Shown here: one piece after another, positions 1 to 64,000 of the stretch
Numbering within the stretch: position 1 is the stretch's first letter
Layout of the letters: every line of letters starts with the position of its first letter
Origin: Clostridia bacterium
Lineage (GTDB): Bacteria > Bacillota > Clostridia > Christensenellales > Borkfalkiaceae
Direction of reading: 5' to 3'
NCBI GenBank assembly: GCA_017621155.1
Contig: JAGATP010000003.1
Span: 1 to 64,000, forward strand
DNA: 64,000 bases
Position numbers and translations under genes: made by a program
Notes under the pieces: generated by a model
What the model was told of the DNA's origin: nothing
Database searches by the model: none
Seen by the model: only the letters and a program-made list of their open reading frames with translations

Positions 1-1134
1 GAGTTCAAAATCGGAGTTATCCTTCTTCACGACGAGGATTCGACCTATGACCTTAACTTTATCAACTCGGTAAAAGCCGCTGTTAAGGAACTCGGTCTCA
101 AGGACAGCCAGCTTATTCTTAAGAGAAATATCCGTGAATCCAATGAATGCTATGAGGCGGCAGAAGATCTTGTAAACGATGGTTGTGACATCGTTTTTGC
201 CGACAGCTTCGGTCACGAGGATTTTATGATCAAGGCTGCCAAGCAATTCCCCGACGTACAGTTCTGCCATGCAACCGGTACAAAGGCTCATACTGAAAAG
301 CTTTCCAACTACCACAACGCATTCACAAGCATTTATGAAGGAAGATATTTAGCAGGTGTTGCCGCAGGTCTTAAGCTCAACGAAATGATCGATGCCGGCG
401 AGTTCACCGCTGAGGAAGCCAAAATCGGTTACGTCGGAGCCTTTACCTATGCAGAGGTTATTTCCGGCTATACCTCTTTCTATCTCGGCGCAAAGTCTGT
501 TTTGGAAGAGACGGAAAACGTTCCCGGACTTTCCATGGAAGTTACCTTTACCGGAAGCTGGTTTGACGAGGCAAAGGAGAAGGAAAGCGCACAGAACCTC
601 ATCAGCAGAGGCGCTGCTCTCATTTCTCAGCACGCTGACTCCATGGGCGCTCCTTCCGCTTGCGAAGCAGCGGGCGTTCCCAACGTCTCCTACAACGGAA
701 GCACCGAGTCGGCTTGCCCCAACACCTTCATCGTTTCTTCCAGAATCAATTGGGTTCCTTACTTCGAGTACATGATCGACTGCGTTCGTGACGGCAAGGC
801 GATCGATACCGACTGGTGCGGAACGATCGCGACCGGATCCGTCGTCTTGACCGATTTCGGCAAAAAGGCAACCGCAAGCGACACGGAAGCGAAGGTCAAC
901 GAAGTCAAGCAAAAGCTCATGAACGGTACTTTGAGTGTGTTCGATACCGCTAAATTCACCGTAGGGGGCAAGCACCTCACCGAGATTCCTGCAGACGTCG
1001 ACGGCGACTATAAGCCTGAGACCAACGTCGTTGTAAACGGTGTGTTCCAGGAGTCCACGCTCCCCGCATACCGTTCCGCTCCTTACTTTGAGACCAGAAT
1101 CGACGGCATTACCCTTCTCAATGAGGCTAAGTAA
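1..1134 (+). CDS. BMP-family ABC transporter substrate-binding protein, 5' partial
   Basis: The reading frame is open from base 1, so the first ATG (226) is internal and the true start with its lipoprotein signal lies left of the window. The 377 visible residues match the basic membrane protein/PnrA-like family of periplasmic-binding-fold lipoproteins, which capture purine nucleosides or similar ligands outside the membrane. Typical stretches are FKIGVILLHDEDS at the start, a YEGRYLAG segment and a C-terminal half with ITLLNEAK at the end. It is followed by a terminator and then by the ATPase and two permeases of the same importer, the usual order of nucleoside BMP operons. The nucleoside ligand is inferred from the family. 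Confidence 0.9.
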   Translation, partial: EFKIGVILLHDEDSTYDLNFINSVKAAVKELGLKDSQLILKRNIRESNECYEAAEDLVNDGCDIVFADSFGHEDFMIKAAKQFPDVQFCHATGTKAHTEKLSNYHNAFTSIYEGRYLAGVAAGLKLNEMIDAGEFTAEEAKIGYVGAFTYAEVISGYTSFYLGAKSVLEETENVPGLSMEVTFTGSWFDEAKEKESAQNLISRGAALISQHADSMGAPSACEAAGVPNVSYNGSTESACPNTFIVSSRINWVPYFEYMIDCVRDGKAIDTDWCGTIATGSVVLTDFGKKATASDTEAKVNEVKQKLMNGTLSVFDTAKFTVGGKHLTEIPADVDGDYKPETNVVVNGVFQESTLPAYRSAPYFETRIDGITLLNEAK

Positions 1135-1160
1135 TCATCAAAAATCATAGCGTAAAAATA

Positions 1161-1201
1161 GCAACCGGCGAAGAATTTCATTCTCCGCCAATTGCTTTTT
1201 T
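1161..1201 (+). terminator. Intra-operon terminator/attenuator after the binding protein
   Basis: Imperfect hairpin: GCAA, GGCG and AGAAT pair with ATTCT, CGCC and TTGC around a TTC loop, followed by six T. It sits between the binding-protein gene and the ABC ATPase, so it probably lets the lipoprotein be made in excess over the membrane components. Confidence 0.75.
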
Positions 1202-1227
1202 GAAAGGACTATTCGAGGTAACAATCC

Positions 1228-2778
1228 GTGAACCAAGAAATTGCGTTAGAACTCAAACATATTTCAAAATATTTCGGAAGCGTCGTCGCGAACAAAGACG
1301 TCAGCCTCACCGTGCGGAAGGGAGAAATTCTTTCCCTGCTTGGTGAAAACGGAAGCGGTAAAACGACGCTGATGAATATGATTTCCGGCATTTATTTCCC
1401 CGATGAAGGGCAAATTTTCGTCAATGGAAAGGAAATTGTCATTCGTTCGCCCCTCGACGCGTTCCACTACGGAATCGGTATGGTGCATCAGCACTTTAAG
1501 CTCGTCGACGTCTTTACGGCGGCGCAGAACATCGTGCTCGGCGTCAAGGACAAAAAGCGCTTCAATTTGAAGGAAGTCAATGAGCGGGTGATGGAAATTT
1601 CGAATCGGTACGGCTTCCACATCGATCCCAAAAAGAAGATTTACGACATGTCCGTTTCCGAAAAGCAGACGGTTGAAATCGTAAAGGTGCTCTATCGCGG
1701 AGCGGATCTTCTCATTCTCGACGAGCCGACCGCGGTCTTGACACCTCAGGAAACGGAGAAGCTCTTTGCCGTTCTCCGCAAGATGAAGGAAGACGGCAAG
1801 GCGATTATCATCATCACCCACAAGCTTCACGAGGTGCTTTCCGTCTCCGATCGCGTTGCCGTCCTGAGAAAGGGCGAGTACATCGGGTCTGTCGTCACTG
1901 CCGAGACGAACGAGGCAGAGCTTACCGAGATGATGGTAGGAAAGAGGATCGAGCTCAACATCGATCGCCCCGACCCCGTTGACTCCAGGCTGAAATTGAA
2001 CGTCGAACACCTGACCTGCAAGAACAAGGAGGGCGTCACGACCCTTGACGACGTCTCATTCAAGGCATATTCGGGCGAAATTCTCGGCATTGCAGGTATT
2101 TCTGGCGCAGGTCAGAAAGAGCTTCTGGAGGCAATTGCGGGGTTGGAATACGCCTATCCCGGCAGTACGGTAACTTATGTGACGCAGGAAGGGGAAGAGG
2201 AGGAGCTCATCGGGCTTTCTCCGAAGGAGATCCGCGACATGGGCGTGGCGCTTTCCTTCGTCCCCGAAGATCGTCTCGGCATGGGACTCGTCGGCTCGAT
2301 GGATATGGCGGACAACATGATGCTCAAAAGCTATACGAAGGGCAAAACGCCGTTTGTCGAGAGAAAAGATCCCACTTCGCTCGCGGTGAAAATTATGAAC
2401 GAGCTTGAGGTTGTGACGCCGGGCATTCATACGCCCGTCTCCCGCCTTTCGGGAGGAAACGTGCAAAAGGTGCTCGTCGGACGCGAGATTGCCGCTTCTC
2501 CGCAGGTGCTGATGGTTGCCTATCCCGTTCGCGGACTCGACATCAATTCTTCCTATCTCATCTACAGCCTTTTGAACGAACAAAAGCAAAAGGGCGTTTC
2601 CGTCATTTTCGTCGGTGAGGATCTGGATGTCCTCATCGCATTGTGCGACAGAATCATGGTGCTCGCTTCCGGTAAGATCACGGGAATCGTAGACGGCAGA
2701 ACCGCCACCAAAGAAGGGATCGGACTCCTTATGACCAAAAACGAAGCCATGCGGCAGGAGGACAAGAATGAAAGTTGA
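1228..2778 (+). CDS. ABC transporter ATP-binding protein (sugar/nucleoside type, two NBDs)
   Basis: 516-residue protein with two fused nucleotide-binding domains, the architecture of BMP/ribose-type importers, where one ATPase chain drives two permeases. The first NBD has Walker A GENGSGKT (39-46), signature MSVSEKQ and Walker B LLILDEPTA (about 161). The second has a degenerate P-loop GIAGISGAGQ (about 287), signature LSGGN (about 407) and the class-typical degenerate Walker B ending PVRGLD. The start is GTG at 1228, chosen because a GAGGT ribosome site lies 8 bases upstream. It overlaps the next gene by 11 bases. Confidence 0.93.
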   Translation: MNQEIALELKHISKYFGSVVANKDVSLTVRKGEILSLLGENGSGKTTLMNMISGIYFPDEGQIFVNGKEIVIRSPLDAFHYGIGMVHQHFKLVDVFTAAQNIVLGVKDKKRFNLKEVNERVMEISNRYGFHIDPKKKIYDMSVSEKQTVEIVKVLYRGADLLILDEPTAVLTPQETEKLFAVLRKMKEDGKAIIIITHKLHEVLSVSDRVAVLRKGEYIGSVVTAETNEAELTEMMVGKRIELNIDRPDPVDSRLKLNVEHLTCKNKEGVTTLDDVSFKAYSGEILGIAGISGAGQKELLEAIAGLEYAYPGSTVTYVTQEGEEEELIGLSPKEIRDMGVALSFVPEDRLGMGLVGSMDMADNMMLKSYTKGKTPFVERKDPTSLAVKIMNELEVVTPGIHTPVSRLSGGNVQKVLVGREIAASPQVLMVAYPVRGLDINSSYLIYSLLNEQKQKGVSVIFVGEDLDVLIALCDRIMVLASGKITGIVDGRTATKEGIGLLMTKNEAMRQEDKNES

Positions 2779-3889
2779 AGCAACAGAAAAAATTCATGAG
2801 CCGCTTTTTCACATTGCCAAGCGCGAGAGCGTTCCGCTTTGGCAGGGCATCGTCGTTCGCGCCGTTGCCATTGTGATCGGACTCGTCGTTTGTGGCATTA
2901 TCGTCTCCGCATCTTCTTCGAGCGGAAAGAACTTTTTTGAGGTTTACGCATCTCTGTTTTCGGGCATCTTCGGCTCGGAGCGGAGGATCTGGCTTGCGCT
3001 TCAGGATATGGCGCTCCTTTTGGGCGTTGCGCTTGCTCTCGTCGTTTCCTTTAAGATGAAATTCTGGAACCTCGGCGGCAACGGTCAGATTCTCATGGGC
3101 TGTCTTGCCTGTACGACCTGTATGCACTATCTGGGCGGGAAGCTTCCCGATGCGGTCGTCATCCTTCTGATGATAATTTCCAGCGTCCTCGCCGGTGCGA
3201 TCTGGGCGGTCATTCCCGCTCTCTTCAAGGCGTTTTTCAAGACCAACGAGTCTTTGTTTACGCTGATGATGAACTACATCGCTCTGCACATTGTGTCGGC
3301 GACGATTACGGCGTGGTTTCCCAAGGGGACGGGGGCTATGGCGCCCATCGAGTACGCCAATCTTCCCGTGCTCGGCGAGGGACAGATGGGCAAGAGCCTT
3401 CTTCCCATCCTCGTCGTGGTCGTTTTAACGGGTGCGATGTTCGCTTACCTCAAATTCAGCAAGCACGGCTATGAGCTTTCTGTGGTCGGCGAGAGCGAAA
3501 ACACGGCAAGGTACGTCGGCATCAACGTCAAGGTCGTCATCATTCGAACGATGATTTTATCGGGCGCGATCTGCGGAATCATCGGGCTTCTCCTTTCGGG
3601 CGCGATCAATCACAATGTGAGTTCGAATATGGACGGAAACATGGGCTTTACGGGCATCATGGTCGCATGGCTTGCGAAGTTCAATCCCGTCGGCATGATC
3701 TTCTCCGCCTTTTTCATCACGTTTATCACGCGGGGAATGGGACAGGTCTGCACCGATTTCGGGTTTACCAACGACGCGCTTTCCGACATCATCATCGGTA
3801 TCATCTATTTCCTCATCATCGGATGCGAGTTCTTTATTTCCTACAAGATTCGCTTTAACAAAAAGTTATTGCGCAAAAAGGAGAGTTGA
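2768..3889 (+). CDS. ABC transporter permease (BMP/nucleoside type, first)
   Basis: 373-residue polytopic membrane protein of the branched-chain/ribose permease superfamily (BPD_transp_2), with a long cytoplasmic N-terminus before the first membrane segment near residue 30. The conserved loop YELSVVGESENTARYVGIN, which contacts the ATPase, lies in the second half. The start ATG is inside the ATPase gene, preceded by AGGAGG at 2756-2761, which implies translational coupling. It should form the translocation pore with the next gene. Confidence 0.92.
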   Translation: MKVEATEKIHEPLFHIAKRESVPLWQGIVVRAVAIVIGLVVCGIIVSASSSSGKNFFEVYASLFSGIFGSERRIWLALQDMALLLGVALALVVSFKMKFWNLGGNGQILMGCLACTTCMHYLGGKLPDAVVILLMIISSVLAGAIWAVIPALFKAFFKTNESLFTLMMNYIALHIVSATITAWFPKGTGAMAPIEYANLPVLGEGQMGKSLLPILVVVVLTGAMFAYLKFSKHGYELSVVGESENTARYVGINVKVVIIRTMILSGAICGIIGLLLSGAINHNVSSNMDGNMGFTGIMVAWLAKFNPVGMIFSAFFITFITRGMGQVCTDFGFTNDALSDIIIGIIYFLIIGCEFFISYKIRFNKKLLRKKES

Positions 3890-3890
3890 C

Positions 3891-4871
3891 ATGGATATCT
3901 TTCTTGCGAAAGCCATTGAATTCGGCGTAATCTTTCTCTTCGGTTGCATTGGCGAAACGCTTACCGAAAAGTCGGGACATCTGAATCTCGGTATTCCCGG
4001 CATCATGTGCGCGGGCGCGGCAGGCGGCTGTTTCGGCGCGGGAATCTATCTCACTTCGGTGGAGAATCCCAACGGGTTTGTCACCGTGCTTCTCGCCATT
4101 CTGTTTGCCTGTTTGTTTGCGGGACTGCTCGGAGGCGTTTATGCGTTTTTGACCGTATCCCTTCGTTGCAATCAGAATGTCACCGGACTTGCCATTACCA
4201 TTTTCGGCGTCGGATTTGCCTCCTTCTTCATCAATTCGGTGGTACTTACCTTAGAGAACGCCTCTACGCTGCTCTCGATGGCGGGAATCAATTTCTTCGG
4301 CGCATACCTTCCCATTTTCGATAAGATGGGAGTCATCGGGACAATCTTCTTTGCTCACGGGCCTCTTGCTTACCTTGCCATCGTGATTGCGATTTTGTCG
4401 GCATTGATGCTGAGAAAGACGAGAATCGGCTTGAATCTCCGCGCAGTCGGCGAAAGTCCCGCTACGGCAGACGCCGCGGGAATCAACGTCACCTTGTATA
4501 AATACGTCTTCATCCTCGTCGGAAGCGCGATTGCGGGACTTGGGGGACTTTGCTACGTCATGGAGTACATGGGCGGTATCGTCGGCTCTACGGTCAGCTC
4601 CACGATCGAGGGGATCGGCTGGCTCTCCATTGCGCTCGTCATCTTCACGCTCTGGAAGCCCGATCTTGCCATTGTCGGCTCTTTCCTCTTCGGTGCGCTT
4701 TATATTCTCTCAAACTATATCACGGGCGTTACCTTCGTGCAGACCAAGCTTTTAAATCTCGTTCCCTACATGGTAACTGTCATCGTCCTGATTATCACGA
4801 GCGTGCGGGGCAAAAAGGAAAATCAGCCTCCCGCAAGCTTGGGACTTTCCTACTTCCGAGAAGAGCGGTAA
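3891..4871 (+). CDS. ABC transporter permease (BMP/nucleoside type, second)
   Basis: 326-residue membrane protein, the shorter partner permease of this importer class. It starts with GETLTEKSGHLNLGIPGIM, a hallmark of the YufQ/NupQ-like permeases, and has the ATPase-contact loop LNLRAVGESPATADAAGIN near residues 182-200. The gene begins one base after the preceding permease stop, with AAGGAGAG as ribosome site, and the operon ends at a strong terminator just downstream. Nucleoside specificity is a family-level inference. Confidence 0.92.
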   Translation: MDIFLAKAIEFGVIFLFGCIGETLTEKSGHLNLGIPGIMCAGAAGGCFGAGIYLTSVENPNGFVTVLLAILFACLFAGLLGGVYAFLTVSLRCNQNVTGLAITIFGVGFASFFINSVVLTLENASTLLSMAGINFFGAYLPIFDKMGVIGTIFFAHGPLAYLAIVIAILSALMLRKTRIGLNLRAVGESPATADAAGINVTLYKYVFILVGSAIAGLGGLCYVMEYMGGIVGSTVSSTIEGIGWLSIALVIFTLWKPDLAIVGSFLFGALYILSNYITGVTFVQTKLLNLVPYMVTVIVLIITSVRGKKENQPPASLGLSYFREER

Positions 4872-4883
4872 CAATTGAACAAA

Positions 4884-4930
4884 ACGGGTTGTCGTTTTTT
4901 GGGTTTCTATGCAAACGACACCCGTTTTTT
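4884..4930 (+). terminator. Terminator of the ABC importer operon
   Basis: ACGGG plus GTCGTTT pair with AAACGAC plus CCCGT around a short loop, ending in a T tract. The 3' arm contains an ATG at 4909 that opens a longer frame for the next gene; its position inside this hairpin argues against that start. Confidence 0.85.
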
Positions 4931-4932
4931 AT

Positions 4933-4961
4933 TTGCTTTTTTTCCCGTTTTGTGCTATGCT
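4933..4961 (+). promoter_or_regulatory. Sigma-A promoter of the MATE gene
   Basis: TTGCTT, 17-base spacer, TATGCT, with TGC directly before the -10 (extended -10). Predicted transcription start is near 4968, about 19 bases before the ATG at 4987. Confidence 0.7.
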
Positions 4962-4986
4962 TGAAAGGTTTCGGAGAACATATTCT

Positions 4987-6390
4987 ATGCAAGAGAGTAG
5001 TGTAAAAAAAGACCTCCTCGAGGGATCGGTCTGGAAGGGGATTCTGTTGTTCGCCCTTCCCGTCTTTTTGAGCAATCTGTTTCAACAGTTTTATAACGCC
5101 GTGGATTCCCTGATCGTGGGGCAGACGCTCGGTACGGACGCCCTTGCCGCGGTCAGCTCTTCGGGCAATCTGATTTTCTTGTTCGTCGGTTTTTTCAACG
5201 GCACGGCAATGGGGGCGGGCGTGCTCATCTCCCGATACTTTGGCAGCAAAGATTACGAAAATATGCAAAAGGCGATTCATACCGACATCGCTTTGGGGCT
5301 TATTTTCAGCGTCGTGTTGACGGCGGCGGGCGTTTTGTTGACGCCGACGATTCTCACGTGGATGAACACCGACGAGGCGTATTTCGATCTTGCCGTCTCC
5401 TATTTCCGCGTCTATTTTTCGGGCGTGGCAGCTCCCGTTTTATACAACATCGCCGTCGGCATTCTGCACGCCGTGGGGGATAGCAGGCATCCGCTTTACT
5501 ATCTCATTTTCTCCTCCTTTTTAAACGTCGCTCTCGATTTGCTCTTCGTGTGCGTGTTAAGGCTCGGGGTCGGTTCGGCGGCGCTTGCGACGGTGCTCTC
5601 TCAGACGCTCAGCGCCGTATTATGCTTTATCCGTTTGATTCGCTACGATACGCCCTATCGCGTCAACGTGCGGAAAATTCGCTTTTATCGGGGCATGGTG
5701 GGAAAAATTCTGCATTACGGACTTCCCTCGGGCGTGCAGAACTCCGTCATCGGATTTGCCAACGTCATCGTGCAATCCAACATCAATACCTTCGGAGAGA
5801 TTGCCACGGCGGGCTACGGCGTGTACATAAAGCTCGAAGGATTCGCCTTTTTGCCGATCACCTGTTTTTCCGTGGCGCTTTCCACCTTTATCGGGCAGAA
5901 TCTCGGCGCAGGACAGCACGCTCGCGCCAAAAGAGGAGCGCGATTCGGGATTCTCTGTTCGATCTCGCTCGCCGAGGTCATCGGGCTTATCTTGTACTTT
6001 GCCGCTCCCTTTTTCATGGCGCTCTTCGTCAACGACGAAGATCCCGAAAAGGTGAGGCAGGTCATCGAGATTGGGGTCAAACAGGCGCATACAGAGGCGT
6101 TTTTCTATTTTCTCCTCGCCTTCGCCCATTGCGTTGCGGGCATTTTCCGCGGGGCGGGAAAGCCCGTCGTCCCCATGGCGATTATGCTCGGCGTCTGGTG
6201 CGTCCTTCGCGTGGGATATATAGAACTGATGATGCTGCTCATGAATAAAGGCGTCATTCCCACGGACATCGTCGCCATTTATTGGGCATACCCTTTAACT
6301 TGGGCGATAAGCAGCGTTATCTTCCTCATTTATCTTCTCGCTTCCGACTGGGTACATGGGTTTGATCGAAAGAAAGGGCACATCGCTTGA
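4987..6390 (+). CDS. MATE family efflux transporter
   Basis: 467-residue, 12-helix MATE protein (NorM/DinF-like) expected to export cationic drugs or metabolites using an ion gradient. The N-terminus LLEGSVWKGILLFALP and the segment NLFQQFYNAVDSLIVGQTLG are family hallmarks; the second half repeats the fold. The frame opens at 4909, but that ATG lies in the upstream terminator and the ATG at 4957 lies in the -10 box, so 4987 (GGAG 10 bases upstream) is preferred. It is monocistronic: its stop codon is part of the next gene's -35 box. Confidence 0.92.
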   Translation: MQESSVKKDLLEGSVWKGILLFALPVFLSNLFQQFYNAVDSLIVGQTLGTDALAAVSSSGNLIFLFVGFFNGTAMGAGVLISRYFGSKDYENMQKAIHTDIALGLIFSVVLTAAGVLLTPTILTWMNTDEAYFDLAVSYFRVYFSGVAAPVLYNIAVGILHAVGDSRHPLYYLIFSSFLNVALDLLFVCVLRLGVGSAALATVLSQTLSAVLCFIRLIRYDTPYRVNVRKIRFYRGMVGKILHYGLPSGVQNSVIGFANVIVQSNINTFGEIATAGYGVYIKLEGFAFLPITCFSVALSTFIGQNLGAGQHARAKRGARFGILCSISLAEVIGLILYFAAPFFMALFVNDEDPEKVRQVIEIGVKQAHTEAFFYFLLAFAHCVAGIFRGAGKPVVPMAIMLGVWCVLRVGYIELMMLLMNKGVIPTDIVAIYWAYPLTWAISSVIFLIYLLASDWVHGFDRKKGHIA

Positions 6391-6415
6391 CAGAGCGGCG
6401 TTTTTCTGCTATACT
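6387..6415 (+). promoter_or_regulatory. Near-consensus sigma-A promoter overlapping the MATE stop codon
   Basis: TTGACA, 17 bases, TATACT, with TGC before the -10. The TGA stop of the MATE gene (6388-6390) is inside the -35 hexamer. Confidence 0.85.
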
Positions 6416-6442
6416 AGATTAGGTACGAGGAGATGAAAGCGC

Positions 6443-6988
6443 ATGAAATTCATTCCCAATTTGATTACATCGCTGCGAATTATCGGGGCAATCGGTTTAA
6501 TTTTTACCGAGCAGCTCTCTCCGCTCTTTTTCGTCATCTATACCCTTGCGGGGTTGAGCGACGCGCTCGACGGTTGGATTGCGAGGAGCACGCACACGAC
6601 GAGCAAGGCGGGTGCGGTTTTGGACAGCATTGCGGATCTGCTCTTTTACGCCGTTATGGTCTTAAAAATTTTTCCGACCCTTTGGGAAGTGCTCCCGCGC
6701 GTCATCTGGTTTGGCGTGCTGTTCGTCCTTCTGTTACGGATTGTCTCCTATCTGGTTGCGGGAATTAAATTCCGCAAGTTTGCCGCATTACATACTTACA
6801 TGAATAAGGTGACGGGTATGCTGGTCTTTCTCATTCCCTATATGATTCTCTTGCCCGTTGGAACGGCATACTGCTGGTTTAGCTGCGGGGTGGGGATTCT
6901 GGCTTCGGTCGAAGAGTTGTTGATTCATATTTTGAGGAAAGAATACAGCGGCGAAGTCAAGACGATCGGAATGATCCGGAAGGTATAA
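6443..6988 (+). CDS. CDP-alcohol phosphatidyltransferase
   Basis: 181-residue integral membrane enzyme of phospholipid synthesis that condenses a CDP-linked lipid with an alcohol. The complete family motif is visible: D40, D43-G44, A47-R48, G57, D61 and D65, giving DGx2ARx8Gx3Dx3D with the extra upstream Asp. Size and order fit PgsA-like phosphatidylglycerophosphate synthases, but the acceptor alcohol cannot be read from sequence, so the gene symbol is left open. The start is ATG 6443 with GAGGAG at 6427-6432. It has its own strong promoter, and the next gene is convergent. Confidence 0.88.
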   Translation: MKFIPNLITSLRIIGAIGLIFTEQLSPLFFVIYTLAGLSDALDGWIARSTHTTSKAGAVLDSIADLLFYAVMVLKIFPTLWEVLPRVIWFGVLFVLLLRIVSYLVAGIKFRKFAALHTYMNKVTGMLVFLIPYMILLPVGTAYCWFSCGVGILASVEELLIHILRKEYSGEVKTIGMIRKV

Positions 6989-6994
6989 AAAAGC

Positions 6995-7018
6995 GAGCGG
7001 ACAGTTTCCTGTCCGCTC
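6995..7018. terminator. Hairpin between convergent genes
   Basis: Perfect 10-bp stem GAGCGGACAG/CTGTCCGCTC with a TTTC loop. On the minus strand it is followed by a U-rich run (complement of the A run at 6987-6992), so it best terminates the minus-strand gene. The plus-strand T tract is displaced by 8 bases. Confidence 0.75.
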
Positions 7019-7050
7019 ATGTTCATTTTTATGCGAATGAGACTCTGCGC

Positions 7051-7254
7051 TTAGTTGCAGCCGCAGCCGCAACCGCTGTTCTGGAAGCAGGGAAGTTTTC
7101 CGTCCTTCCAAAGGAAGTACAAGATGCCGAGAAGGATGGGCAGGGAACAACCGCTGAAAATGTGTTCGATTCCCTGATTGCAGCTTCCGAGAACGAGCAT
7201 AAGAATGAGAATCCAAAGGCAGGAATTGCCTCCGAGGGTGTCAAAACAGTTCAT
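7051..7254 (-). CDS. Small hydrophobic protein with Cys-Gly tail
   Basis: 67 residues. The N-terminus MNCFDTLGGNSCLWILILML leads into one or two membrane-type segments, and the chain ends SGCGCGCN. A near-perfect ribosome site (AGGAGGAA, 7261-7268) precedes the ATG and a hairpin follows the stop, so it is a real gene despite its size. It resembles the short cysteine-rich proteins sometimes labelled chorion-class high-cysteine protein in Firmicutes, whose function is unknown. Metal binding by the tail is only a guess. It is transcribed away from the ECF/CoaX operon. Confidence 0.7.
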   Translation of the reverse strand: MNCFDTLGGNSCLWILILMLVLGSCNQGIEHIFSGCSLPILLGILYFLWKDGKLPCFQNSGCGCGCN

Positions 7255-7393
7255 AATAATTTCCTCCTGAATGGTCGGAAGGGGAGTATGTAAGGGAAGT
7301 CTCCCGCATCCGTTCTATTAAATATTATTAAAACTACCAAAAAATTGTGACAAAAAGGCAAAAATTCAAAATCGAGTTTGTTGTTTCATTTGC

Positions 7394-7422
7394 TTGCCTT
7401 CTCCATTCGAAATTGCTATAAT
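7394..7422 (+). promoter_or_regulatory. Sigma-A promoter of the ECF-coaX-hom operon
   Basis: TTGCCT, 17 bases, TATAAT with TGC extension. The predicted start near 7429 leaves a leader of about 95 bases before the ATG at 7524. Confidence 0.8.
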
Positions 7423-7489
7423 AAAGGAGTATATTCGGCAAATACTTGATTGGTTTGACCGAATGGACGAAATCTTTTTCTTTTTGACA

Positions 7490-7512
7490 CAGGTATCTTT
7501 TCGAAGAACCTG
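7490..7512 (+). promoter_or_regulatory. Leader hairpin with UUCG loop before the ECF gene
   Basis: CAGGT (7490-7494) pairs with ACCTG (7508-7512), and TCTT pairs with AAGA around a TTCG loop, with one bulged A. It ends 2 bases before the ribosome site GGAGGT, so it could modulate translation. It matches no riboswitch class I recognise. Confidence 0.45.
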
Positions 7513-7523
7513 ATGGAGGTATT

Positions 7524-8144
7524 ATGAACAACAGTCGTTTTTTTTCTGCAAAGAACGTAGCGACGCTCGGCGTTTTGCTCGCTCTCGTCATCGTGTTGTC
7601 GGTGTTTGGCGGAACCATTAACATCGGTACGGTCTCTTTGAATTTCTCGTTGATCCCCATCGTTTTGGGCGCTCTCGTCCTCGGCCCGCTTGCGGGCGGT
7701 ATTCTGGGATTTGCCAACGGTGCGGTCGTTCTCTTTCAGGTCATTACGGGTGCAGGGTTTTACGCCGTGATCTGGCAGAACAGCCCCGTCGTCACGGTTT
7801 TGGTCTGCCTTTTGAAGACGACGCTCGCGGGCGTCTTGGCAGGCTTTATTTACAGGGCAATCGCGAAGAAAAACGGGCTTGTCGCCACCTTTGTGGCTTC
7901 CGGCTTGGTGCCCGTCATCAATACGGGAATCTTCGTGCTCGGATGCCTTTGCATGAGTAATGCCGTTTCGATTTTCCAGAGCAGCCTTCCCGCGGAAGCC
8001 GGCTTTGAGGGAATGAACGTCATGCTCTTCATTCTGGTGGGACTTGTCACCTTTAACTTTTTCTTTGAATTTGCAATCAACCTCTTGCTCGCGCCTGCGC
8101 TTCATCGCGTTTATACCGTCGTCGAGAAACAATTTATCAAATAA
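7524..8144 (+). CDS. ECF transporter S component, probably pantothenate-specific
   Basis: 206-residue membrane protein with about six hydrophobic segments, the size and pattern of the substrate-binding S component of energy-coupling-factor vitamin importers. The N-terminus has the typical ATLGVLLALVIVLSVF followed by an IPIVLGALVLGPLAGGILGF loop. It lies 14 bases upstream of the pantothenate kinase gene in one operon, which makes pantothenate the most likely cargo (inference from context). The shared ATPase/T-component module is not in this window. The start is ATG 7524 with GGAGGT upstream. Confidence 0.85.
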   Translation: MNNSRFFSAKNVATLGVLLALVIVLSVFGGTINIGTVSLNFSLIPIVLGALVLGPLAGGILGFANGAVVLFQVITGAGFYAVIWQNSPVVTVLVCLLKTTLAGVLAGFIYRAIAKKNGLVATFVASGLVPVINTGIFVLGCLCMSNAVSIFQSSLPAEAGFEGMNVMLFILVGLVTFNFFFEFAINLLLAPALHRVYTVVEKQFIK

Positions 8145-8158
8145 ATCGGAGAGACGAT

Positions 8159-8944
8159 ATGATTCTGTGCATTGACATTGGGAATACGAACATCAAATAC
8201 GCCATTTACGACGGAGATAACCTGAAAATTTCCTTTCGGGTCGAGACGGCACACAAAAAAACTTCGGACGAATACGGAAGTCAGCTCATCACCATGCTTT
8301 CCGTCAAGAACATTCGTCCCGAGGATATCACGGGCGGCATTTTGTCTTCCGTCGTGCCCTCTCTCGATTATACCATTTCCCACATGTGCAGTGCGTACCT
8401 TAGCATTTCTCCCTTGCTCCTTGCGCCCGGACTCAAGACGGGAATTAATTTAAAGGTGGAAAACGCCAAAGAGGTCGGCGCAGACAGGATCGTCAACAGC
8501 GTGTCGGCATGGAGAAAGTACGGAAAGGGTACGCCCATGATCGTGGTGGATTTCGGCACGGCGACGACCTTCAACGTGCTCGATGCAAAGGGCGATTTTT
8601 TGGGCGGCGTCGTAGCGCCCGGCATCAAGGGCTCGCTCGAGTCCTTGGTGAGCGGCACGGCAAAGCTCCCCAGAGTGGAAATCGAGGCGCCAAAAAGCGC
8701 AATCGGCAAGAATACCGTCACCAACATGCAGGCGGGGATTGTATTCGGCTTTGCAGGGCTCGTCGATTACATGATCAAGCGGATCAAGCGGGAGTTGAAG
8801 TGCGCCGAAGTCGTGACGGTTGCAACGGGCGGATTCGGCGAAGTGATCGCCCGCGAAATCGACAGCATCGACGTCGTCGATAAATTCCTCACGTTGGACG
8901 GATTGAAGTTTTTGTACCGATTGAATTGTTCGGAGGTAAAATAA
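8159..8944 (+). CDS. coaX: Type III pantothenate kinase
   Basis: 261-residue cytoplasmic kinase for the first step of coenzyme A synthesis, ATP-dependent phosphorylation of pantothenate. The ASKHA-fold signatures are present: DIGNTNIKYAIYD (6-18) for phosphate binding, GADRIVN for substrate, and DFGTATTFNVLD for adenosine/catalytic Asp. The length is typical of CoaX. It starts 14 bases after the ECF gene and the next gene begins 3 bases after its stop, so uptake and activation of pantothenate appear co-transcribed. Confidence 0.95.
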   Translation: MILCIDIGNTNIKYAIYDGDNLKISFRVETAHKKTSDEYGSQLITMLSVKNIRPEDITGGILSSVVPSLDYTISHMCSAYLSISPLLLAPGLKTGINLKVENAKEVGADRIVNSVSAWRKYGKGTPMIVVDFGTATTFNVLDAKGDFLGGVVAPGIKGSLESLVSGTAKLPRVEIEAPKSAIGKNTVTNMQAGIVFGFAGLVDYMIKRIKRELKCAEVVTVATGGFGEVIAREIDSIDVVDKFLTLDGLKFLYRLNCSEVK

Positions 8945-8947
8945 AGT

Positions 8948-10228
8948 ATGAAGAAAGTAGGCGTTGCAATTCTCGGCCTCGGTGTGGTAGGAGGTGGAAC
9001 CTACAAAATTCTCACCGAGCACAGGGAATTCTATCAGAAGACGCAAAACGTGGACATTACGGTGGAAGCCGTATTGGAGCTCAACAGAGAGCGTGCGCTC
9101 GCCTTGGGCTGTCCCGAGGAGATCATTGCGTCGAACATTTACGAAGTCGTTTCCAACCCCGCGGTCGATATCATTGTGGAAGTCATCGGCGGCGTCGGCG
9201 TGGCGAGAGAGTTCGTCCTTGACGCGCTCAATGCGGGAAAGTCCGTCGTCACGTCCAATAAGGAGCTCTTTTGTAAATACTCCCATGAGCTGGAGCGCGC
9301 GGCAAAGCGCAACAACGCCGGTATTTTCTTCGAGGCGAGCTGTGTCGGCGGCGTTCCCATCATTCGCACCCTTTTGGACGGGTTGCAGGCGAATCACATC
9401 ACCTCTATGATGGGCATTGTCAACGGCACGACCAACTATATTCTGACCAAGATGACGAGCGAGGGCACGAGCTATGAAGAGGCGTTAAAGGAAGCGCAGC
9501 GGCTCGGCTATGCGGAGGCGAATCCGGCCGCTGACGTCGAGGGCTTTGACTCTACGTATAAGCTTTCCATCCTCTCCAGCCTTGCTTTCCACACCAAAGT
9601 TCCCTATACGAAGGTATACCGCGAGGGAATCACCAAAATCACAGCAGCGGACATCGCGGCGGCGAGCGAGCTCGGATACGTCATCAAGCTCCTTGCGATC
9701 GGCAAGCAGACTGCTCAGGGCATCGAAGTGCGCGTGCACCCCGCTTACGTCAAGAAGAGCCATCCGCTGGCATCCGTCAACGACAGCTTCAACGCCGTCT
9801 ACATTACGGGAGACGCGGTGGACGACGTTATGCTTTACGGCAGGGGCGCGGGCGCTCTTCCCACGGGCAGCGCCATTGTTTCGGACGTCATTTATGCAGC
9901 AACGCACAAGGAAGTGAAGTACTCCACCTTCAAGAACACCGCCGAAGCGGAAAAGGGCGTGAAATTCGTCTCCAATTTCGAATCTGCCTATTATCTGCGC
10001 ATGTCGGTAATCGATAAGGCGGGCGTGCTTGCGAAGATCACGAGCGTTTTTGCGAAATACAACATCTCCATCGAGGAGATGATTCAAAAGAATGCCGACG
10101 GGGACGTGACGCCCCTCATCTTCATCACGCACAGCACACACGAGCTCAGCATTCGCAAGGCGATCGAAAAGCTCAAGGAGTACGAGGAAATTGCCAACGT
10201 CGATGCGGTCATTCGCGTCGTATCTTAA
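8948..10228 (+). CDS. hom: Homoserine dehydrogenase
   Basis: 426-residue monofunctional NAD(P)-dependent homoserine dehydrogenase, which reduces aspartate semialdehyde to homoserine for threonine and methionine. The dinucleotide site GLGVVGGGTYK (10-20), EVIGG, TSNKELF and the catalytic-domain segment GIVNGTTNYILTKM are visible. The last about 80 residues (YYLRMSVIDKAGVLAKITSVF onward) form the regulatory ACT domain found in threonine-inhibited enzymes. The ribosome site GGAGGT lies in the end of coaX. A terminator follows directly, so hom is the last strongly transcribed gene of this operon. Confidence 0.95.
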   Translation: MKKVGVAILGLGVVGGGTYKILTEHREFYQKTQNVDITVEAVLELNRERALALGCPEEIIASNIYEVVSNPAVDIIVEVIGGVGVAREFVLDALNAGKSVVTSNKELFCKYSHELERAAKRNNAGIFFEASCVGGVPIIRTLLDGLQANHITSMMGIVNGTTNYILTKMTSEGTSYEEALKEAQRLGYAEANPAADVEGFDSTYKLSILSSLAFHTKVPYTKVYREGITKITAADIAAASELGYVIKLLAIGKQTAQGIEVRVHPAYVKKSHPLASVNDSFNAVYITGDAVDDVMLYGRGAGALPTGSAIVSDVIYAATHKEVKYSTFKNTAEAEKGVKFVSNFESAYYLRMSVIDKAGVLAKITSVFAKYNISIEEMIQKNADGDVTPLIFITHSTHELSIRKAIEKLKEYEEIANVDAVIRVVS

Positions 10229-10235
10229 AAGACAA

Positions 10236-10259
10236 GCGGAGAACTCTCTCCGCTTTTTT
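10236..10259 (+). terminator. Terminator after hom
   Basis: Perfect 7-bp stem GCGGAGA/TCTCCGC, loop ACTC, then six T. It ends only 5 bases before the ATG of the next gene. Confidence 0.85.
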
Positions 10260-10264
10260 CTCAC

Positions 10265-11101
10265 ATGAAAGGATTCTACATTTACAACGGGGGACTTCTG
10301 ACTCCCAAATTTATCGAGATACGCGATCTGTTCGTGCAGGCTTTTGCACGCAGAGGGGTTTTCCTGCAACCCATGACGAACGACGAGGCATGGCTCAAAG
10401 AGGACTTTCCTTCTGATTCCTTTTGCCTGTTTTACGACAAGGACATTCCTCTTTGCTGCAAGCTCGAAAAAAGCATGCCCGTATTCAACAGCGCGTCATC
10501 GATCGCGCTCTGCGACGACAAGTGCCTTATGGCTTCCGCGCTGTCGGGAAAGGTGAAAATGCCAAAGCAGATTTGCGCGCCTCTCCGCTTTTTTGGGAGC
10601 GTTCCCGACTCCTTCTTGGAGGAGGCGATCTCCCTTCTCGGACTTCCCATCGTCGTCAAGGGCGCGAAGGGATCGTTCGGGGCGCAGATTGCGCTCTGCC
10701 GCACGAAAGAGGAGCTCTTCGCCTTTTGCAAGAGGCTAGGCGAAGCGCCCTTTCTCTTGCAGGAATACGTCGATGCAGGGGGGAGAGACGCCCGAATTTA
10801 CGTCGTGGACGGAAAGGTGTTCGCTTCCTTTGCGAGACAGGCGAGGGAAGGGGACTTTCGCGCCAACGTGACCAACGGCGGAAGTATGCTCGTTTACGAG
10901 CCCACCGAGCGGGAAAAGAGGTTGGCGATCGAGGCTTGCAAAGGGGTAGGCGCGCTCTTTGCGGGGGTCGATCTCATTCCCGGAGAAGATCCCGTCCTCT
11001 TGGAAGTCAACTCCAACGCGCACTTTAAGAATCTTCTCGACTTCACTTCGCTAAGCTATGCGGACGCGGTTGCGGACTGCATTTTGAGGAAACTCTCATG
11101 A
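10265..11101 (+). CDS. ATP-grasp ligase, RimK-like (first of a pair)
   Basis: 278-residue ATP-grasp protein of the RimK/glutamate-ligase-like type, which joins an amine to a carboxylate through an acyl phosphate. The opening MKGFYIYNG is typical of the family. The central domain has VVKGAKGSFGAQI (ATP-binding loop), LLQEYVDAGGRDARIYVV and the C-terminal metal motif LLEVNSNAHFKN. The substrate is unknown. It overlaps the next ATP-grasp gene by 4 bases (ATGA), so the two products probably act together. Oddities: no ribosome-binding sequence is seen upstream, and the hom terminator ends just before the start. Confidence 0.8.
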   Translation: MKGFYIYNGGLLTPKFIEIRDLFVQAFARRGVFLQPMTNDEAWLKEDFPSDSFCLFYDKDIPLCCKLEKSMPVFNSASSIALCDDKCLMASALSGKVKMPKQICAPLRFFGSVPDSFLEEAISLLGLPIVVKGAKGSFGAQIALCRTKEELFAFCKRLGEAPFLLQEYVDAGGRDARIYVVDGKVFASFARQAREGDFRANVTNGGSMLVYEPTEREKRLAIEACKGVGALFAGVDLIPGEDPVLLEVNSNAHFKNLLDFTSLSYADAVADCILRKLS

Positions 11102-11844
11102 AGTGCGCCGTGGTCTATACGGAGGAGCGCCTCAAGGTCAACGAATACTTTGCAAGATCGCTTTGCTCCTATCTCTCTGCCGATCTCGTCGATGAGAGCG
11201 TGGGGGAGGAATACGATTGCTACGTTTTCCGTTGCGAGAACAGCGAAAAGCGCAAATTCCTCGAAGAGAGGGGAAAATTGGTCGTAAACAACGCTCTGAC
11301 GGGAAAGATCGCCAACGACAAACATCTGAGCTACGAGCTTGCAAAGAGGCTGAAAATCCCGTTTTTGCCCTATGTTTTGACAAACGATGCAAGGACGCTT
11401 TCCTATCCGTGCGTGATCAAGTCTCCCTTCGGGCATGGCGGGAAGGAAGTGTATTGGGCAAAAAACGAAGGGGAAGCGAGCGCGATCCTTTCGGGAGAGC
11501 CGCTCATCTGTCAGAAGCCTTCCGACAAGCTCGGGCGGGACATCCGCGTCTACTGCCTCGGCGGAGAGGTTCTCTGCACGATGGAGCGGAGCAATTCGAA
11601 GGACTTTCGCAGCAACTTTACCCTCGGCGGAAGTTGCAGGCAAATTCAACTTCCTTCGATTTTGCGGGAATACTGCTCCCGCGTGATAGGTGCGCTCTCT
11701 GCCGACTTCGTAGGCGTGGACTTCATCGTGGACGGGGAGAAGTATTACTTCAACGAAATCGAGGACGTCGTGGGGTGCAGAATGCTCTATCACGAAGGAA
11801 TCGACGCCGCGAAACTGCTCGCCGATTATGTGAAGGCGAGATAA
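11098..11844 (+). CDS. ATP-grasp domain protein (second of a pair)
   Basis: 248-residue protein with the same general fold as its upstream neighbour but little direct similarity by eye. Visible elements are YPCVIKSPFGHGGKEVYW (glycine-rich nucleotide loop), GRDIRVYCLGGEVLCTMER and YYFNEIEDVVGCRMLYH. In the last, the metal-binding position usually Asn (E-V/I-N) is Glu. The N-terminal third is short and lacks the long preATP-grasp domain of RimK. The start overlaps the stop of the first gene (ATGA), implying translational coupling and a shared pathway. The product is unknown. Confidence 0.75.
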   Translation: MKCAVVYTEERLKVNEYFARSLCSYLSADLVDESVGEEYDCYVFRCENSEKRKFLEERGKLVVNNALTGKIANDKHLSYELAKRLKIPFLPYVLTNDARTLSYPCVIKSPFGHGGKEVYWAKNEGEASAILSGEPLICQKPSDKLGRDIRVYCLGGEVLCTMERSNSKDFRSNFTLGGSCRQIQLPSILREYCSRVIGALSADFVGVDFIVDGEKYYFNEIEDVVGCRMLYHEGIDAAKLLADYVKAR

Positions 11845-11853
11845 ATTTTGTAC

Positions 11854-11885
11854 AAAAAAACACGGCGATGAAGCCGTGTTTTTTG
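11854..11885. terminator. Bidirectional terminator between ATP-grasp pair and hppA
   Basis: ACACGGC/GCCGTGT stem with a 6-base loop, flanked by A7 on the left and T6 on the right, so it works for both convergent transcripts. Confidence 0.88.
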
Positions 11886-11897
11886 AATGCCTTTTAA

Positions 11898-14063
11898 TTA
11901 GAGTCCGAGCAGAGCGAAGAGGTTGTATTCGCTGAAGATCACGACGGCAACGAGGGAAACGTTTGCCATGATCTTGATGAGAATATCGAGGGAAGGCCCG
12001 ACGGTATCCTTCAACGGATCGCCTACGGTGTCGCCGACGACGGAAGCGTCGTGCGCGGGAGAACCCTTTTTGTGTCCCGCTACGCCGCCCGCTTCGATGT
12101 ACTTCTTGGCGTTATCCCAAGCGCCGCCCGCGTTGCCCGTAAAGATCGCGAGCATGATGGCGGTAATCGTCGAGCCGATCAGCATTCCGCCGACGAAGTT
12201 CGCGCCGAAGACGAATCCGCCGACGAGGGGGAAGATGATGGAAAGAAGGGCGGGAAGGCGCATTTCCTTCAGAGCGCCCTGAGAGGAGATCTCGATACAG
12301 GTCTTGTAGTCGGGCTTGGTTTCTCCCGTCAGAATGCCCTTAATGGTGGCAAACTGCCTTCTGACCTCTTCGACCATCTTGCGTGCGGCCTTTGCCACCG
12401 CTTCGATGAGAAGTCCGGAGAAGAAGAAGGGGAGTGCCGCACCGCAGAGCGCGCCGCAAAGCGTAAGGGGATCGATGATGTTGAGGATGAGTTCGGCGGC
12501 ATCGATGTTCAGGAAGGCGTAAAGGTAAGAAGTCATCAGTGAGAGCGCGGCAAGCGCGGCAGAGCCGATGGCAAAGCCCTTGCCGATGGCGGCGGTCGTA
12601 TTGCCGACGGAATCGAGTTTATCCGTGATGTTTCTTACGCCTTCGTCAAGTCCGCTCATCTCCGCAATGCCGCCCGCATTGTCCGAAATCGGGCCGTACG
12701 TATCGACGGAGACGGTTGCCGCCACGAAGGAGAGCATACCGATGGCGGCGCACGCGACGCCGTACATTCCCGCGATTTCATACGAAGCGAAGATGGCGAC
12801 CGCGAGGACGAGGACGGGGAGCATACAGCTCATCATGCCGTTGGCAAGTCCTTGGGTGATGGTGAGGGCAGGGCCTTCCGCCGAAGCGCCCGCAATTTTC
12901 TTGGTGGGCTTGTAATCGTAGCTCGTGTAGTATTCCGAGATGATGCCGATGACGATGCCCGCGACGATGCCGAATACGGCAGCCAGCCAGGGGGACAGAG
13001 CGCCGATGGTAAAGCTGACGGAGGCGAAGTTCTCGTCACACCCGCGGAAGAGGAAATAGCTTAAGACTGCGCCCAACAGGACGGCAAATCCCGCCGAAAT
13101 CCATGTGGCGATGTTGAGCTCCATGTGCACGTTGGAAGAGAGCTTTTTCTTCAAGACGATGTACGAAATGCCGATGAGGCAGGCGAGCAGTCCGCATCCT
13201 GCAAACACGATGGGGAAGAGCATGAGGCGGGTCAGGAAGTCTGCGGAGAAGCCGACCTTGTGCATGAAGAACTCGCAAGCCAAAATCAGGGCGGAGAGAA
13301 TCGCGCCGACGTAGCTTTCGAGAAGGTCTGCCCCCAATCCTGCGACGTCGCCGACGTTGTCGCCCACGTTATCCGCGATCGTTGCGGGGTTTCTGGGGTC
13401 GTCTTCGGGAATGTGCGCTTCCGTCTTGCCGACGAGGTCGGCGCCCATATCGGCAGCTTTCGTGTAAATGCCTCCGCCGACGCGGTTGAACATGGCGATG
13501 ACGGAGCATCCGAGCGCATAGCCCGAAATGGTCATGGTAAAGGAAGTTTCGATTCCGATCAGATTCTTCGAGGCTGTGCCGTTGACGATGGCGTCGATTT
13601 GCCCGAGCGCGAGTCCGAACACGAGATAGACGATCAGAATGCCGAGGAGAGCAAAGCCCGCGACGCAGAGCCCCATGACCGATCCGCCCTTGAAGGCGAC
13701 CTTCAGCGTCTTGCCGAGATCTCTCGTTTCGTTGGCGCAGTTGGAAACCCTGACGTTGGCATAAGTCGCGATTTTCATGCCGACCCAGCCCGCGCTTGCG
13801 CTCATAACGGCGCCGATGACAAAGGCGATCGCCGTCTGCCAGCTGATGAGGATTCCGAGGAGCACGGCAATGACCGCGCCGATGATGGCGACAATCTTAT
13901 ATTCATAGCGAATAAAGGCGTTGGCGCCGATGCGAATTGCTCCGGCAATTTCCTGCATTCTTTCCGTTCCCTCTTTGAGTTTCTTGACGGAGAAGTAATT
14001 GAATGCCGCATACGCCACCGCAAGGATGACTGCAATGCCGGTAATGATGAGTAGTAGTTCCAT
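11898..14063 (-). CDS. hppA: Membrane-bound pyrophosphatase (K+-dependent type)
   Basis: 721-residue polytopic protein that couples pyrophosphate hydrolysis to Na+ and/or H+ export. The active-site sequence DDPRNPATIADNVGDNVGD and the C-terminal segment KKGSPAHDASVVGDTVGDPL are intact. GNTTAAIGKGF has Ala where K+-independent enzymes have Lys, so it belongs to the K+-stimulated group, many members of which pump Na+. The frame extends to 14093, but the ATG at 14063 is preferred because GGGAGA (14071-14076) sits 7 bases upstream. It lies downstream of the MocR gene on the same strand but has its own promoter. Confidence 0.95.
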   Translation of the reverse strand: MELLLIITGIAVILAVAYAAFNYFSVKKLKEGTERMQEIAGAIRIGANAFIRYEYKIVAIIGAVIAVLLGILISWQTAIAFVIGAVMSASAGWVGMKIATYANVRVSNCANETRDLGKTLKVAFKGGSVMGLCVAGFALLGILIVYLVFGLALGQIDAIVNGTASKNLIGIETSFTMTISGYALGCSVIAMFNRVGGGIYTKAADMGADLVGKTEAHIPEDDPRNPATIADNVGDNVGDVAGLGADLLESYVGAILSALILACEFFMHKVGFSADFLTRLMLFPIVFAGCGLLACLIGISYIVLKKKLSSNVHMELNIATWISAGFAVLLGAVLSYFLFRGCDENFASVSFTIGALSPWLAAVFGIVAGIVIGIISEYYTSYDYKPTKKIAGASAEGPALTITQGLANGMMSCMLPVLVLAVAIFASYEIAGMYGVACAAIGMLSFVAATVSVDTYGPISDNAGGIAEMSGLDEGVRNITDKLDSVGNTTAAIGKGFAIGSAALAALSLMTSYLYAFLNIDAAELILNIIDPLTLCGALCGAALPFFFSGLLIEAVAKAARKMVEEVRRQFATIKGILTGETKPDYKTCIEISSQGALKEMRLPALLSIIFPLVGGFVFGANFVGGMLIGSTITAIMLAIFTGNAGGAWDNAKKYIEAGGVAGHKKGSPAHDASVVGDTVGDPLKDTVGPSLDILIKIMANVSLVAVVIFSEYNLFALLGL

Positions 14064-14087
14064 GGGAAATTCTCCCTTATGATATTT

Positions 14088-14136
14088 GGGCATGCGCCCA
14101 TACTTCTATCATACCATATCTTCCCGTTTTTTTCAA
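14088..14136 (-). promoter_or_regulatory. Promoter and leader palindrome of hppA
   Basis: On the minus strand: TTGAAA (14131-14136), 17 bases, TATGAT (14108-14113), with TG in the extended -10 position. A GGGC-GCAT-GCCC hairpin (14088-14099) lies in the predicted leader. Confidence 0.65.
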
Positions 14137-14176
14137 GATGGAAATGGAAATTTTTTATCGATTTTATCGAATTTTT

Positions 14177-15550
14177 TTAGGGAAGCGGCTCTAAAATGCC
14201 GTCCAGAAAACTCAAATCGGCGTACTCCTCCTTGGAATAGTTGAGAAGGATGGTGTGATCGTATTTTTGCTCGCATAGCCTCGAATACTGCGAGAGGCAG
14301 GAAATGCGAACGGAGAGTGCTTTTGCCCGTTCGATGAGCTCCTCGTCCGAACGATTCGTCTTGACCCGAAGCAGACACTGAAGTCCCGAATTTGAGGCGA
14401 CAATTTCATAGCGGGAGCGGAATTTGAGCCCCTCTATTTTTTGCAAGATTGCCTCGCGCCTCTTTTTGTAGATTGTTCGCATTCTGTTTAAGTGCCGTTC
14501 GAAGTATCCCCGTTCGATGAACTTGGCAAGGGTGTACTGCTCGAAGGAGGGGACGGCGCTCGCATAGAAGCCGAGCTTTTCCCGATAAAGATCGAGCAGC
14601 TTTCGTGGCAGAATCATATAGCTGATGCGGATGGAATGCGCCAGCGTCTTGGAAAAGGTGTTGACATAAATGACCTTGTCGTCCGCGTCGATGGACTGCA
14701 GGCTCGGAATGGGCCTTCCCGCAATGCGAAATTCGCTGTCGTAATCGTCCTCGATGATGAACCTGCCCTCTCGTTCCCTCGCCCAAGCGAGAAGCTCCTG
14801 CCTCCTTTTAATAGGGGTGATGATTCCCGTCGGATAGTGATGGGTAGGGGTGATGTGGAGAATCTCCACACCGCTCCCTTCCAGGGCGGAAAGGGAAACG
14901 CCGTGCTTGTCCATGGGCAGGTAGACGCATTTTGCACCGTTGGCAAGGTAGATCGCCGCCGTCTTTTGATAGCCGGGGTCTTCGACGCCGAATACCTTGT
15001 CCTGTCCGAAGAGCTGAACGAGGAGGGAGTAGATATACTCCGTTCCCGCGCCGACGATAATCTGTTCGGGGCTCGTTTCAATCCCCCGCGAACGGTAAAT
15101 GTAGTCCGCAATCGCCTTTCTCAGCGCGTAAGCTCCCTCATGCGGCTGTGCTTCCAACAGCCGTTCGCTCCCTTCGAGCAGCGTTTCCCGCATGAGCTTT
15201 GCCCAAACGGAAAAGGGAAAGACTTCCGCATTCGGCCGCTCGGAAGGAAAGACCGTCCGACAAGACGGCTCTTCCCGTGCGGGGAGCTTTTTTTTCGCTT
15301 TGCTTTGCTCGATTGCCTCCACGTAAAAGCCGCTTCGCTCCTTTGAGGTGATATATCCCTCCGCCATCAATTGGCTGTACGCGTTTTCCACCGTGATCAC
15401 GCTGATGCCGAGGTTTTCCGCAAGCCTTCGCTTTGCGGGGAGCTTTTCTCCCGCTTTGAGCGTTCCGCTTAAAATATCGTCGCGAATGCAGCGATAGAGC
15501 TTGTCGTAGAGGGATAGCTTGTTTTGCTTGGATAAATCGTAAGTGAGCAT
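14177..15550 (-). CDS. MocR/PdxR-type regulator: GntR DNA-binding domain plus aminotransferase-like domain
   Basis: 457 residues. A winged-helix GntR domain occupies about 1-75 (DILSGTLKAGEKLPAKRRLA, then SVITVENAYSQL). It is joined to a fold-I aminotransferase domain with the PLP signatures EDDYDSEF and the Schiff-base lysine in NTFSKTL. This is the MocR architecture; PdxR members sense pyridoxal phosphate and control vitamin B6 supply. It is divergent from an ECF vitamin transporter gene, with overlapping promoters and direct repeats between, which fits control of B6 uptake (inference). GABA- or taurine-type MocR roles are the alternative. Confidence 0.88.
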   Translation of the reverse strand: MLTYDLSKQNKLSLYDKLYRCIRDDILSGTLKAGEKLPAKRRLAENLGISVITVENAYSQLMAEGYITSKERSGFYVEAIEQSKAKKKLPAREEPSCRTVFPSERPNAEVFPFSVWAKLMRETLLEGSERLLEAQPHEGAYALRKAIADYIYRSRGIETSPEQIIVGAGTEYIYSLLVQLFGQDKVFGVEDPGYQKTAAIYLANGAKCVYLPMDKHGVSLSALEGSGVEILHITPTHHYPTGIITPIKRRQELLAWAREREGRFIIEDDYDSEFRIAGRPIPSLQSIDADDKVIYVNTFSKTLAHSIRISYMILPRKLLDLYREKLGFYASAVPSFEQYTLAKFIERGYFERHLNRMRTIYKKRREAILQKIEGLKFRSRYEIVASNSGLQCLLRVKTNRSDEELIERAKALSVRISCLSQYSRLCEQKYDHTILLNYSKEEYADLSFLDGILEPLP

Positions 15551-15581
15551 AATCTGACCTTATTAAATTTTCTTGTTTTGG

Positions 15582-15612
15582 TTATTCCAAAATATCCAAA
15601 ATATAGTATAAT
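15582..15612 (+). promoter_or_regulatory. Promoter of the ECF S-component gene, weak -35
   Basis: Perfect TATAAT at 15607-15612, but only TTATTC at a 19-base distance as -35, as expected for an activator-dependent promoter. The -10 overlaps the divergent promoter's -10. Confidence 0.55.
15587..15604. promoter_or_regulatory. Direct-repeat operator between MocR and ECF genes
   Basis: Two exact head-to-tail copies of CCAAAATAT (15587-15595 and 15596-15604), plus an inverted partner TTTTGG at 15576-15581. They end just left of the plus-strand -10 and lie just downstream of the minus-strand -10. Binding here could activate the transporter and repress the regulator. Confidence 0.6.
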
Positions 15613-15633
15613 AGACCCATCAAAGGAAATCAA
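15605..15633 (-). promoter_or_regulatory. Promoter of the MocR gene
   Basis: Minus strand TTGATT (15628-15633), 17 bases, TATACT (15605-15610). The predicted start falls inside the CCAAAATAT repeats. Confidence 0.7.
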
Positions 15634-15652
15634 GCAATTTTGAGGGTTGATT

Positions 15653-16198
15653 ATGAAAAAAAGCATGACCAAATGGATTACTGTCACCGCCCTGATGATG
15701 GCGTTCGTCATCGCCTCGGGGTATATTCCCAAGCTTCCGACGCCCATCGGCAATATTTATTGGTGCGACGGCCCGATTATCATCGCCGCGCTTCTGCTCG
15801 ACCCCGTCGGGGCGTTCCTTGCGGGTGGCGTCAGTATGCTCCTTTACGACTTTATGGTCGGCAGCGCTTATATGGCAGTCCCGTCTCTCGTCATTCACGG
15901 CTTGCAGGCGATCGTCATATCCGTACTTGCTCACTATGCCTTCGGAAAATGGGATAATCTTCTCACGGCGCTCCTCTCCGCCCTCGTCGGCGCAGTCGTC
16001 GTCATCGGAGGATATTTTCTCCAGCGCACCTTTTTCCTCGCCGATGCGGGACTTTCGGTCGCCCTTGCGAAGATGCCTGCAAACTTCATTCAGGAGGGAG
16101 TCGGCATTGCCCTCGCGCTCGTCGTCGTTTACGTTTGCAGGGTAAAGGCTCTGCTCAAAAAGAACGATCTTCTTCCGCCCCTTCTCTTTTCCAAGTAA
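15653..16198 (+). CDS. ECF transporter S component, putative vitamin B6 uptake
   Basis: 181-residue membrane protein with five or six hydrophobic segments and the ECF S-component pattern: a short charged N-terminus (MKKSMTKW), then TALMMAFVIASGYIP and IIIAALLLDPVGAFLAGGV. The start is ATG 15653, with GAGGG 6 bases upstream; a TTG two codons earlier is less likely. Divergent transcription from a MocR/PdxR regulator suggests pyridoxine or pyridoxal as substrate, which is context inference only. It depends on ECF energising subunits encoded elsewhere. Confidence 0.82.
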   Translation: MKKSMTKWITVTALMMAFVIASGYIPKLPTPIGNIYWCDGPIIIAALLLDPVGAFLAGGVSMLLYDFMVGSAYMAVPSLVIHGLQAIVISVLAHYAFGKWDNLLTALLSALVGAVVVIGGYFLQRTFFLADAGLSVALAKMPANFIQEGVGIALALVVVYVCRVKALLKKNDLLPPLLFSK

Positions 16199-16216
16199 AA
16201 ATTTTTTCTTTCGTTC

Positions 16217-16244
16217 TTGACAATTGAAAAAGTTGTGCTATAAT
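16217..16244 (+). promoter_or_regulatory. Sigma-A promoter of the cytidylate-kinase-like gene
   Basis: TTGACA, 16 bases, TATAAT with TGTGC before the -10. Confidence 0.85.
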
Positions 16245-16281
16245 TAATTGAGAAAGAAAAAATAGCAACAAGGAGGCGCTT

Positions 16282-16878
16282 ATGGAACGGGAAAAACATC
16301 GGATTATTACGATCAGCCGAGAGTTCGGCAGCGGAGGAAGAACGATCGGAAAAGACGTCGCGGAGGCGCTCGGCATTCCCTGTTACGATTCCGAGCTCAT
16401 CGAAAAGATTGCGGAGGAGAGCGGGCTTGCCAAGGAATTTATCGCCGAAAAAGGGGAGTACAGCGCGACGGGAAATTGGTTTTTGAACGCACTTTCTTAC
16501 AGCGGCGGCATGGGCGGCATGTCCATGCAGGATTATCTTTGGAACGTGCAAAAAAAGGTCATCGAAGACCTTGCCGACCGCGGGCCTTGCGTCATCGTCG
16601 GGCGATGCGCCGATTTTATTCTGGCGGGCAAGCACGACCTTTTGAAGGTATTTATTCATGCCGACCTCAAAAAGAGAGCGGAGCGCATCGTGCACGTCTA
16701 CGGCGATCGGGAGGAATCCCCCGAAAAGAGGCTTGTCAGCAAGGATAAGCGCAGAAAATCCTATTATAAGTTTTACACGGACATCGATTGGGGCGTTGCG
16801 GAGCATTACGATATCTGCCTCGACAGCGGCTCGCTCGGCATCGACAAGTGCGTGGAAATCATCAAATCGCTTTATTAG
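16282..16878 (+). CDS. Cytidylate kinase-like family protein
   Basis: 198-residue P-loop protein of the cytidylate-kinase-like family common in Clostridia. The N-terminus HRIITISREFGSGGRTIGKD (6-25) contains the nucleotide loop, and GPCVIVGRCADFIL lies in the middle. The lid-like region KRLVSKDKRRKSYYKFYTD resembles Cmk-like enzymes. It is not canonical Cmk, which starts with IAIDGPAGSGKST, so the phosphorylated substrate is uncertain. The ribosome site AGGAGG (16271-16276) precedes the ATG. The gene stands alone between its own promoter and terminator. Confidence 0.85.
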   Translation: MEREKHRIITISREFGSGGRTIGKDVAEALGIPCYDSELIEKIAEESGLAKEFIAEKGEYSATGNWFLNALSYSGGMGGMSMQDYLWNVQKKVIEDLADRGPCVIVGRCADFILAGKHDLLKVFIHADLKKRAERIVHVYGDREESPEKRLVSKDKRRKSYYKFYTDIDWGVAEHYDICLDSGSLGIDKCVEIIKSLY

Positions 16879-16892
16879 TTTTTTTTTGAAGC

Positions 16893-16926
16893 GGGACTTT
16901 GAGATTTTTTCTCGAAGTCCTTTTTT
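16893..16926 (+). terminator. Terminator of the cytidylate-kinase-like gene
   Basis: GGACTT-GAGA pairs with TCTC-AAGTCC, with one mismatch, followed by six T. Confidence 0.85.
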
Positions 16927-16936
16927 GTGAGCAGAG

Positions 16937-16965
16937 CAGTCCCGCAACAGAATGTTACGGGACTG
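16937..16965. repeat. Long hairpin upstream of the tnpA remnant
   Basis: CAGTCCCG (16937-16944) and CGGGACTG (16958-16965) are perfect complements, with AACA/TGTT continuing the stem inward. IS200/IS605 ends carry such subterminal hairpins, so this may be part of the element's left end. It is not a terminator because no T tract follows. Bases 16966-17030 hold only short palindromes. Confidence 0.45.
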
Positions 16966-17037
16966 TAAAACTCACCGGGTATGCCGGAGGATCTGAAAAA
17001 GCTTTCGCTTCAAGCCATGTAACAATATACAAAAAAG

Positions 17038-17098
17038 CTCCTATGTGCTAAACTGAATGTAAGGCTTTGGGCCGTACACAAGCAAAGCAACATAGGAG
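17038..17098 (+). promoter_or_regulatory. Stem sequestering the ribosome site of the tnpA remnant
   Basis: CTCCTATGT (17038-17046) is fully complementary to ACATAGGAG (17090-17098), which contains most of the AGGAGG ribosome site. GCTTTG/CAAAGC forms an inner stem. This repressive leader fold is known from IS200-family transposase genes. Confidence 0.65.
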
Positions 17099-17106
17099 GA
17101 CGTTAC

Positions 17107-17262
17107 ATGAAAAATCAAAATAACGACACATTCGGTTTAGCGCGCACGACGTGGAAATGCCAATACCGTATCGTGGTTACTTACCGTTTTTTCGTCCTGA
17201 GATCTTCTCCCTGGAAGAGGTTGTTTTCGTCCAGGTTTGCCTCGTCGAAGATTCTCGAATAG
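17107..17262 (+). pseudogene. IS200-like transposase tnpA, 5' fragment only
   Basis: The ATG frame begins MKNQNNDTFGLARTTWKCQY, then RIV. Intact IS200 TnpA proteins of Clostridia start in this way (LA.TTWKCQYHIV). Similarity stops after about residue 23 (17175), and the frame runs on for 28 unrelated codons over the end of the minus-strand dnaI-like gene to a stop at 17262. The HUH catalytic motif and the right end are missing. The element was therefore cut down to its left end and about 70 coding bases, next to the intact helicase-loader stop codon. Confidence 0.75.
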
Positions 17263-18098
17263 ATGCGTTCGCTGTATCGTTCGAAGATCTTTTCGCGATT
17301 GAGATTGGTCGTGAAGAGGACGGGGTGCTTTTTGGAAAACCGTTCGTCCAAAATCAGCTTTAAGTATTCGACGGTCACTTTTTTATAGACGGGCTCTGCG
17401 CCCAAGTCGTCGATGATCAGAAGATCGCAATCGGTGAGCAGGGAAAGGGAGCGATAGGATTCCTTTTCAAAGCACTGAAGGAAAAAGCGGTTGAGGGAGA
17501 TGGCGGACAGAAAATAGACGTTTTTGCCCTTTTTTTCGAGTTCGCCCGCAATGCAGCTTGCAAGGAAGGTCTTTCCCGTTCCCGTGCTTCCCATAAAAAC
17601 GGTGGAGAGGGGAACTTTGGGGAACCTCCCGCAGTATTTCACGCGGTAATAGTCGTAGTTGATTTGCGGGACGAGTCGCTTGTTCGCGTCGTCGAAGGAG
17701 GCGAAGGCCTCGGAGGCAATGCCGATTTCCTCGAGCTTGAAACGGCGAAGCGCCTCCCGATAGCAGGAGCACGCGCTCCCGTTTTCCAAAAATCCCGTAT
17801 CCCGACAGCGCGGGCACGTATAAGAGGGGACGAGATCGGACTCCTTCAGCCCCATTTCCTGCAAGAGACCTGCTCTTTTACGGCGCACAGCGGTGAAGTC
17901 CTGTTCGAGCTGTTCGAGCCGTTCGGGATATTCCGCCTCTGCCCGAAGATAGGCAATGCGCGTTTTTTGATAAGAGCGGTCGACTTCGGAAAAAGAGGGG
18001 TTTTGCAGGGCGCGCTCTAAACAGCGTTCCGCCCGCCCTTCCGCCTTCGTGCGAAGGGTTGCGTAGTATTCTTCGATACGGCTTGTGAGTTCGCTCAT
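17181..18098 (-). CDS. DnaI-like helicase loader ATPase
   Basis: 305-residue AAA+ protein of the DnaI/DnaC type, which loads the replicative helicase. A coiled N-terminal part precedes a zinc-finger motif with C95, C98, C110 and C112 (CPRC...CSC), as in Bacillus DnaI. Walker A is GSTGTGKT (170-177), and Walker B CDLLIIDDLGAEP is near 230. The longer frame starts at 18167, but the ATG at 18098 overlaps the upstream stop (ATGA) and has AGAGGT 8 bases before it. The product likely acts with the DnaD-like protein encoded just upstream. The IS200 remnant abuts its stop. Confidence 0.9.
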   Translation of the reverse strand: MSELTSRIEEYYATLRTKAEGRAERCLERALQNPSFSEVDRSYQKTRIAYLRAEAEYPERLEQLEQDFTAVRRKRAGLLQEMGLKESDLVPSYTCPRCRDTGFLENGSACSCYREALRRFKLEEIGIASEAFASFDDANKRLVPQINYDYYRVKYCGRFPKVPLSTVFMGSTGTGKTFLASCIAGELEKKGKNVYFLSAISLNRFFLQCFEKESYRSLSLLTDCDLLIIDDLGAEPVYKKVTVEYLKLILDERFSKKHPVLFTTNLNREKIFERYSERIYSRIFDEANLDENNLFQGEDLRTKKR

Positions 18099-19504
18099 AG
18101 CTGATACCTCTTTGCGGATTCGGCGATCAATGCGTCGATTTCCTCCTTGGTGGTTGCCCGTTTCCAATCAGGCAATTTTTCCGTGCTTCCGCTCGTCCGC
18201 TTGGGAATGTCGCTCGGTACGAAAATCTTCTTTGTCTTCCAGGAAGAGAGAATCGCCGTCAGGTAGGGGATGGGGTTGGCTTTTCCTGCGCTCTCTTCGC
18301 CCGCAAGTAAAATCATCTCGTCGGAGAAGCCCCAGCTTCGCCAATTGCGAAGCGCGGTAAAATCCGACCCGATGGGGCGTCTGGAGAGGCTGCACGTTTG
18401 AAAGAGTTTTGCGAGGAAATCCTCGTCTTCTTTGATGGAGAGAAGGTGATCGCGTATGCTCTCTAAGGAGACGATGCCCTTTCCATACCATTCTCTGACG
18501 ATTTCGTCCATTCCCTCGAAGCTCTTCTTTTGGGTCGCAAAGGCGTAGTTTGCGATGATGTCGAGGGCTTCGTCCGAATAGCCGTAAGAAGACCATACGG
18601 CGGTGTATTTTTCGACGTACGTCTCCGCATAGGAGAGATAGACGCCGAGCTTTTTGGCGATCGCAAAGGTCTCTCGGTAAAGAGCTTTTTTGCGGGAAAG
18701 GTAGTAATCGATTTCTTCCTTTGAAAAGCAGCGGTTGGCATACAGTTCTTTTAAAGCCGAATCCAGCTTTTGCATGTTGCCTCTTTTTAAGGTAGAGGCG
18801 ACGAAGAGTATGTTGTCAAACTCAAATTCGAGCTTTCGCCATTCCTTTAAATAATCGCTGTCCGAAAGCTCGGGCTTCTTTTTGATTCCCATCGCCTGAT
18901 ACAGCTTGGAGAGGGATTCGTTGTCCATGCTGTACGAGGAAAGCTCTTTTTCCACCTGTACGGCGGTGCGAATGCCCTTTTGGAGAAAGTTCATGACCGT
19001 CGTCTTGACGTAATTAAAGCGAAGATTGGGATTTCCCGTATAATCCCTGCAATAGCGGACGACGAGAAGTAGGGCGTCCTGACTGATGGGTTGATCTTCG
19101 AGAAGCTGCATGTATTGCCCGTATTCGCTGACGGAAATTTCCCGCTCCGGGAAAATGGCTTGCAGGGAGCGGTTGAATCCCGTATACTTTTCGGGACGGG
19201 GCTTGCGCCTGCCCTCCTCAGCGGCGAGGTAGCGGACGGAAAACGGCGTGCGTGAGACGACGGAAACGAGCCCGCAGTCCTCCCAAAAGAGAAAGGCGTT
19301 TTCGATGTCTTCGACGGTGACGGACAGAAGCTCGGCCATCCCTTCGATGGGGAGATCGTCCCCCGTCGAACAGAGGCAAAGACCCAGAAGGTATATTTTT
19401 ACGGCGGTTCCGTCGGCGGTGGGCATGAACTTTCGAAGAAAAGTGTTGTCAACGCCCGTCTTTCCGCTGTAAGTCGCCTCTTTTGAAAAAGAACAAAATG
19501 CCAT
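18095..19504 (-). CDS. DnaD-domain replication initiation protein
   Basis: 469-residue protein resembling the Firmicutes DnaB/DnaD primosome family, which remodels DNA at the origin and helps recruit the helicase loader. Repeated DnaD-like features are YTGFNRSLQAIFPEREISVSE and the C-terminal helical segment with the pattern W...G.S...I (RNWRSWGFSDEMILLA). It is co-transcribed and overlaps by 4 bases with the DnaI-like gene, the classical helicase-loading pair. No clear promoter was found in the 186 bases upstream on this strand. Confidence 0.85.
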   Translation of the reverse strand: MAFCSFSKEATYSGKTGVDNTFLRKFMPTADGTAVKIYLLGLCLCSTGDDLPIEGMAELLSVTVEDIENAFLFWEDCGLVSVVSRTPFSVRYLAAEEGRRKPRPEKYTGFNRSLQAIFPEREISVSEYGQYMQLLEDQPISQDALLLVVRYCRDYTGNPNLRFNYVKTTVMNFLQKGIRTAVQVEKELSSYSMDNESLSKLYQAMGIKKKPELSDSDYLKEWRKLEFEFDNILFVASTLKRGNMQKLDSALKELYANRCFSKEEIDYYLSRKKALYRETFAIAKKLGVYLSYAETYVEKYTAVWSSYGYSDEALDIIANYAFATQKKSFEGMDEIVREWYGKGIVSLESIRDHLLSIKEDEDFLAKLFQTCSLSRRPIGSDFTALRNWRSWGFSDEMILLAGEESAGKANPIPYLTAILSSWKTKKIFVPSDIPKRTSGSTEKLPDWKRATTKEEIDALIAESAKRYQL

Positions 19505-19529
19505 AATTCCTAAATTTTACTCCATATAC

Positions 19530-19558
19530 TTGATTTCTTTCGAAATTAGCGGTATAAT
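19530..19558 (+). promoter_or_regulatory. Promoter of the hydrolase-like gene
   Basis: TTGATT, 17 bases, TATAAT, not extended. The predicted leader is about 125 bases and contains a long hairpin at 19626-19663 (CCATT/AATGG plus CCC/GGG and an AAGAAA/TTTCTCTT core). Confidence 0.65.
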
Positions 19559-19690
19559 AAATGCATCGTGGATTGGTTTATAGTTCCATTATACCCAATT
19601 TCAGCGATAAATGCAAGGCTATTTGCCATTTTCCCCAAAAGAAATTTTTCTCTTCGGGAATGGTAAAAAAAATATAAGGGTGGTTTGTTT

Positions 19691-21388
19691 GTGCATTCTA
19701 TTTTAACACCGCTTGCTCTGTGGCGTAAATTTGATGACAATCAGCCGTTGAACGAATTTGTCGTAAAGCGCGAAGAGACGGACGGGATTTCCTATTCCTT
19801 CCTCTGTTTTTCGGGCAGAAAGACCAAGACGGGAAGGGTTCGCATCTACGGGCTGTATGCCCGACCGGTGGGGGGAGACAGTTTTCCTGCCATTCTCCTT
19901 TTGCCCGATGCGGGCAAAGGCTTCGATCGCGCCTTTATCGCAAGATTCGTTCGCCTCGGTTATTCCGTCCTCACCGTGGATTACAGCGGAAAGGATGAGG
20001 GGCGAGAGCGCTATACCGTCTATCCCGAAGACATCGCGTACGCGAACTATGCGTCCGTCGGCAGACACATGGACTTTGTGGATACCGACGCGATGGAAAC
20101 TTCCTGGTACGAGTGGACGGCGGTGGGAAGGTACGCCTTAAAGTATCTCAAGTCCCGCCCCGACGTCTCCAAGATCGGCGTCATCGGCATTCGCACGGGG
20201 GGAGAAATCGCATGGAAGCTTATGCTTTCTCCCGATGTTTCATGCGGCGTGCCCATCTGCGCGGCGGGGTGGATTGCGTATCGGGGAATCAACAAATTTG
20301 AAAAGGACAAGGAGCTTTTCATCGACAACGAACGGCAGCGCTTTCTTGCAGGCGTGGATTCGCAGTCCTATGCGCAGTTTGTGTCCTGTCCCGTCCTCAT
20401 GCTCTGTTCGACAAACGACCGTCGCTTCGACTACGACAGGGCTTACGATACTTATTCGCGCATCAATTCCGAAGTGGATTGCGTCATTTCCTATACCGTC
20501 AACAACAGTTCCTACATCGGCCCGCAGGGCTTGACCGATCTTGACATGTTCCTCGCAAAATACTTAAAGGGACAGCACGTCTTTATCCCCAAGCCGCTCG
20601 ATCTCAAAATCGGAATCGACGAAGAGGGCGATCTTGTCGCGACTGTCCGAAAGGACAACCGCGGGGAAATCGTCGGCGTCCGCCTCTTCCTGGCGGAAGA
20701 CTGCCTCGTCTCCTCTCAGCGCGATTGGCGGGAAAGCCGTCGGAAAAAGAAGGAGAGCGAGGATAGCGTTACCTTCTACCTCGACGCCTACGAAAAATCC
20801 AAGATGGTCTTTGTCTTTGCACAGGCGGAATACTCCAGCGGATTCACCTCTTCCTCGAAAATCGCCGTCAAGGCAATCGACGAAGCGTTCCGCAACGGAC
20901 TTCCCAAAACCCGAATTCTCTACAGCACCGATCAGGGCGACGCCGAATGCTTTGCCTCTTCGGACGTTGCGGATTACTCGTTCGGCGACTGCATTTTGGA
21001 CGGAAGCGTTTGCCGACCCCTTCTCATGGACGCCTACAAGGGCATCAAGGGGGTCTGCTCGGAGCGGGGACTCAAGACTTATCGTATCAATAATCCCATC
21101 TGCCGCCCTGCCGAAGACGCACTCATCAGCATCGACTTTTGCAGCTGGGAGGCGGGCTATATCTCCGTTTCGATCGCCGAAATGCGGGATGGAAAGATTC
21201 TTCCCTTCGTCGCCAAGATCTGGGTGAACGGCAGTCGGGGTTGGGAAAACTCCGTTTTGCGCCCCGGTGATTTCAAAGCGACGACGGATACGGAGAAAGG
21301 GGCCTCTTTGAAGAGCTTCTCCACGGCAATTTCGCTCACCTTCACGGCAGATTTTCGCTTCTGCCTCAACAATATCTTATGGCTTTGA
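19691..21388 (+). CDS. Alpha/beta-hydrolase-fold protein lacking catalytic residues, with C-terminal extension
   Basis: 565 residues from the GTG at 19691 (AAGGGTGG 7 bases upstream). The N-terminal half follows the acetyl-xylan-esterase/dienelactone-hydrolase pattern: FPAILLLPDAGKGFDRAF, YSVLTVDYSGKDEG, then the nucleophile-elbow strand IGVIGIRTGGEIAW. There the elbow Ser of GxSxG is Arg168, and the usual C-terminal His region reads NNSSYI (about 271-276). The remaining about 270 residues are beta-rich and unrecognised. It is probably a binding or structural pseudoenzyme. It precedes DUF951 and signal peptidase I, overlapping the former by 10 bases. Confidence 0.7.
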   Translation: MHSILTPLALWRKFDDNQPLNEFVVKREETDGISYSFLCFSGRKTKTGRVRIYGLYARPVGGDSFPAILLLPDAGKGFDRAFIARFVRLGYSVLTVDYSGKDEGRERYTVYPEDIAYANYASVGRHMDFVDTDAMETSWYEWTAVGRYALKYLKSRPDVSKIGVIGIRTGGEIAWKLMLSPDVSCGVPICAAGWIAYRGINKFEKDKELFIDNERQRFLAGVDSQSYAQFVSCPVLMLCSTNDRRFDYDRAYDTYSRINSEVDCVISYTVNNSSYIGPQGLTDLDMFLAKYLKGQHVFIPKPLDLKIGIDEEGDLVATVRKDNRGEIVGVRLFLAEDCLVSSQRDWRESRRKKKESEDSVTFYLDAYEKSKMVFVFAQAEYSSGFTSSSKIAVKAIDEAFRNGLPKTRILYSTDQGDAECFASSDVADYSFGDCILDGSVCRPLLMDAYKGIKGVCSERGLKTYRINNPICRPAEDALISIDFCSWEAGYISVSIAEMRDGKILPFVAKIWVNGSRGWENSVLRPGDFKATTDTEKGASLKSFSTAISLTFTADFRFCLNNILWL

Positions 21389-21573
21389 TCGCAAATCTCC
21401 ATTCCGTCATCCGTACGAAAAAAAAGCACCCCTGCGGTTCCGACCTTTGGGAAGTCGTTCGCACGGGCGCGGATTATAAGCTCAAGTGTCTCACGTGCGG
21501 AAGGGTCGTGCTTCTCTCTTCGGAAGCGCTCCGCACGCGCATCAAAGAGGTGGTGGAGGAAAACCATGAATAA
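21379..21573 (+). CDS. DUF951 family protein
   Basis: 64 residues matching the short DUF951 family of Firmicutes. The segment KKKHPCGSDLWEVVRTGADY is followed by LKCLTCGRVVLLSS, giving paired Cys (CG and CxxC) that may bind zinc in a small beta-barrel. Function is unknown. It overlaps the upstream gene by 10 bases and the signal peptidase gene by 8, so expression is coupled. No strong ribosome site precedes the ATG, as expected for coupled translation. Confidence 0.85.
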   Translation: MALIANLHSVIRTKKKHPCGSDLWEVVRTGADYKLKCLTCGRVVLLSSEALRTRIKEVVEENHE

Positions 21574-22126
21574 GAAAAAAGTCTGGGACGTCATTTCCTA
21601 CGTGCTACTTTCCGTCATTGCTCTTCTTTTGCTGGGAGTCGTTATTCTTCGGTTCATTTTCTTCGAAGTGGAGATCGTGGGCTCCTCCATGACCGAAACG
21701 TTGAAAGACGGAGAGACCATGATTGCGCGCCGCCAAGGGAAAGCGGAGCGCGGCAGAATCATCATCATCGACGTGCCCGATCGCCTTTCCGACGTCTTTA
21801 CGGGGGAATTCCTCGTGAAGCGCATCGTTGCGGTGGAGGGGGATTCTCTCTATTGCCTTGGAGGGGTTTTGTATTTGAAGCAAGAAGGGGAGACGGATTT
21901 TTCCGCCCTTTCGGAGGACTATATCAGTTCCAGAACGCCCGATTTTTCGGAAGTGACGTTAAAAGAGGGGGAGATTTACTGTCTCGGGGACAATCGTGCG
22001 CCTTCCAAAGATTCCACCGAAGTGGGCGCTTTTTCCGTCTCGGATATTTTCGGCTATCTCGATGAAGACGCCATACGCCTGTCCCGCACGAGCGTATGGG
22101 GAACAATTTTGAAATTTCTCATATAA
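21566..22126 (+). CDS. lepB: Signal peptidase I
   Basis: 186-residue S26 peptidase that removes signal peptides from secreted proteins at the outer face of the membrane. One N-terminal membrane segment (about 10-33) precedes the catalytic Ser41 in VGSSMTETL and the general-base Lys85 in FLVKRIVAVEGD. The later box GDNRAPSKDSTEVGAF is conserved. Length is normal for Gram-positive type I enzymes. The start overlaps DUF951. DegV follows after 12 bases, so it belongs to the same transcription unit. Confidence 0.93.
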   Translation: MNKKKVWDVISYVLLSVIALLLLGVVILRFIFFEVEIVGSSMTETLKDGETMIARRQGKAERGRIIIIDVPDRLSDVFTGEFLVKRIVAVEGDSLYCLGGVLYLKQEGETDFSALSEDYISSRTPDFSEVTLKEGEIYCLGDNRAPSKDSTEVGAFSVSDIFGYLDEDAIRLSRTSVWGTILKFLI

Positions 22127-22138
22127 AGGAAGCAAAAT

Positions 22139-22981
22139 ATGATTAAAATTACGACAGACAGTACCTGCGACTTATCGCCCGAGCAATTGAAAGAAAACGA
22201 CATTTCCATGATGTCCTTAAACGTCATTCTGGGTGAAAACACCTACGAAGACTGCGTCAACATCCAGCCTTCGGATATCTTTTCCTACGTGGAAAAGACG
22301 GGGCAACTTCCCAAGACGGCTGCAAGGAGCATTGCGGAGTACGAAGCCTTTTTCGCTCCTTTTGTAGAGGCGGGCGATACCGTCGTTCACTTCGATATTT
22401 CTTCGAAGTCCTCCTCTTCCTACGATTTTGCCCTTGCGGCGTCCAAAAAGTTCAAGGGAAAGGTCTTCGTCGTCGATTCCCACGCTCTTTCTTCGGGACA
22501 GGGGCTTCTCGTCATGAAAGCCGTCGATCTTCGGAAGGAGGGAAAGAGTGCGGAGGAGATCGCAAGGATCTGCACTTCCCTTCGGGATCAGGTCAACACT
22601 TCCTTTATTCCCGATCAGCTCAACTACCTTTATATGGGCGGGAGATGTTCGAAGCTCTCCTTGTACGGAGCGAAGATTTTAAACATTCATCCCTTGATTT
22701 CCATGAAGGACGGCGCTTTGATTCCCGAAAAAAAGTACGTTGGCGGCATGATGCGCTGTATGCGCACGTACGCTTCCGATTTGAAGGAAAAGTATCCCTC
22801 TTACGATAAGACGCGGTGCTTTATCACGCACAGCTGTGCGGACAAAGAGCTCGTCGATCTTGCGAAGACAAAGGTAAAAGAGCTGTTCGATTTTAAAGAA
22901 GTCATCGAAACCATCGCAGGTTCCGTCATCACGGGGCATTGCGGAAGAAATACCATCGGCATTTTATTCATTGCCGAATAA
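22139..22981 (+). CDS. DegV family fatty-acid-binding protein
   Basis: 280-residue cytoplasmic protein of the DegV/FakB fold, which binds a fatty acid so that a kinase (FakA) can phosphorylate it. The N-terminal motif ITTDSTCDL (4-12), the segment FDISSKSSSSYDFA near 83-96 and LNYLYMGGRCSK near 160-171 are characteristic. No FakA is present in the window. The ribosome site AAAGGAAG lies just before the ATG. A second DegV gene lies at 29975; the two are clearly divergent. Confidence 0.9.
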   Translation: MIKITTDSTCDLSPEQLKENDISMMSLNVILGENTYEDCVNIQPSDIFSYVEKTGQLPKTAARSIAEYEAFFAPFVEAGDTVVHFDISSKSSSSYDFALAASKKFKGKVFVVDSHALSSGQGLLVMKAVDLRKEGKSAEEIARICTSLRDQVNTSFIPDQLNYLYMGGRCSKLSLYGAKILNIHPLISMKDGALIPEKKYVGGMMRCMRTYASDLKEKYPSYDKTRCFITHSCADKELVDLAKTKVKELFDFKEVIETIAGSVITGHCGRNTIGILFIAE

Positions 22982-22998
22982 GAAACAAGGAGAACGCC

Positions 22999-23268
22999 AT
23001 GAGAGCAGTTGTCACGGTAACAGGAAAGGATAAAAAGGGCATTATCGCCAAAGTCAGCGCCTTCCTTGCGGAAAAGAACGTCAACATCGAAGATATTTCG
23101 CAAACGATTTTGGGAGAATATTTTGCCATGATCATGCTGGCAGACGTCACGTCTGCGACGGAGGATATCGCCTCCCTCGCAAAGGAGTGCGAGGAAATGG
23201 GCAAAACCATCGGCATGTCCGTCCGCGTCCAGCACGAAGATATCTTCAACGCCATGCACAGCATTTGA
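22999..23268 (+). CDS. ACT domain protein (UPF0237 type)
   Basis: 89-residue single ACT domain: [20 protein letters not shown], then [12 protein letters not shown]. It is a small-molecule-sensing module whose ligand is unknown. The ATG at 22999 is preferred over the longer frame from 22939 because AGGAGA precedes it and the shorter start matches the family. The next gene (UPF0210) starts 7 bases downstream; the UPF0237-UPF0210 pair is conserved across Firmicutes and archaea, which implies a joint function. Confidence 0.92.
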
Positions 23269-23275
23269 GGTCGCC

Positions 23276-24631
23276 ATGTTTAACCAGTTTGATGTATTGG
23301 AAACGATCGACATGATCGAAAAGGAGCATTTGGACATCCGCACCATCACCATGGGCCTTTCGCTGCTTCCCTGCATTGCGGGGGACGCAAAGACGACGGC
23401 GGAGAAGGCGTACGATCTCGTCTGCAAGCGGGCGGAACACCTCGTCAAGGTCGCACGCGATCTTTCCGGAGAGTATGGCATTCCCATCGTCAACAAACGG
23501 GTTTCGGTGACGCCCGTTTCCCTGCTTTGCGCTTCCTTCCCCGAAGAGGCGGGGCTCGTCGGAGCGGCGCTCGACAGGGCGGCAAACACCCTCGGAATTG
23601 ACTTCTTAGGGGGCTATTCCGCACTCGTCCATAAGTCCATGGCGGACTATGAGAGAACGTTCATCGAGACCATTCCCGAGGTGCTCGCCACGACGACGAG
23701 GCTCTGTTCTTCCGTCAATGTCGGCTCGACGAAGTCGGGAATCAATATGGATGCGGTCGCCCTCATGGGCGAGATTTTCAAGAGAACAGCGGAGCTTACC
23801 AAGGAGCAGGACGGCATCGGCTGTGCCAAGCTCGTGGCTTTCTGCAACGCCGTAGAGGACAATCCCTTTATGGCGGGTGCCTTCCACGGCGTCGGCGAGA
23901 GCCATGCCGCCATCAACGTCGGCGTTTCCGGCCCGGGCGTCGTACAGCACGCGCTCGAGGCGATTCCGAACGCCAATCTGCTCGACGCGGCGGAGATGAT
24001 CAAGCGGACTGCCTTTAAAATCACGAGGGCAGGTCAGCTGATCGCCAAGGAAGCCGCCAGACGGCTCGGCGCGGAGTTCGGCATTGTCGATCTCTCCCTC
24101 GCGCCCACCCCCGCAAGGGGGGATTCCGTCGCTCACATTTTGGAGGAGCTCGGAATTTCCACGGTAGGAGGGCACGGCACGACGGCGGCGCTCGCCATGC
24201 TCAACGACGCAGTCAAAAAGGGCGGCGTCATGGCAAGCTCCCGCGTCGGCGGACTTTCGGGTGCGTTCATTCCCGTATCCGAGGACATCGGCATGATCGA
24301 AGCGGCGGAAAAGGGCGTGCTTTGCCTTGACAAGCTCGAGGCGATGACCTGCGTCTGCTCGGTCGGGCTCGATATGATCGCCATTCCCGGGGACACGCCC
24401 GCATCGACGATTGCGGCGATCATCGCGGACGAAGCGGCGATCGGCATGATCAACGCAAAGACCACGGCAGTTCGCGTCATTCCCGCACCGGGAAAGGGCG
24501 TGGGCGACAGCGTAAACTTCGGCGGACTGTTGGGGCGTGCGCCCGTCATGCCCGTTCACGATACGGACAGCAGCAAATTTATCGGCAGGGGCGGATCGAT
24601 TCCCGCACCCATTCATTCATTCAAAAATTAA
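23276..24631 (+). CDS. PFL family protein (UPF0210)
   Basis: 451-residue cytoplasmic protein of UPF0210, related by fold to glycyl-radical enzymes such as pyruvate formate-lyase but without an obvious glycyl-radical motif. Characteristic segments are [14 protein letters not shown] (19-32), [28 protein letters not shown] and [17 protein letters not shown]. The length is typical. It is co-transcribed with its ACT partner immediately upstream and followed by pepF after 10 bases. Its biochemical role is not known. Confidence 0.92.
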
Positions 24632-24641
24632 GGAGTTATTT

Positions 24642-26411
24642 ATGGAAAGAAGCGAAGTAAAAGCTGAATACAAATGGAGCATTGAAGATATCTTCCCTTC
24701 GGAAGAAGCTTGGGAAAGGGAATATGAGAAAATTTCGTCCAAGATTGACTTTTCCAAATGGCAGGGCAAGCTCGGCACGGCGGAGAATTTGCTCGCCTTT
24801 TTGAAGGAACAGGACGAGATGGAGGCGACTTTCTCCAAACTCTATGTCTATGCGATGATGAAACAGAACGAGGACGCCCGCATTCCCGAAGGAAACGTCC
24901 GCCTCGCCAAAATGGGGGCGTTCGGGGCGAAATTCGGCGCGGCGCTCGCCTTCGTCGAACCCGAGCTTTTGTCCCTTCCCGAAGAGACTTTGCAGTCCTT
25001 CATCGACAATCCCGCATTTCGGGACTACGACTATCAATTGAAGAGCCTTTTGAAGAGTAAGCCGCACGTGCTTTCCGAGGCGGAGGAAAAGCTCCTCGCC
25101 ATGTCCTCCGAGGTCACGGGCTCTTTTCAGGATATTTTCAGCATGATCGACAACGCCGATCTCGACTTGCCCGAAATCGAGTACAAGGGCGAGACCGTTC
25201 GCTTAACGCACGGACTTTACGGCAAAATCCTCGGGGAAGAGGACAGGGCGAAGAGAAAGGAAGTCTTTGAAAAGTATTACGGGGCGTATATCAAGCTCAA
25301 AAATACCATTGCAGCCAACTACTTTGCCTCCGTCAAGGCGTCCGTGTTCGGCGCGCAGGCGAGAAATTATGCTTCCTGCCTCGCAAGAGCCCTCGAAGGC
25401 AACGACGTCGATCCCGTCGTCTACCAAAATCTGATGGATTCCGTCAACGAAAACGTCTCCGTCATGCACGATTATATCAACTATCGAAAGGAAGCGCTCG
25501 GCTTGGAAGAGCAGCATATGTACGATATTTTCGCTCCGCTCGTCGAAGGGGCGAACCTTTCCATGCCTTATGAGGAAGCTTACGATCTGGTCGTCAAAGC
25601 GCTTTCCTGCCTCGGCGAAGACTATCAGGAGCTTTTGAGAAGGGCAAAGAGAGAGCGTTGGCTCGATGTGGAAGAGACGACCGCAAAGAGAAGCGGCGCT
25701 TATTCCATCAATTGCCACGGCGTGCATCCCTTCGTGCTTTTAAACTATCAGCCCACGCTCAATAATATCTTCACGACGGCACACGAGATGGGTCACGCCC
25801 TTCATTCCTACTTCTCCGAGGCGAACCAACCCATATCCAAGGCTTCGTACCGCATCTTCGTCGCGGAGGTCGCAAGCACCGTCAACGAGACCCTTCTCCT
25901 TCGCTATCTCCTGAAGACGACTACGGACAAGAAGATCAAAAAATATCTTCTCAACTATCATCTCGATCAGATGCGTTCTACGCTCTTCCGCCAGACGCAG
26001 TTTGCCATGTTTGAGTACGAGGCGCACAAGATGGTCGAGGAGGGCAATCCGCTCACCACGCAAAATCTCTACGATCTCTATTACGGACTCAATCAGAAGA
26101 TTTACGGGGACGGGATCGTGCACGATACCGAGATCGGCTACGAATGGTCGAGAATTCCCCATTTTTACAGACCCTTCTACGTCTATCAGTATTCCACGGG
26201 CATCATCTCCGCCATCAGCATTGCCAACCGAATCCTCGGCGAAGGAGAGCCTGCCGTTGCCGATTACAAGAAATTCCTTTCCGCAGGCGGCAGTCTGCCT
26301 CCCGTTGAGATTTTGAAGCTTGCAGGCGTGGATCTGACTTCAAAAGAACCCTTCCGCGTCGCCATGCAGGACTTTGCGGATACCTTAAAGGCATTGAAAG
26401 AACTCGATTGA
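24642..26411 (+). CDS. pepF: Oligoendopeptidase F (M3B)
   Basis: 589-residue cytoplasmic zinc metallopeptidase that cuts short peptides. The zinc motif HEMGH is near residues 381-385 within TTAHEMGHALHSYFSEANQ, and the third-ligand region FVAEVASTVNETLL follows about 25 residues later. The N-terminal helical domain starts EYKWSIEDIFPSEEAWE. The frame extends upstream to 24537, inside the previous gene, but the ATG at 24642 has AAGGAG and fits the family start. DnaB follows after 12 bases. Confidence 0.95.
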   Translation: MERSEVKAEYKWSIEDIFPSEEAWEREYEKISSKIDFSKWQGKLGTAENLLAFLKEQDEMEATFSKLYVYAMMKQNEDARIPEGNVRLAKMGAFGAKFGAALAFVEPELLSLPEETLQSFIDNPAFRDYDYQLKSLLKSKPHVLSEAEEKLLAMSSEVTGSFQDIFSMIDNADLDLPEIEYKGETVRLTHGLYGKILGEEDRAKRKEVFEKYYGAYIKLKNTIAANYFASVKASVFGAQARNYASCLARALEGNDVDPVVYQNLMDSVNENVSVMHDYINYRKEALGLEEQHMYDIFAPLVEGANLSMPYEEAYDLVVKALSCLGEDYQELLRRAKRERWLDVEETTAKRSGAYSINCHGVHPFVLLNYQPTLNNIFTTAHEMGHALHSYFSEANQPISKASYRIFVAEVASTVNETLLLRYLLKTTTDKKIKKYLLNYHLDQMRSTLFRQTQFAMFEYEAHKMVEEGNPLTTQNLYDLYYGLNQKIYGDGIVHDTEIGYEWSRIPHFYRPFYVYQYSTGIISAISIANRILGEGEPAVADYKKFLSAGGSLPPVEILKLAGVDLTSKEPFRVAMQDFADTLKALKELD

Positions 26412-26423
26412 GGAAAATAGGTT

Positions 26424-27896
26424 ATGGCAAAAGACTACAACAAAATGCCGAATAATCTGGACGCTGAGCAGGCTCTGCTCGGTTGCCTTCTCATTGACAA
26501 TGAATTGCAGTCCGAGCTTCTCGATACGCTCAGCGAAGAAGACTTTTATCAGGATTCCCACAAATACATTTATCAGGCGATGAGAAAGGCCTTCATCGGC
26601 AGAAAGCCCGTCGATCTCGTCACTCTCTCAGATACGCTTGATAAGGCGGGGGAGCTGGAGCGAGCAGGGGGAATCGCTTACCTTACCAACCTCGCGCAGA
26701 TTACCCCCTCCGCCGCCAATTACCGTTATTATTACGACATCGTAAAGCGGGATTCGACCAACCGAAGGTTGATTCGCGCCGCGGAAAAAATTATTCAGAA
26801 TTGTCACGAGAGCGAGGATGAAAACGCCAGCGTCGCCTATGCGGAAAAGGTGGTTTACGACATTTCCCAAACGGAGGACAAGTCGGGGCTTTTGAATATG
26901 TCCGAGGGCAATGTGGTGGGAAGCGTTCTGCAAAAGTTTGAGCAGATTGCAGCCGACAAAAACGCCTTTCGCGGTACGCCTACGGGCATTACGCGGCTCG
27001 ATCGCGTGACGAACGGATTGCAAAAATCCGACCTGATCGTCATTGCCGCCCGCCCCGGTATGGGAAAAACCTCCCTTTCGATGAATTTCGTCGAGAATGC
27101 TGCACTCAAGTACGGCTGTACGTGCGCCGTCTTTTCCCTCGAAATGCCTCGTCAACAAATCGTGCAAAGACTCCTTTGTTCCTATGCGAACGTTTCTATG
27201 GGCAAGGCGCTGTCGGGTACGCTGTCCGATATGGAATGGAAGAAGCTCTCCCGCGCGAGCGAGGCCGTATCCAAAGCCAAAATTTACATTGACGATTCGT
27301 CCAGGACGACCCCTGCGGAAGTCCTTTCCAAGTGTCGCCGCTTAAAGGCGATGACGGGCGCGCTCGACCTTGTCATGATCGACTACATTCAGTTGATGGA
27401 GAGCGGTGAGCGTCACGGAGGCGAAACGAACCGTCAACAAGAAATATCCTCGATTACCCGAAACCTCAAAATTATGGCAAAGGAACTCAACGTTCCCATT
27501 CTCGCTCTGTCGCAGCTCCGACGCATTCAGACCAAAGAGCCTCAGCTTTCCGATCTTCGCGAATCGGGCGCAATCGAGCAGGACGCCGACATCGTCATGT
27601 TCATCAACCGTCCCGACGTAGGGGCAACGGAAGAAGAGCTTGCCACGGGCAAGGTCAAAAAGGGAGACGCTGAAATCATCATCGCCAAGCATAGAAACGG
27701 TAGCTGTGACAGAATCAAGCTCCGTTTCAAGGGAGAATGCACTAAATTCGTCAACATCGAAGAAAAGGACGAATATCAGGAACCGGGCTATCAGAAGCCC
27801 GATCCCGAGGAGTATCGCATCAAAGAGGAGGACATTCCCTTCGATACCGAATCAGAGCCTCCCCCCTTTGACGATGAAGATCCCTACGGAATGTAA
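26424..27896 (+). CDS. dnaB: Replicative DNA helicase DnaB (DnaC of Bacillus)
   Basis: 490-residue hexameric helicase that unwinds the replication fork. The N-terminal domain begins NLDAEQALLGCLLIDNE, and the RecA-like motor has Walker A ARPGMGKTSL near residue 209, Walker B LDLVMIDYIQLM near 313 and the C-terminal arginine-finger region KHRNG. The acidic tail (FDTESEPPPFDDEDPYGM) is typical. It would be loaded by the DnaD/DnaI pair at 17.2-19.5 kb. It lies in a housekeeping operon with pepF and sua5. Confidence 0.96.
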   Translation: MAKDYNKMPNNLDAEQALLGCLLIDNELQSELLDTLSEEDFYQDSHKYIYQAMRKAFIGRKPVDLVTLSDTLDKAGELERAGGIAYLTNLAQITPSAANYRYYYDIVKRDSTNRRLIRAAEKIIQNCHESEDENASVAYAEKVVYDISQTEDKSGLLNMSEGNVVGSVLQKFEQIAADKNAFRGTPTGITRLDRVTNGLQKSDLIVIAARPGMGKTSLSMNFVENAALKYGCTCAVFSLEMPRQQIVQRLLCSYANVSMGKALSGTLSDMEWKKLSRASEAVSKAKIYIDDSSRTTPAEVLSKCRRLKAMTGALDLVMIDYIQLMESGERHGGETNRQQEISSITRNLKIMAKELNVPILALSQLRRIQTKEPQLSDLRESGAIEQDADIVMFINRPDVGATEEELATGKVKKGDAEIIIAKHRNGSCDRIKLRFKGECTKFVNIEEKDEYQEPGYQKPDPEEYRIKEEDIPFDTESEPPPFDDEDPYGM

Positions 27897-27899
27897 ATT

Positions 27900-28886
27900 A
27901 TGAAAACGGAAGTCAAAAAAATCACAGCGGAATCCCTGCGCGAGGCAAGCGAGCTGATACGCGCGGGCGAGCTGGTCGCCTTTCCCACCGAAACAGTTTA
28001 CGGACTCGGGGCAAACGCCTTTGACGACGATGCGGTCAAGCGCATTTTTCAAACGAAAGGGCGACCTTCCGACAATCCGCTCATCGCGCATGTGCATACG
28101 GATTACGACCTGAAAAAGCTCGTCGATTTCGATCCGCCGTATGCCGAAAAACTTCGCAAGGCGTTCCTTCCCGGACCGCTTACGATGGTCTATCCTTCGA
28201 CGAATAAGGTTTCTCCCTTTGTTTCGGCAGGGGGATCAACCCTTGCCGTCCGCGTTCCATCGCATAGGGGTGCGCAGTCCTTTTTGAAGGAGGTCGATCT
28301 TCCCGTCGTTGCGCCGTCTGCCAACCGATCCAAGCACGTCAGTCCGACGAGTGCAAGCCACGTCCTGTTCGACTTTGACGGGCAAATTCCTCTCATTCTC
28401 GACGGAGGACGTTCGGAAGGGGGGATTGAAAGCACCGTGCTCGACGTGACGGGAGAGATTCCGCTCATTTTGAGAGAAGGCTTGATTACGCGGGAGATGA
28501 TTGCCTCTGTTACGGGCAAATGCGAAAAGTACGTTCGGAAGGAAGGCGAAATCGCAAGGTCTCCCGGCATGATGTACAAGCACTATGCGCCCGCCTGTCC
28601 CGCATACCTTTGCGAAAGCGCAGAGGAGGGCGTCGCGCTCTACCGAAAACTCGACCAAGAAGGGAAAAATCCCTACCTCATGGCAGGCGGGGTTTGCCTT
28701 CGGGAGCTGCCGCCTCTTCGCCTGCTGTCCCTCGGAGACACGCCGAAGGAAATGGCTGCGAACCTCTATGAAAAGCTGCGCGAGGGAGAGAGAGTCGCGG
28801 GAGCAGTCGTCGCGATTCGACCGAAGGAGCAAGATGGAATTATGGCAGGCGTCATGGACAGACTGACGAGAGCTTGCCGATCGTAA
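27900..28886 (+). CDS. L-threonylcarbamoyladenylate synthase (Sua5 type)
   Basis: 328-residue enzyme making threonylcarbamoyl-AMP for the t6A37 modification of ANN-decoding tRNAs. The YrdC domain covers about 1-200: GELVAFPTETVYGLGANAF, KGRPSDNPLIAHV and an SANRSKHVSPT loop. The extra C-terminal Sua5 domain (about 230-328) separates it from the short TsaC form. It starts 3 bases after dnaB and the phosphatase gene starts 4 bases after it, as in the sua5-ywlE clusters of Firmicutes. Confidence 0.95.
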   Translation: MKTEVKKITAESLREASELIRAGELVAFPTETVYGLGANAFDDDAVKRIFQTKGRPSDNPLIAHVHTDYDLKKLVDFDPPYAEKLRKAFLPGPLTMVYPSTNKVSPFVSAGGSTLAVRVPSHRGAQSFLKEVDLPVVAPSANRSKHVSPTSASHVLFDFDGQIPLILDGGRSEGGIESTVLDVTGEIPLILREGLITREMIASVTGKCEKYVRKEGEIARSPGMMYKHYAPACPAYLCESAEEGVALYRKLDQEGKNPYLMAGGVCLRELPPLRLLSLGDTPKEMAANLYEKLREGERVAGAVVAIRPKEQDGIMAGVMDRLTRACRS

Positions 28887-28890
28887 GAAT

Positions 28891-29346
28891 ATGGAAAGAA
28901 AGCCGAAGAAAAAGATCGTATTTGTCTGTACGGGCAACACCTGTCGCTCTCCCATGGCGGAAAGCCTCTTAAAGCACGAACTGAAGAAGCTGAAAATCAA
29001 GGATTTTTCCGTCTCTTCGGCGGGAATTGCCGTGCAAAAGGGGAGCGGCTGCAACCCTTTGAGCAGGGCGGTTGCTGAGGAATACGGCTGTCCGATTTCC
29101 GAGAAATTCAAGGCAAAACGGCTCACCAAGGGAGCGATGGAGTCGGCGTATCTCATCGTCGCCATGACGGAAGAAATCGCCGCGCAAATTCCGAAGGGAA
29201 ACGTGCGCACCATACGGCAGCTCTCGGGGTACGATATTCCTGACCCCTACGGCAAGGGGATCGATCATTATCGGTATTGCATGGACTTATTGCGGCTCGC
29301 CATGCCTGAATTATTAAAAAATTGTTTTTTAGGAGATATACTATGA
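28891..29346 (+). CDS. Low-molecular-weight protein tyrosine/arginine phosphatase (YwlE-like)
   Basis: 151-residue LMW phosphatase. The P-loop CTGNTCRS spans residues 13-20, with nucleophile Cys13 and Arg19, and the general-acid Asp is in IPDPYGKG near the C-terminus. Thr in the loop (CTGNTCR, as in YwlE) is associated with protein-arginine phosphatase activity, so it may reverse McsB-type arginine phosphorylation, which is inference from the family. The stop overlaps rpiB (ATGA), the gene order seen in Bacillus (sua5-ywlE-rpiB). Confidence 0.92.
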   Translation: MERKPKKKIVFVCTGNTCRSPMAESLLKHELKKLKIKDFSVSSAGIAVQKGSGCNPLSRAVAEEYGCPISEKFKAKRLTKGAMESAYLIVAMTEEIAAQIPKGNVRTIRQLSGYDIPDPYGKGIDHYRYCMDLLRLAMPELLKNCFLGDIL

Positions 29347-29792
29347 AGATTGCGGTTGCTTGTGATCACGGCGGACTTCGCTTGAAAGAGGTTCTTTTGA
29401 AGTATTTGACGGAAAAGGGATACGAGTACAAGGATTTCGGCACTTATACCCATGATTCCTGCGACTATCCTCAATTTGCCCTTGCGGCGGCGGAAGCGGT
29501 CGCTTCCAAGGAGTTCGATCGGGGCATTTTAATTTGCTCTACCGGCATCGGCGTTTCCATTACGGCAAACAAAGTGCCCGGGATTCGCTGTGCGCACTGT
29601 CACGATACCTATTGCGCAAAATATACGCGCTTGCACAACGACGCAAATATGATTGCCTTCGGTGAAAAGTGCATCGGAGAAGGGCTCATGTTGCAGATCG
29701 TCGAGCTCTTCCTTACGACCGAGTTCGAGGGCGGCAGACATCAGCGTCGGGTCGATCAGATCACCGCGGTCGAAAAAAAGTATTGCAAGTAA
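29343..29792 (+). CDS. rpiB: Ribose-5-phosphate isomerase B
   Basis: 149-residue RpiB/LacAB-family isomerase interconverting ribose-5-phosphate and ribulose-5-phosphate. Signatures: KIAVACDHGGLRLKE, the catalytic-Cys loop GILICSTGIGVSI and GIRCAHCHD. The start is ATG 29343; the ribosome site AGGAGA lies inside the preceding gene. A frame start at 29322 is not supported. The gene ends the housekeeping operon and a terminator follows. Confidence 0.95.
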   Translation: MKIAVACDHGGLRLKEVLLKYLTEKGYEYKDFGTYTHDSCDYPQFALAAAEAVASKEFDRGILICSTGIGVSITANKVPGIRCAHCHDTYCAKYTRLHNDANMIAFGEKCIGEGLMLQIVELFLTTEFEGGRHQRRVDQITAVEKKYCK

Positions 29793-29799
29793 GAAAAAT

Positions 29800-29827
29800 G
29801 CTCTCCAAACGGGGAGCAATTTTTTTT
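29800..29827 (+). terminator. Terminator after rpiB
   Basis: GCTCTCC pairs with GGGGAGC (one G-U), loop AAAC, then AA and eight T. Confidence 0.82.
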
Positions 29828-29885
29828 GGGGAAAAGGCGGATTGCAAATTTTTTGAAATTATTTGCATTTTTTTCCTCGAAATGT

Positions 29886-29914
29886 TTGCAAATTCTTTCC
29901 TTATATGCTATACT
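29886..29914 (+). promoter_or_regulatory. Promoter of the second DegV gene
   Basis: TTGCAA, 17 bases, TATACT with TGC extension. The -35 is inside an 8-bp palindrome TTTGCAAA (29885-29892), and related TGCAAAT/ATTTGCA copies lie at 29843-29849 and 29861-29867. Confidence 0.75.
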
Positions 29915-29918
29915 GTGT

Positions 29919-29940
29919 TTGTCATGATATTGCATGACAA
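29919..29940. promoter_or_regulatory. Perfect 8-6-8 palindrome at the DegV transcription start
   Basis: TTGTCATG (29919-29926), six bases, CATGACAA (29933-29940). It covers the predicted transcription start (about 29921), a typical repressor operator position. No regulator gene is adjacent. Confidence 0.55.
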
Positions 29941-29974
29941 GTCATTACGCTCCATTGCTCAAAGGAAAATAAAA

Positions 29975-30859
29975 ATGAAAACATTTCAAGTTCTTACAGA
30001 TTCTACCTCCGACCTCGTAAAAACGGAACGAGATTCGCTCGGCATTGACTACGTTTCAATGAGCTTTCTCATCTGCGACAAGGAATACGAGGCGTCCCTC
30101 GATTGGACGGAACTCTCCGCTTCCGACTATTACGGATTGATGAGAAAGGGCAATCGCGCCATTACCAGCATGATTACGGAAGAAAAATTCCGTGAAAAGG
30201 CAAAGCAGTACCTCGACGAAGGGCTTGACGTCCTCTACATATCCTGTTCGGGGAAGCTTTCCGGTTCGATCGGCTGCGGCGAGCGCGTGGCGAAGGAGCT
30301 TGCCAAGGCGTATCCCGACCGCAAGATTTTGTGCCTCGATTCCCTGAGAAGCTTGCACGGCGAGGGCGCGATTGCAATGAAAGCTGCCGAGATGGCAAAT
30401 GCCGGCGCTTCCGTCGAAGAGGCGCATCGCCTGCTTTCCGCCGAGCGGTTAAAGTATCAGACCTATGCGACGGTGGAAACCCTCGATTGGCTTCGCAAAG
30501 CGGGCCGCGTGAAGGCGGGCGCAGCCTTTTTCGGCGAAATCATGCAGGTGAAGCCCATCATCGTCGGCGACGCGCAAGGGGATAACTTCGCTTTCAAAAA
30601 GGTGCGCGGCAGAAAGGTTTCTCTCCGTGAACTCGCCTCTCTCGTCGTAGAGCGGCTGGAAAAACCCGAAGAAGAGACCCTCTACATCGAGCATGCGGAT
30701 GCGGAGGAAGACGCAAAGTATCTTGCAAAGCTCGTGAGCGAGCAGATTGACGTCAAAGAAATCAAAATTTCCAGCATCGGGCCGATCGTCGGTGCGACGG
30801 TAGGGCCGGGCGCCATTGCCGTCAACTTCTACGGCAAAGAAGTCGAGATCAACAAATAA
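29975..30859 (+). CDS. DegV family fatty-acid-binding protein (second)
   Basis: 294-residue DegV/FakB-like protein: VLTDSTSDLVK (6-16), ISCSGKLSGSIGCG and a C-terminal GPIVGATVGPGAIAVNFYG. The open frame extends far upstream (to 29669), through the terminator and promoter, so the ATG at 29975 with AAAGGAA upstream is the start. It stands alone, with its own promoter, candidate operator and terminator, in contrast to the operon-embedded DegV at 22139. Ligand specificity may differ between the two. Confidence 0.92.
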   Translation: MKTFQVLTDSTSDLVKTERDSLGIDYVSMSFLICDKEYEASLDWTELSASDYYGLMRKGNRAITSMITEEKFREKAKQYLDEGLDVLYISCSGKLSGSIGCGERVAKELAKAYPDRKILCLDSLRSLHGEGAIAMKAAEMANAGASVEEAHRLLSAERLKYQTYATVETLDWLRKAGRVKAGAAFFGEIMQVKPIIVGDAQGDNFAFKKVRGRKVSLRELASLVVERLEKPEEETLYIEHADAEEDAKYLAKLVSEQIDVKEIKISSIGPIVGATVGPGAIAVNFYGKEVEINK

Positions 30860-30868
30860 AAAAACGCC

Positions 30869-30901
30869 ACAGTCGCCCTTCCCGACGGGAAGGGCGACTG
30901 T
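30869..30901 (+). terminator. Strong hairpin after DegV
   Basis: Perfect 15-bp stem (30869-30883 with 30887-30901) and GAC loop. The immediate tail is T-poor, but GGGCGC plus T6 follows at 30920-30931. Confidence 0.75.
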
Positions 30902-30935
30902 TCTATTCATTACGCCAACGGGCGCTTTTTTCTTT

Positions 30936-30970
30936 TGTGAATAATTGTCCGAAAAAAAATAATAATTGTC
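30936..30970 (+). promoter_or_regulatory. Tandem AraC-type half-sites before the rhamnosidase promoter
   Basis: AATAATTGTC occurs at 30940-30949 and 30961-30970, exactly 21 bp apart, the second directly abutting the -35. A related pair with the same geometry precedes rhaB (35521-35555), so this is probably the operator of the AraC regulator at 33702. Confidence 0.7.
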
Positions 30971-30999
30971 TTGATGTTTTTCCGAAAATGGATTACAAT
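30971..30999 (+). promoter_or_regulatory. Promoter of the alpha-L-rhamnosidase gene
   Basis: TTGATG, 17 bases, TACAAT. Both hexamers deviate from consensus and there is no TG extension, consistent with activator dependence. Confidence 0.65.
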
Positions 31000-31052
31000 A
31001 AAGGGGACAATGAGAAGTCTTATGACTTAAAAAACGATAGGGAGGAGAATGT

Positions 31053-33605
31053 ATGCTTAAAATAGCCAATTTTACCTGCGAGCGGCTCAAAAAAGGGTGC
31101 GTGACGGACAATCCGACGCCTACGTTCGCTTATTTTGTGGAGAGCGATCGGGAGGGCGTTCACCTGATCAAGGCGGAAATTGCCTGCAACGGGGCTACCT
31201 TCGACGCATTGGAGCAGACGGGCGTCCCTTATCGGGGAAGCGATTTGCATCCCTTTACCGTCTATACGGCGACGCTTGCCGTCGAAGACAATTTCGGCGA
31301 TCGGGCGGAGGAGACAATTTCCTTTGAGACGGGTCGTCTGAACACGCCATGGAAGGGGAGCTTTATTTCGGACGGAGCATATTCCTTTACCGAGAAAAAG
31401 ACTTCTCCCGTTCCCATGAATTTCAAAAAGGAGTTTGCCGTTGCGGGTGAGGTGAAATCGGTCAAAGTGTACGCAACGGCGATCGGCATTTACGATCTGT
31501 TTCTGAACGGAAGCAGGGTCGGCAAACATTACTTTGCACCCGGATTTACTTCCTATCCGAGCCATTTGCAGTATCAGACGTACGATCTGACTGATCTTGT
31601 TCAGGGAGAAAACGAGCTGTCCTTTACCGTAGGCGGGGGCTGGGCTGTCGGCGCGTTCGTCTTTTCGAGAGTCAATCGCGTCACGGCTAAGAGACAGGCG
31701 CTCCTCGCGGAAATCCGCATCGAGTATGCGGATGGCAGAGTGGAGCTTTTCGGCACGGACGAAAGCTGGGATGTGACGATGGAGGGGAAAATGCGCTTCT
31801 CCGAATTTTACGACGGAGAAGTTTACGATGCGGGAAAGCAAGTGACGGGCTGGCACAAAGCATCTTTGGAGAAGCTTTCCGTTTCTCCCAAGATCGAAGC
31901 GCAGTACGGACTTCCCGTCACCGAGCACGAGCACTTCCAGCCCATTTCCGTAACGAAAGCGCCGAGCGGCGAGCTCGTTTACGACTTCGGTCAGAATATG
32001 GCGGGTATCGTCAAAATCAAGGTCAACGGCAAGAAGGGACAGGTGATTACCGTCCGCCATGCCGAAATCCTGACGAGAGAGGGAGAGCTCAACGTCGCCT
32101 TCCTCCGTTCGGCAAAGTGCAGATACGAATATACCTGTATCGACGGCGAACAGGAGTATGCGCCTACCATGACGTACATGGGCTTCCGCTATGCCTCCGT
32201 CAAGGGAATCGACGAAAAGGACATTTTGTCCATTGAAGCGGTTGCCCTTTATTCCGATCTCCAAACGGTCGGCTCGTTCTCGTGTTCGAATGCAATGCTC
32301 AATCAGCTTCAGAGCAACATCGTCTGGGGCGGAAAGTCCAACTTCGTGGACATTCCCACGGACTGCCCGCAGAGAGACGAGCGCATGGGCTGGACGGGGG
32401 ACATTGCCGTCTTTGCACCCACGGCGTGCTATAATTTCGACATGAGCCGCTTTTTGGACAAATGGCTCAAAGACGTCAAGTCGGAGCAGACGAGGGGCGG
32501 GGGAATCCCCAACACCGTTCCCGTTCAGGGATACGGATTCCCCGTGACGATGCCCAAGAAGGCAATCGCGTTCTGGGGAGACGCCTGCATCTACGTACCT
32601 TGGGCAGAGTATCTTGCGCATGGTGACGTTTCTGTCTTAAAGAAGATGTATCCGACCATGAAGAAGTACTTAAAAGCCTGTACCTTCTGGGCAAAGCTCT
32701 TTAGCTTCGGCAAAAATAAGTACATCTGGAATGACATTCCCGCCATGCAGTTCGGCGATTGGGTCGCGCCCGACGTCCCGCAAATGGGACAATGGCAGGC
32801 GCGCTGCAAGTGGACGGGCACGGCTTCCATCGCGTACTCCAGCTCTCTCGTCGCAAAAATTGCCCATATCTTAGGGGAGGAACAGGACGAGCTGTACTAT
32901 ACCGATCTGTACGAAAAGACGAGCGACGCCTACGTTTCTCTTCTTACGGACGGTAACGGAAAGCTTTTGAACGAGTTCCAGACCGCCTACGTCCTGCCCC
33001 TTCAATTTAAGATGTTCCGCGGAGAGGCGCGCAAGAAAGCGGCGGCGAATTTGGTCGAGCTCATCAAAAAGAACGATTACTGCATCGGCACGGGATTCCC
33101 CGGCACGCCGTTCATTCTGTTTGCATTGGCTGACAACGGCTATCCCGACGTCGCCTACAAAATGCTGCTCAATACGAAGTGTCCTTCCTGGCTGTACGAG
33201 GTAAAGGTCGGTGCGACGACTATTTGGGAGAGATGGGACGGGCTCGACGAAAACGGCGTCTGCACCATCGGCGACGACGGAACGGGCGGCATGATTTCCT
33301 TCAATCATTATGCCTTCGGCGCAGTCGGCGATTTCCTCTATCGCAGAGTCGTCGGCATCGAGGCGAAAGAGGGGGGCTACAAGACCTTCCGCGTAGAGCC
33401 TCTCGTCGGCGGAGATCTCGATTTTGCCAAGGGAAGCGTCATTACCGCTTATGGAAAAATCGAAAGCGAATGGAAAAAGGACGGCGATCGCTTTACGCTT
33501 ACCGTCATCGTTCCCGTCGGTACAAAGGCGGAAGTCATTCTTCCTTCGCGTGAGACGGAAATTTTGGAAAGCGGAACGCATACGCTAAGCTGCAATCTCC
33601 TTTGA
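31053..33605 (+). CDS. Alpha-L-rhamnosidase, glycoside hydrolase family 78
   Basis: 850-residue inverting enzyme releasing L-rhamnose from plant glycosides or pectin fragments. The N-terminal beta domains precede the (alpha/alpha)6 catalytic domain. The GH78 signature DCPQRDERMGWTGD (about 437-450) supplies the general acid, and the general-base Glu is in ATTIWERWDG (about 720). No signal peptide is visible (MLKIANFTCERLKKGC), so hydrolysis is intracellular, after uptake. The ATG follows GGAGGAG. It is a single-gene unit with its own putative AraC-controlled promoter and terminator, adjacent to the rha genes. Confidence 0.95.
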   Translation: MLKIANFTCERLKKGCVTDNPTPTFAYFVESDREGVHLIKAEIACNGATFDALEQTGVPYRGSDLHPFTVYTATLAVEDNFGDRAEETISFETGRLNTPWKGSFISDGAYSFTEKKTSPVPMNFKKEFAVAGEVKSVKVYATAIGIYDLFLNGSRVGKHYFAPGFTSYPSHLQYQTYDLTDLVQGENELSFTVGGGWAVGAFVFSRVNRVTAKRQALLAEIRIEYADGRVELFGTDESWDVTMEGKMRFSEFYDGEVYDAGKQVTGWHKASLEKLSVSPKIEAQYGLPVTEHEHFQPISVTKAPSGELVYDFGQNMAGIVKIKVNGKKGQVITVRHAEILTREGELNVAFLRSAKCRYEYTCIDGEQEYAPTMTYMGFRYASVKGIDEKDILSIEAVALYSDLQTVGSFSCSNAMLNQLQSNIVWGGKSNFVDIPTDCPQRDERMGWTGDIAVFAPTACYNFDMSRFLDKWLKDVKSEQTRGGGIPNTVPVQGYGFPVTMPKKAIAFWGDACIYVPWAEYLAHGDVSVLKKMYPTMKKYLKACTFWAKLFSFGKNKYIWNDIPAMQFGDWVAPDVPQMGQWQARCKWTGTASIAYSSSLVAKIAHILGEEQDELYYTDLYEKTSDAYVSLLTDGNGKLLNEFQTAYVLPLQFKMFRGEARKKAAANLVELIKKNDYCIGTGFPGTPFILFALADNGYPDVAYKMLLNTKCPSWLYEVKVGATTIWERWDGLDENGVCTIGDDGTGGMISFNHYAFGAVGDFLYRRVVGIEAKEGGYKTFRVEPLVGGDLDFAKGSVITAYGKIESEWKKDGDRFTLTVIVPVGTKAEVILPSRETEILESGTHTLSCNLL

Positions 33606-33612
33606 GAGTGAA

Positions 33613-33637
33613 AGCCCTGAATAATCAGGGCTTTTTT
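33613..33637 (+). terminator. Terminator of the rhamnosidase gene
   Basis: AGCCCTGA/TCAGGGCT stem, ATAA loop, T6. Confidence 0.9.
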
Positions 33638-33643
33638 CGTACG

Positions 33644-33675
33644 AAAAAAAGGCAGAAACCAAAATCGTTTCTGCC
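33644..33675 (-). terminator. Terminator of the AraC regulator gene
   Basis: On the minus strand GGCAGAAAC pairs with GTTTCTGCC around a 7-base loop and is followed by T7. Confidence 0.88.
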
Positions 33676-33701
33676 TTTTACAAGGGGAAAAGAAAGAATG
33701 A

Positions 33702-34604
33702 TCAACTGATACGGCGCAGAGAGGAGGTCTCTTCGCCGTTGTACTCCAAATCAAACGGAATGGTCGATTGTCCCATCGGATCGAAGGAATCGGAAAGTTT
33801 GTAGAATTGCATTTTTTCAAGCTTGAAATTCTTGGGAAGCTGCTTGGGCGTATAGTTCGTGATGCTCTTGAAAATGCGGTTGAAATTGCGAAGAGAATAG
33901 AAGCCGCAGTCAATGGCAACCGTCGTGATCTTGACGTTTTTTCCGCTCTGCAAGAGGTCGACTGCCTTTTCGATGCGAACCCGATTCAAGTATTGCGAAA
34001 AGGTCATGCCGACGCATTTGTGAAAGAGGGCTGAAAAATAGGTTTTGTTCAGATTCATGAATGAAACTGCGTCGTCAAAGGTATAATAGGCGTAGTTCTG
34101 ATCGATTTCCTTTAAAAGATCGTCGATATCCTTCATCCCGACGGAGAGCTCTCTCTCTTCGATGGCTTCAAAACGGTAGATTTCGATGAGAAGCCTTGCG
34201 ATGGTCACTTCGATCGCCTGTGCATAAAAAGGACGTTTCGCGGAAAGCTCTTCTTTGATGGTTCGATAACACGAGGGAATATCGTACGTTCCCTTTAATA
34301 GGGGAGGGGCAATGTAATGTGCGCCCGCAACCGATCGGGCAAGTTCTTCCGTAAAGATCAGTACGCAGACGACGCTGTCTTCCGATCCGTCGATGGCGTG
34401 AACGTCGCGGCTGTTGATGAAGATGCAGTCTCCCTTCTCTGCGTCATACGTTTTTCCGTTGCAGAACAAGCTGATGGTTCCCTCTTCGACGTAGAGTATT
34501 TCATAATCGACGTGCCAATGTGGAAGATTGTGCAAGTTTTGATACTTTCCGACCCAAACGCCTGTTTCTGCCTCGTAGTGCCTGATTTCCTGTTTTACGA
34601 TCAT
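33702..34604 (-). CDS. AraC-family transcriptional regulator, probably rhamnose-responsive
   Basis: 300 residues: an N-terminal cupin sensor domain (LPHWHVDYEILYVEEGTISL, then CIFINSRDVHAI) and a C-terminal double helix-turn-helix (about 195-290) containing GMTFSQYLNRVRIEKAVDLL and GFYSLRNFNRIFKSITNYTP. It lies between the rhamnosidase and the rhaBAD operon, convergent with the first, and the likely half-sites sit at both of those promoters. Therefore it is probably the activator of rhamnoside use (RhaR/RhaS-like by role, not proven). The ribosome site AAGGGTG precedes the ATG. Confidence 0.88.
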   Translation of the reverse strand: MIVKQEIRHYEAETGVWVGKYQNLHNLPHWHVDYEILYVEEGTISLFCNGKTYDAEKGDCIFINSRDVHAIDGSEDSVVCVLIFTEELARSVAGAHYIAPPLLKGTYDIPSCYRTIKEELSAKRPFYAQAIEVTIARLLIEIYRFEAIEERELSVGMKDIDDLLKEIDQNYAYYTFDDAVSFMNLNKTYFSALFHKCVGMTFSQYLNRVRIEKAVDLLQSGKNVKITTVAIDCGFYSLRNFNRIFKSITNYTPKQLPKNFKLEKMQFYKLSDSFDPMGQSTIPFDLEYNGEETSSLRRIS

Positions 34605-34648
34605 ATTTCACCCTTCCTAATAAAAGCGTGTCCGCTTTTTTCATTTTC

Positions 34649-34676
34649 AGTATAACAGAAACAATTTTTTTGTAAA
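34649..34676 (-). promoter_or_regulatory. Promoter of the AraC regulator gene
   Basis: Minus strand TTTACA (34671-34676), 16 bases, TATACT (34649-34654) with TGT extension. The leader contains a short AAAGCG/CGCTTT hairpin. Confidence 0.7.
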
Positions 34677-34703
34677 TACTTTTTCTCAAATCTGTTCAAA
34701 CAT

Positions 34704-34732
34704 TTGCAATTCAATCAAAAAAATGATACAAT
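34704..34732 (+). promoter_or_regulatory. Promoter of the DeoR regulator gene
   Basis: TTGCAA, 17 bases, TACAAT with TGA extension. Confidence 0.65.
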
Positions 34733-34764
34733 ACAATCAGAAATAATTAAAAGTGAGCAAAGAT

Positions 34765-35517
34765 ATGTTTTTAAATGAACGCTATGAAGCAATTCTTGCC
34801 TATCTCAAAAAGAACAGATCGGCAACCGTCAAGGAACTTTCGGGTAGATTATACGTCTCTCCCGCCACGGTGAGACGGGACTTAGAGGAAATGCAAAAGC
34901 TTGGACTTTTGCGGAGGACGCACGGCGGCGCTATCTATTATGATCAAGCCAGTGAGGTCTCTATCTTTATCCGACAGGAGTCGCGCGCGGAGGAAAAACG
35001 GGCAATTGTCAAGGCAACCATTCCGTTTTTGCCCGAATTTACGAGCGTATTCATCGACAATTCATCTACCTGTCTTGCCTTTTCGGATTTTCTCGATTTT
35101 GCCAATAAGACGGTCGTCACCAACGGGATGCAGATTGCTTCCCGAATCAGCATGCAGAATAACGTCTCGCTGTTTATGCCGGGCGGAGCCGTTCGCTACA
35201 ATACGAACGCCGTTACTGGCGAGATGACCTGCGATCAGATTCGCATGTTCCGCTACGATTTGATGGTCTGCTCTTGTGCAAAGCTCGACGCGGAGGGTTG
35301 CTACGAGCAGGATATCGCAACCGCATCGATAAAGAAAACGGCATTTTATCAGAGCAAGAAAAAGATTCTCCTTGTCGACCAGAGTAAGCTCTTGCAAAAT
35401 ACCGTCTTTAAGTCTACCAATCCGAAGGAGTACGACTTCATTGTCACCGACGCGGACGATCTTACGGTAAGCGCTCTGCGCCAAAAGGGATTGAATATCT
35501 ACAATTTCAAACGGTGA
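34765..35517 (+). CDS. DeoR-family transcriptional regulator
   Basis: 250-residue sugar-phosphate-responsive repressor. The N-terminal helix-turn-helix ATVKELSGRLYVSPATVRRD is followed by EEMQKLGLLRRTHGGAI, the DeoR signature. The C-terminal domain (about 75-250) is the ISOCOT sugar-phosphate sensor, with a TDADD-type end. The ATG at 34765 is chosen because MFLNERYEAIL matches the family start; a GTG at 34753 lacks a ribosome site. Its position directly before rhaB suggests control of rhamnose catabolism, as for Bacillus RhaR, in addition to the AraC protein. Confidence 0.88.
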   Translation: MFLNERYEAILAYLKKNRSATVKELSGRLYVSPATVRRDLEEMQKLGLLRRTHGGAIYYDQASEVSIFIRQESRAEEKRAIVKATIPFLPEFTSVFIDNSSTCLAFSDFLDFANKTVVTNGMQIASRISMQNNVSLFMPGGAVRYNTNAVTGEMTCDQIRMFRYDLMVCSCAKLDAEGCYEQDIATASIKKTAFYQSKKKILLVDQSKLLQNTVFKSTNPKEYDFIVTDADDLTVSALRQKGLNIYNFKR

Positions 35518-35520
35518 ATT

Positions 35521-35555
35521 TCAAATTGAATGTCCATGTTTTGGAAATGAGCGTC
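35521..35555 (+). promoter_or_regulatory. Tandem AraC-type half-sites before rhaB
   Basis: Two related 15-mers at 35521-35535 and 35542-35556 end in TGTCC and CGTCT, 21 bp apart. The GTC of the second ends one base before the -35. Spacing and position equal those at the rhamnosidase promoter. Confidence 0.6.
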
Positions 35556-35584
35556 TTGTTTTGCGGTCAAAATTCTGCTATAAT
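35556..35584 (+). promoter_or_regulatory. Promoter of the rhaBAD-fucO operon
   Basis: TTGTTT, 17 bases, TATAAT with TGC extension. Confidence 0.8.
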
Positions 35585-35611
35585 AATCAACGTGGAGAAG
35601 GAGGCTTTGTT

Positions 35612-36997
35612 ATGATTCATCTTGCCATCGATATCGGCGCAAGCTCGGGAAGACACATGATCGGTTATTTGCAGGGCGGAAAGATCGTTTTGGAGGAGAT
35701 TTATCGCTTTCCAAACGGCGCAAAATCCGTGGACGGTTCGCTCTGCTGGGACAGCGAGGAGCTTTTCTTCCACATCAAGGAAGGACTCAAGCGCGCAAAG
35801 ACTTTGGGTAAAATTCCCGCTACCGTTTCCATCGATACGTGGGCGGTCGATTACGTTTTGCTCGATCAAAAAGATCGGGCAATCGGAAAAGTTTATTCTT
35901 ATCGGGATGAGAGGACGAGGGTTTCTTCCAAGCTCGTCCACGACGTGATTCCCTTTGAAACGCTGTATCAAAAAACGGGCATTCAGTTTCAGTATTTCAA
36001 TACCGTTTATCAGCTCTATGCGGACAAACTGAGCGGAAAACTCGACCGGGCGGAAGCAATGCTGATGCTTCCCGATTACTTTCATTTCCTTTTGACGGGA
36101 GTGAAAAAACAGGAATATACAAACGCAACCTCAACGGGCATGGTCAATGCGCGAACGCATACCTGGGATCGGGAGATGATGGACGCGCTGGGGCTTCCCG
36201 AAAAGCTCTTTCTTCCGCTCTCGCAGCCCGGTACCGTCGTCGGGGACTTTACCGATCAGATCGCACGGGAAATCGGCTACCGCGCGACCGTCGTCCTTCC
36301 CGCAACGCACGATACGGCAAGCGCCGTTCTCGCCGCACCTCTTTCGGACAAAAACGCCCTGTATCTATCGAGCGGTACCTGGTCGCTTTTGGGCGTAGAG
36401 GAGGACTTTGCTTATACCGATGAAAAGAGCAGAGCCTTTAATTTTTCCAACGAAGGAGGGCTTGGGTGCACCTTCCGCTTTCAGAAGAACATTATGGGGC
36501 TTTGGATGATTCAACAGGTTCGCCATGAGCTGAACGACGCCTACTCCTTTGCGGAGCTTGCCTCTCTCGCAAGGAAAAATCCCTGTTCCGATCGGGTGGA
36601 TTGCAACGATCAAAGGTTTCTCTCTCCCGCTTCCATGATCGGCGAAATCGAAAACGCCGTCGGAAGAAGTATGACGGTAGGGGAGCTTGCCTATTGCATC
36701 TTTGCCTCTCTCGCGCAATGCTATGACAAAGCGGTCAAAGAGCTCTCTTCCATGACGGGGAAAGCGTATACTTCCCTCAACATCATCGGCGGGGGATGCA
36801 ACAATCGCCTTCTAAACGAGTTGACCGCAAGGGAGACGAATTTGAAGATCATGACCGGGCCTTCGGAAGCCACTGCCATCGGCAATATGCTTATGCAGAT
36901 GATCGCCTCGGGCGAGATTTCGGGCATACGAGAGGGCAGAGAAATCATAAAAAAATCGTTTGACATAGAGGAGGTTTCATTTTATGGATCGCTATGA
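35612..36997 (+). CDS. rhaB: Rhamnulokinase
   Basis: 461-residue FGGY/ASKHA-fold kinase that phosphorylates L-rhamnulose at C1. Signatures: LAIDIGASSGRHMIGYL at the N-terminus, VSIDTWAVDYVLLD (catalytic-side Asp loop), the phosphate loop SSGTWSLLGVE and the adenosine motif IIGGGCNNRLLNELTA. The frame opens at 35561 inside the promoter; the ATG at 35612 with AAGGAGG 7 bases upstream is the true start. It overlaps rhaA by 14 bases, so the two are translationally coupled. It is the first gene of the operon. Confidence 0.96.
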   Translation: MIHLAIDIGASSGRHMIGYLQGGKIVLEEIYRFPNGAKSVDGSLCWDSEELFFHIKEGLKRAKTLGKIPATVSIDTWAVDYVLLDQKDRAIGKVYSYRDERTRVSSKLVHDVIPFETLYQKTGIQFQYFNTVYQLYADKLSGKLDRAEAMLMLPDYFHFLLTGVKKQEYTNATSTGMVNARTHTWDREMMDALGLPEKLFLPLSQPGTVVGDFTDQIAREIGYRATVVLPATHDTASAVLAAPLSDKNALYLSSGTWSLLGVEEDFAYTDEKSRAFNFSNEGGLGCTFRFQKNIMGLWMIQQVRHELNDAYSFAELASLARKNPCSDRVDCNDQRFLSPASMIGEIENAVGRSMTVGELAYCIFASLAQCYDKAVKELSSMTGKAYTSLNIIGGGCNNRLLNELTARETNLKIMTGPSEATAIGNMLMQMIASGEISGIREGREIIKKSFDIEEVSFYGSL

Positions 36998-38225
36998 ATC
37001 CGCAAAAGAAATGTATGCAAGCTACGGGATTGATACGGAAGCGGCTCTTTCGAAATTGAAGGAAGTTCCGATTTCTTTGCACTGCTGGCAAGGGGACGAC
37101 GTCATCGGCTTCGATTCGAAGCAGGCGCTTTCGGGGGGAATCCAGACGACGGGAAATTATCCCGGGAAAGCGACGACGCCCGAAGAGTTGATGGCGGACA
37201 TTGAAAAGGTCATTTCTTTAGTTCCCGGCAGGTTAAAGCTCAATCTTCATGCAAGCTATGCCATCATCGAAGAAGGGGATCATGCGGACAGAGACAGCAT
37301 ATCGTCCAAGCATTTTGAAAAGTGGGTCGCCTTTGCAAAGAAGCACCATATGGGATTTGATTTCAACCCGACCTTCTTCTCCCATCCTAAAATGAAAGAC
37401 GGGCTTTCTCTCACTTCGCCCGACGAAGAGACGAGAAAATTCTGGGTTGAGCACGGCAAGCGCTGCATTGAAATTTCCGAATATCTCGCCGGCGAAACGG
37501 GTATGCCGGTTGTCATGAATATCTGGATTCCCGACGGCATGAAGGACATTCCCGGAGACAGAATGGGGCCGAGAGCGAGATACAAGCAGTCTTTGGACGA
37601 GATTCTGTCCATTCCCTACGATAAGAGCAAGGTGCTTGTATGTCTCGAAAGCAAGGTGTTCGGCATCGGGTTCGAGAGCTATACGGCAGGTTCTTCGGAA
37701 TTTTGCATGAATTACGTCATGCAGAAGGGAATCCTTCCCCTGATGGACAATGGTCATTATCATCCGACTGAAGTCGTTTCCGATAAAATTTCCGCCATGC
37801 TTCTCTTCTCCGACAAGCTCGCGCTGCATGTGACGAGAGGGGTCAGATGGGACAGCGATCACGTCGTGCTCTACGACGACGAGACCAAGGAGATTATGAA
37901 GGAAATCGTTCGCTGCGACGCGCTCGACAGAGTGTTCATCGCTACGGACTACTTCGACGCCTCCATCAACCGCATTGCCGCATGGGTGACGGGCGTTCGA
38001 AGCGTGCAAAAGGCGCTTCTCTTTGCCCTTCTTCAACCGAACGCAACCTTAAAGGCGTTGCAGGACGAGGGACGCTTCACCGAGCTCATGGCGTTACAGG
38101 AGGAGCTTAAGACGATGCCCATCGGCGACGTTTGGACGGAATATCTGAAGCGGGAAGGGATTGTTTCCGCCTATATTCCGGAAATCAAAGCATATGAAGA
38201 AAAAATTCTGAAAGAGAGGATGTAA
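36984..38225 (+). CDS. rhaA: L-rhamnose isomerase
   Basis: 413-residue metal-dependent isomerase turning L-rhamnose into L-rhamnulose, the first catabolic step. The sequence follows RhaA throughout: ISLHCWQGDDVIGFDS and GGIQTTGNYPGKA in the N-terminal part, GFDFNPTFFSHPK, then metal-site residues in VCLESKVFGIGFESYT and LMDNGHYHPTE. Length is standard. The start lies inside the rhaB coding end, with GAGGAGG before it. rhaD follows one base after the stop. Confidence 0.97.
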   Translation: MDRYESAKEMYASYGIDTEAALSKLKEVPISLHCWQGDDVIGFDSKQALSGGIQTTGNYPGKATTPEELMADIEKVISLVPGRLKLNLHASYAIIEEGDHADRDSISSKHFEKWVAFAKKHHMGFDFNPTFFSHPKMKDGLSLTSPDEETRKFWVEHGKRCIEISEYLAGETGMPVVMNIWIPDGMKDIPGDRMGPRARYKQSLDEILSIPYDKSKVLVCLESKVFGIGFESYTAGSSEFCMNYVMQKGILPLMDNGHYHPTEVVSDKISAMLLFSDKLALHVTRGVRWDSDHVVLYDDETKEIMKEIVRCDALDRVFIATDYFDASINRIAAWVTGVRSVQKALLFALLQPNATLKALQDEGRFTELMALQEELKTMPIGDVWTEYLKREGIVSAYIPEIKAYEEKILKERM

Positions 38226-38226
38226 T

Positions 38227-39042
38227 ATGAAAGACATTTTAACGGCTCCCTTCGTTTTGGAGATGGAGAATACGACGGCAAATATGTACCGTCTCGGTTG
38301 GGATGAGAGAAACGGAGGTAACATTTCTTACCTTTTGGACGAAGCCGAAGTGAAGGAATACCTCGACGTTTCCAGCGTAATTCGGGAGATTCCCACCGGC
38401 TTTGACGCTCCGTCCTTGATCGGCAAGTATTTTATCGTCACGGGTACGGGGAAATATTTCAAAAACGTGAAGGATGACCCCGAAACCAACCTCGGAATTA
38501 TCCGAATTAAGGAAGACGGAAAGACGGCGCAGCTCCTTTGGGGGTATCGCGACGGCGGGAAATTTACTTCCGAGCTTCCCGCTCACCTCATGAGCCACAT
38601 GGCGAGACTTTCCGTCGACCCCGAGAACAGAGTCGTCATTCACTCCCATCCTACCTATACGCTCGCGATGAACTTCGTTCATGAGCTCGACGAAAAGAAG
38701 TTTACGCATACCCTTTGGGAAATGTGCACGGAATGCATTGTCGTCTTCCCCGACGGCGTGGGCATTCTCCCTTGGATGCTCTGCGGCACCAATTCCATCG
38801 GCGAGGCGACAGCGTCAAAGATGAAGGAGTTCCGCCTTGTCGTTTGGGGAATGCACGGAATTTACGGCGCGGGTAAATCCCTCGACGAGACCTTCGGACT
38901 CATCGAAACGGTAGAGAAGGCGGCACAGATTTACATGCTCACCTGTCATATGCCGCGGGTCAACACCATCAAGGATTCCGAAATGAAGGAGCTTGCGGAG
39001 TTCTTCGGCGTCAATTACAGAAAGGACTTTTTGAATCTTTGA
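38227..39042 (+). CDS. rhaD: Rhamnulose-1-phosphate aldolase
   Basis: 271-residue class II aldolase that splits L-rhamnulose-1-phosphate into dihydroxyacetone phosphate and L-lactaldehyde. Zinc-binding His residues are visible in VIHSHPTYTLAM (about 138-149) and VVWGMHGIYGAGKS. RLGWDERNGGNISYLL is the RhaD N-terminal signature. The last codons and the stop lie inside an 8-bp tandem repeat (39031-39062). The operon continues into the lactaldehyde reductase after 60 bases. Confidence 0.96.
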   Translation: MKDILTAPFVLEMENTTANMYRLGWDERNGGNISYLLDEAEVKEYLDVSSVIREIPTGFDAPSLIGKYFIVTGTGKYFKNVKDDPETNLGIIRIKEDGKTAQLLWGYRDGGKFTSELPAHLMSHMARLSVDPENRVVIHSHPTYTLAMNFVHELDEKKFTHTLWEMCTECIVVFPDGVGILPWMLCGTNSIGEATASKMKEFRLVVWGMHGIYGAGKSLDETFGLIETVEKAAQIYMLTCHMPRVNTIKDSEMKELAEFFGVNYRKDFLNL

Positions 39043-39062
39043 ATCTTTGAATCTTTGAATCC
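39031..39062 (+). repeat. Four tandem copies of an 8-bp unit at the end of rhaD
   Basis: TTGAATCT three times, then TTGAATCC. The rhaD stop TGA falls in the second unit, so copy-number changes would alter only the rhaD-fucO spacing, not the protein, as long as two units remain. Confidence 0.9.
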
Positions 39063-39102
39063 GAATCGGATGATAGATAAAAACTATTAGGAGAAATAAA
39101 TT

Positions 39103-40248
39103 ATGGCAAGAATCGTACTCAATGAAACTTCCTACCACGGAGCGGGCTGCCTTGCGGAGATCGCAGGGGAGATTGAAAGAAGAGGCTTTCAGAAGGCGTT
39201 TGTCTGTTCCGACCCCGACCTCGTGAAGTTCGGCGTCACTCAAAAGGTGCTCGACCTTCTTGACAAAGCGGGAGACGCTTACGAGCTTTATTCCAACATT
39301 AAGCCCAATCCCACCATCGAAGACGTACAGACGGGTGTCGCTGCGTTTAAGGCGAGCGGAGCAGACTACATCGTCGCCATCGGCGGCGGCTCTTCCATGG
39401 ATACCGCCAAGGCAATCGGCATCATCATTGCAAATCCCGAATTTGAAGACGTTCGGTCTCTCGAGGGCGTAGCGCCTACCAAAAAGCCCTGCGTTCCCAT
39501 TCTTGCCGTTCCGACGACTGCGGGCACGGCTGCGGAAGTGACGATCAACTATGTCATCACCGACGTGGAAAAGAAGAGAAAGTTCGTCTGCGTCGATACG
39601 CACGATATTCCCGTCGTAGCGTTTATCGATCCTGAAATGATGTCCACCATGCCCAAGGGACTGACCGCTGCGACGGGTATGGACGCTTTGACTCATGCAA
39701 TCGAAGGCTACATCACGAAAGGCGCATGGGAGATGACGGATATGTTCCATCTCGAAGCCATTCGTCTCATCTCCGCAAACCTTCGCGGCGCGGTGCAGAA
39801 TACCAAAGAAGGAAGAGAGGGCATGGCGCTCGGTCAGTACATTGCCGGTATGGGATTCTCCAACGTAGGTCTCGGCATCGTACATTCCATGGCGCACGCG
39901 CTCGGTGCGGTCTATGATACCCCTCACGGTGTCGGAAACGCCATTCTTCTGCCCACCGTCATGGAATACAACGCGGAAACCACGGGCGAAAAATATCGTG
40001 AAATCGCAAGGGCAATGGGCGTGAAAGGCGTTGACGAGATGTCGCAGGAAGAGTACAGAAAGGCGGCGGTCGACGCAGTCAAGCAGCTTTCCAAGGACGT
40101 CGGCATTCCGCAGGATCTTAAGGCAATCGTAAAAGATGAGGACGTTGACTTCCTTGCGCAGTCCGCAATGGACGACGCATGCCGCCCCGGCAATCCTAAG
40201 GATCCCACCAAGGAAGACATCATTGCGCTCTATCGTTCGTTGATGTAA
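39103..40248 (+). CDS. fucO: Lactaldehyde reductase (iron-containing alcohol dehydrogenase)
   Basis: 381-residue group III alcohol dehydrogenase. NAD-binding GGGSSMDTAKAIG is near 95-107. The iron ligands lie in GMDALTHAIEGY and GIVHSMAHALGAVYDTPHG (Asp and three His). Fourth in the rha operon, it should reduce L-lactaldehyde from the aldolase to L-1,2-propanediol, regenerating NAD+ under anaerobic conditions. FucO is assigned from operon position as well as sequence. No propanediol-utilisation genes are in view. Confidence 0.93.
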   Translation: MARIVLNETSYHGAGCLAEIAGEIERRGFQKAFVCSDPDLVKFGVTQKVLDLLDKAGDAYELYSNIKPNPTIEDVQTGVAAFKASGADYIVAIGGGSSMDTAKAIGIIIANPEFEDVRSLEGVAPTKKPCVPILAVPTTAGTAAEVTINYVITDVEKKRKFVCVDTHDIPVVAFIDPEMMSTMPKGLTAATGMDALTHAIEGYITKGAWEMTDMFHLEAIRLISANLRGAVQNTKEGREGMALGQYIAGMGFSNVGLGIVHSMAHALGAVYDTPHGVGNAILLPTVMEYNAETTGEKYREIARAMGVKGVDEMSQEEYRKAAVDAVKQLSKDVGIPQDLKAIVKDEDVDFLAQSAMDDACRPGNPKDPTKEDIIALYRSLM

Positions 40249-40278
40249 AAATTTAACGATAAAATTTCCCATAACCCC

Positions 40279-40307
40279 TTGACCGTTTCGGCTTATCGTG
40301 CTATAAT
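40279..40307 (+). promoter_or_regulatory. Promoter of the GPH-type transporter gene
   Basis: TTGACC, 17 bases, TATAAT with TGC extension. It lacks the AraC-type half-sites seen at the two other rha promoters. Confidence 0.82.
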
Positions 40308-40364
40308 AGCTTTATCCGATCAATGAGTGTAGGGTCGGGAAATCTGTATTTTAGGAGGAAGATG

Positions 40365-42350
40365 ATGAAAAAAACAAAAAAAAGCATTTTTGATAGTCCC
40401 GTTTTCAAATCGAGAATCAAATCTGCTAACACGACGTTGTTCCCGGAAGGAGTGTTAGGCTATCTCGTGGGCCCTACGCTTGCATTGCTTGCGAACTCTA
40501 TTCTGTCGAACTACTTTAATCAGTACATGACCGACGTGCTGAAAATCAACGATTGGTTGGGTGAGTTTGGTAAATTGTTCTTTACTTGGCTTCCCGTTAT
40601 CTCCGTTATTTTCGTCGTGGCGGGCAATATTATCGTTGGACGACTGCTCGATCGTGCGCCGTCGAAGGCGGGTAAGGCGAGACCGCTTTTGCTTCTCTCC
40701 GTTCCCGTGTCCCTCATCGCGCTCATCGTATTGTTCGTGCTTTTGCCCAATCCCGACGGCATTACGGAAGGGCAGCAGATTTTCGGAATGGTCACGATTG
40801 CGATCGGCTATATCCTTTGGTTTGGCTTTGCTTATCCTCTGTACTATACGCCGCACGCAGCGCTCGTCAACCTCTCGACGCGCAGCAGTAAGGATCGTTC
40901 CTTGCTTGCAACCCTCTCCAATGCGACCGCGCTTGCCGCAATGGGCGTTACCTCTATGGTTCTTCCCTTCTTCCTGGGACTTCTTTTCAAGAGAGTTACC
41001 GATCCCGCACTTGTGCCCGAAGGTGCAAAACCTCTGCCCGATGGCGGCTTCGAACTCAACGGTTCGATTATTTACGACCAGTCAGCTTCCTTCAACGCAT
41101 GGAAGGTGTTTGTTATCGCACTGATTATCATCACTTTTATCGGCGCGGTGATCGAGTTTATGTTCACCCGTGAACGTGTCACCGAAGAAACTTTGACCGC
41201 TTCTCATAATGAAGAGAAAAAGGCTCTTCCCTTCGGCGAACAGGCTGCGATCTGCTTTAAGGACAAATTCTGGTGGATCATGATGGTGTTCTTCTTCCTC
41301 TATCAGCTCGGCGGTATGTTGAAGAACGTATCTCAGCTTTATTATTGTGCTGCTAATTTCGGAACTGTCAATCCTGAAACTGGTAATATGGCATACGGTC
41401 TTGATATCGGTGGTACGTTCTCCGGAACGATCGGTATCGTCGGCGCAATTCCCACTGCGATCGGTATGGTCATCGCCGTGCCTCTTTCCAACAAGATCGG
41501 TAAGGGAAAATCCATTCTCTTCGGATCGATTATCGCCGCTGCCGGCGGTGTCCTGGGACTGTTTGCGAACGGTAACTTCATTGTCGCCGTTGTGGCATTC
41601 GTCATCAAGGCGCTCGGCTCGACTCCCGCTATGTATCTGTCCCTTGCGCTTTTGGGCGACGTATTCGACCATCAGGAGGCAATGACCGGGAAGAAAACAG
41701 ACGGCTTCACGATGATGATTTACGGTGCGATCATGGCAGGAATGACGGGTATCGCGACTGGTATCATGAACGGCGTTATCGCGGCTTATGGCGCGGGTAC
41801 GACAGGCTTTGACTATCAGACGATCGCAATGCCGATGAGCTTTATCTTCTTCGGCGGCGAGGCGCTCTGCTACGTCGTTATCTTCATCATCTTCCTGTTC
41901 ATGGGCGTTGAGAAGTTCTCCGCATTTGACCATAAGGCTATCGTTATGGATCAGAAGGCTGCTGCTGCCGCCGCAGGCGTCGAGTACGTCGATCCTGCCG
42001 TGAAGCTCGCGCTGGAAGAGGAGGAAGCCAACAAGGCTGCCGATGCTGCTAGAATGGAAGAGCTGAAAGTGGCGTGCGAGAAGAAGGGCTTGAATTTCGA
42101 AGCGGAAAAAGCCAAGTATCAGGAAAATCTTGCAAAGAAGCAAGCTGAAGCGGCAGCGAAGAAAGAGGCTGCCGAAAAGGCAAAAGCCGAAAAGCAAGCT
42201 GCAAAGCTCGCCGCTATGACGGAAGAGCAGAAAGCTGCCATGAAGGCAAAGGAAGAGGCAAAAGCGAAAAAGCAGGCTGAAATCGATGCCAAGGTTCTCG
42301 AAGAGTTCAACAAACTCAGAGAGCGCAACGGTCAGCCCATCCTCGAATAA
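40365..42350 (+). CDS. GPH/MFS-type sugar symporter with long charged C-terminal tail
   Basis: 661 residues. The first about 515 form a 12-helix glycoside-pentoside-hexuronide cation symporter domain (VGPTLALLANSILSNYFNQY, GRLLDRAPSKAGKARP, VNLSTRSSKDRSLLAT). The last about 130 are cytoplasmic and highly charged, rich in Ala, Lys and Glu, and predicted helical or coiled-coil (about 555-650). Relatives normally end near 450-500. It probably imports rhamnose or rhamnosides, given the neighbouring genes. The start at 40365 has AGGAGG 6 bases upstream; 40362 is an alternative, and 40323 has no ribosome site. Confidence 0.85.
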   Translation: MKKTKKSIFDSPVFKSRIKSANTTLFPEGVLGYLVGPTLALLANSILSNYFNQYMTDVLKINDWLGEFGKLFFTWLPVISVIFVVAGNIIVGRLLDRAPSKAGKARPLLLLSVPVSLIALIVLFVLLPNPDGITEGQQIFGMVTIAIGYILWFGFAYPLYYTPHAALVNLSTRSSKDRSLLATLSNATALAAMGVTSMVLPFFLGLLFKRVTDPALVPEGAKPLPDGGFELNGSIIYDQSASFNAWKVFVIALIIITFIGAVIEFMFTRERVTEETLTASHNEEKKALPFGEQAAICFKDKFWWIMMVFFFLYQLGGMLKNVSQLYYCAANFGTVNPETGNMAYGLDIGGTFSGTIGIVGAIPTAIGMVIAVPLSNKIGKGKSILFGSIIAAAGGVLGLFANGNFIVAVVAFVIKALGSTPAMYLSLALLGDVFDHQEAMTGKKTDGFTMMIYGAIMAGMTGIATGIMNGVIAAYGAGTTGFDYQTIAMPMSFIFFGGEALCYVVIFIIFLFMGVEKFSAFDHKAIVMDQKAAAAAAGVEYVDPAVKLALEEEEANKAADAARMEELKVACEKKGLNFEAEKAKYQENLAKKQAEAAAKKEAAEKAKAEKQAAKLAAMTEEQKAAMKAKEEAKAKKQAEIDAKVLEEFNKLRERNGQPILE

Positions 42351-42362
42351 TTCGAATCAAAA

Positions 42363-42393
42363 GGGAGTCGTTTCAAAGCGACTCTCTTTTTTT
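42363..42393 (+). terminator. Terminator of the transporter gene
   Basis: GAGTCG/CGACTC stem with 8-base loop, then TCT7. Confidence 0.83.
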
Positions 42394-42443
42394 GCGTAAA
42401 GGAAAATCTCCTTGAAAGATAGGTGAAATCTCCCGTTGAATGC

Positions 42444-42472
42444 TTGCGCGGAAGCGAATTTTATGATAGAAT
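42444..42472 (+). promoter_or_regulatory. Promoter of the adenine deaminase operon
   Basis: TTGCGC, 17 bases, TAGAAT with TGA extension. The leader is about 40 bases, too short for a purine riboswitch. Confidence 0.6.
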
Positions 42473-42518
42473 GTTAGAAAAACAATGTGCTCATCGGGGC
42501 AATTACAGAGGGTGAATT

Positions 42519-44231
42519 ATGCAGAATTATATTAATGCAGCATTGAAAAAACGTAAGGCGGATCTCGTCTTAAAGGGCGGCTCTTTCGTGAATACCTTTA
42601 CGCAGGAAATCGTAAAGGCTGACATCGCCATCGTCGGCGGCAAAATTGTCGGATTCGGTGAAGGATACGAAGGAGAGCAAGAGATCGATATTACGGGAAA
42701 GATCGTAACGCCCGGACTCATCGACGGACATGTTCACATTGAAAGCTCTCAGCTTTCTCCCGAAGAGTTTGCCGCTCTTATCGTTCCGAGAGGAACGACG
42801 ACCATCATCGCCGATCCTCACGAGATGACCAACGTCTGCGGAATGGCAGGTGCGGAATATATCGCGCGCGCCTCCGAAAACGTGCCGTTGGAGGTTAAGG
42901 TGATGCTTCCTTCCTGCGTTCCCTCGACGCCCTTTGAAACGAGCGGGGCGATTTTGACGGGTAAGGACACGCGGGAGAACATCGGCAATTCCTATGTTCA
43001 CGGTCTCGGTGAATTTATGAACTATCCCGGCGTCATTTCCTGTGTGCCGGACGTGCTCGAAAAGATCGAGGCGGCGCACGAGATCGGCAAGGTGATCGAC
43101 GGACATGCGCCTACCCTTTCGGGTGACGGGTTGAACGCCTACCTCTCGGCGGGAATATCCACCGATCACGAGTGCATTACGACCGAAGAGATCGAGGAAA
43201 AGATCGGAAAGGGACTTTATTGCCATCTGCGCCACGGTTCTTCGACCCGCAACCTCGTCACCAATTCGAAGGCGGTCAACGAAAAGAATCTCAGAAGATT
43301 CCTCCTCTGCACGGACGATCGGCACGCCGCCGACCTTAAGCGCAAGGGGCATCTCGACGACGCGCTCAGAAATCTCGTCCGCTCCGGCTTCAATCCGATC
43401 TGGGCGGTCATCATCGCGACTCTCAACAATGCGGAATGCTACGGATTGCGCTGGAAGGGCGCGATCGCTCCCTATTACGACGCCGATCTCGTCGTCTTCG
43501 ACAATTTGACAGATTTTAACGCCGAAATCGTCGTGAAAGACGGAAAAATCGTCGCCAAGGAGGGCAAACCTCTCTTCGACACTTCAAAGCGTTATTTGCC
43601 CGAAAAAGTGCTCAATACCGTTCATTTGAATCCCGTCAAGGCGGAGGATTTCGTCCTTTCCCTGAAGGGGAAAAAGGCGCACGTCATCCAGATCGTTCCC
43701 GATAACGTCGCGACGCTCGACGTCGTTCGGGAAGTGGAGAGCAAGGACGGCGACGTCGTCGTCAAGGGCACGAATCTCTTGAAGCTTGCCGTCGTGGAAC
43801 GCCATCACTATACGGGCAACATCGGAAAGGGACTTTTGGAAGGATACGGCTTCCATGGCGGCGCGATCGGCGTTTCCATCGCGCACGATTCGCACAACAT
43901 CATCCTCCTCGGCGACAACAACGAGGATATGGCGGCAGCGGCAAACCACTTGAGAGAAATCGGCGGCGGCATGGTGATTGCGCACGACGGCGTTTGCGAT
44001 TCCGTGACGCTCGACATTGCGGGCTTGATGAGCTCCAAGACGGAGGACGTGTTGGAAGCCGAATCTTACGCCTTGATCGAAAAAGCTTACGAAATGGGCG
44101 TGGACAGGAGATTCGAAGCGTTCATGAGCTTGATTTTCCTCTCGCTCGCGGTGATTCCCGATCTGAAGCTGACCGATCAAGGGCTCTTCGACGTCAATCA
44201 ATTCCGCCTCATCGACATCAATGCGGATTGA
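42519..44231 (+). CDS. ade: Adenine deaminase
   Basis: 570-residue amidohydrolase converting adenine to hypoxanthine and ammonia. Metal-site motifs are LIDGHVHIESSQLSP (about 70-84), ADPHEMTNVCG, GHAPTLSGDGLNAYLSAG and TDHEC. Length and the C-terminal segment with GGGMVIAHDG match bacterial Ade. Purine salvage fits the nucleoside-type ABC importer at the start of the window, though they are far apart. It overlaps the GNAT gene by 11 bases and is first in an operon of small enzymes. Confidence 0.96.
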   Translation: MQNYINAALKKRKADLVLKGGSFVNTFTQEIVKADIAIVGGKIVGFGEGYEGEQEIDITGKIVTPGLIDGHVHIESSQLSPEEFAALIVPRGTTTIIADPHEMTNVCGMAGAEYIARASENVPLEVKVMLPSCVPSTPFETSGAILTGKDTRENIGNSYVHGLGEFMNYPGVISCVPDVLEKIEAAHEIGKVIDGHAPTLSGDGLNAYLSAGISTDHECITTEEIEEKIGKGLYCHLRHGSSTRNLVTNSKAVNEKNLRRFLLCTDDRHAADLKRKGHLDDALRNLVRSGFNPIWAVIIATLNNAECYGLRWKGAIAPYYDADLVVFDNLTDFNAEIVVKDGKIVAKEGKPLFDTSKRYLPEKVLNTVHLNPVKAEDFVLSLKGKKAHVIQIVPDNVATLDVVREVESKDGDVVVKGTNLLKLAVVERHHYTGNIGKGLLEGYGFHGGAIGVSIAHDSHNIILLGDNNEDMAAAANHLREIGGGMVIAHDGVCDSVTLDIAGLMSSKTEDVLEAESYALIEKAYEMGVDRRFEAFMSLIFLSLAVIPDLKLTDQGLFDVNQFRLIDINAD

Positions 44232-44724
44232 TTTTTGCAAGGGAACGGAAGCGGACGTAAAAGCAATCGGCGGGCTTTACCGCGAGGCGATCACCTTCAT
44301 GGCGGCTAACGGGCTCGACCAATGGCAGACGGGCTATCCGAACGAAGAAGACGCCCTTTCGGACGTAAAAAACGGCTTTTCCCGCATTCTAAAGGAGGAT
44401 GGAAAGGCCATCGCGACCTGTGCAATTCTCCCGTACGAACCCGATTACGAGCGCATCGACGGGGCGTGGAAGGGGACTTCCTATCTTGCCATTCATCGCG
44501 TTGCCGTTTTAAGCGCATGCAAGGGCAAGGGCTATGCGGGAAGGCTGTTTTCCGAGGCGGAAAAAGAGGGAAGGGCACAGGGCGTGTCCGCCCTTCGCGT
44601 CGATACGCACAAGGACAACAAACCAATGCGATCCGCTCTCGAAAAGAGTGGATTTCGCTATCGCGGAATTATCTATTTGCAATGGGACGGAGCCCCCAGA
44701 GTGGCTTATGAAAAACGGTTATGA
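44221..44724 (+). CDS. GNAT family N-acetyltransferase
   Basis: 167-residue acetyl-CoA-dependent acetyltransferase of unknown substrate. The acetyl-CoA loop is ACKGKGYAGRLFSEAEKEG (about 98-116), after the beta-4 strand YLAIHRVAVL. The C-terminal LEKSGFRYRGIIYL is typical. The start overlaps ade and the stop overlaps rdgB (ATGA), so it is translated in a coupled series with purine and house-cleaning genes. Confidence 0.88.
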   Translation: MRIDFCKGTEADVKAIGGLYREAITFMAANGLDQWQTGYPNEEDALSDVKNGFSRILKEDGKAIATCAILPYEPDYERIDGAWKGTSYLAIHRVAVLSACKGKGYAGRLFSEAEKEGRAQGVSALRVDTHKDNKPMRSALEKSGFRYRGIIYLQWDGAPRVAYEKRL

Positions 44725-45293
44725 AAGTAGTTGCGGCAACGGGTAATCTGAACAAAATCAGGGAATTTAAGGAGATTTTAACGGGATTTACCATCCTTTC
44801 GCAGAAGGAAGCGGGGTTTAACGGCGACGTGGAGGAGACGGGAACGACCTTTCTCGAAAACGCCATTTTAAAGGCGAAGGCGGTTGCCGACTGTCTGCAC
44901 GTTCCCGCGCTCGCCGACGACAGCGGAATCTGCTGCGACGCCCTCGGAGGCGCACCGGGAATTTATTCCGCAAGGTATTCGGGCGGGCATGGCAACGATG
45001 AGGAGAACAATCTTCTTCTCGTCAAAAACTTGCACGGGAAAGATCATTCCGCCTATTATTACTGCGCCGTCGCGCTCGTCTTTCCGGACGGCAGGGTTTT
45101 ATCGGGAGAGGGGAGAACGGACGGCTACGTCATGGAAGAGCCGATCGGCACGAACGGCTTTGGCTACGATCCCTATTTTTTCTCGACAGAACTCAAAAAG
45201 CCCTTCGGCTTGGCAACCCCCGAAGAGAAAAATTCCGTTTCTCATCGGTATCGGGCATTAAAAGAACTTTTTTCCAAATGGGAGGAACTATGA
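44721..45293 (+). CDS. rdgB: XTP/dITP diphosphatase (RdgB/HAM1)
   Basis: 190-residue nucleotide house-cleaning enzyme that hydrolyses ITP, dITP and XTP to monophosphates. Signatures: VVAATGNLNKIREFKEIL at the N-terminus, ALADDSGICCDALGG, GTNGFGYDPYFF and SHRYRALKEL. This fits a purine-deamination operon, because deaminated purines arise from adenine and hypoxanthine metabolism. ATGA overlaps on both sides couple it to the GNAT and phosphoesterase genes. Confidence 0.95.
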   Translation: MKVVAATGNLNKIREFKEILTGFTILSQKEAGFNGDVEETGTTFLENAILKAKAVADCLHVPALADDSGICCDALGGAPGIYSARYSGGHGNDEENNLLLVKNLHGKDHSAYYYCAVALVFPDGRVLSGEGRTDGYVMEEPIGTNGFGYDPYFFSTELKKPFGLATPEEKNSVSHRYRALKELFSKWEEL

Positions 45294-45760
45294 CAACCCT
45301 CGTCGTTTTATCGGACACGCACGGCAATCATGAGGCAATTGACAAGCTTTCGCAAATTTTTGAAGAGAGCGATTATATCATTCATCTCGGGGACGTCTCT
45401 TCGGACATGAGAGGCGTCGCTTCCCGTTATCCCCAAAAGACGTATCGCGTCATCGGCAATTGCGATTTCAGCTACGAAAAGGACGAAATGACCCTGGAAG
45501 TGGAAGGACATCGCATCTTTTTCTGTCACGGACACAAATACGGCGTGAAATCCGATCTGAAAAAGCTGGTATCCCGCGCAAAGGAATTGGGTTGCGATAT
45601 TGCGCTGTACGGACATACGCACGAAAAAAAGATCGAGGAGATCGACGGCGTGCTCACGATTAATCCCGGTTGTCTTACGAGATATACCCTTCAAAAGAGT
45701 TATTGCTATCTCTGCATTCACAAGGATAAGGTCGTTCCGACGCTTGTCGATCTTGCATAA
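45290..45760 (+). CDS. YfcE/MJ0936-type metallophosphoesterase
   Basis: 156-residue calcineurin-like phosphodiesterase. All metal motifs are visible: LSDTHGN (about 7-13), HLGDVSSD, GNCD, FCHGHKYG and YGHTHEK. Substrate is unknown; the family cleaves phosphodiester model substrates. The ATG at 45290, with GGGAGGAA before it, overlaps the rdgB stop; an in-frame upstream ATG at 45278 is not needed. The rdgB-yfcE order is common in Firmicutes. Confidence 0.92.
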   Translation: MTTLVVLSDTHGNHEAIDKLSQIFEESDYIIHLGDVSSDMRGVASRYPQKTYRVIGNCDFSYEKDEMTLEVEGHRIFFCHGHKYGVKSDLKKLVSRAKELGCDIALYGHTHEKKIEEIDGVLTINPGCLTRYTLQKSYCYLCIHKDKVVPTLVDLA

Positions 45761-45784
45761 GCGAAAGAGCAAAGGGGAATTATC

Positions 45785-46306
45785 ATGAACTTTATGGAAA
45801 TTGCAAAAAACAGGCAATCCTGTCGGCGCTACCGGGAAAACCGACCGGTGGAGCAGGAGAAAATAGAGGCCATTTTAGAGGCGGCACGGCTTGCGCCTTC
45901 CGCCTGCAACGGTCAGCCGTATCACTTGACGGTTTGCATGGGAGAATCCGCAAAGGCGATTGCCAAAGCGACGCAGGGGAAGGGAATGAATGCCTTTACC
46001 TCTGCCGTCCCCGTTTTCATCGTGATTGCGGAAGACGATTACGTCAAACGCGCAGAGCTCGGCGCAAAGGTGATGGGGATTGACTATCGCTCTATCGACA
46101 TCGGAATCTGCGCCGCCTACATCACAGCCGAAGCGACGGCGCAAGGGTTGGGCAGCTGCATCATCGGCTGGATGGACAATGGGGAAATTCAGCGCGTTTG
46201 CGCGTGGAATCACCCTGCCCGCCTCGTCATCTGCATCGGGTACGCCGATGACGATCTGCGCCCGAAAAAGCGCAAGTCGGCAGACGAGCTGATTACCCGA
46301 CTTTAA
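45785..46306 (+). CDS. Nitroreductase family FMN protein
   Basis: 173-residue NfsB/Nox-like flavoprotein. The N-terminus FMEIAKNRQSCRRYRENRPV and APSACNGQPYHL supply the FMN phosphate and ring contacts, and GLGSCIIGWMD follows. The small size is typical of the short nitroreductases of Clostridia that use NAD(P)H to reduce quinones or nitro compounds. The physiological electron acceptor is unknown. AGGGGAA serves as ribosome site. Confidence 0.9.
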   Translation: MNFMEIAKNRQSCRRYRENRPVEQEKIEAILEAARLAPSACNGQPYHLTVCMGESAKAIAKATQGKGMNAFTSAVPVFIVIAEDDYVKRAELGAKVMGIDYRSIDIGICAAYITAEATAQGLGSCIIGWMDNGEIQRVCAWNHPARLVICIGYADDDLRPKKRKSADELITRL

Positions 46307-46336
46307 GCCTAGTTATTTTACGTTTGGAGAAAGAGG

Positions 46337-47605
46337 ATGGATCAACAGCGCATAAACTCGTATATCGATTTATTGAAGCGGGAACTCATCCCTGCAATGG
46401 GGTGTACGGAGCCAATCGCCCTTGCCTATGCGTCGGCGCTTGCCGCCTGCGCCCTGGGAGAGACCCCTGAAAGCGTGGAAGTTTTCGTCAGCTATAACAT
46501 CATCAAGAACGTCAAAAGCGTCGTCGTCCCCAGTACGGGCGGAGCAAAGGGCATCGAATCCGCAGTCGTCGCGGGCATCGTGTCCGCTCGTCCCGATCGC
46601 AAGCTTCAGGTGCTCTCTGTGTTGACGGAAGTGGATTTGCCGAAAATTCACGCCCTTTTGGCAGAGAATATCGTGAAAATTACGCCCGTCGAAGGGATAT
46701 TCGAAATTGGCATTCGCATGAACGGAAAGGGGCATACGGCTTATGCGCATATTTCCGAGTTTCATACCAACGTCGTAAAGCTCGAAAGGGACGGCGTTTC
46801 CCTTCCGTTAAAGAGTACTTCCTGCACGCCGCGTCAAGAGAAAAAGGATGAATTTTTGACTTCGATTACGGTAAGGGAAATCTTAGAATTTGCGGACAAC
46901 GTCGATCTCTCCCTCGTTGCTCCTATTCTCGATCGGCAAATTGAATGCAATATGGCAATCGCGGAAGAGGGAATCCGTGGAGACTTTGGCGCGAACGTCG
47001 GCAAGACGATTTTGTCCGTCTATGGGAATGACGTCAAAATCAAGGCAAAGGCTTACGCGGCGGCAGGTTCGGATGCACGCATGAACGGCTGCGAACTCCC
47101 CGTCATTATCAACAGCGGAAGCGGCAATCAGGGCATTACCGCAAGCGTTCCCGTCATCGTCTATGCGCGGGAGTGTGGGCTTTCCAAGGAAAAGCTTTAT
47201 CGCGCACTCCTCGTTTCCAATTTGTGCACCCTCCATTTAAAGGCGGGAATCGGGAGGCTCTCCGCTTATTGCGGTGCGGTCAGCGCGGGCTGCGCCTCGG
47301 GAGCGGGCATTGCCTATTTGCTCGGAGGCGGATTTTTAGAGGTGGCGCATACGTTGGTCAACGCGCTCGCCATCGCTTCGGGGATTGTCTGCGACGGCGC
47401 AAAGGCGTCCTGTGCGGGAAAAATCGCGGCTGCCGTCGATGCGGGACTTTTGGGCTACTTTATGATTTTAAAAGGCAATCAGTTTTACGGCGGGGACGGC
47501 ATCGTCAAAAAGGGCGTTGAAAACACGATCGATACGGTTGGAAAGCTCGCCCGTTTGGGTATGTCCGAAACGGATAAGGAGATTATTCGCCTGATGTTGG
47601 GTTGA
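46337..47605 (+). CDS. L-cysteine desulfidase family protein (UPF0597)
   Basis: 422-residue protein of the CdsB/YhaM/CyuA family, related to the serine dehydratase alpha chain, expected to break cysteine into pyruvate, ammonia and sulfide using a labile 4Fe-4S cluster. Candidate cluster Cys are in AMGCTEPIALA, SNLCTLHLKAGIGRL and YCGAVSAGCASGAG. The N-terminal SVVVPSTGGAKGIESA is a family hallmark. It is the last gene before a terminator whose loop holds the next promoter. Confidence 0.92.
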   Translation: MDQQRINSYIDLLKRELIPAMGCTEPIALAYASALAACALGETPESVEVFVSYNIIKNVKSVVVPSTGGAKGIESAVVAGIVSARPDRKLQVLSVLTEVDLPKIHALLAENIVKITPVEGIFEIGIRMNGKGHTAYAHISEFHTNVVKLERDGVSLPLKSTSCTPRQEKKDEFLTSITVREILEFADNVDLSLVAPILDRQIECNMAIAEEGIRGDFGANVGKTILSVYGNDVKIKAKAYAAAGSDARMNGCELPVIINSGSGNQGITASVPVIVYARECGLSKEKLYRALLVSNLCTLHLKAGIGRLSAYCGAVSAGCASGAGIAYLLGGGFLEVAHTLVNALAIASGIVCDGAKASCAGKIAAAVDAGLLGYFMILKGNQFYGGDGIVKKGVENTIDTVGKLARLGMSETDKEIIRLMLG

Positions 47606-47654
47606 CCGAAGCTCCAAATTCAAAATACTCCCGTTAAAATAAAAAAATGATATA

Positions 47655-47682
47655 AAGTCTCTTGACAAAAGAGGCTTTTTTT
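47655..47682 (+). terminator. Terminator with the next promoter's -35 in its loop
   Basis: AAGTCTCTT (47655-47663) pairs with AAGAGGCTT (47669-47677), with one G-U, loop GACAA, then T7. Confidence 0.8.
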
Positions 47683-47690
47683 GCTATAAT
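47662..47690 (+). promoter_or_regulatory. Consensus promoter of the DUF2974 gene, leaderless
   Basis: TTGACA, 17 bases, TATAAT with TGC extension. The ATG begins 6 bases after the -10, where transcription should start. Confidence 0.88.
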
Positions 47691-47696
47691 AAAAGC

Positions 47697-48782
47697 ATGG
47701 CAAATCTTTATGATTATCTTGAGGAATACGGCGGGGAAGCGTTTGCTTCCTTTCCTCCCAATGAAATCGACAATTTGATTTTTTCACAGCTTTCGTATCT
47801 TTCCTTTTCCGGCATTGTGCCCAAAGACAGGGATCTGTCTCTCCTGCGTGCGAAAAAGACCTTTTTTGCGAAGAATCCAAACCTTTCTTCCTTGGGACTG
47901 GTGCTTCCTAAGCAGATCATTCAGTTGCTGCGCGTCATTACGGACTATCCCCGCTATAAAAAGGTACGCATCTCTCACGTCGTCGAATTGACTTCTAATG
48001 AACTCCAATTTGCCGCTTGCCTGTTTACCCTTCCGACGGGAGATCGGTTCGTTGCCTATCGCGGAACGGACGATCAGGTTGTCGGCTGGAAGGAAGACTT
48101 TATGCTCTGTTACGAGCGGGAAATTCCCGCTCAGAAAGAGGCGGTGGAATATCTGAAAAACGTGATTCGCACAACGGAGGGAAAGCTGTACATCTGCGGG
48201 CACAGCAAGGGCGGCAATCTTGCCGTTTATGCGGCGGTCAAGTGCCGAAAGCTCTTCCGCGGAAGGCTTGCAGCCGTGTACAACGACGACGGCCCCGGAT
48301 TTATCGACGCCTTTTACAATTCCGATTCCTATCGTGCCATTAAAGGAAGAGTTCATGCCTTCATTCCGAAATCTTCCATCATCGGCATGCTTTTGGAGCA
48401 CTCCGAAGATTATACCGTCGTGGAGAGCAAGGCGGTCGGTATTTTTCAACACGACGCTTTTTCCTGGCAGGTAGAGGGAGATCACTTCAAGGTCGTCGAC
48501 GATCGGACGAGGACGAGCTACTTTATGGACGAATCGGTCAAGGGCATGATTGGTCGGCTCACCCTTGCGCAGAGAAAAAAATTTGTCGATGCGTTTTTCA
48601 AGATTTTGGAGCTTTGCGACGTGGAACACTGCATCGATATTCCCAAAAATCTCGGAAAAATCATTCAACAGACCATTAACCTGGACGACGAACTCAAAGA
48701 AACCCTTCTTTTGGTCGTCAAAGCGCTGTTTGCAAGCGGCAGAGAGGTATTTTTCAACATGATCAAAGCGCCTTCCTCTTAA
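47697..48782 (+). CDS. DUF2974 (Mbeg1-like) lipase-fold protein
   Basis: 361-residue alpha/beta hydrolase of the DUF2974 family. The family start MANLYDYLEEYG confirms the ATG. The nucleophile elbow is ICGHSKGGNLAVYAA (Ser near 169), followed by DDGPGF (likely acid). No signal peptide is visible, so it is cytoplasmic; the substrate is unknown. The TATAAT ends at 47690, so the mRNA most likely begins at or next to the start codon and carries no ribosome-binding site. Confidence 0.88.
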   Translation: MANLYDYLEEYGGEAFASFPPNEIDNLIFSQLSYLSFSGIVPKDRDLSLLRAKKTFFAKNPNLSSLGLVLPKQIIQLLRVITDYPRYKKVRISHVVELTSNELQFAACLFTLPTGDRFVAYRGTDDQVVGWKEDFMLCYEREIPAQKEAVEYLKNVIRTTEGKLYICGHSKGGNLAVYAAVKCRKLFRGRLAAVYNDDGPGFIDAFYNSDSYRAIKGRVHAFIPKSSIIGMLLEHSEDYTVVESKAVGIFQHDAFSWQVEGDHFKVVDDRTRTSYFMDESVKGMIGRLTLAQRKKFVDAFFKILELCDVEHCIDIPKNLGKIIQQTINLDDELKETLLLVVKALFASGREVFFNMIKAPSS

Positions 48783-48807
48783 GGGGGCGTTTTTTGTCGG
48801 AAGGCGC
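48768..48807 (+). terminator. Nested hairpins after the DUF2974 gene
   Basis: An outer stem GCGCCTTCC/GGAAGGCGC (48768-48776 with 48799-48807) encloses GGGGGCG plus T6, which can alternatively pair with CGCC of the left arm. The shorter fold resembles a weak terminator. Confidence 0.5.
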
Positions 48808-48844
48808 ATTTGTCATATTTTTCAATGACAATATTTGTATTTTC

Positions 48845-48873
48845 CTTGACTTTTCACGGACGAGTTAGTATAA
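48845..48873 (+). promoter_or_regulatory. Promoter of the giant lipoprotein gene
   Basis: TTGACT, 17 bases, TATAAT, without TG extension. The leader is about 20 bases, with AGAGGAG before the ATG. Confidence 0.8.
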
Positions 48874-48898
48874 TGAAAGGGAAAGAGGAGCATAGACT

Positions 48899-51800
48899 AT
48901 GAATCAACGAAAGAAATTGATCGCAACGGCACTCGGATTGCTTTTCGGAAGCAGTCTGTTTCTCGTCGCGTGCCAGGAAGAGGAGAAACCGACCATTCTT
49001 CCTCCCGTCGTCGAGGATAACCCTTCTTATTGCGTCACCTACGACTTACCTACGGACGGCTCGAAGCCTACCGATCACACGGGCTTGGAAAATATCGGAT
49101 ATATGGCGGGACAACTTGCCAAGGCGGAAAATTATCACGTCGAAATTTCCAGCGACGTTACGGCAAACATCGTTATCAGCTACGTTCAGCACGTCGAAAC
49201 GGTAAAGGATTATCAAGGCGGCGTCATGGTTGCACAGGACATCGCCACGAGCGCCTTTGTCAATACGGCGTCGCAGGCTTGCTTTATGGACGATTACGTC
49301 TATATGCGAAAGCCCGTTTCGGATAAGGTTTCCGATTGGGACGGCGTCAATACGGCGTGGCAGGAGGGGAAGCCTTCGAAGTATACGCTCGAGCAGTACC
49401 TTCCCCTGTACGGACTTCCTTCTACGACCTTTTCCAGCTATGTCATCAACGAGGAGACCTTACTGACTTCCTCGGAAGTGACCGATCTTGGGAACGGGCT
49501 TTATTCTCAAACTTACACCTTCCATCCCGAAAAGTCGTCCGCTTACTATCGTTCCCGCATGAAGACGATGGGCGGCCTTGCCGATTATCCGGAGATGCAA
49601 TCGATCACCGCAACTTACGTGTTCGACGGGAATTGGCGGGTGCAATCGTCGCACTACGAGGAATATTACGGGTTTAAGCTCAATTCCCTCATCAAGACCG
49701 ATCGATGCAGTGCGGTCACGGACAGTACATATTCTTACGGAACGGCGGATATTTCCGACTATACGGATTTTTACGGCAAGTACCGCGATATTCCCGCAGA
49801 GCCCCCGAAGGAGGATAAGACGCTGACTGCGGGCGATTGTCTCATGGAAGCGTTTTCTCCCGTATTGGCGGGAGAGGCGACTTATAACGTCGAGGCGCAG
49901 CTTCGGGACAAAACGCTGAAGGGTAAGCTCTCGTTGGATCTCGAGGAGTCCTGCTTTGTCCTCGCGATCGGGGATCTGACCCTCGGCTATAACGGAAGCA
50001 ACGTCCTTCTGTCCTATCGCGATTTAAACGGAAGGATTCCGCTCGCGACGCTGCTTGCCTATCTTTCTCCCAAATTCGGCGAAGGAGACGTCGATCTGAA
50101 CGATTTCGACACCGACGCCATCTTGGACAGCTTTGCCGAAGGGGACTTTTTGGACTATCCCGACAGCGCAACGCTCGAAACGAGCCTCAAGATCGAGGAA
50201 GAGAGCATTCCGCTCTTCTTCACCTTTGCAAAGGACGGCGAGGAGATTTCCCTCGATTCGCTCAAGGCGACCATTTTCCTCGAGGGAGAGCCCATTCTCC
50301 TTACCCTGACGGAAGGCGAGGGTGCGCCCGATATGCCGAGGGGGACTGCCGACTTATCGGCATACCTCGATTTGATCTTCGACTTTGTCAATACCGACGT
50401 CTACGGCTTTGACGTCTCTTATGCAGACGACGCGATCGAGCTGAACGCCGCATTGTCCTATGCTCCCAAGGATGGACTTTCGGGCAATGCGTCTCTCAAA
50501 TACGGAGAGCTTTCCTTGACGACTGATCTTGCGCTCGTCGATGAAATCGTCTATCTCGACCTTCACTCCATCAATGAGGAAGCCCTTTCTCTGAAAGTGA
50601 GCTGTGCGCTTGAAGCGCTTCCGCTGACTATTCCCGCGCTCTTTGACGAGATCAGCGATGAAAGCTATGCCATAGCGGATATTCTCTATGAAGTGTTGTC
50701 TCTCGATTACGGTGAGGTCATTCAGTCCCTGCAAGCCAACCGAAACATTCTCAATATGACGGTAAACGCAGATCTTCTGCTCCCGCTTTTGGGCGTTGAA
50801 GAGGAGCTCGGCGACGTAGAGCTCGTCGCGACCAAGGACCACCTTTCCGCATCCGTTGCGGGCGTCAACCTCGTCGTGCGCCCGAAGGGAAGCTATCTTC
50901 CCCCCAAAGGCGCTTATGAAGACATTTCGCCCATCGCTTCGGCGCTTCCAGAAATTCTCTCCTTTGTCGCGAGCGAAAATTACTATGCTTTCTTGAACGG
51001 AACGCTTTCCTATCACGGAAAGAACTATCCCGTCAAGGGCGAGGCAAAGCTCCAAAAAATCGATGAGGTTTGGAACTACATCTTCACTCTCTCCGTCAAC
51101 GGGATTCGGGTCGATCTCCTTTCGGACGGCAGAGAAGTGACCCTGATTTTGCCCAATCTGAATATGGAGGTTAAGGCAAAGCCCGACGAAGCCAAGAAGC
51201 TGTTTACCGATCTTTCCGGCAGAATTTCCATAGGGGACGGCGGCGAAATCGAAACGGCGATCGCGCTCGCTCCCATTTTGGAGAGCTTCAAAATGCTTCC
51301 TGCGGAGGAAAGTCTCTTCTCCTTTGAACTCAATCTGTCTTCCTTGCTCGACGGACTTTCCGTGCGTGCCAAGGTGAAGGATGATTCCGCGCACATCGCG
51401 CTTTCTACCCTTACCTTAAACGATGCTCGCCTTTCCGGATTAAATGTGACCCTCTCTTCCGGTGCGGATCACTACGTTCGCTATAAGGAAGCGTACTCCG
51501 TCCTTTACAGCGGAGACGTCTACTCGATTGCGGACTTCCTCGATTCTGACGCCTATCGCATTCAGGCGGGAAACGACCCGCTTTCCGTCGACGCGATTGT
51601 CTGCTTGAACGGAACTGTTTGGGGAGACGTTCGTATCTTCGGAAAAACGCTGTCCTTTGCTTACTTGCAGGATACCATCTATTTGTCGATGGGAGAGTAT
51701 AAGGTCAAATGCACCGTCGCCGCCATCCGTGACGCAGTTGAGAAACTGCTCGGCGAAAACGGCATTCCCGATCTTTCCGTCTCCATGCAGGTTTCCGACC

Positions 51801-54800
51801 TCATTGAAGGCGTCCTGAATCTGAACTTCAACAAGATCAAGCTGGTTTCGAGAGGAAACGAACTCAAGGCAACCCTGTATCTCCACGATCTCTTGGGAGC
51901 GTTCGGACTCGATATTGCCATCGAGCAGGTTGATTTTGCCTATCATTACGATACGCAGACCCTGCATACCGATTTGTTCGGGATTCCCATCGTCATCAGC
52001 CGTGCGGGCAGAAATGTGTATTATCCGGGCTCATTGGATGGATACGTCTCTCTCGACGCCTTCCTTCGGGCGATGCAGCACGCCATTACCTTCGAAGGCG
52101 GAACTTCCGTCAAGGTGCAAGATACGAACGTCGATCTTTCCGTTCTCGGCGAAATCAACTTTGAAAATGCGTTGAGCATTTTCGGCGTCGTCACCGCAAA
52201 GGTGGATGCGGCAACGATTTACGTTACCTTCGAGTACGACGGAACGAGCTTGAAGCTCTCGTTCGGAGAGGCAGGCGTCAGCATTCGGCAAGGGGACACC
52301 CAAATTCTCCTGACCGATCTCAAAGATACGTTCGACTCCGTCGTTTCCAGCATTCGGAACGCCCCCGAGGGCTCGAAGGAGCTCGTCTATAAGCTCATCG
52401 CGGTGATTGCTTCCCTTGAGATTTTGGACAATCTCGACCTGGACGCTATTTTCGATCAGGTGCAGGATGCCTTAGAGCAAACGAACAACGCGAGCGAGAT
52501 CTTAAACGAAATTCTCGGCTTCTTCACGGCAGACGACAGGTTTGCGCTCGAAATCGAAGAAGAAAAGATTACGATCACCATGCGTGCTCCCGCGTCCGAG
52601 GAAATCGCCTTCTCCGACGTCGTTTTGGTGCTTCGTCCTACGAAGGGCGTGGTTGCGGGAAACGAGTTCTTCCTTGCGGGAAAGGACGCCGACTTCTGGA
52701 CGCTTACCGAGGCGCAAACCCTCCTTTCGTCCGTTCGGGCGACGGCTGCGCTCGTCGAGAACGATTACTTCACCCTCGGCTATCAATTTAACATTTACAA
52801 TGACGCTTCTGCTTACAGCGCTTACGGCGGACTTCGCTTTACCGCAAGCGGAAAGATACAGGTTTATACGGGAGACGATCCTTCTTTGAACGGATCGTAC
52901 ATCGGAATCGACCTGACGCTGATTGCCGCCAATCACGAAAAGGACGGCGATCTGTATATGACCCTTCTCGCTTATGACGGCGATAAAGACGGAGAGACGG
53001 ATTTCTACATTACGGCTTCCCGCTATCCCGAGGGAGATGCAAACCGCGTTCCCTTAAAGCTCATGGCGAGCCAGGGCGAGCTTCGTAAGCTCATCGAGAC
53101 CGTTCTGACGTTCGCAGGGGTAGACTTCAAGTATTACGACGGCGTTCTCTCGGACGACATGATTCAAAGAATCGAGACCTTTGCCGAGAGCTTTGACCGA
53201 TCGGCATTGACGGGGGCGCTTGGCGATCTCACGCAAAAGGCGGATTCTGCCCTCGGAACGATGGGGTCGGATCCCCTTCTGAACAGCTATCTGAAAGAAT
53301 TGTCCCTGCGCGATGGCCTGGTTACGCTGAGAATCGACGGAGCGAAGCTCTTCGGAAAAGAAGGACTCTCCGATTTGACGTTGACCGTCGAAATGGGCGA
53401 AAACGACGTCATTGAAGGCGTCGGACTTCAAAACGTCTATCTGATTTCCGAAAGCGAAACCGAGAAGGTCGATATGGCGCTTACCATGGGGTGCGATCGG
53501 TTCGAGGTCGGCGTGCCTTCCGATTTGCAAACGTATATCGATGCCGACGGCATTTATGATATGCTCGCCATGCTGTTTACTTCCGCCACGCATACGGAGG
53601 GAGAGGGTTATGCGATCAATCGCGAGTATGCGATTGGCGGCGACGTCACGCTGTCTATCCTCGGAATTAACAATGTCGACATCAATGTGGGAATTGACGT
53701 AAGACCGACGGAAGACGCCCTGGACATCGATATCCGCATCAAAGCGGACGGCGCAAAGCCTCTCATTACGCTCATCAACGGAGATACCGTTTCGGACGTT
53801 TCCATTCACGTTCCCAAGGAGGGAGCGGCAATGGTTTCCATTCGGCGTGTCCAGTCGTCCGATTTTGGCGGTTTCTTGGGCAAGAGACGTGAGATTACGC
53901 CTATCGTCATCTATCGCAGTATGCCTTTGCAGACCTTCCTCGATGACATGCTCGAGCAATTCGGCTTCATCCTCAACTTCGGCGATACGATTATGAACCA
54001 GATCGGCGGTGCGGGAGGGGAAACTCCTTCTCAAACGGATTCCGATTACGGCGCTTATCTCATTTCCTATACCAAGGCGGAAAACTCCTTTGCGCTTACG
54101 TTGAGCGGTAAGAATCTCACCGGCGGACTGTTATCCGACGTGACGATCGATCTCAATCATCAGAACCGGAATCTGACTTCTTTAAACGTTTCGACGTCTC
54201 TTTATAATCTGATTTCGATGAGTATGAATCTCGATTATCATAATCCCGGAGAGAACGTGGCGAATGTGCCCGCAATTACCGAGCAAATCGGAGAGGAGAC
54301 GCGCATGATGTTCGGTGTTCTCTATGACGAGACGAAGTTCCTCGAAGGGAAAACGGTGATTCTGACCTTCCGAAACGAAAGCGAGGTGATCGCGACGAAA
54401 CGCTATATTCCGGGCTCTCAGGCGAACGTGGCTCCCGACGTTTCCGCTTACGGAAAAATCGGCTATACGGCAAGCTGGGATTCTGTACTCGAAGAGGCTA
54501 CTTCGGACACGGTGATCTCCGTCGTTCTGACGCCGAACGTCTACGAGGTCAAACTCATTTCCGATTACGAAGCGGAGGGATTTGTCCTCGAAAACGGCAA
54601 ATACGTCAAGACGCTCTCCTATACTTACGATACCGTTCTGCCCCTGCCTTCCGTCTCCATTTCGTCTGAGGATTACGCCTTTGGCGGGTGGCTGCTCAAC
54701 GGTTCGCCCGTGACGACGATTTCGGGCATTACCGAATCCGTCGAGCTGACCATGGAAGTGGTCGAGCGCGTCGTCGTCAATCTGAATCTCTCCTTCAACG

Positions 54801-55315
54801 GAGTTGCGGCAACGGGTGCGACGGAGGGAGCGATTACGTTTGATTCCGATTACAGCTTGCCTGCGCTTTCCGCCGAAGGGTACGTCTTCTTAGGTTGGTG
54901 GTCGGATCGCAGCGGCGAGTGGCAGGAGTACACTTCCGCGCTCGCTTTGGAAAGCGGCGATACGCTGATGGCAATGTGGCTCAAAACAGACGTTGCGCTT
55001 TCGGTCAGCAACGCTTCCCGCAGCGGGAATCCCTTCTCCGGCTATCAGGTCAGTGCGAAGTTGAGTTTGGAGGCTCCCGTTGTCAGCGCACAGATTGCCG
55101 ACCGCATTCAGTTTACCTATTCGATTTCCTGGATCAACAATACTTCCTCTGCAAAGCCCTCTTCTTATAGCATGACGTTAGAAGGACAGAGCGGAAGCAT
55201 TTCCAACAAGGGCTCGGCATTCAACAACTACATTCACGCCGTAGGTACGATTACCTATACGCTTGGAGATCATACGGGATTCATCGAATCTTCCTCCGTC
55301 GATCACAAAGTATAG
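48899..55315 (+). CDS. Giant repetitive surface lipoprotein, 2138 residues
   Basis: A lipoprotein signal peptide (MNQRKKL, hydrophobic core, FLVAC) gives Cys25 as lipid attachment site, so the mature chain is anchored to the outer face of the membrane. The body (about 300-1850) is acidic and beta-rich, built of loosely repeating blocks in which paired strands with Tyr-Asp-Gly type turns alternate with short helices such as LSAYLDLIFDF and LRKLIETVLTF. Near 1880-2030 lie InlB/Listeria-Bacteroides-like modules (YAFGGWLLNG, YVFLGWWSD). No LPXTG, enzyme motif or C-terminal membrane segment is seen. It is monocistronic. Adhesion or a large binding scaffold is plausible; function is unknown. Confidence 0.75.
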   Translation: MNQRKKLIATALGLLFGSSLFLVACQEEEKPTILPPVVEDNPSYCVTYDLPTDGSKPTDHTGLENIGYMAGQLAKAENYHVEISSDVTANIVISYVQHVETVKDYQGGVMVAQDIATSAFVNTASQACFMDDYVYMRKPVSDKVSDWDGVNTAWQEGKPSKYTLEQYLPLYGLPSTTFSSYVINEETLLTSSEVTDLGNGLYSQTYTFHPEKSSAYYRSRMKTMGGLADYPEMQSITATYVFDGNWRVQSSHYEEYYGFKLNSLIKTDRCSAVTDSTYSYGTADISDYTDFYGKYRDIPAEPPKEDKTLTAGDCLMEAFSPVLAGEATYNVEAQLRDKTLKGKLSLDLEESCFVLAIGDLTLGYNGSNVLLSYRDLNGRIPLATLLAYLSPKFGEGDVDLNDFDTDAILDSFAEGDFLDYPDSATLETSLKIEEESIPLFFTFAKDGEEISLDSLKATIFLEGEPILLTLTEGEGAPDMPRGTADLSAYLDLIFDFVNTDVYGFDVSYADDAIELNAALSYAPKDGLSGNASLKYGELSLTTDLALVDEIVYLDLHSINEEALSLKVSCALEALPLTIPALFDEISDESYAIADILYEVLSLDYGEVIQSLQANRNILNMTVNADLLLPLLGVEEELGDVELVATKDHLSASVAGVNLVVRPKGSYLPPKGAYEDISPIASALPEILSFVASENYYAFLNGTLSYHGKNYPVKGEAKLQKIDEVWNYIFTLSVNGIRVDLLSDGREVTLILPNLNMEVKAKPDEAKKLFTDLSGRISIGDGGEIETAIALAPILESFKMLPAEESLFSFELNLSSLLDGLSVRAKVKDDSAHIALSTLTLNDARLSGLNVTLSSGADHYVRYKEAYSVLYSGDVYSIADFLDSDAYRIQAGNDPLSVDAIVCLNGTVWGDVRIFGKTLSFAYLQDTIYLSMGEYKVKCTVAAIRDAVEKLLGENGIPDLSVSMQVSDLIEGVLNLNFNKIKLVSRGNELKATLYLHDLLGAFGLDIAIEQVDFAYHYDTQTLHTDLFGIPIVISRAGRNVYYPGSLDGYVSLDAFLRAMQHAITFEGGTSVKVQDTNVDLSVLGEINFENALSIFGVVTAKVDAATIYVTFEYDGTSLKLSFGEAGVSIRQGDTQILLTDLKDTFDSVVSSIRNAPEGSKELVYKLIAVIASLEILDNLDLDAIFDQVQDALEQTNNASEILNEILGFFTADDRFALEIEEEKITITMRAPASEEIAFSDVVLVLRPTKGVVAGNEFFLAGKDADFWTLTEAQTLLSSVRATAALVENDYFTLGYQFNIYNDASAYSAYGGLRFTASGKIQVYTGDDPSLNGSYIGIDLTLIAANHEKDGDLYMTLLAYDGDKDGETDFYITASRYPEGDANRVPLKLMASQGELRKLIETVLTFAGVDFKYYDGVLSDDMIQRIETFAESFDRSALTGALGDLTQKADSALGTMGSDPLLNSYLKELSLRDGLVTLRIDGAKLFGKEGLSDLTLTVEMGENDVIEGVGLQNVYLISESETEKVDMALTMGCDRFEVGVPSDLQTYIDADGIYDMLAMLFTSATHTEGEGYAINREYAIGGDVTLSILGINNVDINVGIDVRPTEDALDIDIRIKADGAKPLITLINGDTVSDVSIHVPKEGAAMVSIRRVQSSDFGGFLGKRREITPIVIYRSMPLQTFLDDMLEQFGFILNFGDTIMNQIGGAGGETPSQTDSDYGAYLISYTKAENSFALTLSGKNLTGGLLSDVTIDLNHQNRNLTSLNVSTSLYNLISMSMNLDYHNPGENVANVPAITEQIGEETRMMFGVLYDETKFLEGKTVILTFRNESEVIATKRYIPGSQANVAPDVSAYGKIGYTASWDSVLEEATSDTVISVVLTPNVYEVKLISDYEAEGFVLENGKYVKTLSYTYDTVLPLPSVSISSEDYAFGGWLLNGSPVTTISGITESVELTMEVVERVVVNLNLSFNGVAATGATEGAITFDSDYSLPALSAEGYVFLGWWSDRSGEWQEYTSALALESGDTLMAMWLKTDVALSVSNASRSGNPFSGYQVSAKLSLEAPVVSAQIADRIQFTYSISWINNTSSAKPSSYSMTLEGQSGSISNKGSAFNNYIHAVGTITYTLGDHTGFIESSSVDHKV

Positions 55316-55343
55316 CCTTTTTGCAAGAAGAACTGCTTTTTGC

Positions 55344-55372
55344 TTGACGGTGCGCTCATATTGTGTTATACT
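55344..55372 (+). promoter_or_regulatory. Promoter of the mntP riboswitch transcript
   Basis: TTGACG, 17 bases, TATACT with TGT extension. Predicted start is near 55379. Confidence 0.82.
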
Positions 55373-55383
55373 TTCGTCGTTTC

Positions 55384-55490
55384 AATAAGGGAGTAGTTTG
55401 CCCGCAAGGGTAGCCGAATCTACACAATGGTTTTTCCAGGTTCGGTTTTAAAAAACGAGACTTATGCTTTTGGCATAAGTCTCGTTTTTT
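55384..55490 (+). ncRNA. Manganese riboswitch (yybP-ykoY type) with terminator platform
   Basis: P1 pairs ATAAG (55385-55389) with CTTAT (55461-55465). GGAGTAG follows the 5' strand and GAGAC precedes the 3' strand, matching the class pattern GGGAGUAG...AGAC. Between them are a CCC/GGG hairpin and a CCGAA/TTCGG arm containing CTACACAATGG. The CTTAT strand is also part of a terminator (AACGAGACTTATGC with GCATAAGTCTCGTT, then T4, 55454-55490). Thus P1 formation with Mn2+ should prevent termination and switch mntP on. Confidence 0.83.
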
Positions 55491-55508
55491 GTGCATAAGG
55501 AGAAGGGT

Positions 55509-56102
55509 ATGGATTGGAATTTTCTGTTTTTTTGCAACAGCATTTTGCTCGGCGTCGGGCTCGCCATGGACGCCTTTTCGGCTTCGCTTGCAAACGGACT
55601 GCACGAGCCCCACATGAAAAAGGGGCGCATGGGATTTATTGCCGGTGTTTTTGCATTCTTTCAATTTCTGATGCCGATGATCGGCTGGGTTTGCGTCCAT
55701 ACGATTTTGCAGTACTTCCGCCTGTTTGAGCATTTGATTCCGTGGGTTGCCCTTGGACTTTTGGGATTCATCGGCGGAAAGATGATTTACGGCTATTTTT
55801 ACGGCGAAGAGGAAGTCGAAAAACATAAGGCGGGCGGAGGAGAACTCTTTATGCAGGGTATTGCTACTTCCATCGATGCGCTTTCCGTCGGCTTTACCAT
55901 TGCCGAATATTCCCTTTTGATGGCGTTTGTCGCCTCCTTGATCATCGCTCTCGTCACCTTTTTGATCTGCCTTGCAGGAATATTGCTCGGCAAAAAATTC
56001 GGGACGAAGTTTTCGGGAAAGGCAGAACTCTTCGGCGGGATTATCCTCGTCTGCATCGGCATCGAAATTTTTGTCTCCAACCTCATTTCCCTTTATCTAT
56101 AA
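55509..56102 (+). CDS. mntP: Manganese efflux pump MntP
   Basis: 197-residue, six-helix membrane exporter that removes excess Mn2+. The two inverted repeats carry the conserved acidic motifs GLAMDAFSASLANG (about 17-30) and TSIDALSVGFTIAE (about 122-135). An acidic/His cytoplasmic loop (YGEEEVEKHKAGGG) lies between. The ATG at 55509 follows AAGGAGAAGGG. The upstream manganese riboswitch independently supports the function. Confidence 0.95.
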   Translation: MDWNFLFFCNSILLGVGLAMDAFSASLANGLHEPHMKKGRMGFIAGVFAFFQFLMPMIGWVCVHTILQYFRLFEHLIPWVALGLLGFIGGKMIYGYFYGEEEVEKHKAGGGELFMQGIATSIDALSVGFTIAEYSLLMAFVASLIIALVTFLICLAGILLGKKFGTKFSGKAELFGGIILVCIGIEIFVSNLISLYL

Positions 56103-56106
56103 AAAT

Positions 56107-56143
56107 TGCGCTCCGGAATTAAAAATTTCAGAGCGCATTTTTT
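56107..56143. terminator. Bidirectional terminator between mntP and the MATE gene
   Basis: TGCGCTC (56107-56113) pairs with GAGCGCA (56131-56137), with a partly paired interior. T6 follows on plus; the minus strand has a U run from A5 at 56101-56105. Confidence 0.83.
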
Positions 56144-56147
56144 ACGA

Positions 56148-57479
56148 TTATAGCTTCGACTTTTTCCAAATTCCGCTGCCGTAAAAGGAAAGGGAAATGA
56201 CGGTTGCGACGATCCAGCCGACCGGCCAGGCGCACCAGATGCCGACCGTTCCGAATGATCCCGAAAAGAGGAATGCGAGAAACACGCGAAGGATAAGGTC
56301 GATCATGGTGGAAATCATAAACAGGTGCATCGCTCCCGAGCCGCGCAAGACGCCGTCCGAAATAATTTTCAGGGAAACGGCAAAGTAGAAGGGGGATACG
56401 ATGAAGAGGAATTGCCTTCCCGAGAGCAGGGCTTCTTCCGTCGTCTCCTTCATGAAAAACTCGATGCAGGGGGTGCTTCCCAGCGTAAAAATGAGCACCA
56501 AAATCCCCGAAACGAGATAGCCCATGCCAAAAGCGGAGAATAGCCCCGGTTTGATTCTCTGCGGCTGGTTGCTCCCCAAGTTTTGCGCCGTATAGGACGA
56601 AAGCCCGTTGGCGATTGCCGTAAAGCAGGAAGTCGCGATGTTGTTCAGCTTGATGGCTGCGGTGTACCCCGCCATTACGGCAGGCCCGTAGCCGTTGACT
56701 ATGCCCTGAATAAAGAGATTGCCCACGGAAATGCTTCCCTGCTGTAAAATAGAGGGCAGAGCGACCTTGCAGATCTTTTTGAAATAGAAGGAAGAAAAGA
56801 GGGGCGTTTTTCCTTCCGAAGGCATTTTTTTGAGCCGCAAAAAGAGGAAAACGAGGGCGAGAAGACAGCTGATTCCCTGACAGATCAGCGTTGCGACGGC
56901 GACGCCCGCAACGCCGAGCGGCGTAAACTTCACGAGTAAATAGTCAAGCAGGATATTGGCAAGGGAGGAGGCGGCTAAAAACCAGAAAGGTGTTTTGGAA
57001 TCACCCATGGCGGAAAAAATTCCCGTCGCTACGTTATAGAAGAATACAAAGGGAATGCCCGCGGTGTAGATCATCAGATAAACGACGGAGTCCTGAAGGA
57101 TATCGGCAGGGGTCTGCATCAGACGAAGGAGGGGATCGGTGAACAAAAAGCCGAACGCCATGAGGAGAACGCAGAGGACGCCGAACATGATCAATGAGGT
57201 TGAGACGCAAGTCTTTGTGCCTTTATAGTCCTTTGCGCCGAACAGATTGGATACGACGACCGAGCAACCGATGTTGCTTCCAAAGGCAAACGCGGTATAG
57301 ATCAAGGTGATCTCCGATGCGTTCCCGACGGCGGCGAGGGCGTTTTCTCCCAGAATTTTCCCCGCAATCAGGGAATCGGCGATGTTATAAAGCTGTTGAA
57401 ATAAAATGCTTCCTAGAAGGGGCAGGCAGTAGAGCCATAGGACTTTGGAGGGCTTCCCCGTCGATAAATCTTTGTTCAT
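56148..57479 (-). CDS. MATE family efflux transporter (second)
   Basis: 443-residue MATE protein with the family start LSTGKPSKVLWLYCLPLLGSI and the repeat NLFGAKDYKGTKT. It is distinct from the MATE at 4987 and belongs to the same broad NorM/DinF-like group. Substrate is unknown. The ribosome site AGAGGT precedes the ATG. It is convergent with mntP and divergent from the MFS transporter, so it is a single-gene unit. Confidence 0.92.
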   Translation of the reverse strand: MNKDLSTGKPSKVLWLYCLPLLGSILFQQLYNIADSLIAGKILGENALAAVGNASEITLIYTAFAFGSNIGCSVVVSNLFGAKDYKGTKTCVSTSLIMFGVLCVLLMAFGFLFTDPLLRLMQTPADILQDSVVYLMIYTAGIPFVFFYNVATGIFSAMGDSKTPFWFLAASSLANILLDYLLVKFTPLGVAGVAVATLICQGISCLLALVFLFLRLKKMPSEGKTPLFSSFYFKKICKVALPSILQQGSISVGNLFIQGIVNGYGPAVMAGYTAAIKLNNIATSCFTAIANGLSSYTAQNLGSNQPQRIKPGLFSAFGMGYLVSGILVLIFTLGSTPCIEFFMKETTEEALLSGRQFLFIVSPFYFAVSLKIISDGVLRGSGAMHLFMISTMIDLILRVFLAFLFSGSFGTVGIWCAWPVGWIVATVISLSFYGSGIWKKSKL

Positions 57480-57500
57480 AGTTACCTCTTTTGTCCCTTC

Positions 57501-57528
57501 ATTATAATCTTTTTCGGGGGAAAGTCAA
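57501..57528 (-). promoter_or_regulatory. Promoter of the second MATE gene
   Basis: Minus strand TTGACT (57523-57528), 16 bases, TATAAT (57501-57506). Confidence 0.8.
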
Positions 57529-57594
57529 GTGTTTTTTGGAAGATGGCTTTTTTGCCAAAAATGGTGGATTTTACGCGGATTTTACGTTCAGAGG

Positions 57595-57623
57595 TTGCGT
57601 TTTTCGTCATAATGTGATAAAAT
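57595..57623 (+). promoter_or_regulatory. Promoter of the MFS gene
   Basis: TTGCGT, 17 bases, TAAAAT with TGA extension. Confidence 0.65.
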
Positions 57624-57645
57624 AGAAAAAAATAAGGGGGCAGTT

Positions 57646-58929
57646 ATGAAATTCAACACCAAACGCGTATTTTTTGTAGGAATGGCGTTCTTCCTCATTT
57701 GTGCTTTCTGGCAGGCATATGATGCGATTATCCCTTTGACGCTCACCAACAAATTCGGCTTTTCCCAAACGGCGTCGGGATTCGTCATGTGTCTCGACAA
57801 TATTTTGGCGCTGTTTTTGTTGCCGTTTTTCGGCGCTCTGTCCGATAAGAGCAAGTCAAAATACGGCAAACGAACGCCCTTCATCTTCATCGGCACCATT
57901 CTCGCCATTGCCTTTTTTATCGGCTTGACCTTTGTCGACAATGCGAAAATCTCTTCGCCGGACGGGACGATTTATCTGAATGTTCTCTTTATCATCATTC
58001 TCCTTTGCGTCCTTTTGTCCATGGCGATTTTCCGCTCTCCCGCGGTGGCATTGATGCCCGACGTCGTGGTAAAGCCCTTGCGGAGCAAGGCAAACGCCAT
58101 CATCAACCTGATGGGCGCGATCGGCGGCATTTTGGTACTACTCCTTGGCATTGTGTTTGGAACGGGAAAACCCGAAAATGCGACGATGTCGTATACGCCG
58201 TACGTCTGTACCGTCTGCGGCATTATGGCGATTGCGTTCTTCGTCTTTCTCTTCACGGTGAAAGAGCCCAAGTGGAATCGGGAAATGCTCGAAGCGCAGG
58301 CACACCTTGAAGATACGCCCGATCCCGAAGAGCTTTCGGGACAGGAAAAGCTCTCGAAGGGAAAACTCATCTCTTTAATTCTCATTCTGGCGTCCGTTGC
58401 ACTCTGGTATTTCGGCTACAATGCCGTCACCTCGAAGTTCAGCGTTTATGCTTCGAACGTCCTGAAAATGGATTACAATCTAACCCTGATGATCGCGCAG
58501 GGCGCGGCGATCCTTTCCTACATCCCCGTCGGTTTCATTGCCGAACGAGTAGGAAGAAAGAAATGCATCCTCGCCGGCGTCGCGTTTCTCTTTATCGCCT
58601 TCCTGGGCGGCTCGTTTATGACCTCTTCTTCGCCGATTATTTTGCTCTATCTTCTCTTTGCGCTTGCGGGCGTCGGCTGGGCAACCATCAATGTCAATTC
58701 CTTCCCCATGGTGGTAGAGCTTGCAAAGGGGAGCGACATCGGAAAATACACAGGATATTACTACACGGCTTCCATGGCGGCGCAAATCGCAACTCCCGTT
58801 TTTTCGGGATTCTTGATGGATCGAATCGACTGGACGGTTCTCTTCCCGTATGCGGCGATCTTCGTTGCGCTTTCCTTTGTGACCATGCTGTTTGTCAAAC
58901 ACGGGGACAGCAAACTACAATCCAAATAA
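57646..58929 (+). CDS. MFS transporter
   Basis: 427-residue 12-helix major facilitator. The loop between helices 2 and 3 reads GALSDKSKSKYGKRTPFIFIG, resembling the SLC45/sucrose-symporter-like and GPH branch that carries sugars or glycosides. The second-half loop GFIAERVGRKK is the matching MFS motif. The start ATG has AAGGGGG upstream. The substrate cannot be told from context: neighbours are a MATE pump and the ATP synthase operon. It has its own promoter and terminator. Confidence 0.88.
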   Translation: MKFNTKRVFFVGMAFFLICAFWQAYDAIIPLTLTNKFGFSQTASGFVMCLDNILALFLLPFFGALSDKSKSKYGKRTPFIFIGTILAIAFFIGLTFVDNAKISSPDGTIYLNVLFIIILLCVLLSMAIFRSPAVALMPDVVVKPLRSKANAIINLMGAIGGILVLLLGIVFGTGKPENATMSYTPYVCTVCGIMAIAFFVFLFTVKEPKWNREMLEAQAHLEDTPDPEELSGQEKLSKGKLISLILILASVALWYFGYNAVTSKFSVYASNVLKMDYNLTLMIAQGAAILSYIPVGFIAERVGRKKCILAGVAFLFIAFLGGSFMTSSSPIILLYLLFALAGVGWATINVNSFPMVVELAKGSDIGKYTGYYYTASMAAQIATPVFSGFLMDRIDWTVLFPYAAIFVALSFVTMLFVKHGDSKLQSK

Positions 58930-58939
58930 AAAACGATAT

Positions 58940-58971
58940 TGTCGGGACGAAATGAGTCCCGACATTTTTTT
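58940..58971 (+). terminator. Terminator of the MFS gene
   Basis: TGTCGGGAC/GTCCCGACA stem, 7-base loop, T7. Confidence 0.92.
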
Positions 58972-59037
58972 GCCTAAGATTCCGCTTATATCCTTGTCAT
59001 TCTTTTTACAACGCTCTGAAAATTTTTAAAAGTTGGT

Positions 59038-59066
59038 TTGACAAAACTTAAAAAAAGGATTATAAT
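59038..59066 (+). promoter_or_regulatory. Promoter of the ATP synthase operon
   Basis: TTGACA, 17 bases, TATAAT: both hexamers are full consensus. Leader about 40 bases; AAGGAGG lies before the ATG. Confidence 0.9.
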
Positions 59067-59111
59067 GACCATAGAATCATAAATTTGATTTTTTTGATCG
59101 AAGGAGGTATT

Positions 59112-59864
59112 ATGCGCGTGATCGTTTGTGCTGAGGAAGAAGCTTCGCTCGGCGAGGTCTTAAAGGAAGAACTCTTCCCGGGCAGATCGGGCTCGCTGTT
59201 CGGCATTCCCGTGAATCCGAGCTTCGTGACGGCGTTCTGGCTTTCCGTTGCCCTGATCGTCCTTTCCCTCATCTTCCGCTTTCTCATTTATCCGCGTTTT
59301 AAGACGACGGGTGTTCCGGGAAAGTTTCAGTGTCTGATGGAGAAAGCCGTCGAAGCGGTAGAAAATTTCATGAAAGAAAAGAGTCCGCATTCCACCACGT
59401 GGATCGGAATGCTTTCCTTTACCGCCTGTCTCTATATCGGCTTTGGCACGATGTGCGAGGTCTTGGGAATCCGTGCGATTCTCGTCGATATCAACGCTTG
59501 CATCGCGCTCGCGCTCGTGGGGTACGGGACGATGCTTGCGGGAGGTTTTTACGGCAATAAGGCAAAGGGGGCGCTCGGCGTTCTGAAGGACGTCACGATG
59601 CTGCTTTCCATGTCCTTCCGACTCTTCGGCGCCATGATCGGCGGTCTGATCATGACGGGGCTCGTTTACTATTACGTCTTTCTCATGTGGGGCGTGCCCA
59701 TTGTCGTTGCCGTTCTCTTCTCTGCGCTCCATGCGATCATTCAATCTTACGTCTACATGACTTTGGTCGGAATGTTTTACGGCGAAGCGGTCGAACCCAG
59801 ATTTTTAGACGGATCGACTTCTTCCGAAATCAAACGAAAAAACAAGCGAAAGGAAGGTATTTGA
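59112..59864 (+). CDS. atpB: F-type ATP synthase subunit a
   Basis: 250-residue membrane subunit forming the ion half-channels beside the c-ring. The essential Arg is R170 in SMSFRLFGAMIGG; the Asn that usually follows (RLFGN) is Ala here. About five or six membrane segments are visible. The start is ATG 59112 with AAGGAGG 7 bases upstream; the frame from 59085 lacks a site. It is the first gene of the operon; no atpI or atpZ precedes it. The c-subunit gene begins 1 base after the stop. Confidence 0.93.
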   Translation: MRVIVCAEEEASLGEVLKEELFPGRSGSLFGIPVNPSFVTAFWLSVALIVLSLIFRFLIYPRFKTTGVPGKFQCLMEKAVEAVENFMKEKSPHSTTWIGMLSFTACLYIGFGTMCEVLGIRAILVDINACIALALVGYGTMLAGGFYGNKAKGALGVLKDVTMLLSMSFRLFGAMIGGLIMTGLVYYYVFLMWGVPIVVAVLFSALHAIIQSYVYMTLVGMFYGEAVEPRFLDGSTSSEIKRKNKRKEGI

Positions 59865-59865
59865 T

Positions 59866-60132
59866 ATGACTCTATTTGCGCTCTTGGAAGAGACTTCGAC
59901 GCTCTCGGATTTAAGTGTATTTGCCATTGCGGCGGCGATTGCGATTTTGGTTGCGGCGGTCGCGGCGATCTCTATGGGGCTTGCCATTTCCAAAGCTCTG
60001 GAATCCATCGCCCGTCAACCTGAAGCGAGCAAACAAATTTCCAACACCCTGATGATCGGACTTGTCTTTATCGAAACGTGCGTCATTTACGCGCTCGTCA
60101 TTGCAATCCTCATCGTAATCAATGTTTTGTAA
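59866..60132 (+). CDS. atpE: F-type ATP synthase subunit c, copy 1
   Basis: 88-residue hairpin of two membrane helices. The polar loop ARQPEA (49-54) and the ion-binding Glu70 in LVFIETCVIY are intact. The position equal to Gln32 of Na+-type c-rings is Met37, although Thr71 follows the Glu, so Na+ binding is less likely than H+ (inference). The N-terminus (MTLFALLEETSTL) is short and variable. A second nearly identical gene follows after 12 bases. Confidence 0.93.
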   Translation: MTLFALLEETSTLSDLSVFAIAAAIAILVAAVAAISMGLAISKALESIARQPEASKQISNTLMIGLVFIETCVIYALVIAILIVINVL

Positions 60133-60144
60133 GGAGAAAAAATC

Positions 60145-60411
60145 ATGAATCTTACCATGCTCTTGGAAACTGCGTCCAACGTTTCCGATTTAAGCGTATT
60201 TGCCATCGCGGCGGCAGTTGCGATTTTGGTCGCGGCGGTTGCGGCGATCTCCATGGGGCTTGCCATTTCCAAGGCTCTGGAGTCTATCGCCCGTCAACCC
60301 GAGGCGAGCAAACAAATTTCCAATACCTTGATGATCGGACTCGTGTTTATCGAAACGTGTGTTATCTACGCGCTCGTCATTGCAATTCTCATCGTCATCA
60401 ACGTTCTGTAA
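60145..60411 (+). CDS. atpE: F-type ATP synthase subunit c, copy 2
   Basis: 88 residues. From residue 14 on it differs from copy 1 by a single change (Ile25 to Val); the first 13 residues differ at several places (MNLTMLLETASNV). Glu70, the ARQPEA loop and Met37 are the same. Many synonymous base differences between the copies show the duplication is not an assembly artefact. The ribosome site AAGGAG precedes the ATG, so both copies should be translated and may mix in one ring. Confidence 0.93.
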   Translation: MNLTMLLETASNVSDLSVFAIAAAVAILVAAVAAISMGLAISKALESIARQPEASKQISNTLMIGLVFIETCVIYALVIAILIVINVL

Positions 60412-60421
60412 GGAGATAGGT

Positions 60422-60928
60422 ATGACAAATCAATTGTTGGCAATTCTCGATTTGGATGGCTTGGACGTGATTGCCCACCTTGTCAATTTTCTCATTCTCG
60501 TCGTTGTCGTCGGTTTTTTGGTCTATAAACCGATGGTAAAGCTCATTCATACGCGGCAGGATTCCATCCGAAAGCAAATGGAAGAGGGCAAAGAACAGAT
60601 GAAAAATGCCGAGGCGTTGAAAGAAGAATATGAGGGCATGATTGCAAAATCAGCCGAAGAGATTGCGCTCAAAAAGGCGGAAGCCGAAAGAGAGACGGCA
60701 ATGGAGTCTGATGCCGTCCTGCAAAATGCCAAAGCCGAAGCGGCAAAGATTTTGGAAAAAGCAGAAGAGGAGGCAAAAGAGGAAAAGGCAGCCGCGATTG
60801 CCGATATGAAGGGAGACATCGTCTCCATTGCCACGATGATTGCCTCGGGGATTCTCTCGAGAGAGATTACGCCCGAAGAGGACGCAAAGATCATCGACGA
60901 CTGTCTGAATGAGTGGAGCGAACAATGA
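60422..60928 (+). CDS. atpF: F-type ATP synthase subunit b
   Basis: 168-residue peripheral-stalk subunit: one membrane helix (about 17-38), then a long charged coiled coil (about 45-150). The start is ATG 60422 with AAGGAGAT upstream; the longer frame from 60359 lies inside the c gene. Its C-terminal end (EITPEEDAKIIDDCL) normally contacts the delta subunit, which here is very short. The stop overlaps the delta start (ATGA). Confidence 0.93.
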   Translation: MTNQLLAILDLDGLDVIAHLVNFLILVVVVGFLVYKPMVKLIHTRQDSIRKQMEEGKEQMKNAEALKEEYEGMIAKSAEEIALKKAEAERETAMESDAVLQNAKAEAAKILEKAEEEAKEEKAAAIADMKGDIVSIATMIASGILSREITPEEDAKIIDDCLNEWSEQ

Positions 60929-61158
60929 AAGAGCGTAAGATCAAGCTGACCGTAACTTCTGCCCGACCTTTGACGGAAGAACAGAAGGAAAAGGTGGAAG
61001 CTGTCTTTTCAAAGAAGTACGATTGTCTTCTTGAGGCGAATTACCTCGTAGACGATTCTTTGATTGGCGGGTTGATGGTATTTGACGGCGCGACGATCTA
61101 TGACGGCACGGTCAAATCCAAAATAAACCAGATAAAGGAGAAGCTCGGCAATGACTGA
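60925..61158 (+). CDS. atpH: Truncated ATP synthase delta subunit (C-terminal domain only)
   Basis: 77 residues equal to the C-terminal part of delta/OSCP: TVTSARPLTEEQKEKVEAVF, then DDSLIGGLMVFDGATIYDGTVKSKINQIKEKL, which matches the usual IGG-hydrophobic, DGS-x-K/R pattern. Normal delta has about 175-185 residues with an N-terminal six-helix domain that caps the alpha subunits; this is absent, and no broken piece is found upstream, where the atpF gene is complete. Clean ATGA coupling to atpF and 8-base overlap with atpA argue for a genuine reduced gene. Confidence 0.85.
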   Translation: MKERKIKLTVTSARPLTEEQKEKVEAVFSKKYDCLLEANYLVDDSLIGGLMVFDGATIYDGTVKSKINQIKEKLGND

Positions 61159-62659
61159 TTACGCTTTTCTGACCGACGAACTCAAACGACAAGTACAGTC
61201 TTTTGAATACGGAACGCAGTTGAAAGAGGCGGGAAGAATCGTCGCCTGCGGCGACGGCGTTTTGACCATCGAAGGGCTTGTCGGCGTCAAGAGCGGAGAG
61301 CTCATCTATATTACGGGCGGAAAGTATGCGCTCGCGATGAATCTGGAAGAGGACTCCGTTGGCGCAATTTTGCTCACCAATGCGAGAGACCTTTCCGAAG
61401 GCGACCTCGCTTATTGCACGGGGCGGATCGTCTCCGTACCCGTCGGCGACGAGCTTTTGGGAAGGGTAGTAAATCCCATCGGTGAGGTGCTCGACGGCGG
61501 GAAGCCGCTTAAAGGCGAAAAATTCAGGCGTACGGAATCTCCCGCTCCCTCCATCTTTGACAGAAGCAAAGTGAATGAGCCCCTCTATACGGGAATCAAG
61601 GCGATTGATTCGATGATTCCCATCGGAAAGGGGCAGAGAGAACTCATCATCGGCGACAGGCAGACGGGAAAGACCGCCATCGCAGTCGACGCCATTCTCA
61701 ATCAGAAGGGAAAGGACGTCATTTGCGTCTACGTCGCAATCGGACAGAAAATTGCGGCGGTTAATTCCGTCATTCAGACGTTAAAAAAGCACGACTCCCT
61801 TTCTTATACCGTCATCGTTTCCTCTACGGCGTCCGAATCAGCGCCTTTGCAATACCTTGCGCCCTATACGGGCACGGCGATTGCCGAGGAGTTTATGCTG
61901 CAGGGAAAGGACGTTCTCATCGTCTATGACGATTTGTCCAAGCACGCCGTCGCCTATCGCGCGATTTCTCTCCTTTTAAAAAGACCTTCGGGGCGTGAAG
62001 CGTATCCCGGGGATATTTTCTACATCCATTCGAGGCTTTTAGAGCGGAGCGCAAAGTTATCCAAGGAGCTCGGCGGCGGTTCGATTACGGCGCTTCCCAT
62101 CATCGAGACTTTGGCGGGGGACATTTCCGCGTACATTCCCACCAACGTCATTTCCATTACGGACGGACAGATTTATCTCGAAAGCGAGCTCTTCCACGGA
62201 GGCATGAGACCTGCCATCAACGTCGGCCTTTCCGTTTCCCGCGTCGGCGGAAGCGCGCAGTGTCAGGCGATGAAGGAGGTCTCCGCTTCCGTTCGTCTCG
62301 ATTTGGCGCACTATCGCGAGATGGCGCAGTTTTCTCAGTTCGGCGCAGATCTCGACGTCGCGACGAAGCAAACGCTCGCCAAAGGGGCAAGGCTGACCGA
62401 AAGCATGAAGCAGCGCCAGGGCTGTCCGAAATCAATGGGTATCATGGTATTGGAACTGTACGTTGCGGGCAAGAACTTCCTTTCCGACGTAGAGCTTTCA
62501 AGCGTCAATGCCGTCCTTTCGGAATTTATTTCCTTTGTATCGGAGTATTATCCTTATTTTATCGCAGGGATCGAGCGGAAAGGAAAGCTTTCCGAAGAGG
62601 ATAAAAAGTCCGTAGAAACGTATTTTGCGGAATTTAAGAGAAAAAGAGAGACGGTATGA
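61151..62659 (+). CDS. atpA: F-type ATP synthase subunit alpha
   Basis: 502-residue non-catalytic nucleotide-binding subunit. P-loop GDRQTGKTAI is near 170-179, and the family pattern continues with VYDDLSKHAVAYR and SVSRVGGSAQ (arginine-finger region). Length is normal. The N-terminal domain, which usually meets the N-terminal domain of delta, appears complete (LKRQVQSFEYGTQLKEAGRI). It overlaps atpH by 8 bases and atpG by 4. Confidence 0.97.
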   Translation: MTDYAFLTDELKRQVQSFEYGTQLKEAGRIVACGDGVLTIEGLVGVKSGELIYITGGKYALAMNLEEDSVGAILLTNARDLSEGDLAYCTGRIVSVPVGDELLGRVVNPIGEVLDGGKPLKGEKFRRTESPAPSIFDRSKVNEPLYTGIKAIDSMIPIGKGQRELIIGDRQTGKTAIAVDAILNQKGKDVICVYVAIGQKIAAVNSVIQTLKKHDSLSYTVIVSSTASESAPLQYLAPYTGTAIAEEFMLQGKDVLIVYDDLSKHAVAYRAISLLLKRPSGREAYPGDIFYIHSRLLERSAKLSKELGGGSITALPIIETLAGDISAYIPTNVISITDGQIYLESELFHGGMRPAINVGLSVSRVGGSAQCQAMKEVSASVRLDLAHYREMAQFSQFGADLDVATKQTLAKGARLTESMKQRQGCPKSMGIMVLELYVAGKNFLSDVELSSVNAVLSEFISFVSEYYPYFIAGIERKGKLSEEDKKSVETYFAEFKRKRETV

Positions 62660-63495
62660 ATACGATAGATTTAAAACGGCGGATCGGTACGATCAAGGAA
62701 ACCGTCAAAATTACAAGCGCCATGCACTTGATTTCCGCTTCAAAGATCGGTAGAGCGAGAAAAAAGAGCGAGAGTGCCCGCCGTTATCTGGAACAGCTTC
62801 AATTGATTTTAACGGAAGCGGACGATAAAAAACTCACCGCTTCGCCCCTCGTAAGGGAAAACGGCTGTGATAAGACGGCGTTGATCGTCATTGCGGGGGA
62901 CAAGGGCTTGTGCGGCGATTGCAATCATCGGCTTCTTAGTATGGCGGAGGAAATTCTGCAAAAAAAGAAGGTCTCCAAAATTTACGTCATCGGACAGGAA
63001 TCGAGAGAATTTTTCCGAAGAAAGCACATTGCCGTCAATAACTTCTACTCGCACATGGCAAATGAGCCGCATGCCTTTGACGCCATTATGGTCGCCAACG
63101 ATATGCTGGAATTTTTCTTGAAGGGGGAGTACGGCGAGATTTACCTTCTGTATACGGAAACGCCTTCCTATTCCGAGATCAATCCGAAGATGAAGCGGCT
63201 GCTCCCCATTACCTTGCCGACTCCCGTCGGATCGGACGGCTTATTCGAGCCGCATACGGAGGAATCGGTCAAAAACTTCCTTTCTCAATACATGATGGCG
63301 GAAGTCTATTCTGCCCTTGCCGACAGTAACCTCGCGATCAATTACAAGCGGATGCTGTCCATGCAGGAATCGACCAAGAACGGAGAGGAAATGATTGCGG
63401 CGTTTACGCAGGAATACAACCATCAAAGACAGGAAAGCATTACGAGCGAACTCGTCACGGCGAGCGCCTCGTTAACAAGGGAGAGGCAATCATGA
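62656..63495 (+). CDS. atpG: F-type ATP synthase subunit gamma
   Basis: 279-residue central-shaft subunit. The N-terminal helix starts IDLKRRIGTIKETVKITSAM and the C-terminal helix carries EYNHQRQESITSELVTAS. The Rossmann-like middle contains GDKGLCGDCNHR. Length is normal. ATGA overlaps on both sides show tight coupling to alpha and beta. Confidence 0.95.
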   Translation: MNTIDLKRRIGTIKETVKITSAMHLISASKIGRARKKSESARRYLEQLQLILTEADDKKLTASPLVRENGCDKTALIVIAGDKGLCGDCNHRLLSMAEEILQKKKVSKIYVIGQESREFFRRKHIAVNNFYSHMANEPHAFDAIMVANDMLEFFLKGEYGEIYLLYTETPSYSEINPKMKRLLPITLPTPVGSDGLFEPHTEESVKNFLSQYMMAEVYSALADSNLAINYKRMLSMQESTKNGEEMIAAFTQEYNHQRQESITSELVTASASLTRERQS

Positions 63496-64000
63496 CGAAA
63501 ACTTATATCGGAAAGATTGTACAAATCGTCGGCTCTATCATCGACGTCTTCTTCGATAATCATCTTCCCTCGCAAAATGAGCTTTTGCATGTCAAAACGG
63601 AGGACGGCAATGTGGACATCGAAGTTCTTGCGCATCGTCCGGGCGGCATTTGCCGCTGCATCGCTTTGGAATCTACGGAAGGCTTGGCACGGGGAATGCA
63701 GGTCGAAAGCACGGGAAATCCCATTATGGTTCCCGTCGGAGAGCAGGTGGTGGGGCGCGTTCTCAACGCACTCGGAAAGCCCGTTGACGGAAAAGGGGAA
63801 CTTACCGGAGAGCGCGCGTCCATTTATCGCGAAGCGCCCTCTTTGATCGAACAAAGCCCCGCAACCGAAGTTTTCGAGACGGGAATCAAAGTCATCGACC
63901 TTCTGACACCCTATGCGAAGGGCGGCAAAATCGGTCTGTTCGGCGGCGCGGGCGTCGGAAAAACCGTTTTGATTCAGGAGCTGATTTCTTCCATTGCCAC
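63492..64000 (+). CDS. atpD: F-type ATP synthase subunit beta, 3' partial
   Basis: The first about 169 residues of the catalytic subunit. The N-terminal beta barrel begins TKTYIGKIVQIVGSIIDVFF, and the P-loop GGAGVGKTVLI lies just before the window end. The frame is open to base 64000, so about two thirds of the gene, and presumably atpC, lie outside. The start overlaps the atpG stop. Confidence 0.95.
   Translation, partial: MTKTYIGKIVQIVGSIIDVFFDNHLPSQNELLHVKTEDGNVDIEVLAHRPGGICRCIALESTEGLARGMQVESTGNPIMVPVGEQVVGRVLNALGKPVDGKGELTGERASIYREAPSLIEQSPATEVFETGIKVIDLLTPYAKGGKIGLFGGAGVGKTVLIQELISSIA

Follow-up and report, generated by a model that had tools for sequence, protein, structure and literature searches.

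Paired 21-bp direct repeats at two rhamnose promoters of a Clostridia bacterium are very probably operators of a neighboring AraC-family regulator

We find that 2 promoters of a rhamnose locus in a Clostridia bacterium each carry a pair of direct half-sites, and that these repeats are very probably the operators of the AraC-family protein encoded beside them, judging from similar operators next to homologous araC genes. On the same grounds, it appears likely, and we hold this with good confidence, that the local AraC protein (33702-34604) would bind both pairs and activate the GH78 rhamnosidase gene and the rhaB operon on sensing a sugar of the pathway. The DNA analyzed, hereafter the window, is a stretch of 64,000 nucleotides (contig JAGATP010000003.1), and its relevant features are as follows.

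30936-30950, + strand: distal AraC half-site of the GH78 promoter, with AATAATTGTCC at 30940-30950; rank 1 in the window with a matrix that excludes it
30957-30971, + strand: proximal AraC half-site of the GH78 promoter, with AATAATTGTCT at 30961-30971; its final T is the first base of the -35 box
30971-30999, + strand: GH78 promoter, TTGATG (30971-30976), 17 bp, TACAAT (30994-30999)
31053-33605, + strand: GH78 alpha-L-rhamnosidase gene (Pfam PF17389, E 4e-104, and other Bac_rhamnosid domains)
33702-34604, - strand: AraC-family regulator gene, the proposed binder (Pfam HTH_18 and AraC_binding, i.e. cupin sensor and double HTH; homologues have a like operator)
34748-34759, + strand: candidate DeoR box TAAAAGTGAGCA, just after the deoR -10, from a matrix of 13 related deoR upstream regions
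34753-35517, + strand: DeoR-family regulator gene (Pfam DeoRC and HTH_DeoR; homologues at 13 related rha loci)
35521-35535, + strand: distal AraC half-site of the rhaB promoter, with ATTGAATGTCC at 35525-35535; rank 2 in the window with the independent matrix
35542-35556, + strand: proximal AraC half-site of the rhaB promoter, with AATGAGCGTCT at 35546-35556; its final T is the first base of the -35 box
35556-35584, + strand: rhaB promoter, TTGTTT (35556-35561), 17 bp, TATAAT (35579-35584); weak -35, perfect -10
35612-36997, + strand: rhaB rhamnulokinase gene, first in the putatively regulated operon (TIGR02627, 502.8 bits against a cut-off of 528)
36984-42350, + strand: rhaA, rhaD, lactaldehyde reductase (fucO type), and GPH-family symporter genes, downstream of rhaB

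The locus runs from the GH78 rhamnosidase through the AraC regulator (minus strand), the DeoR regulator, rhamnulokinase, rhamnose isomerase, rhamnulose-1-phosphate aldolase, and lactaldehyde reductase to the GPH symporter. A sequence-only reading of this DNA had correctly placed an AraC gene between the 2 promoters, but had overlooked the DeoR gene lying between AraC and rhaB. The AraC protein has the features of the AraC/XylS family, i.e. a C-terminal double HTH (HTH_18, 65.6 bits, cut-off 33.6; HTH_AraC, 52.7 bits, cut-off 26.6), an N-terminal cupin domain (AraC_binding, 42.7 bits, cut-off 21.1), and a candidate operator that abuts or overlaps the -35 box. The DeoR gene probably starts at the ATG at 34765, with the listed GTG 12 bases too early; DeoR homologues begin at the equivalent of this ATG, and the candidate DeoR box overlaps the GTG. 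A second cluster in the same genome (L239:1345-8929, G000:C6) contains a transporter, GH78, GH3, and a second rhamnulose-1-phosphate aldolase, and no AraC operator was found within the stretch of it that was read.

All 4 half-sites conform to the pattern A.T.A..GTC(C/T), and both pairs repeat at 21 bp (30940-30971 and 35525-35556), exactly as the sequence-only reading had described. Its placement of the last GTC against the -35 box also holds at both promoters, where the proximal GTC (30968-30970 and 35553-35555) ends directly before the hexamer. The -35 boxes match the consensus at 4 of 6 positions for GH78 and at 3 of 6 for rhaB, which is why the rhaB promoter is absent from a consensus scan; such weak boxes would suit control by activation. 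Between the half-sites there is no middle copy, so the repeats, at a period of 21 bp, do not show the 10-11 bp spacing of DeoR-type sites. Upstream, between the preceding gene and the GH78 promoter, lies a strong terminator-like hairpin of 15 pairs (30869-30901). A pattern scan of the 2.05-Mb genome finds these 2 as the only perfect (mismatch-free) 21-bp pairs, a count that is no independent proof because the pattern was taken from the window sites themselves; the noncircular evidence is a matrix derived from other loci.

Protein searches in the same order identified AraC homologues with 34-45% identity, mostly outside rhamnose loci, and the DNA beside their genes has a like operator in the divergent promoter, e.g. 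AATAAATGTCC-N10-AATATATTTCTTG followed by a -10. A matrix was built from 15 such sites at 14 loci, none of them from the window and one being the C5 paralogue of the window's own genome. With this matrix the window sites score 19.6 and 12.2; none of the other roughly 128,000 window positions exceeds 2.7. A score of 10 is reached at 27 of the 2.3 million positions scanned across all loci, mostly beside araC genes of this kind. In a held-out set drawn from a later search of 398 family genomes, all 24 further araC homologues (37-43% identical) have a site scoring at least 20 in the araC-side promoter, although sites from related species are only partly independent of one another and one held-out locus (L219) is not independent of the training set, as it shares 62 identical bases with the C5 training site. 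Among the controls, a score of 11 is reached at 4 of 24 loci with a more distant AraC gene and in 1 of 240 random sequences (first-order). The 62 bases in question, covering operator and promoter, are identical between L219 (genome G648, another genus) and the C5 paralogue locus (L169), which suggests recent transfer or misassigned contigs.

The homologous loci all retain the 21-bp period and a CTT at the start of the -35, with the operator placed as in the window with respect to -35 and -10. Alignment of the HTH segments shows a close match between the window AraC and its subfamily homologues, in which this region is well conserved. That the repeats are operators of an AraC-type activator, bound by the protein encoded between the promoters, had been proposed from the sequence alone, and it now gains strong support from homologous loci found by protein search alone that carry near-identical operators. 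Of all family members, the rhaB site scores lowest (12.2-12.4). The 398 family genomes yielded no close orthologue of the window AraC (the best is 43% identical); in named genomes, the search for AraC relatives returned only unrelated AraC genes, and in an AraC tree the window protein does not group with the AraC proteins of other rha loci.

The consensus of 40 sites reads GTCAATAAATGTCC, seven less conserved bases, and then G.CAA.A...T.CTTG, i.e. the distal copy recurs, in the same frame but less strongly, as the proximal one. This shape fits 2 monomers that would each touch 2 successive major grooves, with the -35 built into the proximal half. At one locus, 2 complete operators (L163:9293 and 9453), each with -35 and -10, stand in tandem 160 bp apart beside a single araC gene. 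The sites, their register, their match to the operators beside homologous araC genes, and the gene functions are directly visible in the DNA, and we infer in turn binding by the window AraC, activation, and the ligand. In the mechanism we propose, 2 AraC monomers would bind head to tail on half-sites that are about one and a half helical turns long (in the family consensus, G.CAATAAATGTCC) and lie 2 turns apart. Since the proximal monomer would lie against the -35, the bound dimer could contact RNA polymerase and activate the weak promoters, presumably those of the rhamnosidase gene and the rhaB-rhaA-rhaD-fucO-transporter operon. The trigger would be a pathway sugar sensed by the cupin domain, most likely L-rhamnose or a rhamnoside product. 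The DeoR-family regulator probably forms a second layer of control, its candidate box here being found only at its own promoter.

Rhamnose loci of relatives differ in their regulators. Among 40 rha loci read in relatives, DeoR homologues (33-51% identical) occur at 13, in many cases transcribed divergently from rhaB or GH78, and AraC homologues at 4 (L128, L132, L133, and L134), in 3 of which the gene is divergent to DeoR as in the window. As such, DeoR and not AraC is the recurrent rhamnose neighbor in relatives. The 21-bp operator was found at the rha or GH78 promoters of none of these 40 loci, including the 4 with an AraC homologue, so that its conservation at the rha genes of relatives, a mark of the published regulons, is not seen here; where present, it sits at other genes (GH2 in L127 and L128; GH3 in L133). 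The sequence-only reading had named loci with an AraC neighbor and no repeats as a result that would count against it, and L128, L132, L133, and L134 are of this kind, which bears on the rhamnose part of the claim only. Use of the operator at the rha operon may be particular to the window lineage, in which rhamnose control was likely rewired. At L127 (position 13123, genome G287), an operator precedes a GH2 gene of a rha locus with no adjacent araC; the AraC homologue of that genome is on another contig, and this operator is possibly controlled in trans.

Several other explanations of the repeats have to be weighed. Chance resemblance within AT-rich promoter DNA would produce lone half-sites at the chance rate, and these are indeed at that level in the window (10 found vs 11.4 expected). 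The 21-bp pairs, however, number 2 against 0.00 expected (100 shuffles), their distance to the -35 is identical at both promoters, and the top 2 ranks given to them by the independent matrix contradict chance, which we regard as an extremely unlikely explanation. The DeoR-family protein, binding the repeats as a repressor, is a serious rival because its gene is the nearest one upstream of rhaB; it also draws support from the recurrence of its homologues at the 13 rha loci, and from the proximal rhaB half-site, which contains AAATGAGC, similar to a DeoR box. Against this, Gibbs sampling of the 13 deoR upstream regions yields a box of another kind, CA.AAAYG(A/C)GCA, which often occurs as tandem copies 10-12 bp apart (181 bits vs about 140 in shuffled controls), and neither the GH78 nor the rhaB promoter has a well-scoring copy of it. 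Moreover, loci with DeoR but no nearby AraC are without the 21-bp operator, except L127 with its site at the GH2 gene, and no DeoR homologue was detected in the 3-4 kb read at held-out AraC loci with the operator. The window sites also stand upstream of the -35; the DeoR boxes of relatives are often near or past the -10. We thus see little prospect for DeoR as the binder of these repeats. Its candidate box ranks 32 in the window and is weak alone; autoregulation of DeoR, together with some part in rha control, is plausible.

It is also unlikely that a paralogous AraC protein binds the window operators, alone or in competition with the local one. Two paralogues are encoded in the genome (C5:6798-7634 and C21:83953-84762), both 39-41% identical to the window AraC, and each is linked to a site of the same type, which speaks for such binding. 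For C5, which is linked to a GH3 gene, the site is beside the gene and scores 42.6; for C21, it scores 20.3 and is about 9 kb away (L241:8582, G000:C21:74582), before an operon of FGGY kinase and L-arabinose isomerase (araA). For each paralogue, however, there is a site closer to its gene, the window AraC is the nearest to the window sites, and these sites deviate from the family consensus (AATAATTGTC).

Because paralogue sites lie at a GH3 gene and an araBA-like operon, the motif is not specific to rhamnose; judged from these sites, it is the operator of an AraC subfamily that serves several sugars and is used here at rhamnose genes. The motif had been put forward as that of a rhamnose regulon, and this is right insofar as operators stand at rha genes, but a rhamnose-only scope is too narrow, given that paralogue sites stand at other sugar genes. 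A loose pattern for further targets gives 74 matches in the genome vs 55 in the control, and matrix rescoring of 32 among the matches listed kept the window sites, C5, C21, and the weaker C15:242 and C34:87285, neither of the latter 2 being at an evident sugar gene. We tentatively suggest, as a possibility somewhat short of even, that a single AraC subfamily, its operator nearly unchanged (GTCAATAAATGTCC repeated at 21 bp onto the -35), spread through the order and became joined to different sugar genes, and that a divergent member was recruited here to a rhamnose operon tied to DeoR in relatives. If this is true, either the 3 paralogues share targets, or small differences in their half-sites and recognition helices must keep them from cross-talk.

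The analysis yields an operator code, tested by computation, for an AraC subfamily that is widespread in an order represented mainly by draft genomes. Target genes of uncharacterized araC genes in this order thereby become predictable from sequence, and the paralogue set suits study of how regulators remain separate when their DNA sites are almost identical. The operator architecture itself is already known and is textbook material. For example, E. coli AraC at araI1-araI2 uses direct half-sites with a spacing of 21 bp, the second of which extends to the -35; the window protein matches the AraC model weakly (30 bits, cut-off 208). Like the window AraC as we propose it, E. coli RhaS and RhaR are AraC-family activators of rhamnose genes; the window protein reaches 40-55 bits with the NCBIfam RhaS/RhaR models, below their cut-offs of 288-525, and is thus not assigned as an equivalog. 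The RhaS/RhaR sites are inverted repeats of 17-bp half-sites (PMC3870299), unlike the direct repeats of the window. The same study describes DeoR-type RhaR regulators with 10-11-bp repeats in Rhizobium, Thermotoga, and Chloroflexus; the window locus resembles these in its DeoR gene and in the tandem boxes at 10-12 bp of relatives, a box unlike the 21-bp motif. A literature search for similar operators returned nothing related, only unrelated GntR work. The closest likeness is to the AraC-type rhamnose regulators with 21-bp direct repeats reported in Bacillales, Bacteroides, and Enterococcus, groups reported to have unique motifs (PMC3870299). The window belongs to a different lineage and is likened to them by description, so its motif letters may match one of these groups; it shares with them an AraC protein in the rhamnose locus and 21-bp direct repeats at rha genes, and the window system is therefore of a described kind.
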